A DNA stretch of 64,000 bases from Cucumis sativus (lineage: Eukaryota > Streptophyta > Magnoliopsida > Cucurbitales > Cucurbitaceae). The notes beneath the pieces were generated by a model that saw only the letters and a program-made list of their open reading frames with translations, searched no databases and was not told the DNA's origin. Positions 1-64,000 of this stretch are shown in pieces. How positions within the stretch are numbered: the first letter of the stretch is position 1; each line of letters starts with the position of its first letter. Location: assembly GCF_000004075.3 (NCBI RefSeq), contig NC_026660.2, forward strand, positions 20,215,498-20,279,497, in the 5' to 3' direction. A program made the translations under genes and the position numbers.

Positions 1-1140
1 TTTGCTTAAGGGGTTGTTTTAGCTAATTGAATTTTGTATTTAACTCTTTGGTGAATTCAGAGTAGTTGGATTAGGATTTTCTCACTCACTCCCAATTCTA
101 ATTCCATTTCCAAAATATCATTCTCTCTGCAATCTCCGCCGTCTGCAACCATCCCCCATCTCTCTCGTCGTCGCCCTCCTTCTCTTCCTTCCTTCATTCT
201 GGTCAATTTCCCTTATCTTTTTTTTTTTTTTACATTTGTCATAATCCTTCGTTATGATATGGGTGAGCTGACTGATTCAATCAGAAGAAATTGGTTTTCT
301 CAGCTGGATTATTCACACCCTCCATTCTAATTTCCCATTCCCCTACATCTCTTCCTTTAACTTCTGCTTCCTCCGGCTTCTCCTCTTCCCTCGACGCTGG
401 TTTTTCCTCTCTCTTTACCCTTTTCCGTTATTTTTAGCTCAACAACGGACTGCTCTTTTAGGTATTTTTAGCTCAACAACAAGCGGCGGGGAGTTCTTCG
501 TAAGGCAGAGGCTACGGCGGAGAAGATGGGAGTGCCAAGATCAGGAGGGGAGCGTTACTGGCAATGAAATATGTGTTTAGAAGAAAGTAGAAACCTGCTT
601 AGATGAGTGCTTATACTAACAAGACGAATTCCAAGGGAGTAACCTTAGGGTTGTGAATTAAGAAGGAAGCCACCTGCCGTATTTCAAGGAAGAAAATGAT
701 TATTTGGAGAAGTTTAAATTCTCAAGGTGTGAGGTGGAGTTCATAATGATGAGATGTTTTTTGATTTTATAGCATTTGTTTTTCAATTACGCGTAACAGA
801 AGTTTATGTTAGTGGGGTAAACAATTTCCATTTCTTAGTTTGAACAGGGGCATTTGAAGGATTTACTTATTTTATATTTTTTATATATCTGTTGTTCTAA
901 CAATTTAAAATTGTTTTTGTTATTTTCCCAAAGTAAAACATATAAATTTGTCATTCTTCTCGACAGCCAATGTAAAACAAAATAATGAAGGACAGTTTCG
1001 GGTCGAAGCTCAAAGGTTTGAGGACTTTTTGGTTTGAGAAATTTAGATAAAAAACCTAAATTTAATACGAAATTTCACAAATGTCCTAAACTAAAATTTA
1101 TTTTTTTAATTAGGATTTCGTATATTTTTACGATTTTATC
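1..1140. other. Unassigned sequence, possibly leader of an upstream transcription unit
   Basis: I recognise no coding region here. Bases 60-420 are CT-rich and UTR-like. A short direct repeat (tatttttagctcaacaac) occurs at about 429-446 and 463-480. A 13-codon ATG frame starts near 525 and ends quickly, and nothing about it looks conserved. It could be the tail or leader of a gene lying mostly outside the window. Confidence 0.3.
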
Positions 1141-1149
1141 ATAGAAGTA

Positions 1150-3480
1150 GTCCATTGAAAAAACTTTCATAGATCACTTCAAGAAGATTTATACTATGAA
1201 TAAACCTATTAAATGGGTGATTGATTGAAAATCTCATTTGGGCACCCATTACAGATAGTCTCAAGGATCAACTTTGCCTCCCCTTTCAAGAGTCAGAAAT
1301 TCATTCAACTCTTAGATCTTTTGCAAACAACAAAACCCCTGGTCCAGATGGGTTTACTATTGAATTCCTAAAAAAACATTGGAAAATTCTGAAACAAGAC
1401 ATCAAGATTGTTTTTGTTGATTTCTTTCAAAAGGGGATCATAAATAATATTGTAAATGAGACTTACATTGCCCTTATTGCTAAGAAAGAAAAATGCTCCA
1501 AAGCCTTATACAACATACCTATTAGCCTTACAACAACCTTATACAAACTAATTGCAAAAACCATGACAGAAAGACTCAAGGTCACCCTCTCTCACACCAT
1601 ATCAGACCATCAGATGGCCTTTGTTAAAGAAAGGCAAATTACTGATGCCATTCTCATTGCCAATGAAGCCATTGATTACTGGAAAGTCAAGAAAACAAGG
1701 GGATTTGTGATCAAGCTGGATATCGCAAAGGCTTTCGACAAAATCAATTGGAGCTTTATAGATTATATGTTAATGAAAAAAAACTACTCTGGACAGAGTG
1801 GAGGAGGTGGATTCATTCGTGTATTAGCAATGTACATTACTCAATCCTCATCAATGGAAAACCCAGGGGTAAAATCAAACCTACTAGAGGCATACGACAA
1901 GGTGATCCACTTTCTCCTTTCATATTCGTACTTGCCATAGATTATTTCAGCAGGTTGATTCGACATGTTCAACAACAAGGTAAAATTAAAGGAGTCTGCT
2001 TCAATAATGAATTCAACCTCACACATCTGCTTCAATCTATCAAAGTCCACCATATCTCCCATAAATGTCGACAACTGCAGAACTGATGTTGTGTGTAATC
2101 TTTGGGGCCTAAAAAAACAGTACCTTCCAATTCCTTACCTTGGAATGGAAAAATATTGGAGTGATTTCTTATGGAAGAACAAAAATGAAGACAAGCTCAC
2201 CCACCTCCTTAGATGGTCCAAAGTCACTCTTCCTATTGAAAAATGTGGTCTTGGTATACATAAAATAGCAGATACCAACTTTTCCTTCTTATGCAAATGG
2301 CTCTGAAGATTCCATACTGAAGCAGATCCCCTCTGGAAAAAAATTATGACTGCTAAATATAATCAGTCCTTCATTGGAGAGCTGCCTGCATATGGAAAAT
2401 ATAGTTCTTTGAAAGCTCCTTGGAGAAATATTATCAAAGGTGTCGACTGGTATAATGCTCAGATCAAATGGACGGTAAACAATTGCGAAAATCTCTCCTT
2501 TTGGAAAGGAATTTGGTGTGAAATTAGTCCCATAAAAAGATATAAACCAAGGTTATTTGCCTTATCTACCATCCAAAATGGCTCCGTAAAAGACATTTGG
2601 AATTGCAACATTTTGGATTGGGACTTCAAACCAAGAAGACCCCTTCGAAATTGTGAACATCAGCAATGGAATGAAAACAAGCAACATTTTAAATTCCCAA
2701 ATGACATTAGAGGTATTGACTATTCCACTTGGAAATTGAACATTAATGGTAAATTCTCCGTTGCTTCTGTTAAGAAAGCCTTTTCTAGCTTGAACCAAAG
2801 AGATGATTTTAATATTGATGATAACACATTTTCTCAACTTTGGAAAACCAAAATCCCCAATAAATGTCGTTTTTTCATATGTTCTCTTTTACATTGTTGT
2901 ATTCACACTGCTAACATTCTTCAGAAAAAAGTTCCAACTCTCAATCTAAGTCCAAATTGGTGTTCTTTATGCAAAAGACACTCAGAGCAGATTGATCATA
3001 TTTTCATTGATTGTCATATTGCCAAAATTCTATGGAACAAGCTTGAAGGACTTCTGGGATGGAAAAACCAACAACAGAATGTTGTTTCCTTATGCTCAAT
3101 AAAACAACGCAACAAAAGGGATATCACCTTTTTTAATACTATAGCATCCGTGTTGTGGATCTTATGGTTGGAGAGAAATAATCGCATTTTCAAGGATAAG
3201 GAAAAATCTACTGTTGATCTCTGGGCAGACATCCTTTCTCTCTCGGGGCTGTGGGCTAGTAAATACCGTATGTTTGCAAATTATAGTGCTTTCTATATCA
3301 CTATCAATTTAAATGCTTTCTAACTTTTTATTGTGGGCTTAGCTCTAGCCCTTTAGCCTTTGGCACTGTAGTTTGGCTTTTGTCCCTGCATGATGAGGGT
3401 GCTAAGAAGGTGTCCACCTAGTGGAGATGTCCGGGTGCACTTACCCAACGTATCTTTTTCAAAAATAAATAAATAAATAA
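1150..3480 (+). mobile_element. 5'-truncated, frame-broken LINE (non-LTR retrotransposon)
   Basis: The translation shows the middle and end of a plant L1-like ORF2. The reverse transcriptase start (NNKTPGPDGFTIEFLKKHW, VIKLDIAKAFDKINW) is at 1221-1790. After a frameshift near 1780-1800 it continues with GIRQGDPLSPFIF. The segment that should carry the catalytic F/YADD box is missing: the frame jumps at about 2030-2090 from the RT core to the connection region. A stop near 2304 follows, then a long frame to 3323 ends in a zf-RVT domain (LWKTKIPNKCRFFICSLL, WCSLCKR...DHIFIDC) and a conserved WILWLERNNRIF tail. A 3' UTR of about 150 bp ends in an (AAAT)n run near 3462-3485, typical of plant LINE tails. 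The 5' end is ragged: a weak match (DHFKKIYT) reaches back to about 1170. The copy has no endonuclease and cannot be active. Confidence 0.9.
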
Positions 3481-3485
3481 ATAAA

Positions 3486-5066
3486 ATATTTTCTAACCTG
3501 GAATAATGTAATAATTAAATTTAAACTTATATAACTATTTTCATTATCTTATTAAGAATTAGGAAATTTCTTCCGACGCCGGCAAGGAGTTCTTCCTCCT
3601 TTCTTTTGTGATTTGTCACGTACATAGTACCGTATATATTCACTAATACACACATATATATATATATATATTTTATGTTTTGTAATTTTTTCTTATTGCG
3701 TATATTTACCAATATATACACATATTATATATCCATTCGGTATTTTTTTTATTTCTTACATATATGCTACTGGATAATTTATTTATGTTTTGTGATTTTT
3801 TACATATATACTATTGCATATATTCAATAATACATATTTTTTTTCTTCATGTTTTGTGATTTTTTCTTACTGCACTTATATACTATTGTATATATAGATT
3901 ATGTATCCGATCAACATTTTTTTTAATTCTTACATATATACTACTGCATAATACATATATTTTATGTGATTTGTTACATATATACTACATATACTCGATA
4001 ATACATAAATGATGTTATCTTCAATATATCCTAATGTATTTCAAATCAAAATATAAATTCTTACCAACCTTAAATTTTTGGCATTTTTTTTTGAAAGATC
4101 ACTATACTAGTCGGCGTTTATACTTTCATCAATCTTATATTATTCGAAGTCTTCTATAAAGAAAATGGAATCAATATTCAACGTATTCGAAGAATGAAAC
4201 TTTTACCTTTTTTATAAAAAAAATTCTAAACCGTAATCCACATCCTTGATTGGTCCACCTTTTATAAACAAATCAATATAAAAACCTTTAATTTATAAAA
4301 TATACCCCGTATTATTCAATATATATTATACTTACGTGGAATATATGAAAAATAATGCAAAATGAAAGAAAGAATGAACGGAGTGACAGAGATCTAGGAA
4401 AGATATTTTGAACAAAATAACCAAAATAAAAATAATTAATTTTTTTTTATATTATAGTATTACCATAGTAGAATTATTCACTTACCATATTTACATAGAA
4501 TATACAATAAATACAAATATTAATTATAGTCAACTTTTTTTTTTTTAATATATTAATAATAATAAATATTGATAAATTAGTCATTTGAGTTTTATATTTA
4601 AGTTTTATATTTACCTAAAATATTAGTACATTTAATGTGAGAAATTTAGGTTAAATCTTGTAATATAGTACTTGGAATCCCGAACAATCAAAATAGAATT
4701 TCCAGGGCCCAAACTTGTGGACCTAATAAGGAGCCTATTTAAATATATTGGGCCTTGAAAAGAGCATTGTTCAAAGGCCCACTTTTAAAATAAATAAACA
4801 AAACCGACATGTCGTTTCCACAGTCAAATTTGTGGAATGTCACAAGGGCCACCAACCAAATTCACAGCCCACCATCTTCAACCGCCCGCCACAAGACTCA
4901 CCAAACAAACGAACAGAACCAGAGAGAAAGCAGTGAGAAATTGAGGGGGTAGGTGAGGTAGAACTGGTGGGTTGGTACACATTTTTCTATTACTTAAACA
5001 TATTTCCCACAAAATTGCTTCTTTACAAATCTCAACCTTTCCTCCTCTTCTTCTTCTTCTTCTCCC
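3486..5066. other. Spacer between the LINE and chorismate synthase
   Basis: Very AT-rich sequence with the repeat listed separately at 3615-4012. Nothing coding is convincing. The last 80 bases before the chorismate synthase ATG are pyrimidine-rich with a TTC microsatellite, as expected for a plant 5' UTR. Confidence 0.5.
3615..4012. repeat. Degenerate AT-rich tandem repeat
   Basis: Recurrent phrases (ttttgtgattttttacatat, ttacatatatactactgc, ataatacatat) return several times. One pair of matching stretches begins at about 3734 and 3905, so a unit of roughly 170 bp is one reading, with smaller sub-repeats inside. An AT dinucleotide run lies at 3655-3671. Confidence 0.6.
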
Positions 5067-8000
5067 ATGGCTTCCTCTCTCTCTTCTAAACCGTTTCTGG
5101 GTTCTTCCAGAACCGAAGGCTTTTCTGGATTGACCTCTCTCTCTACAGATCTTTCCAAGCTTTCCTTTTCCGCCGTTAAAATCTCAGTTGGGTCTCGAAA
5201 CGCGAAGAAGCTGCGTATGTTTTGCTTTTTCTTCTTCTGTATTGCATTTCTTTTGCTTTCTTCTGATGGTGGAGTTTTGTGTTGGGGGTTTCGTTTGCTT
5301 ATTGATTATTAGCTATAAGAAATTTTGTACGAATTGTTGAATGACCCATTTAGCTTACTTGATTTCTGACTTGGCTTTGTGGAGAATTCATGAACTCGGA
5401 TTTTACTCAGTTGCTTTTGTTCGTTTGGTTATAGTTTTATCGAGGGCTTGAATTGAGCTCATGTGATAAGTGGATGGAAGTTTTTTTTGTTGAACCGTTT
5501 TAGCTTTTTCCCCCTTCTCCTGGTCATCCAATAGTCCAATGTGGTGTCAATGGTATATAATTAGTGTAGAATGGTGGGATTGGGCTGGTTGGTATGAGTT
5601 GAATGGGGTGTCTGGAAAATGTAGTCTTTTAACTTTTGAATTTCTTACATTTCTTTCGGCTAATCGCAGAGATAAAAGCTGCTGGTAGTACATTTGGAAA
5701 TTACTTTCGTGTTACAACCTATGGAGAATCTCATGGAGGTGGAGTTGGCTGTGTGATTGATGGATGTCCTCCACGCCGCCCAATTTCGGAAGCTGATTTG
5801 CAAGTGGAGCTTGACAGAAGGTACTTGCTAGGAACCTCATGATCTGACATTTTATCTGTGGCTGCTTGTGTAAATAAAAGGTCGAAATATTGGTAGCGTT
5901 CTTGCCATTTCTATGGAGCTAATGTTACTTGTTCATTGATTACATGGAGAATGATATTTCTTATCAATAGAAATTAAAATACCGAATGATATTCATGAAA
6001 AACCAATTATTGGATTCTTTTATTAATCTGTTCAGACAGCATCATACAAAAATACTACCATATATAAGATGAGTATCTTAATGTGTTGAAATCTTTTGGG
6101 ATACCAGCTAGAAGTTGGTGAAGTGGGTTATTATAGCCCACTCCATGTATAGGGCACCAACAACAATAGTGGTGTATTACTGTTTATAACTTACAATTAA
6201 GGATAGCTATTTCAAAATTCTCTTTGCTGCATTATTTTTATTTACTATTTTCTACGGTATTCACTATTTTTCTCTCATCCTTTATTTTCTTCTTTACTAT
6301 TTTCTACTCAAACAAAAATAGTTTACACTCCAAATACAAATGTGATAGCTTAGACTAAAACAATCTGCACTCCAAACATCAACTATGATAGCCCATTAAT
6401 TATAATAACCACATACTATAATAACTAACTCAACGCCCAAACACCTTGTAAATGTATTTTCTTGATTCTAGTTAGACTGATTTTTTTCCCTACATTTCCA
6501 CAAAAATCCTACACTCGAGATATCTTTTGATATTGACATTTCCATCTTTGTTCGTCTTTTTTTTTGTTGTTGATTATGGCTGGTAGAAAAGGTTCAATTG
6601 GTTTATTTGTCCAAAAAGTTAGAAAGTTACCATGTTTCTAAGTTTTATTTATTTTACAAGTGATAATTTGATGCATTCCTTAGCAATGAATTTTCTTTCA
6701 GCATTAACTGATAGAATATATTTAACTATCCAGGAGACCAGGTCAGAGTAGAATTACCACTCCAAGAAAAGAGACTGATACATGTCGGATACTTTCAGGA
6801 GTCACTAATGGTATGGTACTAAACCATTTTAGCTTCCTTAGGAATTTTCTTCACATTTAAGTCATTCAATGACTACTTCCTTGAGTGAATTATTTATGAT
6901 ACTTCTATTGCAGGAGTTACTACTGGAACACCAATTCACGTATTTGTACCAAATACCGATCAGAGAGGACATGTGAGTTGCTTAGCTTATTTTATTAGAA
7001 TTTTAGTTTCTTATCTTTTTTATTTTTCTCGTCCTCAATAGCCGTAATTTCATGGCTTTATATTGACTCTGACCTGCATTCTTTCCACACACATTGTGAA
7101 TGATTTAGCACATTAAATGATCAGTGAAAACAATGATTTCTAGATCTTCTTTCTTCTTCTTTTGGTTTAAGATTCTCTTTGTGCTCTAAACGTCTTTTAT
7201 CTCACAATGCAAATATATATTACGTTGCACAAGATGATTTTATAATGAATGTGGTGCATGGATTCTTATTCAATGTTCTCGTTTATGCCTAGCTTGAGCT
7301 TTAAGTGTATTAGTTCATTAGAGACCTATGCACTAGCCATATGTTTGAAGTTTGCTTTATTCCTGATTATATTGGAATGTTAGGTGTAGGCCGTAGTTCT
7401 AATAATTTTGTTGTTTGATTTCAGGATTACAGTGAAATGTCAATAGCCTACAGGCCTTCTCATGCCGATGCCACATATGACATGAAATATGGAATTCGAG
7501 CTGTTGAGGTAATTCCTCTTGTTTCATATTTTTGTATATCATTCTGATACTAGTAAAACTTTTTGTAATAGATATGTCCTTCATGTGTTTTCATGTAGGG
7601 TGGCGGCAGATCTTCAGCCAGGGAAACCATTGGGAGGGTTGCTGCTGGAGCTGTTGCTAAGAAAATTTTGAAGGAACTAGCAGGAACTGAGGTGGATTCA
7701 TACTTTAACTTAACTGTGAAGTTTATGTTCCTTTTCATTATTGTCATTGTCAATAGTTTCATACTGAATCTTAGCTATTTTTCATATTTATAGCATAGGA
7801 TGAACTGTTTATACTCGCATCCAAAACTGCGTATCCCATATTATGATTGAGCTTTCTATTTCTCAATCCTAGCCGCCACTTTTCTCCTGATTGATTTGTT
7901 ATTGTCAATTCTTTAGGTACTTGCTTATGTATCTCAAGTCTACAAGGTTGTACTGCCCGAGGGTGTGGTTGATCATGAAACTTTGTCAATGGAGCAGGTA

Positions 8001-10046
8001 AACTAGCTAGCAATTCAGGGAGTTAAAACGGATACTCTAAAATATGTAAAGATACCAAATTTTGATATCCGAATTGTTGTTTGCCTTCAAGAATACCAAT
8101 GCTGAAAATATATTGGGAATTACATTGAAGTTACTATCTGAAAGCTTAACAAGTGGGGTGTGATTCACTTTAATGCCTCTCTTTAGGTGCCGTCTTCGTT
8201 TTCTTTTTGCAATTATTGTACATTTATTACTTTTGTTGAACAATTGGATTCTCTTGCTGTAGAACTGGTTTCCCATTAATTATGTCTCCACTGACATATA
8301 ATGATTTGTGTATATGCACGTTGAAATATTATCAATTATGGATGGTTATTCTAAATATTTCTAATAACCTTTCAAATTTTTCATAGTAAATGTTCTCCTT
8401 GTATACTCGGTTTCTTTTCTTTTATTAATATCGACCTGATGATCATTGCTTTGAATCTATCAGATTGAGAGCAACATAGTCAGGTGCCCAGATCCTGAAT
8501 ATGCTGAGAAAATGATTGCTGCCATTGACGCTGTTCGTGTGAGGGGGGAATCAATTGGTGGTGTTGTCACATGCATTGTGAAGAACTGTCCACCTGTATG
8601 TGTCTCTCTCCCTCCCTAAACACACTGTTGGCATGCGAATATTTCTGCGTCTAAAAGTCTTATTTTCATATCTCAAGATATTTCTATATTTTTAAAATTT
8701 TGTTGAAGTAATGAGGATTACAAATTTCATCAGGGGCTTGGTTCACCAGTTTTTGACAAACTTGAAGCTGAGTTTGCTAAAGCTGTTTTGTCATTACCAG
8801 CATCGAAGGGCTTTGAAATTGGCAGTGGATTCGGAGGTTGAAATTTTGTCTAGCTCTTTGGAGCACACTATTTTTACATTAATTACACAACCCTTTTTGA
8901 AATTAATTCATGTTTTGTGGTTGCTCGTTGCCTTAGTTTTGTTTTTCTTTTTTATTCAGCACTCACATGTTCAAAACTAAACCCCCTGCAGGTACATTTT
9001 TAACTGGCAGTGAACACAACGATCCATTCTATTTAGATGAGAATGGAAGAATTAGAACGGTTACAAACCGCTCTGGTGGAATACAGGTAATGAGCCGTGC
9101 CAAAATGAAGTGATTAAAATCGATCAACAGAACATGGTGCCTTTTCTTTATGTGATTTTGTTCTAATTACTGAGAATCTGTATTGTCGTTTAGGGAGGTA
9201 TATCTAATGGAGAAGTCATAAGCATGAGGGTAGCTTTCAAGCCAACAGCTACCATTGGGGTAAGATGCTTCTCTATCATGATCTTTTCCATGCACATCTG
9301 ATGAGAAATGTAATCTCCACCAATATACTTACATGGCACTTGAACCAATTTTCTTTTCTTTAACCCAGCCCGCAATTATTGGTTCGCTTTTGGTGAACAT
9401 AACAAGTGAATCCCACATTGCTTCAGTTTACCTTTTTCTGTATATGTTTTTTGGTGCTTTAATCCTGATATAAAAATACTTTGTGCTCTATGCAGAAAAA
9501 GCAGAATACAGTTACCAGAGATAAGAAAGAGGTTGAGCTGATTGCTCGTGGCCGTCACGACCCTTGTGTCGTCCCAAGAGGTATTCATTGATTTTTTATA
9601 TATTCATCTATCTGTCCTTTGGAAGTGTGGCCATTATTAGCAAGAAAGCAAAGATATAAACTTAAGATATTGGCAGATTGCAGTCTCCACACTCCACTCC
9701 GTAGTATATTTTATTTCACATTTGACTGCCGATTTCTAATTTAGTAATCCCTAGAAAATGTGTTAAGAGATGTAAGATTTTACCTTTCTTAAAATAGCAT
9801 TAGAAATCTTGTGACCATGAACATATACATACACTTACAGAAATGGAGAATTCTGTATATATTACAACAATTGCCTTTGTTTGTTTTGATGGTTATGCAG
9901 CTGTGCCTATGGTTGAAGCCATGGTAGCTCTAGTTCTTATGGACCAGTTGATGGCACAACATGGACAATGCAATCTGTTCCCAATCAATCCAGACTTGCA
10001 GTCACCTATCGAACCAAAAGTTGGGGTTTCGAAAACGACTGTTTGA
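5067..10046 (+). CDS. CS: Chorismate synthase, plastid precursor
   Basis: Final enzyme of the shikimate pathway: converts EPSP to chorismate using reduced FMN, in plastids. Thirteen exons join in frame: 5067-5214, 5670-5820, 6734-6810, 6914-6972, 7425-7508, 7599-7691, 7917-7997, 8464-8595, 8734-8836, 8992-9086, 9194-9259, 9496-9580, 9901-10046. The product is 439 residues, normal for a plant precursor. Residues 1 to about 52 are a Ser-rich transit peptide ([14 protein letters not shown]...). The mature part starts near [20 protein letters not shown], the first family signature. Others follow: [35 protein letters not shown] with SSARET, RSGGIQGGISNGE, and [19 protein letters not shown] near the C-terminus. 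All junctions are GT..AG and no domain is interrupted, so the gene looks intact. Exon 1 carries the whole transit peptide. Confidence 0.97.
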
Positions 10047-13000
10047 ACAAAAGCTATTGTAACATAGATCTCTTATACGCTTTGCACTCAGTGTTGTGCT
10101 CAATTCTTTTGTTTCCCTAATCTTCCTGTAATCTGTTAGGATCTTGGGACAAAATAAGTTAATATTGCTGAGTTGTTTGTGATGCTTCACCCTTGAAATT
10201 TATGAGACGTCAAAATTTTGGGAATGAAGTATTTGAATTGTGACCTTATTTCATAACCCTGCTAATGCTCTCTATCATAATTTTCGTAACAAAGTATTCA
10301 AATCATTAATTATTATTATTATTTGGAAATTACTTCTTTTAGTTCTCAAGTTTTGTGTTCGTTTAGTCTCAGAACTTATATGAATAGAACAATTTAGTCT
10401 CTAAGTTATCAAAATATAACTTTTAGTTTGGAAGTTTTTCAAAATAAGCTTTAAAATTGTCAAATAATTTCTAAAAATTATATACATAAAAACAATTTTT
10501 TTTTTTAGTTTTAAGTATTATATAATTATCTTAAAAAATCAAACAAAAAAAATACATTTCAAACTTATTTTGAAAACTGGGCTGAAAAAGACTATTTTTT
10601 TTGTTTTTTAAGATTTAAACCATAACTTAATTATGATTGATATTATTAAGGTGGGAAAAAGGTACGAGAAGTCGAACACAAGACTGACTATCAATGGAAA
10701 TTACTAGAAAGGGTGTAATGTTAAATATTCTCGTATTCATACCTAAATCCTTTATTTATTTATATTTTATGATCAAATGTGTTAATTACTCATGATTAGT
10801 CCTCAATATATGGAAAAATATGAAATTAAGTTAAAAGTATCCTTTTGCTTTCCTCATACTTTGAAATGCCACAATTTTTTATATTATTTTCTTTTTCCTT
10901 ATTATAGGATTTTAAGAAATCTCTTACCATATGTTCGCATCATACTTAAATGTGATTTTCTAAATGTTAAATTACCACGATCACTTTGAATTGTTTAGGA
11001 AGTTCTAACATTGATTTTTTTATTAGTGTCAAACCATTGCATATTATCATATTTTAAATTAAACGCCATTCACCCTTAAAAATCACTTAAAAACTAGGAA
11101 GTTTTTAACTAAATTTATAAAAACTAATTACATATATAGCAAAATACCCCAATCTATAATCTATCATAGATATGCGACATTTTGTTATAAATAGGTAGTG
11201 ATGTTTTGAAAATATTTTTGTTTATTTTGTTATATTTTAATAACTTTTAAAATTATACCAAACAATTTCTTAGTCTATTCTCATCATTAAGCATTGACAT
11301 CGATTTTAGTAGGATATTGTTTTTTAAAACTAAGTTGGAAAAAGAAAGAATTATCTATGGTGATAGTGATAGTTTCAATTATACTTTTTAATTTTCAATT
11401 GTAAAAATTGAGCTCTCAGCCTGATTCAAATGTTAAAATTGGACTCTCAAACTCACATAATTTTATAAATTTGAACAATTGTATGAGTTTAAAAGTTCAA
11501 TTTTTTTTTTTCATTTGGGGTTTCAATTTCTTCGATCATTATAAGTTGAAATATTAACTTTTAAGGCTTACGTAAGTGTTCATTTGAATTGACTAAATGC
11601 TTATAAATATTTATAAACTATATTATTCAAATCTTCAATCTTTAAAAGAATTTTTGTTGTCAATTACCATTAAACTAAACTCATCTTCGCATTCACGAGT
11701 TTCGGAATGGATGCTTCACTCGCCCTAGTTCCATCTATCCATAATTATCAAGACAATTAGTTAGGTTTGAAAATTGTTTTGCTTATTGGGCCCTCCTACA
11801 GAAAGAGACTATACTATTACATCCAACATTAGCAAAGACAATTTGCATAGGGACAACTCAAAATCATATATAATTAAGAGATTATGAAGACATTGAGGAT
11901 AAGCATTTCTTGTCAAATGACACAACAAGTCTCTTAAAAAGGTAGATTCCTTCTTAGAAGTTATGGTCATCCATTATGATGCCCTAAAGAATATATTGTT
12001 TTCAAAGTCATATTTGGCGACAAAATACAATTATACTATCAGTATATAGAGAGAGAAAGCAAAGAAAATGAAATGAATAAAGGATAGTTTTTAATATGAA
12101 AATCCATACACAAAGTATATATATATATCGATCCTCACTAAAAGGTTCTTATCAACTGTGGAAATATATATATAGCTTTAGTTAAGTGGTGGTATTACAT
12201 GTTTATATGCTATTTAAACTTATTGTTTTCTTATTTTATAAAAATTTATAATATTACCTCTAATAAAGTAAAATGAGAGTAGAGATATGTTCATGAAAGA
12301 TCAACAGTAGTGTTGCAACTTTTGAGGAAAGAAAATAATTTGTTAAATAAAGCACAGTTGAAAAAAATTGACCCATAGTTAAACGTCATTTCAAGTATTA
12401 GTTTTTGATAAGAGAAATTATAAAAAATAACAAATTTGATAAAATATTTACAACATGAAACAAAATTTTAGATTTTATCAATAACAAACATTTGATAGCT
12501 TGTAAACTATTTTAATTTATTTTATTATTTTTAAAACGTGAATATTTATTGAATTAAAAAGAAATTTAGCCAAATTCTAACAATAAAATAAAATTTTAAA
12601 ATTTACACAATTTCTTTTAATATTCAAAACTTTAACTTAGTTGTTCAAAAAAATTGTGTTTAGCTTTTAATATTCAAAACTTAACTTAGTTGTATATTAT
12701 GTTTTTTTTGTCCTTTTCATGGCCTCCTCTTCTCTTCTTCTTACACCATACCCTGTGAAATTACCATAAGAGAACATAAAGAGTGAATAGAATCAAGGAC
12801 TAATAATAATTATTTGGGTCGGGAGAATGAGCGTCGACGAGAGTAAAATTTACCAATCTTTTGCCGACAAAACTCCTAACGTCGTGGTTGGGATAACCTT
12901 TTCTTGACGCTTGATGATTAATTTCTTTTAGTGTTATTTTTAAGAAGAATAGTATTGAATTGTTGTCCTAAGTTCAAGTGGGATCAAGAATGTTTTAGGT

Positions 13001-13701
13001 CAAGATTGTTATCTGGAATTTACCAAACTAACTAACAGTAAAATAAAAATTCAAATTAGGTTCTGTAACTGTACAAGAGATCCGACCGTACTAGAGAACT
13101 CGTGGTTGATTTCTTCTTACTCTCCAATAAAAAATTTAAAAGAAAGTGAAAGCCATCAAAAAGAATTTTTTCTTTTTACCTAGGTTGGGTTACGGCAAAT
13201 TTAAGGTTAAATTATAATTTCAGTCATTGAATTTTGAGGTTTATCTTTATTTGATTCTTTTGAAAGCGTCAAATCCAACTCTAAATTGTGGTGAGTAAAC
13301 CGTTGAATTTAAAAAAAATTTGAAAGTTCGAAAACTAAATTTGTAATCAGACAAACTAGATTTGTAATTTAACCTAAATTTAATTATATAAGTAGCTTCT
13401 CCTCCATTTTAGAATTGAGAATTTGTAGTAGGTCATAGGACTTAGATCCAAGTTTAAGCATGACAAATAAGTTAAGTGAGAATACTTGAAAATTTCAGGT
13501 TTGTTTTTAATTGATATTCATTGATCTCTATTATGCACCTTATTTTCTTCTTAGCTTCTTAAGAGCGGTGGGGTCTGACAATTTATTTTCTTCTTAGCTT
13601 GTGTAATACAAGCCACAATAAGAAAGATTCAGCAAACAAGCTGAAGACAGGGTGATGAATTATGAAAAGAGCAGAAGGAAGAGTGAACGTACTTTTGGTC
13701 A
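10047..13701. other. AT-rich spacer
   Basis: 3' UTR of chorismate synthase, then about 3.5 kb with no recognisable gene. Around 11085-11270 lies a phrase (atatagcaaaatacccca... tttgttatatttt) that resembles sequence at 47750-47900, so it is probably a dispersed, MITE-like repeat. An ATG frame at 12828 (about 26 codons) is not supported. A TA dinucleotide run lies at about 12115-12129. Confidence 0.45.
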
Positions 13702-15860
13702 TTATGAACCTTCCTTAGCACTTTCGCTGGTGGTAGCTTGCTTGAAAGCCACTGTGGGAGCAATTCTGCAGGACCGCCTCTGATGTTCAAGCACTAATTC
13801 TTCAGCAAACCAGTCGAGCTTCTCGAAGTTGGTCTGTTCTGCAAATCGCTTTCCTCCAAAGAGCACAGATTCAACATTCTTCTGCTTGAGAACCTCATCT
13901 GTCAATTCAATTAGCTTCTTTACATTACCAGCATCATAATCAGTACTTGAGCTAGGTCCACCCTCGCCTAAGCTCGACCCAAGTGCCTGAAATCCCAATA
14001 ATGATTGGTTGAGTATCATTTGCATTAAAAGGTCTTTCAGTTTTCACTCAATACTTCTTGGAGAATTTCAAGCAGTAGATTATGAGTTAAAGCTACAAAG
14101 AACACCACTGATAATAATAAAAATGTATAAATATTAGCTTTTACCCATATATGACTGTTCGAATGTATTATGTAAAAGGAAATGAGTGGGGGTGAAGGAA
14201 TATTCTTCAATTACAAAAGAAAAAGACTCCTTACTAAAACAGGAGCAGAAAATTTCCCCAATTCCGGAGAAAAAGGCAGAATCTCCCATCATAGAATTAC
14301 TTACACAAACTTTAAGGTGTTTATAGTAAGATAGTTTGGTTGAACAGTGAAAAATAAATAAATAAATAAGAAGGGACCAAATTTCTGATACATCATGCAT
14401 GGACCCCGCAATAGCAGCAAAGCAAAGAGTAAAGTACCATTTTGGTATTATGCACCACTGGCCACAGCCTTTTTATCAACCCCATACTCTTTCCCCTCTT
14501 GCATTTACACTCCTACCCGCACGAACAACTATATTTCCTTGTTTTGAGGAAACTTACGATAAGATTATTGGACCGAAGGTTAGCTACAAAGGCTGGTTAC
14601 GCAATGGACTTGATCACATTACTATTTTGGTGGAAGCAAACTCTTCTCAAGAAAAATTAAATGGATTAGAACTTTAGAATCTGTTTGCTTATGAGAGTAA
14701 TGACATTCAAAAGTGGGTGTTGATTATACAGAATGTAAGGCAAAACATAATACTGGGCCAGAGGGTCCTTATATGCCATAATTAATCATCACTATTGGTA
14801 GCAAAACCGCATCGGTTCTGGTGACTTTTCTTCTTGCAAGAGGCCAATTCTACTCATGAAACACCTAATTTTTGTCCCACCGACTAAACTAAAATCTTTG
14901 TAACTTTATAATAATTAATATACTCATCTCTACTTTACATTGGAAGGCAAATATTTAATTCTTGAATGGTTAGAACGAGATTATGAAATGAACCATAAAT
15001 TTCCTGTTGAAGTGTAGATTCTTCTTGAATAATTGACATGCATTTCTTTTCATGTGGTCAATATCGTGCCTATTGATATACTACATGTCTACTTTTTCAT
15101 TGAAATTGATGCATTTGTTGTCATAATAATTATTTTAAGAGAATGTTTTCATTTAAAAATGACATGACTAATAAAGAAACGAAAGTATTTCTCAGAAAAA
15201 AAACGTAAGTTCTTGGAAATAGGAATTGAATGCAGTTGTGTGCACGTGGCAGATTGTTGTACTTGAATTCTCACGTAATTAGAGCTCCTGGACTGACCAA
15301 ATGCCATGGGCACAACCTGGTCCACCATGTCGGCCGAGGCCTCACCAGAGATTCGATTCATGGGCCGAATCCACTCCTTCTCCTTCCACCTTGTGACCTG
15401 ACGGTGATCACGGCGGGCCTCTAATGGCTGGCTGGTTCCTAAGGATAGAACCAGAAGGTCCTCAACTCCTCGCACGAACGGAAACTCTTGTTTGTTGTGT
15501 AGTACATGAGTGATTGCGGCCGCCGTCGGGTTACTCATCGCCAAACCGCCGTCGATGGCCAGACAATTGGTTTGGTTGTCGACAGACCTCAATGCTATCA
15601 GGTCAAATACGACAGGTTCAGCCGATGTTGCTCTGCAAACCTCCCAGAGCCGGAAGTTGAAGCTTTCATTTTCTAGGGCGTCGGCTCTCGAGAATAAAAA
15701 TGGCGCCGTTGTTGACAGGTCCTAACAAGGTATCAGAACTGGTTTCAGAGTATCTTTTACAGTTAAAGTCCGTCCCTTATCAGTGAATGCCTCTTTCATC
15801 GCCTTTTCTAAAGCGGCTGTGGTTGAACTAGCTGATTTTGAACAACCGCCCTAACAAACC
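13702..15860 (-). pseudogene. Patatin-like phospholipase (pPLA-III type), truncated pseudogene
   Basis: Two exon-like blocks encode the C-terminal half of a patatin-like acyl hydrolase of the group that includes Arabidopsis PLP6-9. The first block (15860 down to 15263) reads TLTVKDTLKPVLIPC, a TAG stop at about 15722 where the family has Tyr, then DLSTTAPFLFSRADALE, WEVCRATSAEP, IDGGLAMSNPTAAAITHV and KEWIRPMNRISGEASADMVD. It ends at a good donor (CAA|GTACAA). The second block (13986-13702) begins after an acceptor and ends with LDWFAEELVLEHQRRSCRIA and a stop. The Asp of the catalytic dyad (DGG) is kept. The N-terminal half with the oxyanion loop and the GxSxG nucleophile is absent, and no ATG-led coding start is visible. 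The in-frame stop plus the missing catalytic half make it a pseudogene. The 1.28-kb intron is otherwise empty. Confidence 0.85.
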
Positions 15861-16077
15861 TTCACCTCAACTAGAATTCGACCTGCAGTAGAACTGCTGG
15901 CCTCACTATAGGCCACGGCTCAGTCCCCTCAACTTTATTGTGTATATAATATATGTAAACAAAACCAATTAATATTTAATATTTATAGTCAGTTTAGTGG
16001 TAATAATGCTTGTCTATTTTATTTCGTCGGTTATGATCTTTCGTAGCAAAAAAGTATAGTAGTGAAAATGCCTCCTA

Positions 16078-16159
16078 GGATTTCTCAATTTTGACTTCAG
16101 TTGGACAAGATTCAAGAAGGATTTCTCAATTTTGACTTTAGTTGGACAAGATTCAAGAA
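16078..16159. repeat. 41-bp tandem duplication
   Basis: Two adjacent copies of a 41-bp unit beginning ggatttctcaattttgact. The copies start at 16078 and 16119 and differ at about one base. Confidence 0.9.
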
Positions 16160-16273
16160 GATTTCATAACTAAGCTTATTAGTAAAATGAAACAGACACA
16201 GAGAGTAAAATGAAACAGAGACAGAGTAGAGGAGGAAGATGAATATGGAAGAAGAAACCTAAACCTATTGCAT

Positions 16274-16501
16274 AAACCTATTGCAGCTGCAAAGGACCTG
16301 ACCAATAATCTCGATTGTACGATGTCGTTTTGGCTTGTGACTTTGTTTTTACCATTGTGGCTTACGCCATGATTAAACCTATTGCAGCTGCACAGGACCT
16401 GACTCTTTTTCTTACAAGAAAAACCAATAATCTCGATTGTGAAATATGGTGTCGTTTTGGCTTGTGACTTTGTTTTTACCGTTGTGGAATACGCCATGAT
16501 T
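16274..16501. repeat. Imperfect tandem duplication, about 101 and 127 bp
   Basis: Both copies begin aaacctattgcagctgca and end acgccatgatt, sharing tcgttttggcttgtgacttt between. The second copy (from 16375) carries about 25 extra bases in its first half, including a small inverted repeat (tttttcttacaagaaaaa). A minus-strand ORF crosses both copies but reads them in different frames, so I treat it as chance. Confidence 0.85.
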
Positions 16502-17090
16502 GATCATGTACGGTAGATGTTATGTCTAAGTTATGATCAGACAAATCAGTTGTTTCTTGTTTGTCCGTGATGAACGGTAAAATTACATAAAAGTCCATTA
16601 TTTTATTTGTTCCTTTGGCGCGGTTCTTTCTTTGCCATTACGTGTGGGTCCGGTTTTATCAAATATGAAAAAAAACCCGTCGGTGAACGAAAATTAGAGT
16701 GGACGCGCACTAAGCTTAATCTTATTCTTGGTCTTGTATTAATCGATAAATAAATTAAATTTCAATCTTTCTTTCTGACCAATCTGTCCTTCACTTCATC
16801 CCACCATCAACTCTCGTTTTTTAAGAGTATGTGCTTTTCTTCTCAAAGCAATCAAATTGTTAGAAAGAGAGATGTCTCACACTCATGTTGAGATCAAATA
16901 AAAACACAACGATAACAAGGTAACGTATTAAAGACAAAGAAAAAACCCAACACATACATCTCAAGGAGAAATATCAAGAGTACTTTAAATTCAAGTTAAA
17001 TAAACACCATAATCATTCAAAACATGTTAAAATCTAAATCAAACGTTCAAATTAATCATTTGGATAGAACGTAAAGTGGCACTATGGATA

Positions 17091-17321
17091 CACACATTAT
17101 ATTAGTGTGCACAAACTACGTAAATGACCACATATCAAACTTTAATTCAATGGTCACCAGTGTAATTCACACATTATATTAGTGTGCACAAACTACGTAA
17201 ATGACCACATATCAAACTTTAATTCAATGGTCACCAGTGTCATTCACACATTATATTAGTATGCACAAACTACGTAAATGACCACATATCAAACTTTAAT
17301 TCAATGGTCACCAGTGTCATT
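17091..17321. repeat. Three head-to-tail copies of a 77-bp unit
   Basis: Copies start at 17091, 17168 and 17245 and are almost identical, so the array is recent. Each unit contains the palindrome tacgta and an inverted pair TGACCA ... TGGTCA separated by about 22 bases. It lies about 1.06 kb upstream of the permease start codon. Whether it is regulatory is unknown. Confidence 0.95.
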
Positions 17322-18376
17322 TTCATGGTTTTAAGCTTGTGATAGTTGAAAACCACGTGTGATGATGTCTTTAATTGAATTGGAATTAGTTGTTTAAGTC
17401 ACTGGAAAATCATAAGTATTGGGTTTGGTTTTGAATGGGTCACTAATTTTAATTTGATGATGGGGTCTTCCAAATTGACTGTTGTTTCTTTATTTATCCA
17501 ATGTGATTGGTTTTTTGATTAATTATTTCAATTAGTACAAATTGTTGATTGGGCAAGCCCACTATATCCATTCTCGTGTTGAACTAAAGTCTTAAGAGAC
17601 AAATATCATCTTTTATTTGACTAATACCATCACCACTATTTTGACATATGGTTATGTTGCGATGATTTCAGCTTAGGACTTATAAACTTTGTGTTTATGT
17701 TCTTGGAAAAAGTGATCAATTTTTCTTTGTGGACCTTATTAGGGGTAGTTTTCTAGGTTGTATGTTCTCTTTATTTATTAATTTTTTTTTGGGGGGGGTT
17801 TTATAGTTCACTGTATTTATGTCTTTTTGGCAAAACAAGTCCCTGGAAGTTACTTTTGTTAATATTTAAAGATGACTTTATTTTTAATAAAATACTGCTT
17901 GAGAAAAACAAGAAATCTAGGATGGTAGCAGTATTTGTAGCTCGTAATTATCATTACACCCAGAAGAAGAAGGATTGGATATGAAAAAGTGTATAGGATG
18001 ACTAACCTTTTTTCTATTATATTTTAATTTAAGAAATTAAAATATGAATATTTGTTTTTGCATTAAATGAAAAGGAGGAGAAATGATAGCTTGAGAGTTG
18101 AGGGTTTGGTAAGAATGAGCTGTTGAACATTGACGAAGGAAATAATTAGGCTGGGCCTCGTGACATTTGAGCCCAATAAACAGCCCAATTGGTTAGATAA
18201 AGGCTCTCAGCCCAATAAATGGCCCATGCTTGGTTCTGAAGGAATCGCAAGAACCGTATCTTTCGACAATGGACCCCATGGTATCTTCTCCAACATATTT
18301 GGAAACTTTCATTCACTGAGATTCATTTCCAGCCATAATTTCAAAATCACTTTCTTCGCCTCTGCATTTGGCTTCC

Positions 18377-21300
18377 ATGAATTTACACTCCACCTTCATC
18401 TCTTCCACCTTATTATGCCCTAAAATCCAAATACAATGCCTGCAACTTCTTCCACGATCGCCATTGCCGTCGCCATGTTTAAGAACTAATCTACAGAACT
18501 TCCAAAGGAGCAAAAGATCAAATAGGTAATACGTCTGTCTCGCTTTGACGATGCTACTTTTTCCACTATTTAATCCACCATCCACCAATCTTGAGTTTCG
18601 CTTGGTGTTATAGATACCACCGTCGGTTGCTCTGCTTCGAGCAAAAAGAGGAAGGTCTACAATCTACAGAAGAATTGCAGCCGGTTTCGTCGTCTGAGAA
18701 GAAAGGAACTGTTGCTGGAGCTATGGCTTTTATTATTGGTACCAGTATTGGATCGGGGATTCTTGCAATTCCAGAGAAAGCGTCTCCGGCTGTAACTTTC
18801 TTTTTCTCTTCTAGTATCTCTCAGCTTTAGCGATTTGATTCAAGTTAGGTTGAAAATGGAGTCTCCGGAGAGCTTATTTTTGTTATCTTCGACGTTTAAT
18901 TCGTGGCAGGGATTTTTCCCCAGTTCGATATCGATAATAATATGTTGGGGGTTTCTTTTAGTAGAAGCACTGGTGCTTGTTGAGATTAGTGTGGTTCTGT
19001 GGAGGAGGAAGAAAAAGGAGAAGAAGGCCGAAGAGGGAGAGACGGGGATGGAGGTGATTTCAGTCAGAACTATGGCGCAGGAGACTCTGGGTGATTTTGG
19101 TGGAACCCTGGCCACTGTTACCTATGTTTTCTTAGGCTACACTTCCATGGTTGCCTATATTTCCAAGTCTGGAGAGATCCTTCTCCAATCATTTAATCTT
19201 CCATCTCCACTTTCAGGCTTCCTTTTCACGTTGTTTTTTTCTCTGCTAATCTCCGTCGGTAGGACCAGAGCCGTAGATCAAGTCAACCAATGGCTTACAG
19301 CTTGTATGATAGGTAACTTCAGGACTTGAACCAGTATTATGGTCTCTCTCCTTGGAGCAGTTCTAACTTTTGGGACACAATTTCAATTATAACATATCTG
19401 GACTTGAACTTGTTATTACACTTAAGTTTTGATGATGTACATAATGGTTCCAAATGTAGTACTAATCCTCTATCGATATGGGATTTTAGAAACAGTTTAA
19501 TAGACTCAAGAATGGAAAACTGGTTTGAAATCAACGTGCCAAATTACAAAAGAAGGGAAAAGAGAGATTCCTCATCCAAAGGAGTTACAATAAAGATTTC
19601 CATTTGAACAAAAGAGAGGTCATAGGATAATTGGAGAAAAAAGAATTCAATTTAGACCAAGAGAAGGAAAAATAAAGGACTTGTATAATAAAAAAAAGAA
19701 CCAATGAGTAGTTTCCTTTGGTTCAAACATCCATTGGTTTCTTTCATTCCAAATAAACCATTGAAAGACATTGGCAAAATTCTTGCTGCAAATATTTTTC
19801 ACAATTGCAGATAAAGATGATTTAGTAATTCTTGAATGTCTTTGGGCAACAGGTTTACTACTGGGAATTGAAGTGTTAGCAGTTCAGTTTGGAGGCTGGT
19901 CCATAATAGATGGGGGAGGAGACTGGAGGAAGGTCCCAACTACAATACCTGTCATTATATTTGCTTTGGTATATCATGATGTAATACCAGGTAAATTATA
20001 TTGATTTTTTTTTTGTTGCCATTACTTTGCTTCGATGATTTGTGAAAGTATAAAGCTATAGCCCTCACTAGGTTGGTCAAATCTTATATGTTGGCAGTTC
20101 TATGTGCTTATTTGGAAGGTGACCTTCCTCGCCTAAGAGTTTCAGTTTTGCTTGGTAGCATTATTCCCCTGCTAGCATTGCTTGTCTGGGATGCAATAGC
20201 CCTTGGCTTGTTAGGACAAGCAGATCAAGTAATTGACCCAGTTGAATTGCTCCTGAGGTAGTTCATTCCAGACCTTCAACATTTCATTGAGTAGCTCTAG
20301 GTAATGATATGCTAAAGTATCATCTCCTCAAGTTTCTGAAAGAAGTTAATGGTTTGATATTCAGTGTTAAATGGAGTGGAATTTCTTACATGGTAGAATG
20401 GTTCTCACTTCTTGCTGTTGGAACATCTATGCTGGGAACATTGCTAAGCTTCTCTTCATTTTTCAAGGAGCAACTCAGTAACATCTTTTCTGATTTGTCT
20501 ACAAGAGAGGCTTTGAAAGTAATTTCTTCACAGTCTCTGATTTAATGTTGTGTACAATCATGTCTTCTGTAGATTTATATGTTGGATATGTTGAAGTGCA
20601 AGAGGCAAAACTAATGTGCCACCATGTGTTCTTGGCTATGACAGGAACCACCGAAGTTCTGCTTAATGAAGCACTGGTGGGAAATGCATAAATTAGGCCT
20701 TACTGCCTTGGCAATTGCTGTTGGTCCCTCCCTTCTTGTCTCCACTACTAATCCTGATTCATTTTCTGCTGCTACAGATATTGCGGTAAGTAAACAAAAC
20801 CAGGTGCCTGCTGTTTTATGAACATCGGGTATGCATTTTGAAAGACATAAATCCTTGATACAAATGTAATTTCTTGCCTATTAACATTACTAAAATAAAA
20901 TATGTCTAAATCGGAATAGAGGCACAAAAGTAATGTTATCTTTAGTTTTTTCTTGATGCAAGACTGGTGTTAAGAAAAATGAAGAAATCCAAATTACCAA
21001 AACATTCTGAAAGATTAAAAACGAAAGGCATTTGTTAGTAGTGGGCTTTGGGTCATGTTGAAAGCCCAAGAGTAGTTGAGATTTACTTTGTTCTAATTTT
21101 TTATTATTTTAATTAAGCTCGTGTTGCCTAAAAATATTTTCTCCTTTGTACCTTATTATCTCAAGAAAGCAATAAAAAATATCAACATCGTGGTTTTTCA
21201 CCCTGTTCTAGGGTTTCCACGTAAGTTTGTGTTTGTTCTACATCTCTACTTTCAATAGCATTCATTTTCTCCCAAGTATTTTAGGAACTCGGAACCTCCC

Positions 21301-21838
21301 CTCAAAGAGATACCACTTAAGCCCAAAGTCATCAAAGATTAGCTTGCCTCTCCTAAAACCCAACTCTTCTGTTCAAAACGAACTCCCAGTTTATTACTTT
21401 ATTATCACCTGGCTATTATGTCCCAACAAAATCATATGACGTAAAAAAATTGTGTATAATATTTAACTTATTTCTATTCACATTTCAAAGTATCTCGATT
21501 ACATAATGATACAATCACTTAATTGATTTTCATCAAGTATATCAACCTTCGTGTCAGTATAATTGTTTGTGGATATCCTTTATTATGCAACAGAACTTCA
21601 GTGCTTGATCTTCTTGTTTCTCTGATGCTCTGAATGGAAACAGGGAGGATACTGCATGACAATGTTGTATGGAGTTCTCCCCCCAGCAATGGCATGGGCA
21701 ATGCACAGTAGGGAATCAGAGGAGACTGAATCCAAGGTGTTATCGAGAGAAAGGTCTGCACTACTTGGGCTAGGTTTATTTGCTTGTGGTATTGTTGTGG
21801 AACAAGTTATCCAGGATATTCTGAAATTGCAATGGTAG
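18377..21838 (+). CDS. Tryptophan/tyrosine permease family transporter, plastid-targeted
   Basis: Multi-spanning membrane protein of the bacterial TyrP/Mtr-related family that plants carry with a plastid presequence; probable amino-acid carrier, substrate unproven. Eight exons join in frame: 18377-18525, 18614-18791, 18910-19312, 19853-19990, 20098-20257, 20365-20518, 20645-20785, 21644-21838, giving 505 residues. I chose the ATG at 18377 because the conserved frame has no Met upstream of 18723. Exon 1 supplies a Ser/Leu/Arg-rich, acid-free leader that joins exactly in phase through an 88-bp intron (AG|A at 18614). The family's first helix is GAMAFIIGTSIGSGILAIP. Later conserved pieces are CWGFLLVEALVLVE, FLGYTSMVAYISKSGE, LLLGIEVLAVQFGGWS, ALVYHDVIP, LPRLRVSVLLGSIIPL and YGVLPPAMAWAM. 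An alternative acceptor at 19810 would insert a short out-of-family segment before exon 4. Confidence 0.9.
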
Positions 21839-23082
21839 CAAGGTAAAATGATATTTTATCTGAATTAGTTTTATTTTCTTAAATTTTTGCCAACTGTTTC
21901 TAAAGTCACATTCTGTTATGTTCTCCTCAAGGAGATGGTGAACCTATCGTTAGACGAGGATGAGATTTTGGTATTTTTTCTGTCTTTGTCAGATAATCAT
22001 AAAAAAATTAAAATATGTGTGCAATTTAGACAAAATTAATTAACTGAAAGTTACATAAATGTTCCAAATTTAAAAGATGCTTAATTTAAAACGCTTAGTG
22101 GTTTCTTCTTAGGATATGCAATCTACAGTTTTTGCTAAAGTGTTTGTTTTATTTATTGTTTTTTTTCCTTTGAAATACAGTACAGGTACAGTCTAGAATT
22201 GTTAGACAACTCTGCTCTTTGACTTTGATGAACTAAACTGTTTCTTCTCATCAATAACTCAGAAACTCGAAGAACAAAGAACTGAAAGAGGGTGCAAAAC
22301 AATGGAAGAAGAGAGTAACTCAAGTAAGTTAGTGTATAGAAGGAGTGGAAGACGAAGTCTCCTTTTATAGTTTGGAGGATGGAATAGTTATGATCAAATT
22401 CCTTTCATGCATCGATTTTGTGGGCAATTAATTCCCCCAAGCATAAAATTTGTTCAATGGCCTCTCATCCTAGATAAGAATGCTCTTCTTGTTAATTCAC
22501 TCTTTTTTTTAAAAAAAAAAAAGAAAAGAAAAAAGAAACAACTTTCATTTAGAAAAAATGAAGGTAAGCTCTTCCGATTAACTATTCCTTTACTTCCGTC
22601 CGTTTCTTTCTCTGTTGGACAATTTTAGAAGCAACCAAGGAAAAAAAGAAAAAGAAAAAAGAACATCCTTTTTGGCATTCTTTGTCCCTCAAAATTTCAT
22701 CTTACATGAGTTTGCTAAACACCTGGAAAAAAATTTCTTGTGAGGAAAAGTGGGCTATATGCCTATATCATAGAATTAGAATTATGAAAGTTTTTGCTGA
22801 TTGCAATCCTTGCTCTCTAATGATGATAACTTCAGTATTATGGCTCGATTCAGGCGGGAAATATTTGTCAAGGAAATGATTGTCTTTTCAGAGGTTTTGA
22901 TCTTGTATACTGCAATAGACTAATACATATGAAAGTTTCTCTTCACAAATTCTTAATAGAGGAAAACTATGCAACACCATACTTATGTGCAAATCTTATA
23001 TCCAGCAGAGTGAACTTGAGCGGAACTTGCTACAAACTTTAAAGGAAACGAGCTTGGTTTACAGAGAATCTAGAGATACATA

Positions 23083-23244
23083 TTATGGCAGGAATGCAGT
23101 GTCTGTTTGATAAATTGCAAACCCATGTAGCAAAAGTTGGGTCGAGTTATCAAGGGGAAGATCATAGAACGCCTCAGGCCTTGGATCAGAAAAATAGGAG
23201 AAAGAAGAGAAGAGAAAAGACAAGATGGTGCAGATGGGTGCCAT
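23083..23244 (-). CDS. Unrecognised 53-residue protein, copy A
   Basis: Single-exon ORF from ATG at 23244 to TAA at 23083. I do not recognise the family. The product starts with a hydrophobic stretch (MAPICTILSFLFSSFSYFSD), then DPRPEAFYDLPLD, and ends near AIYQTDTAF. The N-terminus could be a signal peptide or membrane anchor. A partner ORF at 25608-25769 has the same length with no indel, and 35 of 53 residues are identical. Hand comparison of codons gives about 12 synonymous and 18 amino-acid-changing codon differences, which suggests mild constraint but is not decisive. A TATA box lies 52 bases upstream of the ATG, giving a plausible very short 5' UTR. No cysteine-rich or known peptide-hormone motif is visible. 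Confidence 0.5.
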   Translation of the reverse strand: MAPICTILSFLFSSFSYFSDPRPEAFYDLPLDNSTQLLLHGFAIYQTDTAFLP

Positions 23245-23295
23245 TTTTTCTTAACAAAAGTGGTGTAAGTTAATGCAGTCGCTGGAGTGGGTGAG

Positions 23296-23303
23296 TTTAT
23301 ATA
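23296..23303 (-). promoter_or_regulatory. TATA box of small ORF copy A
   Basis: TATATAAA on the minus strand, 52 bases before the ATG at 23244. The surrounding upstream sequence (to about 23520) is strongly similar to the upstream region of copy B, including the stretch aaccatgactatgtttcact read on the minus strand. Confidence 0.55.
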
Positions 23304-23850
23304 GAGCTGAAAGAGATTGAAGCTTGCTGAAATATCTAGTCATAAAGCTTCCTGAAGGGTTACTTCCTTAAAACTCTTGGGTCCTATTCCCTGACACCAA
23401 AAAGCAGGAAGAATTATATTTTGTGTTTGGAAGGAGTTTGATGCAGTGCAATTATGCAGGCGTGTCTTTGAATTCCAACCTCAAGTGAAACATAGTCATG
23501 GTTGCTTGTATTTGAATATTTTGGGATTTTTTAGGAAAAAAATGAAGGAAAAAAGATGGATAACAACAAACAATAAAGGAAGGAGAAACTTGACACTGGG
23601 ACCAGTCATGTCGGAGATTTTTTGACTCCTCTAGTTCGTTGTTGAGTGAAAGGCTGAATAAAGAATCAAATGCCGGAAGCAGGTTGTGGGATGATCAGCC
23701 AATTGAAGGTAATTTTTGTTTTTAAGTCTAAATTATGTATTTTTCTCTTCTAGCTTACTACGTGCTTTGTCACTCTCTTTTCATTTATCTGTCTTCTGTG
23801 AATCAATGTGTGCTCTGAAGTGTCCGGTAACTTATGACAAGAATAAAATT

Positions 23851-25247
23851 TTCTTTTGTTAAAAAGGGATTAATATTTTTTTTTGTACTAAGTTTTGAGT
23901 TTCCAAATGCTTCACTTTTAATCTTTCAAGTTTCAAAATGTTGAATTTTAACCGTTCTTATTTGTTAATTTAGAAGAATTATAGTTTATTAAGTTTCATT
24001 ATTTTTATCACTATTAAAATTAAACTTAAACTTAAATTAAATTAATGTCATTAAGTGTTAAGTGAAAAATTAAAGTTTAAAGTGTAAATCTTGAAATTCA
24101 GGTGTCAAATTAACAGAACTCAATGGCTAAAAGTGTAACATTTTGAAACTTAGAAGCCAAATAGAAACTAGACCTAGAACCTAGGATCAAAAGGGTATTC
24201 TCAAATAAATTAAAGAAAAAACTTTGATATTTAAATGAACGTTCGAAAGATTTTAAGTTTTCGATGTAATCTCCATTATTAATTGGTTATTGAAATTTCA
24301 ATTTTGAATAAAAGAGGTTGTTGAATTTCAACAAAAACTAAAGATATTGTATTCAAAACCAAAGATCAATCAGTTTTAAAATTGTAAACACATTCATTTG
24401 ATGATGTGGAGAACTTTTTTGGGATATTTGGACTTAAAGAACCAAAGACTCCGCTTCTCTTTTGACAACCACCATAGATTGGATTCTTTTCTCCCCTCTT
24501 TTGTAAATTTCATATATCTATAGAATTCTCTCTCACAAAGAGACGTTCAATAGAATCTTAAAATTCTATGGCATTAATTGAATTTAGTGTTGGTCATGTT
24601 GAGTTGATTGTTGGAACTTTCCAATCGACTGCCTTCCAATTGCGATTGGTTTTCTTTATCAATTATTTCAATTAGCATTAATAGTTTATTAGCCAAATGA
24701 TTGAAGGTTAGAATCTCTATCACTTCACATCTTTAAAAGAAAAAATGCAACATATAAAAAGGACGCTTCTGAACAATAACGGATGTCACATTAAAATTTT
24801 CACGTGAAAATTCATTTTTTGTATTACAAGGAAATGAAAAGAAGACTAGGAGAGAGATGACCCGGCCAGTGAAATAATAAGGCTGGGCAATCGGATATGT
24901 TAGCAAGCCCAATTGCCAAAGTCCCATTAACTAGTTCCCATTCAAATACATGAGTACACCAAGCCCAAGTTCTGATCTGAATGTAGAACACTTGGGTCTT
25001 GAAAAAAAAAGGGAAGTTTTGATATATGAAGTTTGAGCTTAGTGTCTATTTAGTCTCTAACATCTAAGGAATAGTTCTAAAGGATTTTTAAGTTAATTTG
25101 ATCGTTTCTAGTCTAACAGAAAAAACGATGTCTAGTGTTGAGGTGATGAATTATAGGTATATATGTATATATATATGTTCTTTTTAGATTGTGAATATCA
25201 CATCGATGAGGCGGCAAATTCTTTGAGAATGGGGTCGATACCACATT
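23851..25247. other. Spacer between the duplicated blocks
   Basis: AT-rich. Bases 24560-24690 (tgcgattggttttctttatc, tcaattatttcaattagc) resemble 17400-17560, and 24830-24940 (ggctgggc..., caagcccaat) resembles 18050-18200 in front of the permease. Bases 24690-24730 (gaaggttagaatctctatca) look like the B-box part of a decayed SINE. No gene seen. Confidence 0.45.
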
Positions 25248-25607
25248 CCTTATCTTCATCAATTTTGTGAGCAATTTAGGCCACCCTGGGCATCAAAGTC
25301 GTTCAGTGGCCTCTCATAATTAAATAAGAACGTTTTTTCTTCCTTCTTTTATTCTATACCAGGAAAAACAGGCTATGTCATAGATTTAGAACTATAAAAG
25401 TTTGAGCTGATTATATTACATTTACAATCTTTGCATTTCTCATGTTGGAAGTTTTTGAAATTGAACTCCAGTACCACAATATCACAAGTGCACATGATTA
25501 ACAGAAGGGAACTGTGAAATGACCATTACTTATCTGCTGTCTTCATCTTCAACAGAAATCTTGAGCAGACTTTGGAGAAGACTAACAGTTTGATTTGTAT
25601 TAGCAAA

Positions 25608-25769
25608 TTATAACACAATTGCAGTATCTGTGTGGAAAATAGCATACCCGATGAGCGACAGCTGTGCCGAGTGTTCGAGAGGGAGACCATAGAATGCCTC
25701 AGGCCAAGGATCAGATAAAAAGGATAGAGAAGACAACAGAAAAGACAAGATGGTGGAGATGGGAGCCAT
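25608..25769 (-). CDS. Unrecognised 53-residue protein, copy B
   Basis: Single-exon ORF from ATG at 25769 to TAA at 25608, the counterpart of 23083-23244. The N-terminus is MAPISTILSFLLSSLSFLSD, followed by DPWPEAFYGLPLE and AIFHTDTAIVL at the end. Changes between copies are mostly conservative in the hydrophobic part (F/L, Y/F) and freer in the middle. An in-frame Met at 25841 exists, but it lies about 10 bases from the TATA box, before any likely transcription start, so I use 25769, which matches copy A. Function unknown: it may be a secreted or membrane micropeptide, or a chance ORF in a conserved non-coding transcript. Confidence 0.5.
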   Translation of the reverse strand: MAPISTILSFLLSSLSFLSDPWPEAFYGLPLEHSAQLSLIGYAIFHTDTAIVL

Positions 25770-25850
25770 TTCTTTTTCTCTCCAAATCCTGTAAGAAATA
25801 CACTTGTCTCGCTTATTCTTTACCCCTTCATCGAACAACATGAGTTCTTT

Positions 25851-25857
25851 TTATATA
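25851..25857 (-). promoter_or_regulatory. TATA box of small ORF copy B
   Basis: TATATAA on the minus strand, 82 bases before the ATG at 25769, in a stretch that aligns with the TATA region of copy A. The upstream 150 bases are similar in both copies. Confidence 0.5.
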
Positions 25858-26115
25858 TTTAGCCATAAGGCTTCCTGTAGAGTTACTTTACTTTAATCTC
25901 TGGGTCCCTATGCCCTGACCCAGAAATCAAAAGGGACAAAAATTGTGAGTAGTGGAATATGAATGATGTAATGTAACTATGTAGGCGTGCCTTTGAATTC
26001 TAAAAACAAGTGAAACATAGTCATGGTTGTTGCTTATAGTTAAATATTTTCAAATTTGTGAGGAAGAATACCAAAAAAAGAACCACAAGAAACAATAAAG
26101 GAAAGAGAACAACCA

Positions 26116-26304
26116 TCGTGAGTTGGCCTGATGGTACATGAAGGTCATGAGTTTTATAGGACTTCGAGAAAATGAGTTCAATTCATGTTGTTCACCTACT
26201 TAAATTTTATGTCTTACGTATTTCTTTGATCTAAAAATGTTTTACAGCTAGATGAGTTGTTTTATAAGATTAGTCAAAATGCATGCAAGCTGATTCAGGC
26301 ACTC
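26116..26304 (+). mobile_element. tRNA-derived SINE, Au-like
   Basis: The element starts with an A-box-like gtgagttggcctgatggt and has a B-box-like gagttcaattcat about 50 bases on. It ends with ttataagattagtcaaaatg and caagctgattcaggcactca, which matches the 3' half of the plant Au SINE consensus as I remember it. It is flanked by a 7-bp direct repeat (acaacca at 26109-26115 and 26305-26311). It is absent from the otherwise aligned copy A, which confirms the insertion boundaries. Confidence 0.75.
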
Positions 26305-26660
26305 ACAACCACTGTCAAAGAGAAAAAAGTAAGAAAGAAACACCAACAGTAGCAAAGAAAAGAAGAAAAGGAAAGTAAAGGGAGATTGGTAAAGGACCAG
26401 ACTTGACAGAAGAGTTTGGAAATTGGAATCCTATGGTTCATTGTCGAGTGTAAGGCTTAATAAAGAGTAAAAATTAGAAGCTTATGTGATGGTGAGCCAA
26501 TGAAGGTCATCTTTGCTTTTAAGCCTGAACTATGCATTTTTGCTTTTTTAGTATATTAGGTGCTTTTTTCATTCTTGTTTCTTTGTTTTGGCATTTGTGA
26601 ATGAATTTTGTGTTTAAGTGTGAGGTTACTTTTGACTTATATCAAGAAATAGCATAAACT

Positions 26661-27719
26661 TCAAAGATAGAATAAAGAATAGCTGTGATTATAACTTCCT
26701 TTTAAGGTGAAAAGTAACAAGAAAATGAAGAAATTATTTCGTGTGTGACAAGATCAAGATGATGGATGGATAGGGATGTTTTGTTATTTCAAATAAAGGG
26801 AATATCACCAAATTATATATAAAAACAAATAGGTACTCATTTTTAGCTCAGAGTTTCATTTGTGTTTCTACATAATTAGTTTTATGCTTTTTCTTTAAAT
26901 TTTCCCTTTAGTTGGAAGGTGAAATTTCTATACTCTTATCTTAAAAAAAAAAGAAAGAAAGAAAAGAAAAACTACGTTTTAGTGAATTTTTGAGTTTTGA
27001 AAAATAGATATGTTTGGTTCAAGAGTTTCCAAAGAATATTTTTTTTAATACCTAAGAATTCATGCATTGAGTTTTCAAAGTATATTTTTTTTAATATCTA
27101 ACTACGAATACATGCATTTGGTCTTCAATGTAACTTTTTAGTTACAAAGTTTTAGAAATAGGTATTAAAGTTTCGTACAGTAACTTTTTTTTTAAATTCT
27201 TATTATTTTATATCATCAAAATAATTTTAAAATTTGTATTATTCTTTTGACATATATTAAATTCCTTTATTTCTCTGTGCATAAAGGTAAAAAGAATGAG
27301 ATTCCATTGAAAAAGGTTGAAATTCCATTCATCTTATCTTAAGCTATGAGAGGGAGAATCAATTTGTCTCTCTTTTAGTATATTCTAAGATGAGTTCACT
27401 TTCACTTTTGTTATATTCTAGAGTAATCCCACATTTTTTTCTCCTTTAACTAGATAAATTAAGATTTTTAAACAAATAAAACAATAAACTACTTGAACAA
27501 ACATTGCCTGTTACATTACTAGGAAATCAGTCGCAAACATGATTATTAAAGAAGCTATTTCTAGCCATTCCAATAGCAAAAGGAAAAGAAGAGCCATCAA
27601 CTTCATGAAAATCAGTAGCAAACATGATTAGTAAAAACTCAAAATGCATAAACTAATGTTGATTTGAACCTTAATCTCCAAAGAGGCAGCTTAACTAAAA
27701 ACAACGTTATTAATTATCA
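26661..27719. other. Spacer, 3' side of the PIP2 gene
   Basis: AT-rich sequence with A-rich and T-rich runs (for example 26940-26970). I see no gene. The part nearest 27719 is probably the PIP2 3' UTR. Confidence 0.5.
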
Positions 27720-30700
27720 TCACACATGTGAGCTGCTTCTAAATGAACCAAGAGCTTTAACAGCACCTGCTCTCAAGATGAATTGATGGTAGAAAGCTGC
27801 AATGGCTGCTCCAAGAAATGGTCCAACCCAAAATACCCACTGCAAAACAATAAAGACCCATAAAAAAATTAGACACATCACATTGTAAACAAACTTCAAT
27901 AATTTAGTAAATTTGAGTTATCAATCTTGTAATCAACATTTCTTTTTTTGAAATGTGAATGTAAACAAATAAGGACTAACATGGTTATTCCAAGTCTTTT
28001 GGTCATTTAAAATAACGGCAGATCCCAAGCTTCTAGCCGGGTTGATTCCAGTGCCTGTGATTGGAATTGTAGCCAAATGAACCATGAAAACTGCAAATCC
28101 AATTGGAAGTGGAGCCAAAACCTTCAACCAAAGAGTGGAATATAAGATACATTATTAACCAACAGACTTCTTAGTTACTAACATATACTATATACTAAAT
28201 GTCATTGAGTTATAATTGTTTTGGCAAAATATTTGCTGGGAAGGAAGTTAAAACAATTAAGGAAAAGTAAAGTATGTGTATGCATGTGAAACCAAACAAA
28301 ACAAAGTTGATAACTTTGATAAAAGGATTTTTCATTTTTAAATTTTTGTAAAAGTAAGGTCAGAAATAGGCATTTAGGGTAGGAAGTTGGTGCCTAACAC
28401 ATGAACCCACTTTGTAATTCTTTCAATGAAAAGAAACTTAGGTATACCATTTAAAAAGATGGAAAGCAAAGAAAGGTCATTATGGCATATAGGTAGAGAA
28501 AATATTTTCTTGGAAGGAATGTAGTTTTCCTAAGAAACAAACAAAAAAGTTGGGTGATTCTCAAATCCACTTCCTAATGCCAAGCTATATTCACTAACTT
28601 GGAAATATTACCTAAAAAAAATATAGAGAATTTGAGTAACTAGAATAACAATAAAATAATAATAAAAAAATGATAAAAAATAGACCATTTAACAAAAAAA
28701 AAAAAATTAAATGTAACGAATTTTGTCTTTTAATTATTTTGTTTCATAGAGAGTGTAAATAGTTTGTCAATTTTTTTTTTCTATTTTTGGTAGTTAGTGT
28801 CTTAAAGTATTGTTCTATTTTTTGCTCTTATTGTCGAATGTATTTAATTATTTGTGTAATAGATTTTCTTTTGTCTACTATAGGTCGATGAATAAGTGAG
28901 TGATATATTAATCGCAAAATTGAAAGTTTGTTTTAAACATTATTCAACTTATTAATTTTTATATTTGGTTATTTACTTTTCTACTTATGGATTTTTTCAT
29001 AAATATAACACAACTAAAATATTTACACTATGTAAAATAATTTTGAAAAAAGAAAAAGCTCGTGAAATACCAAAAATGCCATAATCAACCTACGATTAAT
29101 TGGTCATGCATGTACTATAGACTAAACAGTGATTTAAATTATGACATGATCGTGTAGTTCATTTTAAACGATGTGGAAAAATGTTTCAAATTTAAACTAT
29201 CGAATAATAAGCTCTAAATAATGGCAAGAAAACTTAAAAAATAATTGTTAGTATAATATAATCCAAACAATCATTGGATCATATACACGATCGTTTATGT
29301 CAGAATAAACTATCATGTAGTGAAATAATAGACATTAAATGATTGTATTGACCATGATAAACGATTGTATTGACTATGATAAACGATCATGTTGGTTATG
29401 GTAAACGATCGTGTAGTACAATATAAATGATCGTGAAAAACTTTAAACCTAACAATCATATAATACAATATACAAAATGGTTTAGATTTCAGTATATAAC
29501 CATTTAGAAATGAAATGGTACATAGTCGAAGATGATAAAAATGAAAAGGAGATTGAAACGATCGAAGATAGAATAAATAGCGAATAAGAAGAAAAGCAAG
29601 TATCAAACTCGTCACTCAATATTTAAAATCAATCAGAACCTAATACGAAACTTATGAAAAAATAATCAGGCTTCACGTGCATTTCTTACTTTATTATATG
29701 TACCATAAATGGAGTTTTGTTAGATTAATGTAAATTAAGATGCTACGGCTTATCTGCTAAAAAAATAAGAGAAATACAACAAAAATGAAATGTTGTTTTA
29801 AAAGGAGAGAGATTGGTTAAGGTGTGTGTACCGGAACATGGGAATCTCTGGCGTTTCGTTTAGGGTCGGTGGCGGAGAAGACGGTGTACACCAACACAAA
29901 ACTCCCAACAATCTCCGCCGCCAGTCCAGTGCCGATGCTGTACTCATCGGAAACCCCATTAGCCCCGCCGCCGTGCTTCTCGAAGTGGGCCTTCTGGAAC
30001 GCCTTGACAATCCCAACTCCACTGATCGCCCCCAAACATTGGGCCACCATGTACATCACGGCCCGCACAAGTGACACCTTTCGCCCCAACAGAAGCCCAA
30101 ATGTCACTGCTGGGTTTATGTGGCCCCCTGCACAATCTCCGCGGTTAACCGTTTCTAAAACTATTGTTGATAATAAAATTCATGCACGTATTCACCAAAA
30201 TATTATTAAAATTTTAGGTTCTATTAATTAATTTTTATAAACACAAATAATAGAAGTTATATTGATATCTACCGTAAATAAAATTTAAACTTTATTATAT
30301 TTTATAAATGTTTTGATTTATTATACTACATTTCAGAATGTTTCAAATAAATGTCTACGAAAATACTTTGTCAAATAAACCTCGATAAAAATAGTAACAA
30401 TTTAGTTTACTTTAGAATAATTAATAAGCCGTTGCGACTGAGAATTAGTTTACTATCTTAGCTTTCTTTTCATTCATTTTTCAAGAAAGAACACGTAAGT
30501 ATTATTTTTAATAAATAAGTAAATAATAATAATAATAAAAAAGCGCGAAATGGAATTTGGTTTGTTTGGAAGCTAAGAAAATGAGAGAAAATTTTAAATT
30601 TTCTTTAACTTGAAGACGAAGGAAGAGAGGAAGAAGAACAACAACCTGAAATTCCAGCAGTACAGTAAACAAGAACGAAGATCATTCCTCCAAAAGCCCA

Positions 30701-30919
30701 AGCAATTCCCAGAATTCCAACTCCTCCACAAGAATCCACATTCTTCTTCCCCATACCATGCGTTTCCGCTTTGTACCCGATCACCGTCAACACCGTCACA
30801 TACAGGAAAAGCAGAGTCGCCATGAACTCCGCAATCAGAGCTCTATAGAAAGACCATTTCCTAATCTCCACGCCGTCTATCAGCGGCACCGGTGGCGGAT
30901 CCTGGTAGTCCTTCGCCAT
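27720..30919 (-). CDS. PIP2: Plasma-membrane aquaporin, PIP2 subgroup
   Basis: Water channel of the plasma membrane (MIP family). Four exons: 30919-30646, 30127-29832, 28121-27981, 27839-27720; 276 residues. I start at MAKDYQ because PIP2 proteins have this short N-terminus; an in-frame Met at 30988 would add an unusual hydrophobic extension. Both pore signatures are present, [11 protein letters not shown] and [13 protein letters not shown], with PIP hallmarks [31 protein letters not shown] and [14 protein letters not shown]; the His and Arg of the aromatic/arginine filter are those of a water-selective PIP. The C-terminal FRSSSHV holds the serines usually phosphorylated in PIP2 gating and trafficking. 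The short N-terminus, as opposed to the longer PIP1 one, decides the subgroup. All junctions are in phase and the gene looks functional. It is divergent from the mannanase gene. Confidence 0.96.
29341..29435. repeat. 22-bp minisatellite in PIP2 intron 2
   Basis: Four head-to-tail units of exactly 22 bp (starts 29341, 29363, 29385, 29407), each beginning gattgt or gatcrtg and mostly ending ataaac, followed by a partial fifth. Divergence rises along the array. Confidence 0.85.
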
Positions 30920-31560
30920 AAACACACAGAAAATTGAAACCAAAACCAAAGCCCTAGAAGAGACTTTGAATAAAGAAATGTGGTGCAATTTCGCGAAGCG
31001 AAGAGCGGCATTTAATGAAGAATAAATTGAAGGAAAAGAAGAGAAAAGCAGCAGTGATTTTCAGCGGCTCCGCCTGAGTTGGGCACCACTGCCTATCCAC
31101 TTGCCATTGCCTTTGGTTGCTTCCGTACCTTTGTCGCTCGTTCCTTCTGACCTACTCAGAACAGTGCCTTCACTGTGCATTCCACTTACTACAGTAACGA
31201 CAAATTCCTTTTCATGCTTCAAATAAATAATCAATGGCGTTGGTAACCTTTTCAACTCTTTTTCCTCTCTGTATGTACTTACCAGTTTAATAGATGGACG
31301 TAGCTTAGAAGTGATAGCATTTGCATCTTTACTCTTACGGCCATTGCTATTTCTGAAACTGAAAGATTAAAACATAGATGGGATTATCAATATCTAATTT
31401 TATCTTGCCTTCAAAGATTTGGAACTGTTTAGTTCTTTCTTGAAATTATCTGTTGCGTCTAATGTCTCTGTAGTTGGAGATTTGTGTGTGTATATATATA
31501 TATAGATTGAGAAATGATAGTCCAAATTTGTGATAGATTTCTCAGAGAGAAGTCAAAACA
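30920..31560. promoter_or_regulatory. Shared divergent promoter region, PIP2 / mannanase
   Basis: 641 bases separate the two start codons. A strong TATA stretch (tatatatatatata) lies at 31491-31504, 57 bases before the mannanase ATG. On the PIP2 side I see no clear TATA box. Confidence 0.5.
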
Positions 31561-34500
31561 ATGGCTGCTCGTTACATATTACTAAATTTAAAACTTGTTT
31601 TTCTGATTGTAGTTCTTATCTCGTGTGTTGAGTATACAATTTCATCCTTTGTCGAGGGTAATGGGGATGATCAGCCATTTGATTTCTCAGTCGAGGATGC
31701 TACTGAGAATCATTTTACGTATTCAGACATGAGTCATGGGTAACTATTACTTATATCTCCTCGTTGTATCATTTTCTCATTTAAACGTCCCGCCACTCTG
31801 AATCGAATATATTTGAAAGTGATTTTGGAGTGGTTAAAATTATTTGTAACATGTTTTTTATCCTTCTAAATTAATTTAGTATTTGGCTTTCATTTTCAAA
31901 CACAATTTTCATTCCGTCTAAAATTGATTTTTAATAGCAATATTTTTTCATTGGAATTTTGAATATGACAAAAGTGATTTTTATCATTTCAAAATAGCTC
32001 TTAAACATTTCAGATTTGGTAACCATTTTGTTTTGGTTTTTGGTTTTAGAAACGTAACTATTCTCTCTTCTAAAGTAAAAGAGTTGAATTCTTTGTCAAT
32101 TTAAAAAATTAAATATATTTCTTTTAGTTTTCAAATTTTGTTTTGACTTTTAAAAATAGTTAACTAACTAACAATTTTAGAGGTCGAAGAGATGTTTGTA
32201 GATTTATTTTTCAAAAGTTAAAAACTAAAAATCAAATCGTTACCAAATTCGTATTTGTTTCGAGAAAAAAAAAAAAGAAAAAAAAAGGCTACCAGACCAC
32301 CCGTCATTATTTTCTTTGGATCTTTATAAATATAAATCTTCAAATCATTTACAAATTCTGATTTTGAATTTCTGTTATAACTTTGTGATGTATTTAAGTC
32401 ACCTATATTGAACTCATTTTCAATACATAGAATTGAATGGACCAAAGTATTGTTTAACTTTAGGATCAAATAATATTGAAATGTAATTCTTTTTTGTTTT
32501 TTTGGGTTCATCAATGTAGGTTTGATAGGGTGGTTCAAAAGGAAAGCGACGCATGGAGTATGGTGGAGACAAAACAGAACCAATTTGTAGTAGACGGCCA
32601 ACCATTCTATGTTAATGGGTTCAACACTTACTGGTTAATGATATTTGCAGCGGACCAATCCACAAGAGGAAAGGTCACAGAGGTGTTTAAACAAGCTGCT
32701 TCTGTGGGTTTAACTGTTTGTAGGACATGGGCCTTCAATGATGGCCAGTGGAGAGCTCTTCAAAAATCTCCATCTGTGTATGATGAAGAAGTCTTCAAGG
32801 TAAATATAAGAACAAGAGTAATATCTACAAACTATCTGATCATATTTCTCAGAGATCATTTTGACATCACAACTAGAAAATTGTGTTTCTCATTCAACAT
32901 ATTCAATAATGTTTATAATTACACCTTCGATCAGTAAAATGCTGGTTGCGTATGCGCCAAATTTAATTCATTTGTAACTGCCTTGATTTATGAATTGTAG
33001 GGATTAGATTTTGTGATTAGTGAAGCAAAGAAGTTTAAGATAAGGTTGATATTATCATTAGCAAACAATTGGGAAGCATTCGGTGGCAAAGCGCAATATG
33101 TGAAATGGGGAAAAGCTGCTGGCCTCAATTTGACATCTGATGATGATTTCTTCACTGATCCAACTCTTAGAAGCTACTACAAAGCTCATGTTAAAGTGAG
33201 TTCCCCACGTATCACTGAATTGAATGGTCAAATTATTGTTATCTTATATTGTTAGTATGAAAATGATATATTGCTAATTCCCATGTGAATGGCATAGACG
33301 GTGCTTAATAGAGTGAATACATACACAAATGTAACATACAAGGAAGATCCAACCATTTTCGCCTGGGAATTGATGAACGAACCCCGTTGTACATCAGATC
33401 CTTCAGGCAATACACTGCAGGTTTGTCTTCTCTATCAAAGATTTTGCAAATAACTAAGATCTCGTTTGATAACTATTTAGTTTTTAAAAATTAAACCTAC
33501 AAACACTCCATCTACTCTAAATTTCTTTTCTTTTTATTTACATTTTATCGATGTTTTGATAAAACTAAACTCAATTTTGAAAACAAAAAAAGAAGTGGTT
33601 AAATACATGTTTTTGATTTTCCGAATTTGACTTAGAAGACAACTCTTTGTACTTAAGTAAGATACGGATCATTGTAAGAAGTTGAGATGAAGTAGACATA
33701 GTTTTTAAAAATCAAAAAACAAAAACCAAATAGCCATAATCAAGCAACCAATATTGTAATTTGAAGTAATTGAATGATAATTGGCAGGGATGGATTCAAG
33801 AAATGGCTGTGTTCGTGAAGAGCATGGATCCAAAACATTTACTAGAGGTTGGTTTGGAGGGATTTTATGGTCCATCCACACCCAATAGAGTTCAGTTCAA
33901 TCCAAATACATATGCTCAACAAGTTGGAACTGATTTCATCAGAAACCATAAAGTTCTTGGTGTTGATTTTGCTTCAGTTCACATTTATGCAGACACATGG
34001 TAGGTTGCAAAAGAAAAAGAAAAAAAACCCTTAGAATCGGAATTATACATTTGAACTTAAAACATATGATATGAACTAGACTCTGTTGTATGATTCTAAC
34101 ATGAACTTAATTGTGAAAGGGTTTCTCAAGCAATCTCTGATGCCCATCTTCAATTCACAAAATCATGGATGGAGGCTCACATAGAGGATGCAGAGAAGTA
34201 CCTTGGAATGCCAGTCATTTTCGCTGAGTTTGGGGTATCGACGAAGGATCCTGGTTACAATTCGACTTACAGGGATAAATATCTTAGCTCGGTATACAAG
34301 ACGCTGCTGGATTCAACAAAGAAAGGAGGGAGTGGAGGAGGAAGCCTGGTGTGGCAACTATTCCCGGAAGGAACTGACTACATGGATGATGGCTATGCAA
34401 TTGTGCTCTCCAATTCTCCTTCAACTTCAAACATTATATCTCTTCATTCTACAAGAATGTCAATCTTCAACTCCATTTGTTCCATGAAATGTCGTTGGGG

Positions 34501-34564
34501 TTGTAAGAAGAAAAATGTTATGGATATTATTTTTCTCAACCACAATGATCATGATGAGATGTAA
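31561..34564 (+). CDS. MAN: Mannan endo-1,4-beta-mannosidase (GH5 family)
   Basis: Secreted cell-wall hydrolase cutting internal beta-1,4 bonds of mannans. Six exons: 31561-31739, 32520-32799, 33001-33195, 33298-33420, 33788-33999, 34120-34564; 477 residues. Residues 1 to about 28 form a signal peptide ([17 protein letters not shown]), followed by a non-conserved acidic stretch. The catalytic domain starts near [19 protein letters not shown]. The acid/base Glu is in [11 protein letters not shown] and the nucleophile Glu in [32 protein letters not shown] and VHIYADTW are also conserved. A C-terminal tail ([12 protein letters not shown] and beyond) follows the last core motif GDY-like [12 protein letters not shown]. 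It resembles the extended tails of some plant MAN paralogues. N-glycosylation sequons are present (for example NLTS and NVTY). No defect seen; I cannot assign the paralogue number. Confidence 0.95.
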
Positions 34565-34714
34565 TCTAACATAAAAACAACTCGTCGTCGAGGATAAGGG
34601 TATCCGATCCTTATGGATTATTCAAAAGGGTACATTTGAACTCCTTGTATCATAAATAAGAACTTTCTTGGTATTGTATGATCTTGCTTTTAACCATAAT
34701 TCTCACTTGAGAAT

Positions 34715-36536
34715 GTTCCTTTGGCCTTTTTTTCAACGTTTTGGGATGAAACCAAAAAACTAAGTGTGAGGCATTATGGTTCGGCTTTTGTGGGCAAAAT
34801 TTTTTAATATTACTCAAAATGAGACCACCTAGTAGTTAGATGTGAACTTTTGAGAACTTTGATATTGTTCTAAGTTGGATAGTTTCTTTCTAGGCTATAA
34901 CATTAGCCCTTTTTCCAACGTTTTGAGACGAAATAAAAAAACTGAGGTATCAGCGTTTGACTTTTGTGGGCAAAAAGTTTTAATATTACTCAAAATGAGA
35001 ACACCGATTAGTTAGATGTGAACTTACGATACCTTTAACATTGTTCTAAGTTAGGTAGTTTCTTTCTAGGCCATATCATTAGTCTTTTTTTCAAGGTTTT
35101 GGGATGGAAAAAAAAAGAAGACAAAGTCTGGGACATCACCGTTTAACTTTTGTGGGCAAATTTTTTTAATATTACTTTAAATGAAACCACCTAATAGTTA
35201 GATGTGAACTTTCGAGACCTTTGACATTGTTCTAAGTTGGGTAGTTTCTTTCAAAGACCATAGCATTGGCCACTTTTTCAACGTTTTGGAACAGAACCAA
35301 AAAACTGAGACTGGGCATCACCGTTCGACTTTTGTGGGCAAAAAACTTTAATATTACTAAAAATGAGACCACTTAGTAATTAGAGGTGAACTTTCGAAAC
35401 CTTTAACATCGTTCTAGGTAGGGTAGTTTCTTTCTAGGCCATAACATTGACCATGATTTCAACGTTTTGGAAAATAACAAAATAAATGAGAATGGGACAT
35501 CACTGTTCGGCTTTTATGGGTAAAAAACTTTAATATGACTCAAAATGAAACCACCTAGTAGTCAAATGTGAACTTTCGGGACCTTTGACAGTTTTCTAAG
35601 TTGGGTAGTTTCATTTTAAGCCATAGCATTGACCCATTTTTAAAATTTTTGGGACGGAACCAAAAAACTGAGTCTAGGGCATCACCGTTCGGCTTTTGTG
35701 AGCAAAAAACTTTAATATCGCTCAAAATGAGACCTCCCAGTGGTCAGATGTGAACTTTCGAGACCTTTGACACTTTTCTAAGTCAGGTCGTTCCTTTCTA
35801 GGCCATAGCATTGGCCCTTTCTTCGACGTTTTGGGACGGAACCAAAAAACTGAGTCTGGGACATCACCATTTGGCTTTTGTGGGCAAAAAACTTTAATAT
35901 CGCTCAAAACGAGACCACCTAGTGGTCAGATGTGAACTTTTGAGACCTTTGACACTTTTCTAAGTCGGGTCGTTCTTTTCTAGGCCATAGCATTGGTCAT
36001 TTCTTCGACGTTTTGGGACGGAACCAAAAAACCGAGTCTGGGGCATCATCGTTCGGTTTTTGTGAGCAAAAAACTTTAATATGACTCAAAATGAAACCAC
36101 CTAGTAGTCAGATGTGAACTTTCGAGACCTTTGACACTGTTCTAAGTCGGGTCGTTCCTTTCTAGGCCATAGCATTGGCCCTTTCTTCGACGTTTTGGGA
36201 CGGAACCAAAAAATTGAGTCTGGGGCATCACCGTTCAACTTTTGTGGGAAAAAAACTTTAATATCGTTTAAAACGAGACCACCCAGTGGTCAGATGTGAA
36301 CTTTCGAGACTTTTGACACTGTTCTAAGTGAGGTCGTTCCTTTCTAGGCCATAGCATTGGCCATTTCTTCGACGTTTTGGGACGGAACCAAAAAACAAAG
36401 TTTGGGGCATCACCGTTCGGCTTTTGTGGGCAAAATACTTTAATATCGCTCAAAACGAGACCACCTAGTGGTCAGATGTGAACTTTCGAGACCTTTGACA
36501 CTGTTCTGAGTCGGGTCGTTCCTTTCTAGGCCATTG
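34715..36536. repeat. 182-bp minisatellite, about ten copies
   Basis: Head-to-tail array with a period close to 182 bp. Each unit carries ttcgacgttttgggacgga, ggcatcaccgttcggctttt, gtgggcaaaaaactttaata, and agatgtgaactttcgagacc with small variations. The left units (34.7-35.6 kb) have diverged more than those at 35.7-36.5 kb, which are nearly identical, so amplification was most recent at the right end. The right end abuts the DUF1985 fragment without a gap. Minus-strand ORFs of 61 residues recur because each unit is open in one frame; I do not count them as genes. Confidence 0.95.
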
Positions 36537-37005
36537 TGATTTTGTCTAGGAATGAAAACATTGTATAGGAAGTAAAGATTGGCTAATTTGGCTAGTTCTT
36601 GTTCATCACTACAGGTTTTACAATGATAGTTAAAAGCAGTCTTCAATTCTTGTCTACTAATAGAACTATTGTTTCTAAAAAACAATTGTTTAACCATCGA
36701 CTCATTTTCTTCTTGTATCCAAAACATCCTCAATAGGGTATTCACAACAATTTAACCCTGTAATCAAACAAAAATCTTGCAAACCAAATTCCACAGTTTT
36801 ACCTTTAATGTTGAAAAGAATAGCGTTGTTGTCTGTTGAGACACATTGTCTTCTAATCAATTGTGCTAAAAGTTGTAAAGGTATTTTGGTCATTTTCACA
36901 TTTAGTAAGTGTGCAAATAGACCTTCTTTAAGCAAATCTAGACAACTAGGTGATAGGCTTTCAATAATATGGTCGGTAGTTTGTAGATTACACTCCGATT
37001 TCCAA
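36537..37005 (-). pseudogene. DUF1985-domain transposon gene fragment, frameshifted
   Basis: Read on the minus strand, 37005-36735 gives SECNLQTTDHIIESLSPS, LLKEGLFAHLL, LAQLIRRQCVSTDNNAILFN and KTVEFGLQDFCLITGLNC. This is the opening of the plant DUF1985 domain, found in proteins that also carry Ulp1-type peptidases inside Mutator-like elements and that are abundant in cucurbits. Near 36735 the frame shifts. The other frame continues as MFWIQEENESMVKQLFF and YHCKTCSDEQELAKLANLYF, which fits the next part of the domain, and then runs straight into the 182-bp array. No peptidase region or start is present, so this is a dead fragment of a larger element. Confidence 0.75.
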
Positions 37006-37259
37006 TTCTAGACAACTAGGTGATTCTCAAGGTAGACTTTCACATTTCTTTGGGAATAATTATTTGTTTTCCCGGTTTAAAGCAAAATAATAGTTACAAC
37101 TATGCAGCCTAACAATTTAGAGAATATATATATATATATATATAGTGGGATACCTTTTTTTTTTTTGCTTGATTCACCTTCATGTATTGATGCTCTTTTA
37201 TCCCTTTTTCATTTGGTTCCTTTTCCATAGTTTTTTTCTTATCCATCTATTATAATTAC

Positions 37260-37930
37260 AATAAATACATCAACCCAATGAAAATAGATTAGCATGCCAA
37301 AGAAACAAGTTCAGCATCCTCCAAATCCATTAATCACTGACGAGAACATATCATTGATAGACCCTAAGCAACACCACACCTAAAATATGCATATTAGACT
37401 AACGTATTTACTAAATATATTCCAGGTCTATCGATGATAGAACCTATCATTGATAGATTAAGAAACAACACTTAAACTAAAACATCCACCAATGCATCTT
37501 ACCACAAGCAAACCAAACATTCTCAAGGTCTATCAAATCTATCAATAATAGAAACATATCACTGATAAATCATGAGCAACAACATACAGAAAAATACACA
37601 TCATTGAACTAACGCATCTACTAACGCCTCAATGCAAACAAACTAAACACCCATCAAGTCTATTACTGATACGAACATATCACTGATAGACCATATCCCT
37701 AAGCAACAAAAAACAAACTGAAAACATATTAGCATGCCAAGGAAACAAGTTCAACATCCTCCAAATCCATTAATCACTGACAAGAACATATCATTGATAG
37801 ACTATAAGCAAATCTATCAATCACTAACAATAACATATCATTTATAGACTATAAGCAACATCTCACCCAAAATATGCACATTAAGCTAAACTAAAGAAAC
37901 CAAACAAACAAGTTCAATATCCCAACACAT
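37260..37930. repeat. Irregular repeats with tatcattgatagac motifs
   Basis: A stretch starting gattagcatgccaaagaaac near 37286 returns near 37728 with few changes, including tccattaatcactgac and aacatatcattgatagac. Between them the motif tatcactgataga returns several more times at irregular spacing. Motifs of this kind are common in cucurbit repeats as I recall. A TA microsatellite lies at 37125-37143. Confidence 0.7.
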
Positions 37931-37989
37931 AAATCTATTTCAAATCTATTACGAACAAACAGAAAAAAAAAAAAAAAAAAAGTACCTGA

Positions 37990-38190
37990 AAGAAGCAGAA
38001 ATTCTGAAGTGAAGCCGAATTGGAAGAAAAGAGAAGAAAGTCGAAGACGAAAGAAATACGAAGTGAAGCCGGATAAAAGAGAAGCGGAAGACAGAAGTTA
38101 TACAAAGTGAAGCTGAAGAAAAGAGAAGAACACGAAAGACAGAAGAAATACAAACTGAAGCCGAAGAAAAGAGAAGAAAGCGGAAGACTG
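37990..38190. repeat. Purine-rich tandem repeat, about four units of 45-55 bp
   Basis: Units begin gaagtgaagccg or aaagtgaagctg and contain gaaaagagaagaa and gaagacagaag. The opposite-strand ORF at 37935-38216 is low-complexity translation of this array, not a gene. It sits where the 5' part of the DUF1985 element would be. Confidence 0.8.
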
Positions 38191-38369
38191 GAATATTTTG
38201 GGGGCATTTTCATCATTTACCTTATAATTTAATTAAAATTTTCCATATTTGCAATTATTTTAAAGATTTGCTACCTCCTTAATTAATTTATAGTAATTTG
38301 CTATAGTCCCACTCACCCCTTTTTGTAATTAATATCCAAACTTTCGAAATTACTCCAATTTTCATCTTT

Positions 38370-39545
38370 TCTTGGGCTTAGAAATACACTTTGGCTCATT
38401 TCCTCTAATTCTCCCTATAAATACCCTTAATAACTCCTAATTTCATATTCAATTTGAATACAATTCACAGTACCCTCCAAAATTCCTCCTCTCACTCTAT
38501 AATTTTTTATCTTCAACCATTTTTCGAGAAATATTGAAGATGGAAGGCTAATCTTTTGAGGTAAATTGGGCTTAGGCATTTTCAGTCTTTGAGAATTTGA
38601 TTAATTACATTTTTCTTTACAATTAGGGTTTGATTAGTCATTGATTTTCATGTAATTTTTGTTAGAACCATCAATAAATTGCATCAAGAGTTGGATGTTT
38701 AATTCAATTTTATTGAATTTTGTAATATTGATTCTTGATTTTATGGATTTTTTGGTTCAACATTGTAAGCAATTTATCCCTAGTATTTCAATTAATGCAA
38801 GATTAGTTGATTTGCTTGCTTATATGCAAAATTTTCATGATTCTTCATTTTATCTCTCCCAATTTTTGGATCGAGTAATGCCTCTTTTGGATTTCAATTG
38901 TTTTTGGGTAATTCTTGGAATTAAATTGTATTTTTTTTTGCACAAATTAATTTCTCTTTGATTCCTTGAATATAAAGTTGTTGTTGATCCATCTTGTGTT
39001 TTTTTAATGAAAAGAATAATAGGTTTAGTTAGAATTGCAATTATTAAACTAAACCATTTGAAATTCTTTACTTGTTTTTTTTTTTAATTTTGATTCAAGA
39101 ATTCCTTCCAAGGTCAAGCAATTTGATCTTGCAAGGAAATCTTGAATCAAATTATCTTTTAAAGCTATGCAGAATTCAATTTCCTTACCTTCTTTGATTT
39201 AATGATAAGATTTGATGTAAGCCTAAGTTCATGCATCACTTACCACATTGGTATTCAATATCTACTATCTCCCTCTTTTGTGAGTTGTTTTTCATACCAA
39301 ACTCTCATTCTCATTCCCTCCTACAATTGTCTTCCAATTTGTTTTCAATATTTTTATCTTCCTTTTGTTACTAATCTCTATATTTCCAAACATTTCATTC
39401 AAGAAAAAATTGATCACTCCCTTGGGTTCGACACCCTTGCTTGCTTCTATCCGCTATAAATTTTTCGTGACGTTTAGATAAGTAACGACCTTATCTACTC
39501 TTTGCATAATTTTTTTTGCTTCTTGCATGTCAATTCACGTCTTGT
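38370..39545 (+). mobile_element. Possible LTR-retrotransposon remnant
   Basis: A TATA box (tataaata, about 38415-38422) is followed by leader-like sequence. Near 39415-39475 the text cactcccttgggttcgacac and cgtgacgtttagataagtaa resembles the end of the leader of plant Gypsy-type LTRs as I remember them. I see no terminal repeats, primer-binding site or gag/pol, so at most this is a solo or broken LTR. Short ORFs at 38659-38961 and 39202-39459 look non-functional. Confidence 0.3.
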
Positions 39546-41183
39546 CAGCAATGAAGACAAAATTTAACAAAAGCAAGAAAAATAACAAGGAAGTAGATGA
39601 ATATGTGAAAATGATAATGAACTTGAGGAATGAGACACTAATACTACAATATAAGCACTCAATTTAGAGAACCAAACAAAAAACATAAACTCTTACGGGA
39701 CAGCACGAGAACTCGATCAAAATTAGCTATGGAATCGCAAAAGAGATTAAGAGAAAGGGAGTTTGAAAGAGATTAGAGAGATTTAGAGGCTAGAGATTTG
39801 ATGATTTTTTTTCTCTCTTTACTAAGGAAAAATTAAAGAAAGGTAATCTAGACATTTTACACACAATTTGTCCTAAAACAACCTTTTTAAAATCAATCCT
39901 AAAATTCATTTAATTTATTTTTCACTTTTGACCCATTTTTTTTTTGGCAATTTCCCAAAGTAAAGCTAATAACTTTATGAAAGGTCAAAAAGAGTTCTAA
40001 GCTCTTAAAATTTTATTAACTAAATATTTGAAAGTGGTTTCAAAGATAAACGATTCTCAAACAATTTATTTGGAAGTACAAAATGTTACTTGTATAATTG
40101 TTATTAGTATTGTTATTTTATAAACAACTTTAGTCCATTAAAAAGCGATGCAAACATCTTATCCTTTCCATCATATTCAAAATCATTTTGAAATATGATT
40201 TATTCATTTAGAATTATATCTTTCACTGAATGAGAATCACACGTCAAAAAGCATATAATTAATCCATGTTTGGTGCTCAATAAAAAATGCTTCAACCATC
40301 GTTCAAAACAATAAAAAAGTACTTATGGAATAAATGTTTTTAACTGAAAAACACTTCTTAATTTCCTTTTAAAAAAAAACACTTGAATTTAAATTTCGAC
40401 AAAAGAAAAAGGAAACACCCAATAACTAACCACTTTTAGAGTATTTTTTAAAAATTTCTTTTTACTTGACTCACTCAAATACATTTTTTAGTGTATTTTC
40501 TTTTACATTCATTAACAATTCGCACACACACATCGCATATAAAGAGGAAAAAACACATAACTAGCAAAGTTTCAGTGAAACAACAAAGAAATGGGTAGAA
40601 GCCGAGCCACACTGGGAAAGAGGAGGGAAGAGGAGAAGCATTTCTAAAAGTGCTCACCCCCACAAGACTACCAAACCAAACCGATAAAAACTAAGTAAAC
40701 ATCAAAGTTCAACACATTTCTCACATCAATGTTTCTGTACAGAAAACCCCATTTGCCATAAACATAAACTCCTACGAACTGATACCTGTCGTTGCAATCA
40801 AGCTGGCAAAGTACATCAAGAAGTGATTTCTCCATCTCTCTCTTTCACCACAAGAACACTCCAAATTCATGCCAATTCTTGGAGCCTTTTTCTTTTCTTT
40901 ACAAACATTTTCACACCGATACTTTTGTATAGACTACAGACTATATGCAAATTTCACACAAAATCAAAACTCTAAACCAACACTTTTTATGTCCAAAATA
41001 GCGAGGAGGAGGAAGGTTGGGTAGATGAAATCACTTTCCCTCCCTCTCTATCTATGCTATCACTCCTATTTCTACTTTTTTTTTTTCTTCTGCTGTTACT
41101 ATGAGTTAGTAATCTGACATATCTATAATGTCTAAGCATGAGCTAATTAAGAAAAAAAAAGGAATTTAGGACTTATAGAAGAC
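39546..41183. other. Spacer downstream of DCP2
   Basis: No gene recognised. The part close to 41183 probably includes the DCP2 3' UTR. Confidence 0.45.
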
Positions 41184-44100
41184 TTAAGAAAAGGCTCTTT
41201 CCATTGATTGTAAGATTGAGGCAGTATCAAACTTGAAATTTCTGAAGCTCTTGCCTGGACCAGTGTCAACTTCCACTTCTGCTTTACTTATTTGGCTCTC
41301 CATTATGATTGTACTGCTGCTACCTATCGAGCTGTTCTTAGCCTTCCATACCGTTAGTCCTTGAAAACATGAACAGACACTACATTAGCATATTTCAGAA
41401 ACCCTAAATATGTAAATTAATGAATGTAAGTTTGTGAGATTAAGCATTGGAATTTGGACAATCTATTAACTTGAACTGAAATACAGAGTCTTATCTTTGA
41501 AAATAACAGCAAAATCTAATTATCTCTAAGTAAGCTGAGAAAAGAAAACCTCTTATTGGGATATCGGGGTTTGGACGAACAGGGGGATGATGTGTCAAAA
41601 TCCATGACCTTAGAGATCTGCACGAAAAGGCCGACCCCTTAAGATATCTAATTTGTTAAAGCATGAAGAAGAAATCATTAACAATATACAGGTGTACTCA
41701 CGCCAAAAAAGGAGCAATCATATAAAGCTTGAGACCGCTCATCCCACGAGATATTACATTATCACTAGCTGGTTCAAGATCATCGAGTCGATGCCATGCA
41801 ATTTCCTGTTTACAAATAGTTAAGTACGTGCTTTCAACTATAGAAAGTTCCAATGATGACCTGTTATTAATAAATAATCCTGTTCTTTTACGTTCTACCC
41901 AGAAATTTGTTGAACCCATTTTCTCTGGGCTCAAAATTAAAAGCTACACGCCTACCTTTTCAACATTTGATAGGCATGGCCCATAATCAGATGATAGTTC
42001 ATAATTACCAAAACCTTCAAAGGAATGAGACTTTTTTTGTTTTTTTTTTTAAGAAGAAGAATTATGTTACAAATACAGGAAAAGATTTTAACTTGTGATC
42101 CTTCAAGGGTGGCATAAAACACTTAACCTGGTTAAACAAAGCTCAGGTTGGCTCCAAGACAATTTTAGGAGTTCGAGTAGGATAATAAATGCTTAAAATA
42201 TTAAAAGAATGGCAGGCAAAAAACCTGAAGAACTAAACTTTAAAAAACATATTTTGAGGTAGTGATTTCAATGCAAATCAAAAATAAAACTCTAGAAAAA
42301 TGTTTTGAGGTAAGGAAACACACATACACTGATCTCTTTCTTAGTTTGCGGGGCAAAGAGATTATCATCTTTCACGCCAGCAATGATGTAAAGCCGCACC
42401 CTCTGCGGTCCAAATATAACTTCTATGTATTCAGATTTTTTGAGAAGATTACTAATGTCAAATCCTGTTTCTTCCAGGACCTGCAATCAAATGGTACATC
42501 TCAAATTTATAGAAGACCCGGTACTGTCTGTCAACAGGAAATCAATGTTTGTAAAATTTTCCCGGTAACTGAAAAACTTCCCCCCCATATATGGAACATT
42601 ATTGAACCAAAATTCAGTCCTTGGCCAGATCCTATAGAAGAAAATGGAATAACATCTGACACCTTCTAATTCATTAAACTTCAAGTGAAATTTGCAGTTA
42701 CAATCAGAGTGGTATTTACATGACACACAAGAATGCTGACTATGCAATGAGAAAATTCGGAAAGAATCAAGCTTACTTCTCTAATAGCACAAGCATGGTC
42801 TTCCTCATCTTTGCTCTTTTTACCGCGTGGAAAACTCCAACTAGATCCTTTCCATCCCTTCACTAACAAGCACTGTATTTTGCCAATAATAAGAAAAAGG
42901 GAGCATTGTCAACATCCTTTGCATTAATAATGCGAGGGGGGGGAGGGGGCTAAGTGAGCCAAGTTTCATTAACAAGACCTCACCCGCTCAAATGTCTCAT
43001 CCAGTATGATTGCCCCAGTTACAGGAACTCGAACCTTGTATGAAGTGAAGTCTTTAAAGATATCATCAATATGGGCAACATATGGTCTTAAAACATCACA
43101 GCTTTTAAACACTGATATATAGTAAGGGAAAACAGGAATGTGCAAACACTGATATAAAGTATACCACTAACAATTATTAGTCATCATTTGAGAGAGATAT
43201 ATAGAAAGAGAACTCCGAATTATTTTTCCATAATCAAATGGTTGCAAAACAGTGCAGGATACTTAATGAAGTGAACTCCTTCAGATTCAATGACTTTAAA
43301 GATGGATTTCTTTCCACAGAATTGTCTTCATAAAACCAATGTGCATACTCTATGAGGAATAGAATCCTCTCAAATGACTGTAGATCTTCTTTCGGCACAT
43401 TCAAAACAAAACGACTGCAGAAAAAAAGCAAGACAAATATTTAAGAAAATAAAGAAAGAGGAAAAGAGATTCAATGCTGCATCAAGCAGGTTAGAAAATA
43501 AGGAAAATAACGAAGAATGAATCTAAGATCCATCAAGGTCAAATCTCACACAAAGACTATGGATGAAATGGATCTAGGTCCAAGAAAAAACAACCTTTTA
43601 TTCGAGTAACAACTAAGTTTCCAATAAAAATTCTAGTCCATCTGTTGATAAATACCTGTGAAATTTCTTACTAAATCAGTATCGGAAACTGTATTCTAAA
43701 AGATCCTCCAAAAAATCAATCAAGCAGAGCTTCTTTTATTTTGCATAAATCGTCCTTTGACATCTAATAACATTATCAGTCATCAATGTTCAAGGCCAAA
43801 ATTTCTTAGCCTGTTGCTACATTGAAGAACATAACGTTGCTTCCAGAAAGAAAGAAAGGAAAAACAATTCAACCGCACACCCAGTAACGTGCCAACAAAC
43901 TCCTCTTAACAAAAATATGAACAAACAATACTCCCTACCATAATTCATAAACAGAAATTGTTCGACATCAATCATGTTCAAGTTAAGTAAGTAGAGATAT
44001 CACTCAAAACAATAACAAAAACAAATACACATACACATACACATACATAGAAGGAACATCCGTGTAGCCGATCCACTATGTTCCTTTCTCATAAACCGCA

Positions 44101-44470
44101 TTCAAATTCCAAATTTCAACTCCCTAAGTTTCATCGCCGTTTTTAAGGGGAACTTTAAGCAAGTAAACTGACTACTCTTCTTTAACAAGTTCTCTCAATT
44201 ACGATCGATGGCGTTGCAAAACAGTAATCAACAGAATGTGAAAAAACATTGAAGAAAAAAGAAAAAAGAAGACAGTGGAGATGAAAGGAATGAGATGATG
44301 GAAGTACATTATGGAGGAGTTGAAGAAGAAGAAGAAGAAAAAGAAGAAAGAAGAAAAGTGAGAGTTGAGTTGAGTTGAAGAAAAGACCTGCAAAGATCGT
44401 CGATGAGTTCTTGAGGAGGAAGGCCGTTTTTGACGGGCGTAGTGGAAGAGGAGTGGTGAAGAGCGGCCAT
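41184..44470 (-). CDS. DCP2: mRNA-decapping enzyme subunit DCP2 (Nudix hydrolase)
   Basis: Removes the 5' m7G cap of mRNA, releasing m7GDP, in cytoplasmic processing bodies with DCP1 and VARICOSE. Eight exons: 44470-44388, 43414-43263, 43111-42984, 42872-42777, 42480-42328, 41805-41702, 41617-41550, 41359-41184; 319 residues. The N-terminal DCP1-binding domain reads [37 protein letters not shown] and [19 protein letters not shown]. The Nudix fold follows with [38 protein letters not shown] and a complete Nudix box, G-x5-E-x7-REVLEETGF, including the metal-binding Glu pair. Box B ([20 protein letters not shown]) and [11 protein letters not shown] come after. The C-terminal tail is short, somewhat shorter than Arabidopsis DCP2 as I recall. 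Intron 3 contains a G-rich run (42935-42950 on the + strand). The start is the only Met before LPPQELIDD in an open frame and lies in a divergent promoter shared with the acetyltransferase gene. Confidence 0.96.
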
Positions 44471-45230
44471 GGAGTTCGGAGAATTGGAAATCGGGAAGAA
44501 AGGAGGATGAAGATTTTCAGCTCTTTTTCTTCGACCCTCACCCGAACACACACCAACAAGTGTAGCAGCCGCGAAACGATAAAACCCGATATGCTCGTTT
44601 GACTCAATTCTATGAATATCCATCGGGCCGGTTCGTGTTATTTACCCGACCGCTTCGACCGAACCTTTTTTCTTTTCAACCTAAATTTAAACTTTCTATC
44701 AAATTAAATCTTGAAATGACAAATTTGAAATTTATTATAAAGTTAAATCAAATAATACGGACTCAGAGAAATTTTTTAACCCACCTTTGGCTTTAACGTA
44801 GAGACACTTTATAAAAGTTTTTTAAGATTAAATTATAAGGGATTTTCAAATGATGAGGAGTAAAATTAAAAATTTAATCTAAATTTAAACTTCTAACCTC
44901 CGGTGATGGTGATGTAATCAATGTCGGAGGTGGGTGAAGTATGGTTTTGAGGAAGGATGCTTTGATTTGACCAAAGAGAGTTTTGGATTTTGGAGGTGAG
45001 TGGCAGTGCTTCAGAGACTCATCCGGACCTCACATCATAAAATTCACATCGGGACGAACCATCCTCAGCTGGTCAGCCGATCACCACCGTTTCTTCAAAC
45101 CATGATCACACGTGTGCCACCTTCATCGCCTGCTAATCCTTTATACTACCACGCTCTTCCCCAAAAAGAATCTCCAATTTCTGAGGAACACTGAGGATTA
45201 CAGAAGCCAAGCAATTGGATCGCTTTGGAA
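44471..45230. promoter_or_regulatory. Divergent promoter region, DCP2 / GNAT
   Basis: 760 bases between start codons. A 10-bp palindrome cacacgtgtg at 45107-45116 contains a perfect G-box (CACGTG), 117 bases before the GNAT ATG, a common element in light- or stress-regulated plastid genes. An ATG at 45102 opens an upstream frame of about 30 codons that ends near 45193, before the main start. It is a possible uORF if the transcript begins that far upstream. Confidence 0.5.
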
Positions 45231-47114
45231 ATGCGGGCCATATCCTTAGGACTCACAGTCTCTTCAACCTCTTCTTCATCATCATCATCATCTTCTTCCT
45301 CTTCTTCTTCTTCTTACACTTCCTTGAGACCCTGCTCTTCCACAAACTTCAATCCCCACAAATCTGCTTCTGCTCATGGCGTCTCTCTTCTTTCTCCCCC
45401 CAAATCAGCCTCCGGTAGGTGTCTACTTTCTCTTAAAAACACCCCCTTTTCATGGGTTTCTTTGATTCTTCTTCCTTTGTTTGTTACTTTACTTTCTCTG
45501 CTGATTCTCAGTTTGGTTGTTGCTATCGAGTGTTTTATGGATTTGGGTTTCATTTGTTTGGTCAAAGTCTTTTTTTCTTATGGGTGTTTATTGATTTGTT
45601 GAGTTTCCGGCTTTATGGATTCATAGTTATTGTTTTGGAGTTTTACTGGATTGTGGACATTGGAGCTTAGAAATGCATATTTCATTGTGTAATGAATTGG
45701 TCATTTAGTTAGGCTATGGGGTTTCAGTTTGATTCTTCTGGTATTTTCCTTCAGGTGCAAGAGTTTGTAAAGCGAGTCAAGTTTTTGATTTATTTCCAAC
45801 TCTAACTCCTGAGATAACAGTTAGAGAGGCAAGAATAGAGGACTGTTGGGAAGTTGCTGAGACTCATTGCAGTTCCTTCTTCCCAGAATACTCATTCCCA
45901 TTGGATTTTGTGTTGAGGGTTGATAGGCTTGTGGCTATGCTATCTGGATTGTCTGTGCCAAATGGTTGTAGGAGGATTTGTTTGGTTGCTGTAATTGGTG
46001 GCTCAGAAAATGACTCATTTCTTATTGGTCCTGATGACTTCAAGATTGGAGGATTTGATGGTAAAGTTAGTCTCAACAAGGGCTATGTCGCTGGAATATT
46101 AACAGTTGATACCGTTGCCGATTTCTTACCAAGAAAAGGACCGATGCGGCAAAGAAGGTGAGCATTAAAGTATATTACATTTGATTATCTTGTGGAATAG
46201 GACTATTCTTAGACAAGAAGAACTATTGTTGTTTTGAAGTAATTCAGTTTTCGGCTTTATCTTTCTGATGTTATGCGTAAGTCTGCTATTGTAAAACAGT
46301 AAAAGTAACAGGTTTTCTGATGTTATGCTTAAGTCTTTCTGATGTTATGCATAAGTCTGCAATTCACACATTTGTCGTGTGGAAGTATCAAATCTTGACG
46401 TTCCTTTACATTTGGATCGTTTGACTCAGTGAGGAACAATAACAATACCCTTCAGCTTATACTGATCTGGCTTCTTCAAGTGAGGCAGGAAAGTTTGGTT
46501 TAATGTCAAACTAGGATACTTGCACTTGATTTTGCAGTTGAAACCGATCAGATGAACTGAATTTAAGTCTTTTTGTAGGCATCTGATCTGTATTTAGCAA
46601 CTAACCCTTTATCAATATTACTACAGTTCAGTGATAACATTCCTCTAAAGAAAGAGGTGATCTAAAATTATTTTTTCCTGAAAATTTGAGCTTCATCCAT
46701 TGTTTTCAGCTGAAGTCTGATCCATTCCAATGATGTAGTTTCGAGTTTCTCACCGTTCAATGGTTCTCCAAATCAATTCAAATGTAATATAATCCCTTTG
46801 CTTGTTTTTACATCTTCCATGGCAGGACAGGGATTGCATACATATCAAATGTAGCAGTTCGTGAGCGGTTTCGACGCAAGGGGATAGCAAAAAAGCTAAT
46901 ACTAAAGGCGGAGGCCGAAGCCAGGAACTGGGGCTGCCGAGCAATCGCATTACATTGTGATACGAACAATCCGGGGGCTACAAAGCTGTATAAAGGTCAG
47001 GGTTTCAAGAGCATCAAAGTACCTGAAGGAGCAAACTGGCCTCAGCCAAAGACCTCTCCAGACATCAAGTACAGTTTCATGATGAAGCTTCTGAAAAACC
47101 CAGCCTCAATTTAG
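45231..47114 (+). CDS. GNAT-family N-acetyltransferase, plastid precursor
   Basis: Transfers acetyl from acetyl-CoA to an amino group; related plant plastid GNATs acetylate protein N-termini and lysines. Three exons: 45231-45414, 45755-46157, 46826-47114; 291 residues. Residues 1 to about 65 are a transit peptide dominated by a run of 15 serines (residues 14-28) encoded by a TCT/TCA microsatellite. The domain starts at ITVREARIEDCWEVAETHCS. The acetyl-CoA pyrophosphate loop is RRKGIAKKL (motif A, R/Q-x-x-G-x-G/A), preceded by AYISNVAVRERF. Motif B is AIALHCDTNNPGATKLYKGQ with GF following. The charged insertion KIGGFDGKVSLNKGYVAGI is usual in the plastid subgroup. The ATG at 45231 is the first Met of the open frame. 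The substrate cannot be told from sequence. Confidence 0.92.
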
Positions 47115-48883
47115 TAACTTCAGAGGGCATTTCAACATTATTTAAAGATTAAAATAAGTGGGGAGAAAAGGGTGCAAAAGAAACTCCCATCTCTGAACAA
47201 AATAGAAATGAATGGTGGGATATTTTAGAACAGCTTGTATAAATGATAGGAGAACTTTGGTTAGCTGAATATCTTGTATTTGTATTGTATAATGGTGCAC
47301 ATTGCTCCCTTGTTTGTATGATTAATAACATTATGTGGAATCTTTATATGATCCTGCTGATTGTTTTATGGTTTTCTATGCGAATTTTCAAAGAAATTAT
47401 TAAGAAAATAAGACAGTTCAAAGAACTGCAGCCCAAGTTGTACATTTCAGTGCGATTGGTCTAGTATGGTAGACTATTTAAACAATTTTATAAACCAATT
47501 GGGAAGTGTCTCTCACCAATCTTAATGACCAAAAGTATATTTTATCATCCAAATTTGAGGAGTTATCAATTTGAATATTACATTAATAATTGTATCAATT
47601 TTGATTCTTTTTTTAACTATAACTAATTAAACACTTATTCAAAAGGTCTCTTGAGAATCATCTATATATCAAATCTCATTATCCATTTTGTAAAATTAGC
47701 ACTTAAAGACGTTTATGCACGTTTAACATTGAAAATTTATTTTAAACAACAAAACTGATTAATATATTTACGAATATAGTAAAATGTCACAAATAGATAC
47801 ACTAGTCTATTGCGGTGGACTAGGATATTTTGCTAGATTTATTAGTATTTTGTTTCATTTTGTTATATTTGAAAACAACTATAAATAATGTTGCAATTAA
47901 ACGTCAAATTAAAATTTTTTTAAATCAGTTGACTTAAATCATTAAGGTTGATACAATATTGATTGGGCAAAATATAAATTGATATTGCGAAAATTTGTAA
48001 TTTAAAATAAAATTATTAGTTCAAAATTAAATAAAATTATTAATTCAAAGTTTTAATTGATACAATCCAAAATATAAAAATATTATTGATATTTGCAGTA
48101 AATTTTAATTCATTGGGATTCTTTTTCTAACATGTTAGAAAGAAAACCATTTTAAAATATAGCAAAAAAGTTGTTTTTGAAAGTAGTGGTAGATATAGCA
48201 AAAACTATCTAATTCTTTTATAGTCAATTTTTCAAAATAAAATTCTATATATATTTTTAAATGGATTCAATTTATTTGTCATCCATGAAAAAAATTCTAT
48301 ATTTTATTAATAGACACATAAGAAATAAATAGATCAAGATCTAACTTGGTTTTTGAATCAGAATCTATCCACCACTGCCAGCCTAACCCTTGATCGAGAT
48401 CTAATATAGAACTCATTGAAATATTTTTACCATATAAAAGTACGTATCTAGTTGATTTAATCTATAATTTTAACAAAGAAAATAAAACAAGTTTAATTTG
48501 GTATCTAATCAAATTGAAAGTACTCAAGGCTTTATTACTTGAATTAAAATGAAGTTCAAGTTTTCGAGGTGGACTTCAAAATGCAATCAACTTCTAACAA
48601 AAGATTAGAAATGTCATCTATTATTTCAAAACCCTTGCTTTTATTAGAAATAACACACAGATAGAGATTGAGAATATGAAAATGGAATGATTGGAAAAGG
48701 AAAAAATAGTTCTCACCAAGAAGTTTATCATTCAGAGAGTTGTGGGAAAAAAATCTGTGGTTCATGCCTGGAAACTAAAAAACGACGAAGCCTATAGACG
48801 AGGTGTAGTGAGAAGAGCAGAAGTGTTTTTTTAGGAATATTGGTGTCTGAGAAATACAGAGGTCGTATACCTCGGGAACTGAT
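47115..48883. other. Spacer between two convergent genes
   Basis: The 3' ends of the acetyltransferase (+) and the mutase (-) face each other here. The sequence is AT-rich. Bases 47765-47890 (atagtaaaatgtcacaaata, ttttgttatatttgaaaaca) and 48150-48300 (tatagcaaaaa) resemble 11085-11270, suggesting remnants of one dispersed repeat family. No gene recognised. Confidence 0.5.
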
Positions 48884-51800
48884 TCATACTTGAACAAATT
48901 TGTTTAGTGCAGACGTATCCAAAGCAGGGAATTCCTTGGCAGCAGATAAGACTGCAAGGCCGAGTTTTATGGCGTCGTCATTGCTTGGTGCCTAGAATAC
49001 ACATTATTCACAATCTTTTAGATGTAAAGACATACCAAAATCGTACAAACAACTTAGATATGGATGAATGGTTTACCTCGATGTTAAGAGGAAGTACAGG
49101 ATCATGCAATGAGAGTCTTAGAAGGAACCACCCACCAAATCCAGAAACCCGAACCTGTTTTCGAGTTGAACAGATGATTTATTTATCCGAACAAACCATT
49201 TACATCCACAAGTATTCTCTTGATACACAACAAATCCTATTGCTTTTTGTTAAAACCAATTTACTAAATGGAAAATTGACAACTGAAGTTGTGAAAATTG
49301 TTATAGATGAAGGATATAACTTTTGAATGGCTAAATTAGAAAATATACTCTTGAACTTTGTCCTTTTGTCTTATAAGTACTTCTATTAGAAAAAATTCCA
49401 AGAATACTTCTATTCTTTCAAAAGTTCCAATACAATTGATATTTCATAAGCGTCTCTCACTAATCCAAATGGCCCAAATTTTGTCCGAAATTCTAAAGAA
49501 TTTTTAATCCAAGTGTAGTTTTGAAATGTTTAAGATAGGCCAAGGGTAATATATCAACTTTGGAAAGAATGGGGGTATTTTTAAACAAAGGACAAAACTC
49601 TTTAGGAATTTTATTTTTTTAATTTAACCTTTTTAAACTGATGTCATCCAGCAGACAAATCTAAACTTACCCCTTCATAGTTAACAGGAGCTTTCATAAG
49701 CTTGGGATCAGAAGCAACAAGATTCTCAACATGTTTCAGCACAGCTTCTCCATAATCGCGGAAGGGTCTGGAAACATTGATTTATTAGAAACTTTGTGCA
49801 AAGGAATCAAGAGAGGAATACCTTCTAAAGCAAAATCATATAGGTCATACCCTCCTTGAAGGTCTGGATGGTTTTGATTTATCTTTAAACGCAACTCAAC
49901 AGCAACAGCAGGCTCTTGTAAACCTTCCACCAGATTGGTCAAAACTTGGCTCCCACCACCTAATCCTGAGGCTCTTGCTGATGCAAGTTTGTTTAAAATT
50001 TTGACCTGAGATTCATTTTTACATTGTTAAAGGAAACAATGAAGCTAAAGAGAGAAATTAGATTAGTACATGTAAGACAGACAACTATTGTCAATTGGTA
50101 ACATATCAAAAATAAAGAGAAAAAATTTGTGGGATGCTATATCGAATAGAAACACCCACCATGAGATATGCGCCATCATCAAGCCAATGGTTCTCCTTAA
50201 GAGCTCCATGACCACTGGTTTCAATAGCCAAATGTGACTCCTCACCAATAGAATTCTACAACATCAGTATTTTATTGTTTTATTATAAAGATTACTGACA
50301 AGATAAAAGTTGAATATATTAGATAACCAGGCCTAACAAAAGACAACTGACAATAACTGATACTCTTCTTCTTGTAAAATGAGTAAACGCAAGCCCATAA
50401 GCCATGGACAATTCTATAGTTGCCCGCTCTAAAGGCACGTGTATAAGGTGAAAATGGAAGAACAGGATCCTGTCTTACTGAATAAATATTATGAAAAATT
50501 TAACAAAATGTCATTCGGACGGCTATAGGAGTACTTTGATTTTGTTTCTTCTTCTTCACTCACATGGATAACGAAAACTTTCTTTTTGTAACTATGATTT
50601 TAAAATTAAATCCCAACATAACATGAAAAAAAAACAGAGATTCTATAAATATTGATCATTCCTAAACTGTTAGGAGACATCTTTCACTAGCCGTACCCAA
50701 CCAAATTCTTCAAAATCCTCAAACTCCCCACATTTGATAATTGACTTGACTCTGCTTTAGTGAAGTATATGTTTTTTTAATGTTAAATTATATGTATTAT
50801 CTATTATGAATAATCAAATATATCATATATATACACAAATATTCTACAAGGAAAAAAAAAGTGTCCCAAAGTGTTCGTGTCCCTGAGAAACTCATTGATA
50901 CCAACCATGGTGGTATTAGAATATAGTAGAACAATAAATCTTACCAAACGGATAGCTTCATCAATGACATTTTTGTAGCCTCTTTTGAATCTGTGATGTT
51001 TTCCTCCTGAAAAAAAAAACATCGAGTTAGATACGAATCTATAACTAAAGTAAAGATATTTCTGGAATCCTTCATACCAAGTTTCTTCTCTATAAACAAG
51101 GTCAGGCCATCTGAGGTCACACTGTCTGTAACAATAGTGGTGCCAGGATGCTGGAGAGAAGAAAAAAACTATTGGGACCACTTTTACTAATTAAAGACAA
51201 CATCTCTTCAGAGAGCTGATACAAAAATACCTCCTCAAGAACAATGGCAGACATCAAGGCGATTAAGCGATTCCGGTTAAACTCACGTCCAGTAGAATCC
51301 ACAGCAGCAGATCTGAAGCAAATGGATGTTTTGAAACAATAGAGCATAGCATAAAAGCGATTCAATCATTAATAGTTAAGCATTAGTAGCACCAACTATC
51401 ATTACAGCATTGATTATTACCTGTCAACATCTGTGTCAAAAATGATCCCTAAATCAGCTTTGTTGTGAAGGACAGCCTCTGTTATGGCTCTCATTGCTGT
51501 CTTGTCCTCGGGATTTGGTATATGGTTTGGAAATAAACCTGGCACAAATAAATTTTATTCTTTAATCTTATAAACCATTTTGAAACTGGACCAACCTAAC
51601 TTTTGCCAAACCAAATATTACCATCTGGCTCCAAGAACTGACTACCCGAAGTGATTGCACCAAGTGGTTCTAGCACCTTGGCCTGATAAGAGATTGGAGT
51701 TTAGAACTTTGTTAATGTATAATTTTGTTGATCTAGCATCTTTTCAATTTCTGCACAATATGGTAAAGGCAAGTAACTTTGTGATGGTTCTTAGGGCTTT

Positions 51801-54800
51801 ACAATGATTACAACAATAACTTCTTATGTTTTTTCTTCATTTTTTCAAAGTATAAAATGTTTGGACTTTTCTTTACCATGTGATCAACTCACCCATGATT
51901 GAAGAACTTCTTTAGTACATACATGTAACATATAAAACCTTCACTAGAATCAGCCAACAAAAGTAGAACTGTAGAAGAACATCTATAAATTCAATTTATA
52001 TGGAGCTAAAAATGAAAATAAGCAGGCTTGTGAAAGTGGAAAAGCAAAAAGTGTTAGCACAAGCACAAAAATAAAGGATGATCTTTTTAGAGGTTTTGAA
52101 CTATGGGCATAAATAAAGAATTGATTAAAAATCAGATGGCGTCCATAGTGTGGGTGGGGGTTAAGAGGACAGGTATTTACTGCAAAAAATCCTCCTGCTC
52201 CATTTCCAGCATCAACAACAATGTGGAATCCTTCCAAGGGCTTTTCTGAGAATTAAGAAATTGACATATATAACCAAGTTGACTCATAAACTTTAATCTC
52301 CACATCCATTTAAGCACAATGAAAAGTTTAGATGATTGCACCTTTATTTCCTGCAGCTTTACGAACTGCCTTCACGAGATCAGATGCATAGACACTCATG
52401 TAATCAACCTGCTTTATTGTTGCAGAACCTTTCCCCCTTGAATTTTTCAAACCATCTGTGCTATTCAGATTTCTATAGAATTCTGCAGCACGTCCCAGAA
52501 TTTCTTTAATGTCAGCTTTGCCAAGCCCACCAACATTAGTAAAAAATTTGAATCCATTCCTGTTGAACGGCAAATGACTTGCTACAAAAAATAACAGTAT
52601 TTGAGATTCGTGTAAGCACATATAACAAGGAAAATAAATAAATAAATATGGTGCAAGAATTTTGGCCTCTATCTTTCTGCAATTATTTTGTTCGGTTCCA
52701 GGCTTCAAAATGCAAAATGCATAAAAAAAAGGTCCTCGTAGCCTCTGATTTCATTGCAAATCTCTAATAGAAGGCTAATGTGGCCATTACACTAAAATTT
52801 TTAGTTGATACACAGCACTACTGTTTCAGAAACAATGTCGCTAAGCACATAATTCAACACTCTGTCACTGTCTATCTACTATTCTCCATAAATATGAAAG
52901 ATTAAAAAATGCCCTTGCCCAATTTCTTGTTGAAGATATGACAGCTGACAGTAGTACTCAATAGTAGATACTATTAAGTAGTAAGATGGGCTGAGAATTT
53001 GAGAAGATATTCAAGAGTCTTTCTTTCTAACATTCTTCTGCCAAAGTTAAATTAGTAGACAACTGTCCAAATACGCAGCCCCATTCTTGAATTTTCCCAT
53101 CATTCTCCCTATACTAATTACTTTTTCCATGCTAAATTCCAATTGACTATATGACTATTCTAGCATTGTGCAAAGGACTCATTCTTTCTTAGCAGGAAAA
53201 TGGATCTGTTGGATCTAACATGGGGTATCAACGTCAAGGTCAAACAGTCTGAGATGGATGTAGATTTTCTTAGGATGGTAAAGAGAAAGCCAGGAAGTTT
53301 TTGTCAATTCAAGATGAAAAAGAGCTGTAATGTATGTTCAGTTCTGAAAGGATTGAAACCAGAAACCTTTCCATAAACACCCAGCTTTCGGCGAATTTTT
53401 CATAAATTTGCTTTCTTTTCATTCCGTAAAAGAAACCCAAAACTCAGAGACTTTTTAATGTATAGTTTACCAGTTATCATTATAGATCCATCAACAGGAC
53501 AAAAAAGTGCTTCATCTTCAGTGAGAGTGCTGTTAAACATAGCTGGTGTAGAAGCTAATCTACAAAAGAAGAAAAGATATCAAACATAAGTCTCCCATAG
53601 CAGATGATCAGCATCATAGTTACTAAGGAAAAGTATTATTCCTTGTGTATCTAGTCAAAAGATAATGTCATTAGACTAAAAAATATAAAGAAGTTGGATC
53701 CAGTTATACAAAATAGCAAAGCATGATAATTGCAATTTTTTAGATTTAGTTGGAATGTGTGTATTTTTGGTTTTCTTTCTTTCTTTCTTCCTTTTTTTTG
53801 TTTCCTTTTTTTCTTCTTTTAGTATTACTAGTATTAGTATTGTTTTTGTTCTTCAGCCCTGTCCCTTTGATCAGGCCCTTGTTGTTGGACTTCCATTGTT
53901 GATTTATGTTCTTTGGTTTCTTATCAGAGAAAAGGTGAGAGAGAAAGAGAGATGGCCATGGAATAATTAAGTAAAAATTTAACCACTTTGCACACAAGTA
54001 ATAACATCTATATGTGTTATCATATTATCCACAGAGACTACAAAATCAATATTGGCCTGTGAATATAACCCACCCGTATTGAATAACATCCAGCCCTGCA
54101 CCAGCTATACCTTGAGAAATTGCATCCTGAAAGTTGATTGGGATGTCAGAAATAGAAGAAAACGAAAACCACAAAGGATGGATGGGGTTCATTAATTACT
54201 AGATATTTCATTCAACTGAACATACTGAACGCAATTTATAGTTTACAAGTTCAAGCAATAATTATGTAACATGAGACATGTGAAGGAGCTGATTTCAAAT
54301 GAAAAAACATCAAGTTTTTAAAGGTCTAAATGTTAGATAAGTTAATTAATAACTTCAGCATTAAATTACTAAATCCAAACATCAAGTGGAGGTTGTAAAA
54401 TACCTGTAATTTTTTAGCTGAAATACGTGAATCATGTCCAATAGAAACTCTCAAGCGTTGTGAACCATCAGCTTTTTTCTTTTCTAATAACCATGCAGAA
54501 AAGCCAGCTCCTATTGCTTCTGCAACTAGTTCAGTAAGATTCACAGGTTCCCCCTCAACACCAGCAACAGCAACACCTCGAATATCACTGCAAGTTAAGC
54601 AACACTGACACGTTTTAGCCAATAGAGACCAGCTACAAAATCTTGGGAAGGGGGCTGCCATATCAGACAATTTCTCAATATAAAATGCATAAGTAAGATG
54701 AGTAAGATGCTCAGTACTATTAAGTCCTCCCAACTCCAAGATGCATCAAAATTTCACATGCTTGGCTTAATGAGAAGATGATATCTCAAGTATTTTATAA

Positions 54801-57460
54801 AATAAATAGATGTAAATGGCAGAACGTGGTAAGAAAAGAAGGTAATTTTTAAGTACCTTCCATTTTGAAGCTTCTGGAAATCAATATTGTCAAGAGAAGA
54901 GATTGTAGATGGAGCAGCTGCAATAAGATCATGAACACAAGTATTGTTTAGATGGCAAAGCTATAAAATTTTAGTAATTGAAAAACATAAACAAAAAAAT
55001 ATGAAGTGGCACCATATACAACCGAAGTCAAACAAATAATAAGGATTGAAAGAAAAATAACTCAGCAGAAAATGCAAGCAAACTTTATGCATGAAAGGAA
55101 TCAAGCAAAAGAAAATCCTAAAGGATGTCTAGCATGGTGGTTTTACGCTTGATGTCAACCTGGATAGTGAGAGTCTAGAACAGACCATTGCAGGGAACAG
55201 GTCCTCGAATAATAAAATTTATCTGGGGTGTGGAAAAGGTGCGCAACTGCATGGATGAGATGCTAGTCCATGCAACCTTCCCTCCATCAAAGGCAGGCAA
55301 GTTAAAAGGGGCAAAACAGTCCCTTCGATATTGGTTGCTGAACTGCCTAGACTGTTGGTAGCACTGTGATACATTAATATTTTGGAAAACCTTCCCTGAA
55401 ATTGCTGCATAAAAATTTACAATTTATAGACTTAGTATTCATAGAATATTAATCCATCATGTTAGTAGTCATATTGTTCCTGAAGTACCACTTCAGGCCA
55501 TTGAGCATTTTATTTAGGCTAAAAACACAGAGAAAACTTTAATCTTCATTAGTTTGGCACCGCACCACTACTGTGTGGGTCGTGAACAATTAACTTCTGC
55601 AACAATTGAATAATTTTATAGCAACTTGTTACATACCTCTCTTCCTTTTTCTTCGTGCTTGTTCAATCAGTACTTAAACCAAAAGCTCAATCTAATCGAT
55701 TACACTAAATTTAATCATACCAACACTTCTCGTCAATTGTGGACTTGAAATCTCGTAGAAGCTCCAAAAACTAGCAATCAACATTGATTGAAGATGAAAA
55801 GACATTACAAGGGTTCGGACAGGGGACATTTTGCTCTAATATTATATTAAATTACCACTCAACCCAAAAGCTTAAGATGATAGGTTTTTTTTTTTTGATA
55901 AGAGACAAATATATTCATATAACAGAACAGAACATCCTAAGGGCGAGGGACAAGAGGGCCCTCCCCGGAAGAAGCTAGGGAACTAAGAAATGATGGCCTT
56001 CCAATTGTTGAAAATCATAGAAAGGCTATAATTACAAAAGTGTTTGGTGTAATTCGTACTCCACCAAGAGGCTGTGTGCTGAACCATAGTCCAAAAAGAA
56101 TCAAAAGAATTAAATCTATCTTAAAAAATTCTGCTATTCCTTTCTTTCCAAATGCTCCACAAAAGGGAACGTGTCGCACATTTCCATAAGATGTTTCCTT
56201 TAGGGCTGTAACCTCTAATATTAAGACCTTCAATCATCCAACTATCAATCTTACTAGGAAGACAAAGCTCCAAGTCAAAAATACCAAACAGAGTGTTCCA
56301 AGCTTTTTTTGTGAAGGGACAATGTAGAAATAAATGATCCAAGGTTTCCTCATCTTTAGAGCATAGGCAACACATCGAGGGGCTAAGCAATGTGTTCTGA
56401 ATTTTTTTTTGTAGTTTCTCATGGGTGTTGAGGCTTCTGTAAGCAAGCGACGATAAGAAAAACTTCACCTTCTTCGGAATTTTATTCTTCCAGATATGAC
56501 GAATCAAGGGAACAGCAATGGAGGGGGATTCTTCCAGATAAGATGATAGGTTATGGTACATTCATTTATCCCAATTCTTCAAAATCATACAAGACAGAAG
56601 TCTTGCTCTTGCTCTTCTGTGTTAGTTATGTTGCCCATGGCTAGAAATGAGTGAGCCATGAATACGGTCTAAATTATTCTAATCTCCTTGACCAGAGGGA
56701 AGATTGAAGCTTAACATCTACATACTGTAAAAATATGGTCTGGCAAAAGAGTGAAACTCTGATAGTCATTTGACTCGTTTTTTCTGTTGAAATTTTACTA
56801 GTCTTTTTTGTATTCAATCTTCCATTAGTTTGGAAATAAACTTGAAAGTGTCATAGTTTGAGAAATCTGCAGTGATGCAGGGTTGATTGATGGGTCACGA
56901 CAGTTAAAAGACCTGATAAATACATTAAAGAGAATTTCCCATGTGTCGCCAACATAGTGGGAAGATTGAATAAACATAACTAACAAGTTGAGGCAAAGGC
57001 ATCTACTCCATCCCTCAGGGTTGAAAATTTGTTGTACTAAAAAAAACTTAAAACCCATGCTAAGTCATTTCTTCCTGAAGCTCACTCCAGTCTAATACTC
57101 CAACACAATTTCAAAATTCAATCGAAGGAAACTTGACAAACGAACGAAGGAACAAGAAATGAAATCAAAAGCTTGAGCGCACTCTTCACTTTCACATAGT
57201 ATTACATCAATATAACTATTGTCAACGAAGACGTCACATAACAACAGATTTATCCCCTATTCGATTGCCAGTAATTGCATAGTAGTTCCCAGAAGAAGGA
57301 ACCGCATCGGAGGGAAATGAATTTTCAACATATGGCGAAATGATACAATAATGCCAAATTCAGATTGTCCGGAAAAATGGAATATTAGAATATGGAATTG
57401 AACTTAAATTGTAAATCGAAGAACTTAAGAGACTGCAATGAAATGAAGTGTACCTGCCAT
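48884..57460 (-). CDS. Phosphoglucomutase / phosphoglucosamine mutase family protein
   Basis: Alpha-D-phosphohexomutase superfamily, closest by eye to Arabidopsis At5g17530/At1g70820; substrate not established. Seventeen coding exons: 57460-57454, 54917-54857, 54587-54404, 54126-54074, 53559-53471, 52581-52342, 52245-52181, 51682-51622, 51538-51421, 51312-51231, 51150-51078, 51006-50945, 50255-50160, 50005-49851, 49767-49671, 49154-49077, 48991-48884; 542 residues. The active serine is in SIMITASHLPFNRNGFK, the metal loop is DTDVDR and the sugar loop ETSGHGALKENHWLDDGAY. The phosphate loop is RVSGFGGWFLLR, where bacterial enzymes have SGTEPxxR. Exon 1 codes only 7 bases (ATGGCAG), supported by an in-frame TAG 24 bases upstream and perfect phase with exon 2. 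This leaves MAAAPSTISSLDNIDFQKLQ before the core, with no clear transit peptide, so this form may be cytosolic, or a further 5' exon or start exists. Intron 1 is about 2.5 kb and holds a LINE fragment. Confidence 0.9.
55874..56552 (-). mobile_element. 5'-truncated LINE fragment with 13-bp target-site duplication
   Basis: Inside intron 1 of the mutase gene and on the same strand as it. The coding remnant reads IRHIWKNKIPKKVKFFLSSL, the zf-RVT zinc knuckle CCLCSKDEETLDHLFLHCPF, WKCATRSLLWSIWKERNSRI, a TAA in place of Lys, and then MVQHTASWWSTNYTKHFC to a stop at about 55985. A poly(A) tail (T run at 55885-55896 on the + strand) follows a short 3' UTR. The sequence aagatgataggtt occurs exactly at 55874-55886 and 56540-56552, a 13-bp target-site duplication that fixes both ends. 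It differs clearly in sequence from the LINE at 1.15-3.48 kb. Confidence 0.92.
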
Positions 57461-59142
57461 TGAAAGAGCAGAGATTTGGTTCTACAATATTTTGAGGGAG
57501 AGAAGCTATTCGGCAGTGCGGAGATAGCAAGAACTTCCACCTTTCTTCACCTGCTGTTCTATGTCTTTGGTGACTTTAAATCAATCAATATTTTGGCTTT
57601 CACAAATACCTATTTACAAATATACCAAAAATAAATTAAAATATTTATAAAAATATAACAATATACTATGATTGAATCATAATTACTTAGGTTAAAATCT
57701 ACCGATTAAACTAAGATATTTATAATTAGTTAGTTTCATTATTATTATATAAAATTAAAATTAATTTTGACATTTCAATTTAACCTTATTTTTATTAATT
57801 TATGGAATTAACCAAAAATATTAATAATTATTGAATAATTAAGTTGTAGATATTAAATGAGGTAATTGAATCAAAATTAAAGGGTGTGAAATGCTAAAAT
57901 TTAAAAATGTATGTTTGGTCATTGATTTCTATTGTTTGTAAAAGTATACTATTTTGGTCTTTAAATTTTTAAATGATACATTTTAGTCATTGATTTTGTA
58001 AGATAGATTTAGAAGATTCTAAAGGTATTTTTGTTTAGTTTTTAAAAAGTCAATTAATTATATTTAAAATTACTAAAAGAATAGTATTCACACGAAATGT
58101 AATTTGTGGAATTAAACTTTTGATAAATATTGTAAATATAGTTTATAGTATTTGCTTTTTTGATGCGAAATAAAAATTTTAGAACTGTTTAGTTTTCGAT
58201 TTTTGGGATATTGTAGTCGCAAGTTAGTATGAATTTCGATATTTTGGAGTCTAATTAAAGTTTAATCTCAAATTCTTTAATATTTCAAAATATGTTAATC
58301 TTGAGGTTGATACGGACTTGCACGTCTTGAAAGCTTCTCTTCAGTCTTTTAGAAGATGTTGATTACGAACTTGTACGTCTTGAGAGCTTGTAAAAATTTG
58401 AATATTCTATTCCTCAAAGCTTCAACACTTCAAAATTTTTCTTCCTTCAATACAAGATCCTTTAAATAGATGACAAATGTATCTATTTAGCGAGAAATTT
58501 CATAAACTTTATATGGGCTTAGGTTCATTTTATTATTAGACTTGGGCTTGAGCCCACATATGTTGAGTTTGTTTGGTTGAGGAAACTTAATTATCTAAAA
58601 TTAAATAAAAATATAATTATCATTTTATTTGTTGTGATGATGTGACAAAAATTTAATTGAACAAAATTTCATATTTAACAAATAGTTTCGAGTGAATATA
58701 TTTTTTAGAAGTTATTATTTTAATTAAAATATTATATAATTTATAAAATAAAGTATTAAAGTTATTTGAGAGGCTTTTAAATTTATTTTAATAAACCTAA
58801 TAGATAAAAAGAACTACAAGAATAATAAACGAAAGATGTAATAAATTTGTGGAAGAAATGAGTTTATTCTTCAATTTCACGTTCTAATATTATAACGAGA
58901 CTGAATAAATAGGAACCAAAAAAATAAATATGAAACGACGTCGTGTTGGTACTAAGAATATTCAATTATATTATATGACGACCGAGTCAACGCCATTGAC
59001 ACAAAAGTTTTCAAGGCGGCGGAAAATATATAATAAATAAATCATGAACGAGCGGAACAAAATTTTCTCTTCAATTTTGCATTTTGCTCTTGTTGTACTC
59101 TGAGACGACCTAGGGTTTTGCTTTTTTGGGAGACAGAAGAAG
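57461..59142. promoter_or_regulatory. Intergenic region: mutase and UBL5 promoters
   Basis: Divergent start codons 1.68 kb apart. For UBL5: a TATA-like atatataataaataa at 59026-59040; the 10-bp palindrome ACGACGTCGT at 58935-58944; and a telo-box-like TAGGGTTTT at 59111-59119 in the 5' UTR, typical of housekeeping genes. An imperfect direct repeat (acttgcacgtcttgaaagct and acttgtacgtcttgagagct) lies at about 58316 and 58370. The remainder is AT-rich without a gene. Confidence 0.5.
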
Positions 59143-59364
59143 ATGATCGAGGTTGTGCTGAATGATCGGTTGGGGAAGAAGGTCAGAGTGAAATGCAACG
59201 ATGATGACACCATTGGTGACTTGAAGAAGCTCGTGGCTGCCCAGACTGGGACTAGATCTGAGAAGATTCGGATTCAAAAATGGTACAATATCTACAAGGA
59301 TCATATTACTCTCAAGGATTATGAAATCCACGACGGCATGGGCCTCGAACTCTACTACAATTAG
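59143..59364 (+). CDS. UBL5: Ubiquitin-like protein 5 (Hub1/UBL5)
   Basis: 73-residue ubiquitin-fold protein encoded by one exon. It matches the family exactly in length and layout: [19 protein letters not shown] at the start, [38 protein letters not shown] and the final [10 protein letters not shown]. The C-terminus ends in the di-tyrosine plus one residue of Hub1/UBL5 in place of the Gly-Gly of ubiquitin. The protein therefore binds partners non-covalently, acting in pre-mRNA splicing by contacting Snu66-type HIND motifs and, in animals, in the mitochondrial unfolded-protein response. No in-frame alternative start lies upstream. Intact and likely expressed from the TATA/telo-box promoter described for the neighbouring spacer. 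Confidence 0.98.
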
Positions 59365-62300
59365 GTTATTTTCTCATCGCTTTCCGGATACTTATTTGTT
59401 TTTCTTCTGGAATGAATTTTACAGGCTCTGGTTGATGGTTACAATTAGGTTATTTTTTTACAACTCTTTTCTTTTCTAATATTTTTTTTACTCCTTCCAT
59501 GAGTTCTTGACTAATTTCCCCCGAAGTCCCGTAGTTCCATTTTATTTTAATTTAAATATTGATGATTACAGTGTAAAGGAGAAAGATCACTTCGAATGTG
59601 AAAGCACTACATATTATGTTTTTTATTTGAGATCGACAAGGCATGTTTTGGTTGTTGTAAATTAGACATAAAAGAAGTTGGTGAAACACAAAGGTGCCCA
59701 CAGTTCAGATAAATTTTCTGTAGTAGTACTGCTCTAATTTTCTCTGTCTATGTATTCGTTAGATCCTTATTTGGAGTATAGTTCATTCTAGGTGACTTAG
59801 GAAGCCTTTCATTCTTGCCGGAGAATCTATATTGGAGCCTTACAACTTCGCTAACTAAATCAAGAAATACTTTTGGAAAATTAATTTACTGAGTAGGGGG
59901 CTGTTCATGACTGTAAGCTGCAATATGTCAAGTCATATCCCTCTGGTTCTTTCTTAACGATCTTGGTCCTTTCTTACGGGGTAGGATTAGCGATTTTTGA
60001 TCTTTTCAGAAATGAAAATTATGGATTTCCTATTACTAATTATATAACCATGTTTTATCTACTATGAGTCATCCATCAATGGTGATCAATTAGTCTGCTG
60101 GACCGTGGTAAATTATCAATCATCCATGGTGAGGTTTTAATTCTGGATCCTTCATTTAGTGAGCCTTACTCCACGTAGCCTGGTGTGTTTTCTTGTAGTC
60201 ATGGAGAGGCAACTTTATACTCCTCAATGTTAAACCTCAAGGTAAAAAATGTCTTCAACTTCGAGGCCATAGGTTCAAACATTCCACTCCACTTGTCTCT
60301 GAGCTAAAAAAGTTATATATGTCCCTTGATTGCAGTCAAAACATTGCATAAAATTCCTTAAACTAGCATTTTAATGATAACACGCTTGTTGAATAGGCGT
60401 ATTTCTTTGTTTTTATTCTTAGCAAATACTACAGATGGTTGCTTTTCATTTGGGAGAAGCTATGATGTAATCAATTGGGAAGACAAAAACTAAAAATGGA
60501 TTCTTATTACTTAACAAGCTAACTGGTCTAGCTTATATATTGGCCGATAAAACTAAAAACAGCCTAAACAAAGTTACTGTTTAGAAACTTCCAGAACATA
60601 AAGAAAATGGTAAATACAAAAGACTGGATAATTATTATAACCCTTTAAAGTAAATCCTGCCAACAACTAAGATACATCAAGCTACCTGTTTCCATGTTCT
60701 TGAATAGTAATGGGCTGATTTATCGCTTTTTAATTCAGTTAATGCAGGCATGGAAAGCCATATGATCTGCTTTGCTACAACTCTCTGAGCTCAATGTTGT
60801 CGTGTGGCATTGCCTGTGTAATTTGTGTAACATAAGACAGCATATATTGATGACTGTTTCAGAATAAAACTCGATTGGGGATTTCAATGTAATACATATA
60901 CAATCAAACTGCTTGTTCGGTGATATCATATGATGTGGTAACTTCATTTAACCTTATGCTCTAACTGATTGTTTAGTTTTTGTGTTTTCAATGAATTTGA
61001 ATTTAAGCAGTTGATTTCAAATTCAGAATTTTAAAAGCTATGCGGTACCTACATACAGTGGAGCAATGTATAGAGCTAAACTGTCTTTCTTGATCCTATG
61101 ATTTTGTTTTTATTTTCATTGTTACCCCATTTTTTATTTGAAGAATTAGGAATGAGGTTTGTAGAATATCATTGTTTGAAGATTCGGATTCTTTCGTCAA
61201 TAAATAATTGAGTTTTTAGTATGTTCGTTAGGGATTTAATAAAAGTTGATAAATATGTATTTGTAGGATGGGGAATATATTCTCCTATTTCTCTCAGCTT
61301 CAACTTCAACTATTTTTAAAATTTGAAGAATGAAGACTGTTACTTGTTAATTCTATTGCTGTTGTCTCAGTAAGGTTGAAAAATAATTTTGCAACTTGTC
61401 AATTTGAGATTTTAAATTTAGGAAGAACTAAGATTGGCCTATAAGATTTGGATATTATTTTTAATTAGTTTTATAGTTTTGGAGTCTATAGGAATGGTAT
61501 TAGATGCCATTCCATTTTTATTCATTATCTTGTTCTTAGTGGCATTAAAAGAAAGCAAACGAGACACGATAATATTTATGGTTAATTTTATATGATAGGA
61601 TCTAATTAGTTAGGTTAGGTTTTGAAAAAAATCATTGGAATCTTACTATTTGTTTTAAAAGCACTCTTAATTATTTAGCAATTAGCAGCATAAAACATTT
61701 AGAACGAATTCATTGTTACATTGTTTTAGGTCTCTTAATTACTCCGAGGTTTCTTACCAATGATTAAGTTTTGTGTAGAAAACCTGTGAAATGTTATCTG
61801 TTAATTAACTTGTAAGACACAAGGTATAAAAATGTGTACAAAAAGGGCACACATACCTTTTCAACCTGATAGTAATGTTGTAAAAATAAAAGGAGGTTTG
61901 GACCTTTGTGTACATCAAATCTACCCTTCCAAACATAACTCTTTAGTGTCCATTTATCCTGCGGAGAGTCAGAATGAGACGGGAGTTTGGAGAATAGCAG
62001 TAATTGGAGAAGACATAACTCGTTAATGTTAGAGCTGGGGACTCAACCTTTCATCCCCACAATGGTTATACTTAAGTAGACTCTGTCTCTGCCTATCTAC
62101 TCACAAAAATTTCACAAAAAAAAAAAGGTGCAAAGTTCAAATTCTATTTTAGTCCTCGATATTTTATATAGTTTTCTATTTTGTTCCTAAAGTTGTATGT
62201 TTTAATCTCTTTTAACTTTTAAAAATACGTATTTTGGTTATGTAACATAATGTCGTTGCTTTAAAATTTAGAATAAGAATAATGAGATGACTTTTATAAT

Positions 62301-63916
62301 TGGATGACTAGACTACCAAAATAAGATAATCAGTCATAATAATTTAAGGTTTTAATTTTTAATAAAAGGTTAGATAATAAATTGAAGTTTTATAGGAGAA
62401 CTTTAAAAGTCATTTTGTTTTCACGATTTTGATCATCACCATTTTGGCACATTGTCGTTTTAGTTTTACTTTCTCAACTCACGTTTTAGATGCAATTCAT
62501 CCACCATTTTTCCCTCTTCCTATCAATTCTTTCTTCTTCCTTCCTTTTTGGGTTTTGTAATTCATTTCATAAATATTTATTTGCAATTTTGTAGAGTTTA
62601 TTTTATACGTGTTTACATATTTTATTTTTTTAGCTTATATTAATGTTAACACTAATGTATCAGAAGATTTCAATTTGAAAAATAAATAAATAAAGGGTCA
62701 AAAGCAGGGTAACGGATTTAAGTTTTTTTGGAGAAAAAAAACAACCTTAATTTTTAATTCGAGTTCCTTATATTCAATTTCAGGGTTGATATAAAAGATT
62801 TATAAATAAATTAGTAAGATTTTTTTATGTTATTTATCTATTTAATCAATATAATAAATATAGAGTCCAATTAGACAGAAGAAAGTATTTTTAGTTTAGA
62901 AAGTATTTTTAGTTTAGAAACCAAAAAAAGATACAAAAAAATATCAAAATAAGATTTTAATCCATGAAAAGAATCAATATTATTTTTCTTTTTGTTATGG
63001 GGATTCGCATCCCGTAAATCCCGAAAAAGTAAAAGAAGATTTTCGTTTAGTGTTATGGTTCGAAATAGGGGTTGGGAAGCCTCTCCTACCCTTCCTCCAC
63101 ACCATCTCTCCTCCTTAACAGTTTTTGTTCGACTTAGGCAGTTTCAGTTCTCTTACTCTATATCATCTGCTTTCCTACTACAAATTTGTGTACTAGAAAG
63201 AAAAAAAAGAGAAATAGGAATCTATTCAATGTGTTATACGTACTAAGATAATATCAAGAAAGACGTGAATTCATCATGAAGATTACCATCACCCCACGAT
63301 TAAAAGTTGTCGAAAACAGGTAAGTGTAGCACTTTTTTTTTTTTAAAAAAAGGTGTCTATAATTTATATACCAAAAAATTAATGATGAAATTTAAACTTT
63401 TAAAGTATCAAAACTATCTACTAATTTCTCACTTATGAACTTGAAAAAAATACATGTCTTGGACAACGTGCTTTTATACTATATCTCAATAGATTGATAA
63501 AAAAAATTAATGAAATAAGTAGTAAAAGAAAAATAATTATAATAAATTAGGAAGAGTCTATTGTTAAAAGACAATATTTATAGTTAGTTGTAGACATTTT
63601 GAAGGGTGAAGAAGATAAGATTGTTTTTATATAATAATACTAACCCTATTGATATGATATTTTGATATAAATTAGTCTAAACACTAATCTTTTATATATT
63701 TGTTTTAAAACATCTTTATTATAAAATAAAGAAGTAGAACCGTGTTCTTGGATTATTAAAACATTATAAAAATTTTCACGAATGTCTCATTGGTATAGTT
63801 TAATTTGAAAAAGAGAAGAGGGGGGGTTTGTTTGTGGAAGCAACGAGGAATCAGATGAATATTTAAATGTTTGTACATTGAGCTGTTCTTAGCAATCGTC
63901 AAACTTGGAAGAAACC
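59365..63916. other. Long intergenic stretch
   Basis: UBL5 3' UTR and then about 4 kb without a recognisable gene. Bases 60230-60310 (cttcgaggccataggttcaa, acattccactccacttgtct) have the look of the B-box end of a tRNA-derived SINE, but I cannot find an A box or ends. Near 62880-62915 a 21-bp phrase (gaaagtatttttagtttaga) is doubled. An ORF at 62992-63246 is not supported by any family resemblance. Confidence 0.45.
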
Positions 63917-63931
63917 ATGGCGATGAACAAG
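63917..63931 (+). CDS. Likely first coding exon of a gene leaving the window (partial)
   Basis: ATG at 63917 in a strong plant start context (aaaccATGGCGATG), four further codons (MAMNK), then a donor-like AAG|GTAATAAAT. No more can be said about the product from five residues. The call rests on start context and donor only. Confidence 0.3.
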
Positions 63932-64000
63932 GTAATAAATGTCTGTTTGTTTGACCAATTTTTTTGTTGACTTTACACCACCTTTTCTTTTCATATTCTT

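Follow-up and report, generated by a model that had tools for sequence, protein, structure and literature searches.

A tandem pair of 53-codon open reading frames in cucumber DNA with signs of selection on the encoded peptide

Two short open reading frames (ORFs) of similar sequence on the minus strand of cucumber DNA raise the question of whether they are small protein-coding genes or accidents of a duplication. They lie in the window, the whole 64,000-nucleotide stretch analysed here (positions 20,215,498-20,279,497 of contig 6 in a 226.6 Mb assembly of 88 contigs), in which all coordinates below are counted. ORF reading, alignment and omega tests define copy 1 (P0001) at 23083-23244 and copy 2 (P0002) at 25608-25769, both on the minus strand and both consisting of 53 codons and a stop. 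On contig 6 these are positions 20,238,580-20,238,741 and 20,241,105-20,241,266. The peptides are identical at 35 of 53 residues and changed at 18, with no indel, and in an alignment of the wider region 125 of the 162 ORF bases are identical, with no gap event. The invariant core of both peptides is DP.PEAFY.LPL, and the tail contains TDTA; in the last 12 codons (FAIYQTDTAFLP in one copy and YAIFHTDTAIVL in the other) the substitutions are mostly between like residues. The start codons stand in AAAAATGGC and AGAAATGGC, in keeping with what is usual around plant start codons. Each copy is thus a complete ORF of fewer than 100 codons with its own start and stop, as is asked of a plant coding small ORF. 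Coordinates, strand, equal length and identity agree exactly with the initial annotation, and hydropathy and peptide alignment bear out the hydrophobic start and shared motifs that it described.

The ORF pair belongs to an old tandem duplication, about 1.4 kb in length. The outer limits of the two units are 22395-23838 for copy 1 (similar blocks at 22395-22480, 22763-22802, 23079-23587, and 23621-23838) and 25242-26636 for copy 2 (blocks at 25242-25330, 25373-25412, 25604-26109, and 26423-26636). To the left of the pair lies a plus-strand gene for a tryptophan/tyrosine permease, whose ORFs at 18796-19326 and 20046-20258 carry Pfam domain PF03222, and to the right an aquaporin gene on the minus strand, with PF00230 in 30605-31057 and, by eye, more exon-like ORFs to about 27.7 kb. 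The main similarity block stops 4 bases past the stop codon, and in the other direction it takes in a conserved upstream region, 23245-23587 in copy 1 and 25770-26109 in copy 2 (minus strand). An upstream similarity of 150 bases had been proposed; the similarity is real, but the length was underestimated, since it reaches to about 23587 and 26109 and is followed by the separate block 23621-23838/26423-26636. In the same alignment, 223 of 346 bases upstream of the ORFs and 107 of 206 downstream are identical, and each flank contains 6 gap events, in line with the earlier description of indel-rich DNA around the ORFs. The ORF itself has none, where about 2.8 would be expected at the upstream rate and about 4.7 at the downstream rate; the absence of gaps is suggestive and not decisive.

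The differences between the copies mostly preserve the protein, which points to selection against peptide change. The 37 base differences within the ORF fall 8, 8, and 21 on codon positions 1, 2, and 3. By the counting method dN is 0.186 and dS 0.642, so that omega comes to 0.29; Fisher's test gives p 0.0018, and the fraction of bootstrap replicates that reach an omega of 1 or more is 0.002. The codon-model likelihood gives an omega of 0.277 (2dL 9.74, p 0.0018 against omega = 1); all selection tests rest on one paralogue pair of 53 codons. Under the likelihood model, codons 21-53 by themselves give an omega of 0.265 (p 0.0041); for codons 1-20 by themselves omega is not different from 1 (p 0.14). 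The codon-based dN/dS proposed in the initial annotation, run here on the pair, therefore comes to 0.29 by counting and 0.28 by likelihood. Its idea of a duplicated small coding gene is supported by these values and by the end of similarity at the stop codon, and its reading of constraint holds, but the constraint is stronger than the "mild" of that annotation (omega 0.28-0.29, p 0.0018); similarly, a hand count of about 12 synonymous and 18 replacement changes is replaced by 17.5 and 19.5, the figure of 18 being that of the changed residues. Purifying selection on the peptide, a mark of plant coding small ORFs, is thus seen in this one paralogue pair.

As a control, omega was computed for the remaining five frames of this alignment and came to 2.10, 1.96, 1.86, 0.45, and 3.08, with stops in four of the five. 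The value of 0.45 belongs to the antisense frame that shares the wobble positions and has 4 and 1 stops in the two copies. Weaker tests agree: when the substitutions were permuted, so few residue changes arose with P 0.017, and so high a BLOSUM score with P 0.010 (0.016 conditional on no stop); the mirrored antisense frame scored P 0.0042 in the latter, yet it contains stops in both copies. Neutral duplicates were also simulated, matched to the pair in composition, length, and approximate divergence, and only 7 of 3000 (0.23%) retained a shared, intact and aligned ORF that was free of indels and had 50 aa or more. Given the third-position excess, the omega values, the block end at the stop codon, and the simulations, the pair very probably represents real small protein-coding genes.

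One alternative, which we consider improbable, is a non-coding origin: what was duplicated in tandem long ago would be regulatory DNA or a long non-coding RNA gene, and the shared ORF would be accidental. It would account for the good conservation of the upstream region, which is not a long ORF, and it finds some support in the other reading frames. A second sense frame is likewise open in both copies, as composition alone would allow, and 82% of shuffled sequences contain some ORF of at least 50 aa, so the mere openness of a frame says little. Nor does codon usage single out the frame: copy 1 scores +2.4 bits and copy 2 +6.5 bits versus +15.2 for an antisense frame, relative to a reference of a few window ORFs that are partly intronic. 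Against an accidental ORF stand the low omega in this one frame, the absence of indels from an ORF at whose stop codon similarity ends, and the rarity of such an ORF among the neutral simulations. A search of 21-28 kb against Rfam at E <= 1 adds to this, as it returned a single match far under the gathering score (22.1 versus 120.3).

Equally improbable, in our view, is that the ORF belongs to a longer, spliced minus-strand gene, either as one of its exons or as a conserved-peptide upstream ORF (CPuORF). An acceptor-like TTTCTTACAG just ahead of the copy 2 ORF, a G|GT within the ORF of both copies in the alignment, the conserved upstream region, and the further similar blocks downstream at 22395-22480 and 22763-22802 are all in its favor. 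Like CPuORFs, the pair has a short ORF whose peptide is conserved beyond the DNA. However, a CPuORF has a larger main ORF behind it, in whose 5' leader it lies, and no large main ORF follows the pair on the same strand: in the unspliced reading, the longest downstream minus-strand ATG ORFs have 58 aa (21519-21695) for copy 1 and 64 aa (24733-24927) for copy 2, and by eye there is no similar ORF pair among the downstream ones. In addition, coding-type change runs on past the GT to the stop codon, which is common to both copies.

The reading to which we incline, with some reserve, is a tandem pair of intact small protein-coding genes, each with a single uninterrupted ORF that encodes one peptide of 53 residues. 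Each copy would have a short promoter of its own, and translation would begin at the first ATG. The initial annotation had ascribed to each ORF its own TATA box, and a putative box TATATAAA is indeed found upstream of each, at 23296-23303 in copy 1 (minus strand, 52 bases from the ATG) and at 25850-25857 in copy 2 (minus strand, 81 bases from the ATG); their positions, however, are not homologous. In the alignment the copy 1 box faces AAGGGGTAAA in copy 2, and the copy 2 box faces a non-TATA stretch in copy 1. With 16 TATAWA sites on the minus strand of 21-29 kb, about 0.13 are expected by chance per 70-base interval. Given the non-homologous positions, the boxes arose separately or are chance. 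If both putative boxes are used, they would constitute differing promoters and would allow different expression of the copies. At the other end, AAUAAA is present downstream of copy 2 only. A scan for bacterial-type promoters and terminators, irrelevant to plant DNA, gave 14 and 2 versus 17.1 and 2.1 expected.

The best conserved upstream part contains a doubtful 15-codon mini-ORF, at 23452-23499 in copy 1 (MTMFHLRLEFKDTPA) and 25977-26024 in copy 2 (MTMFHLFLEFKGTPT), both on the minus strand. The two products share the pattern MTMFHL.LEFK.TP. with 12 of 15 residues the same, and their stop codons differ (TAA and TAG). As the block has no clear third-position excess (3, 5, and 7 differences), the mini-ORF may be just conserved promoter DNA. 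The strongest energies from local folding of 22.2-26.9 kb in 160-base segments were -44.1 and -43.5 kcal/mol, with z values from mononucleotide shuffles of -3.03 and -1.71, and the lowest z among the 16 segments listed was -3.86, at 26360-26519. The energy of -44.1 (z -3.03) belongs to the minus strand of 25800-25959, upstream of copy 2, which carries the palindrome CTGGGTC...GACCCAG. The aligned stretch of copy 1 has this palindrome in imperfect form, and no strong hairpin appears at the matching minus-strand place of copy 1 among the segments listed.

What might the peptides do? In both copies, the first 19 or so residues are hydrophobic and free of charged residues, and the best 15-residue N-terminal window has a mean Kyte-Doolittle value of 1.77 in copy 1 and 1.93 in copy 2, with no basic residue before it. 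A typical signal peptide has a basic residue ahead of the hydrophobic stretch, and this leader would be unusual in that respect, while the small-residue rule of signal peptidase would be satisfied by the SxS at residues 14 and 16 that both copies have. The remainder is acidic, with a net charge of -4 in each copy, and the single cysteine is C5 of copy 1, so neither product is a cysteine-rich peptide. If the ORFs are coding, the leader may send the product along the secretory pathway or anchor it in a membrane, a prediction to which we give an even chance. The working part would be what follows the leader, acidic and poor in cysteine, where the core DP.PEAFY.LPL and the TDTA of the tail are found. 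Most likely the product would bind a partner protein, as a short peptide that is either secreted or held in a membrane; granted such a route, a ligand-like role is conceivable, and here too we see the arguments as balanced.

Only these two copies were found in the 226.6 Mb genome, whether it was searched with each peptide at the protein level, with the motif pattern, or at the DNA level with the ORF and the 341-base upstream region. The DNA search with 23600-23860 returned its self-match only and missed the 72%-identical block at 26423-26636; it is insensitive at this divergence, so a diverged non-coding copy elsewhere is possible. No motif of a known peptide family was detected in either protein by Pfam at E <= 10, and no relative of P0002 among PDB sequences, so that the family, unrecognised in the initial annotation, has no match within Pfam, PDB (P0002), and this one genome. 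Viral contigs contributed 599 pattern stretches and no relative. Among 54 pattern stretches from bacterial and archaeal genomes, one, from a soil MAG, matched part of the peptide (residues 18-41, 50% identity) and was taken as chance. The idea that the ORFs are remnants of a transposable element or of the neighboring permease or aquaporin gene may largely be set aside: transposon-like ORFs are seen by eye elsewhere in the window, but either protein or the motif matches only two places in the genome, Pfam returned nothing for either, and the intact ORFs contrast with their decayed flanks.

Most small secreted peptide precursors are longer than the 53 residues encoded here, and we know of no CLE, CEP, PSK, or RALF family motif matched by the pair. 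The peptides resemble small secreted peptides of the cysteine-poor hormone precursor kind (CLE, CEP, PSK, RALF), as outlined in passages of PMC11756074, in being short and in having a hydrophobic N-terminus and a compact conserved core; the string PEAFY does not occur in those passages. Plant genomes contain many overlooked small ORFs, and the first surveys are cited in the relevant parts of PMC9975389. Coding small ORFs in plant intergenic DNA were recognised there by their expression or by purifying selection (Hanada et al. 2007, 2013, as cited in PMC9975389). The pair is like these in being shorter than 100 aa, intergenic, below the usual annotation cut-offs, and marked by purifying selection; unlike the small ORFs of Hanada et al. 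as presented in those parts of PMC9975389, it is known from the sequence of one old tandem pair. Overlooked plant small ORFs as a class are already well known, and because plant genomes hold many of them, the pair is at most another example of a familiar kind. An annotation of the pair may already exist in cucumber databases. Among the papers listed by the literature searches (supplements outside their scope), none names the peptide, and six peptide strings of the pair occur in none of 5.39 million papers. We regard as rather speculative the idea that these are the first members of an undescribed plant signaling-peptide family with the core DP.PEAFY.LPL, in which two copies would have been under selection since the old duplication and divergent promoters would lead to different expression. 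If the reading as a pair of small protein-coding genes is true, a crop genome has a functional peptide gene pair that length cut-offs could drop from annotation, and with two copies and one short conserved core the system would be easily tested by double knockout or synthetic peptide.

Several repeats and mobile-element traces were observed elsewhere in the window. Positions 1221-3323 and 56121-56561 contain, by eye, a putative reverse transcriptase ORF of a non-LTR retrotransposon and its C-terminal part, respectively. A 77-base unit is repeated three times in tandem at 17091-17321 with 98% matches and is evidently recent. Ten tandem copies of a 182-base unit, with 84% matches, occupy 34721-36534; this unit has at least 319 matches genome-wide, many of them in short arrays on several contigs, and it is a dispersed satellite-like repeat beside a gene.
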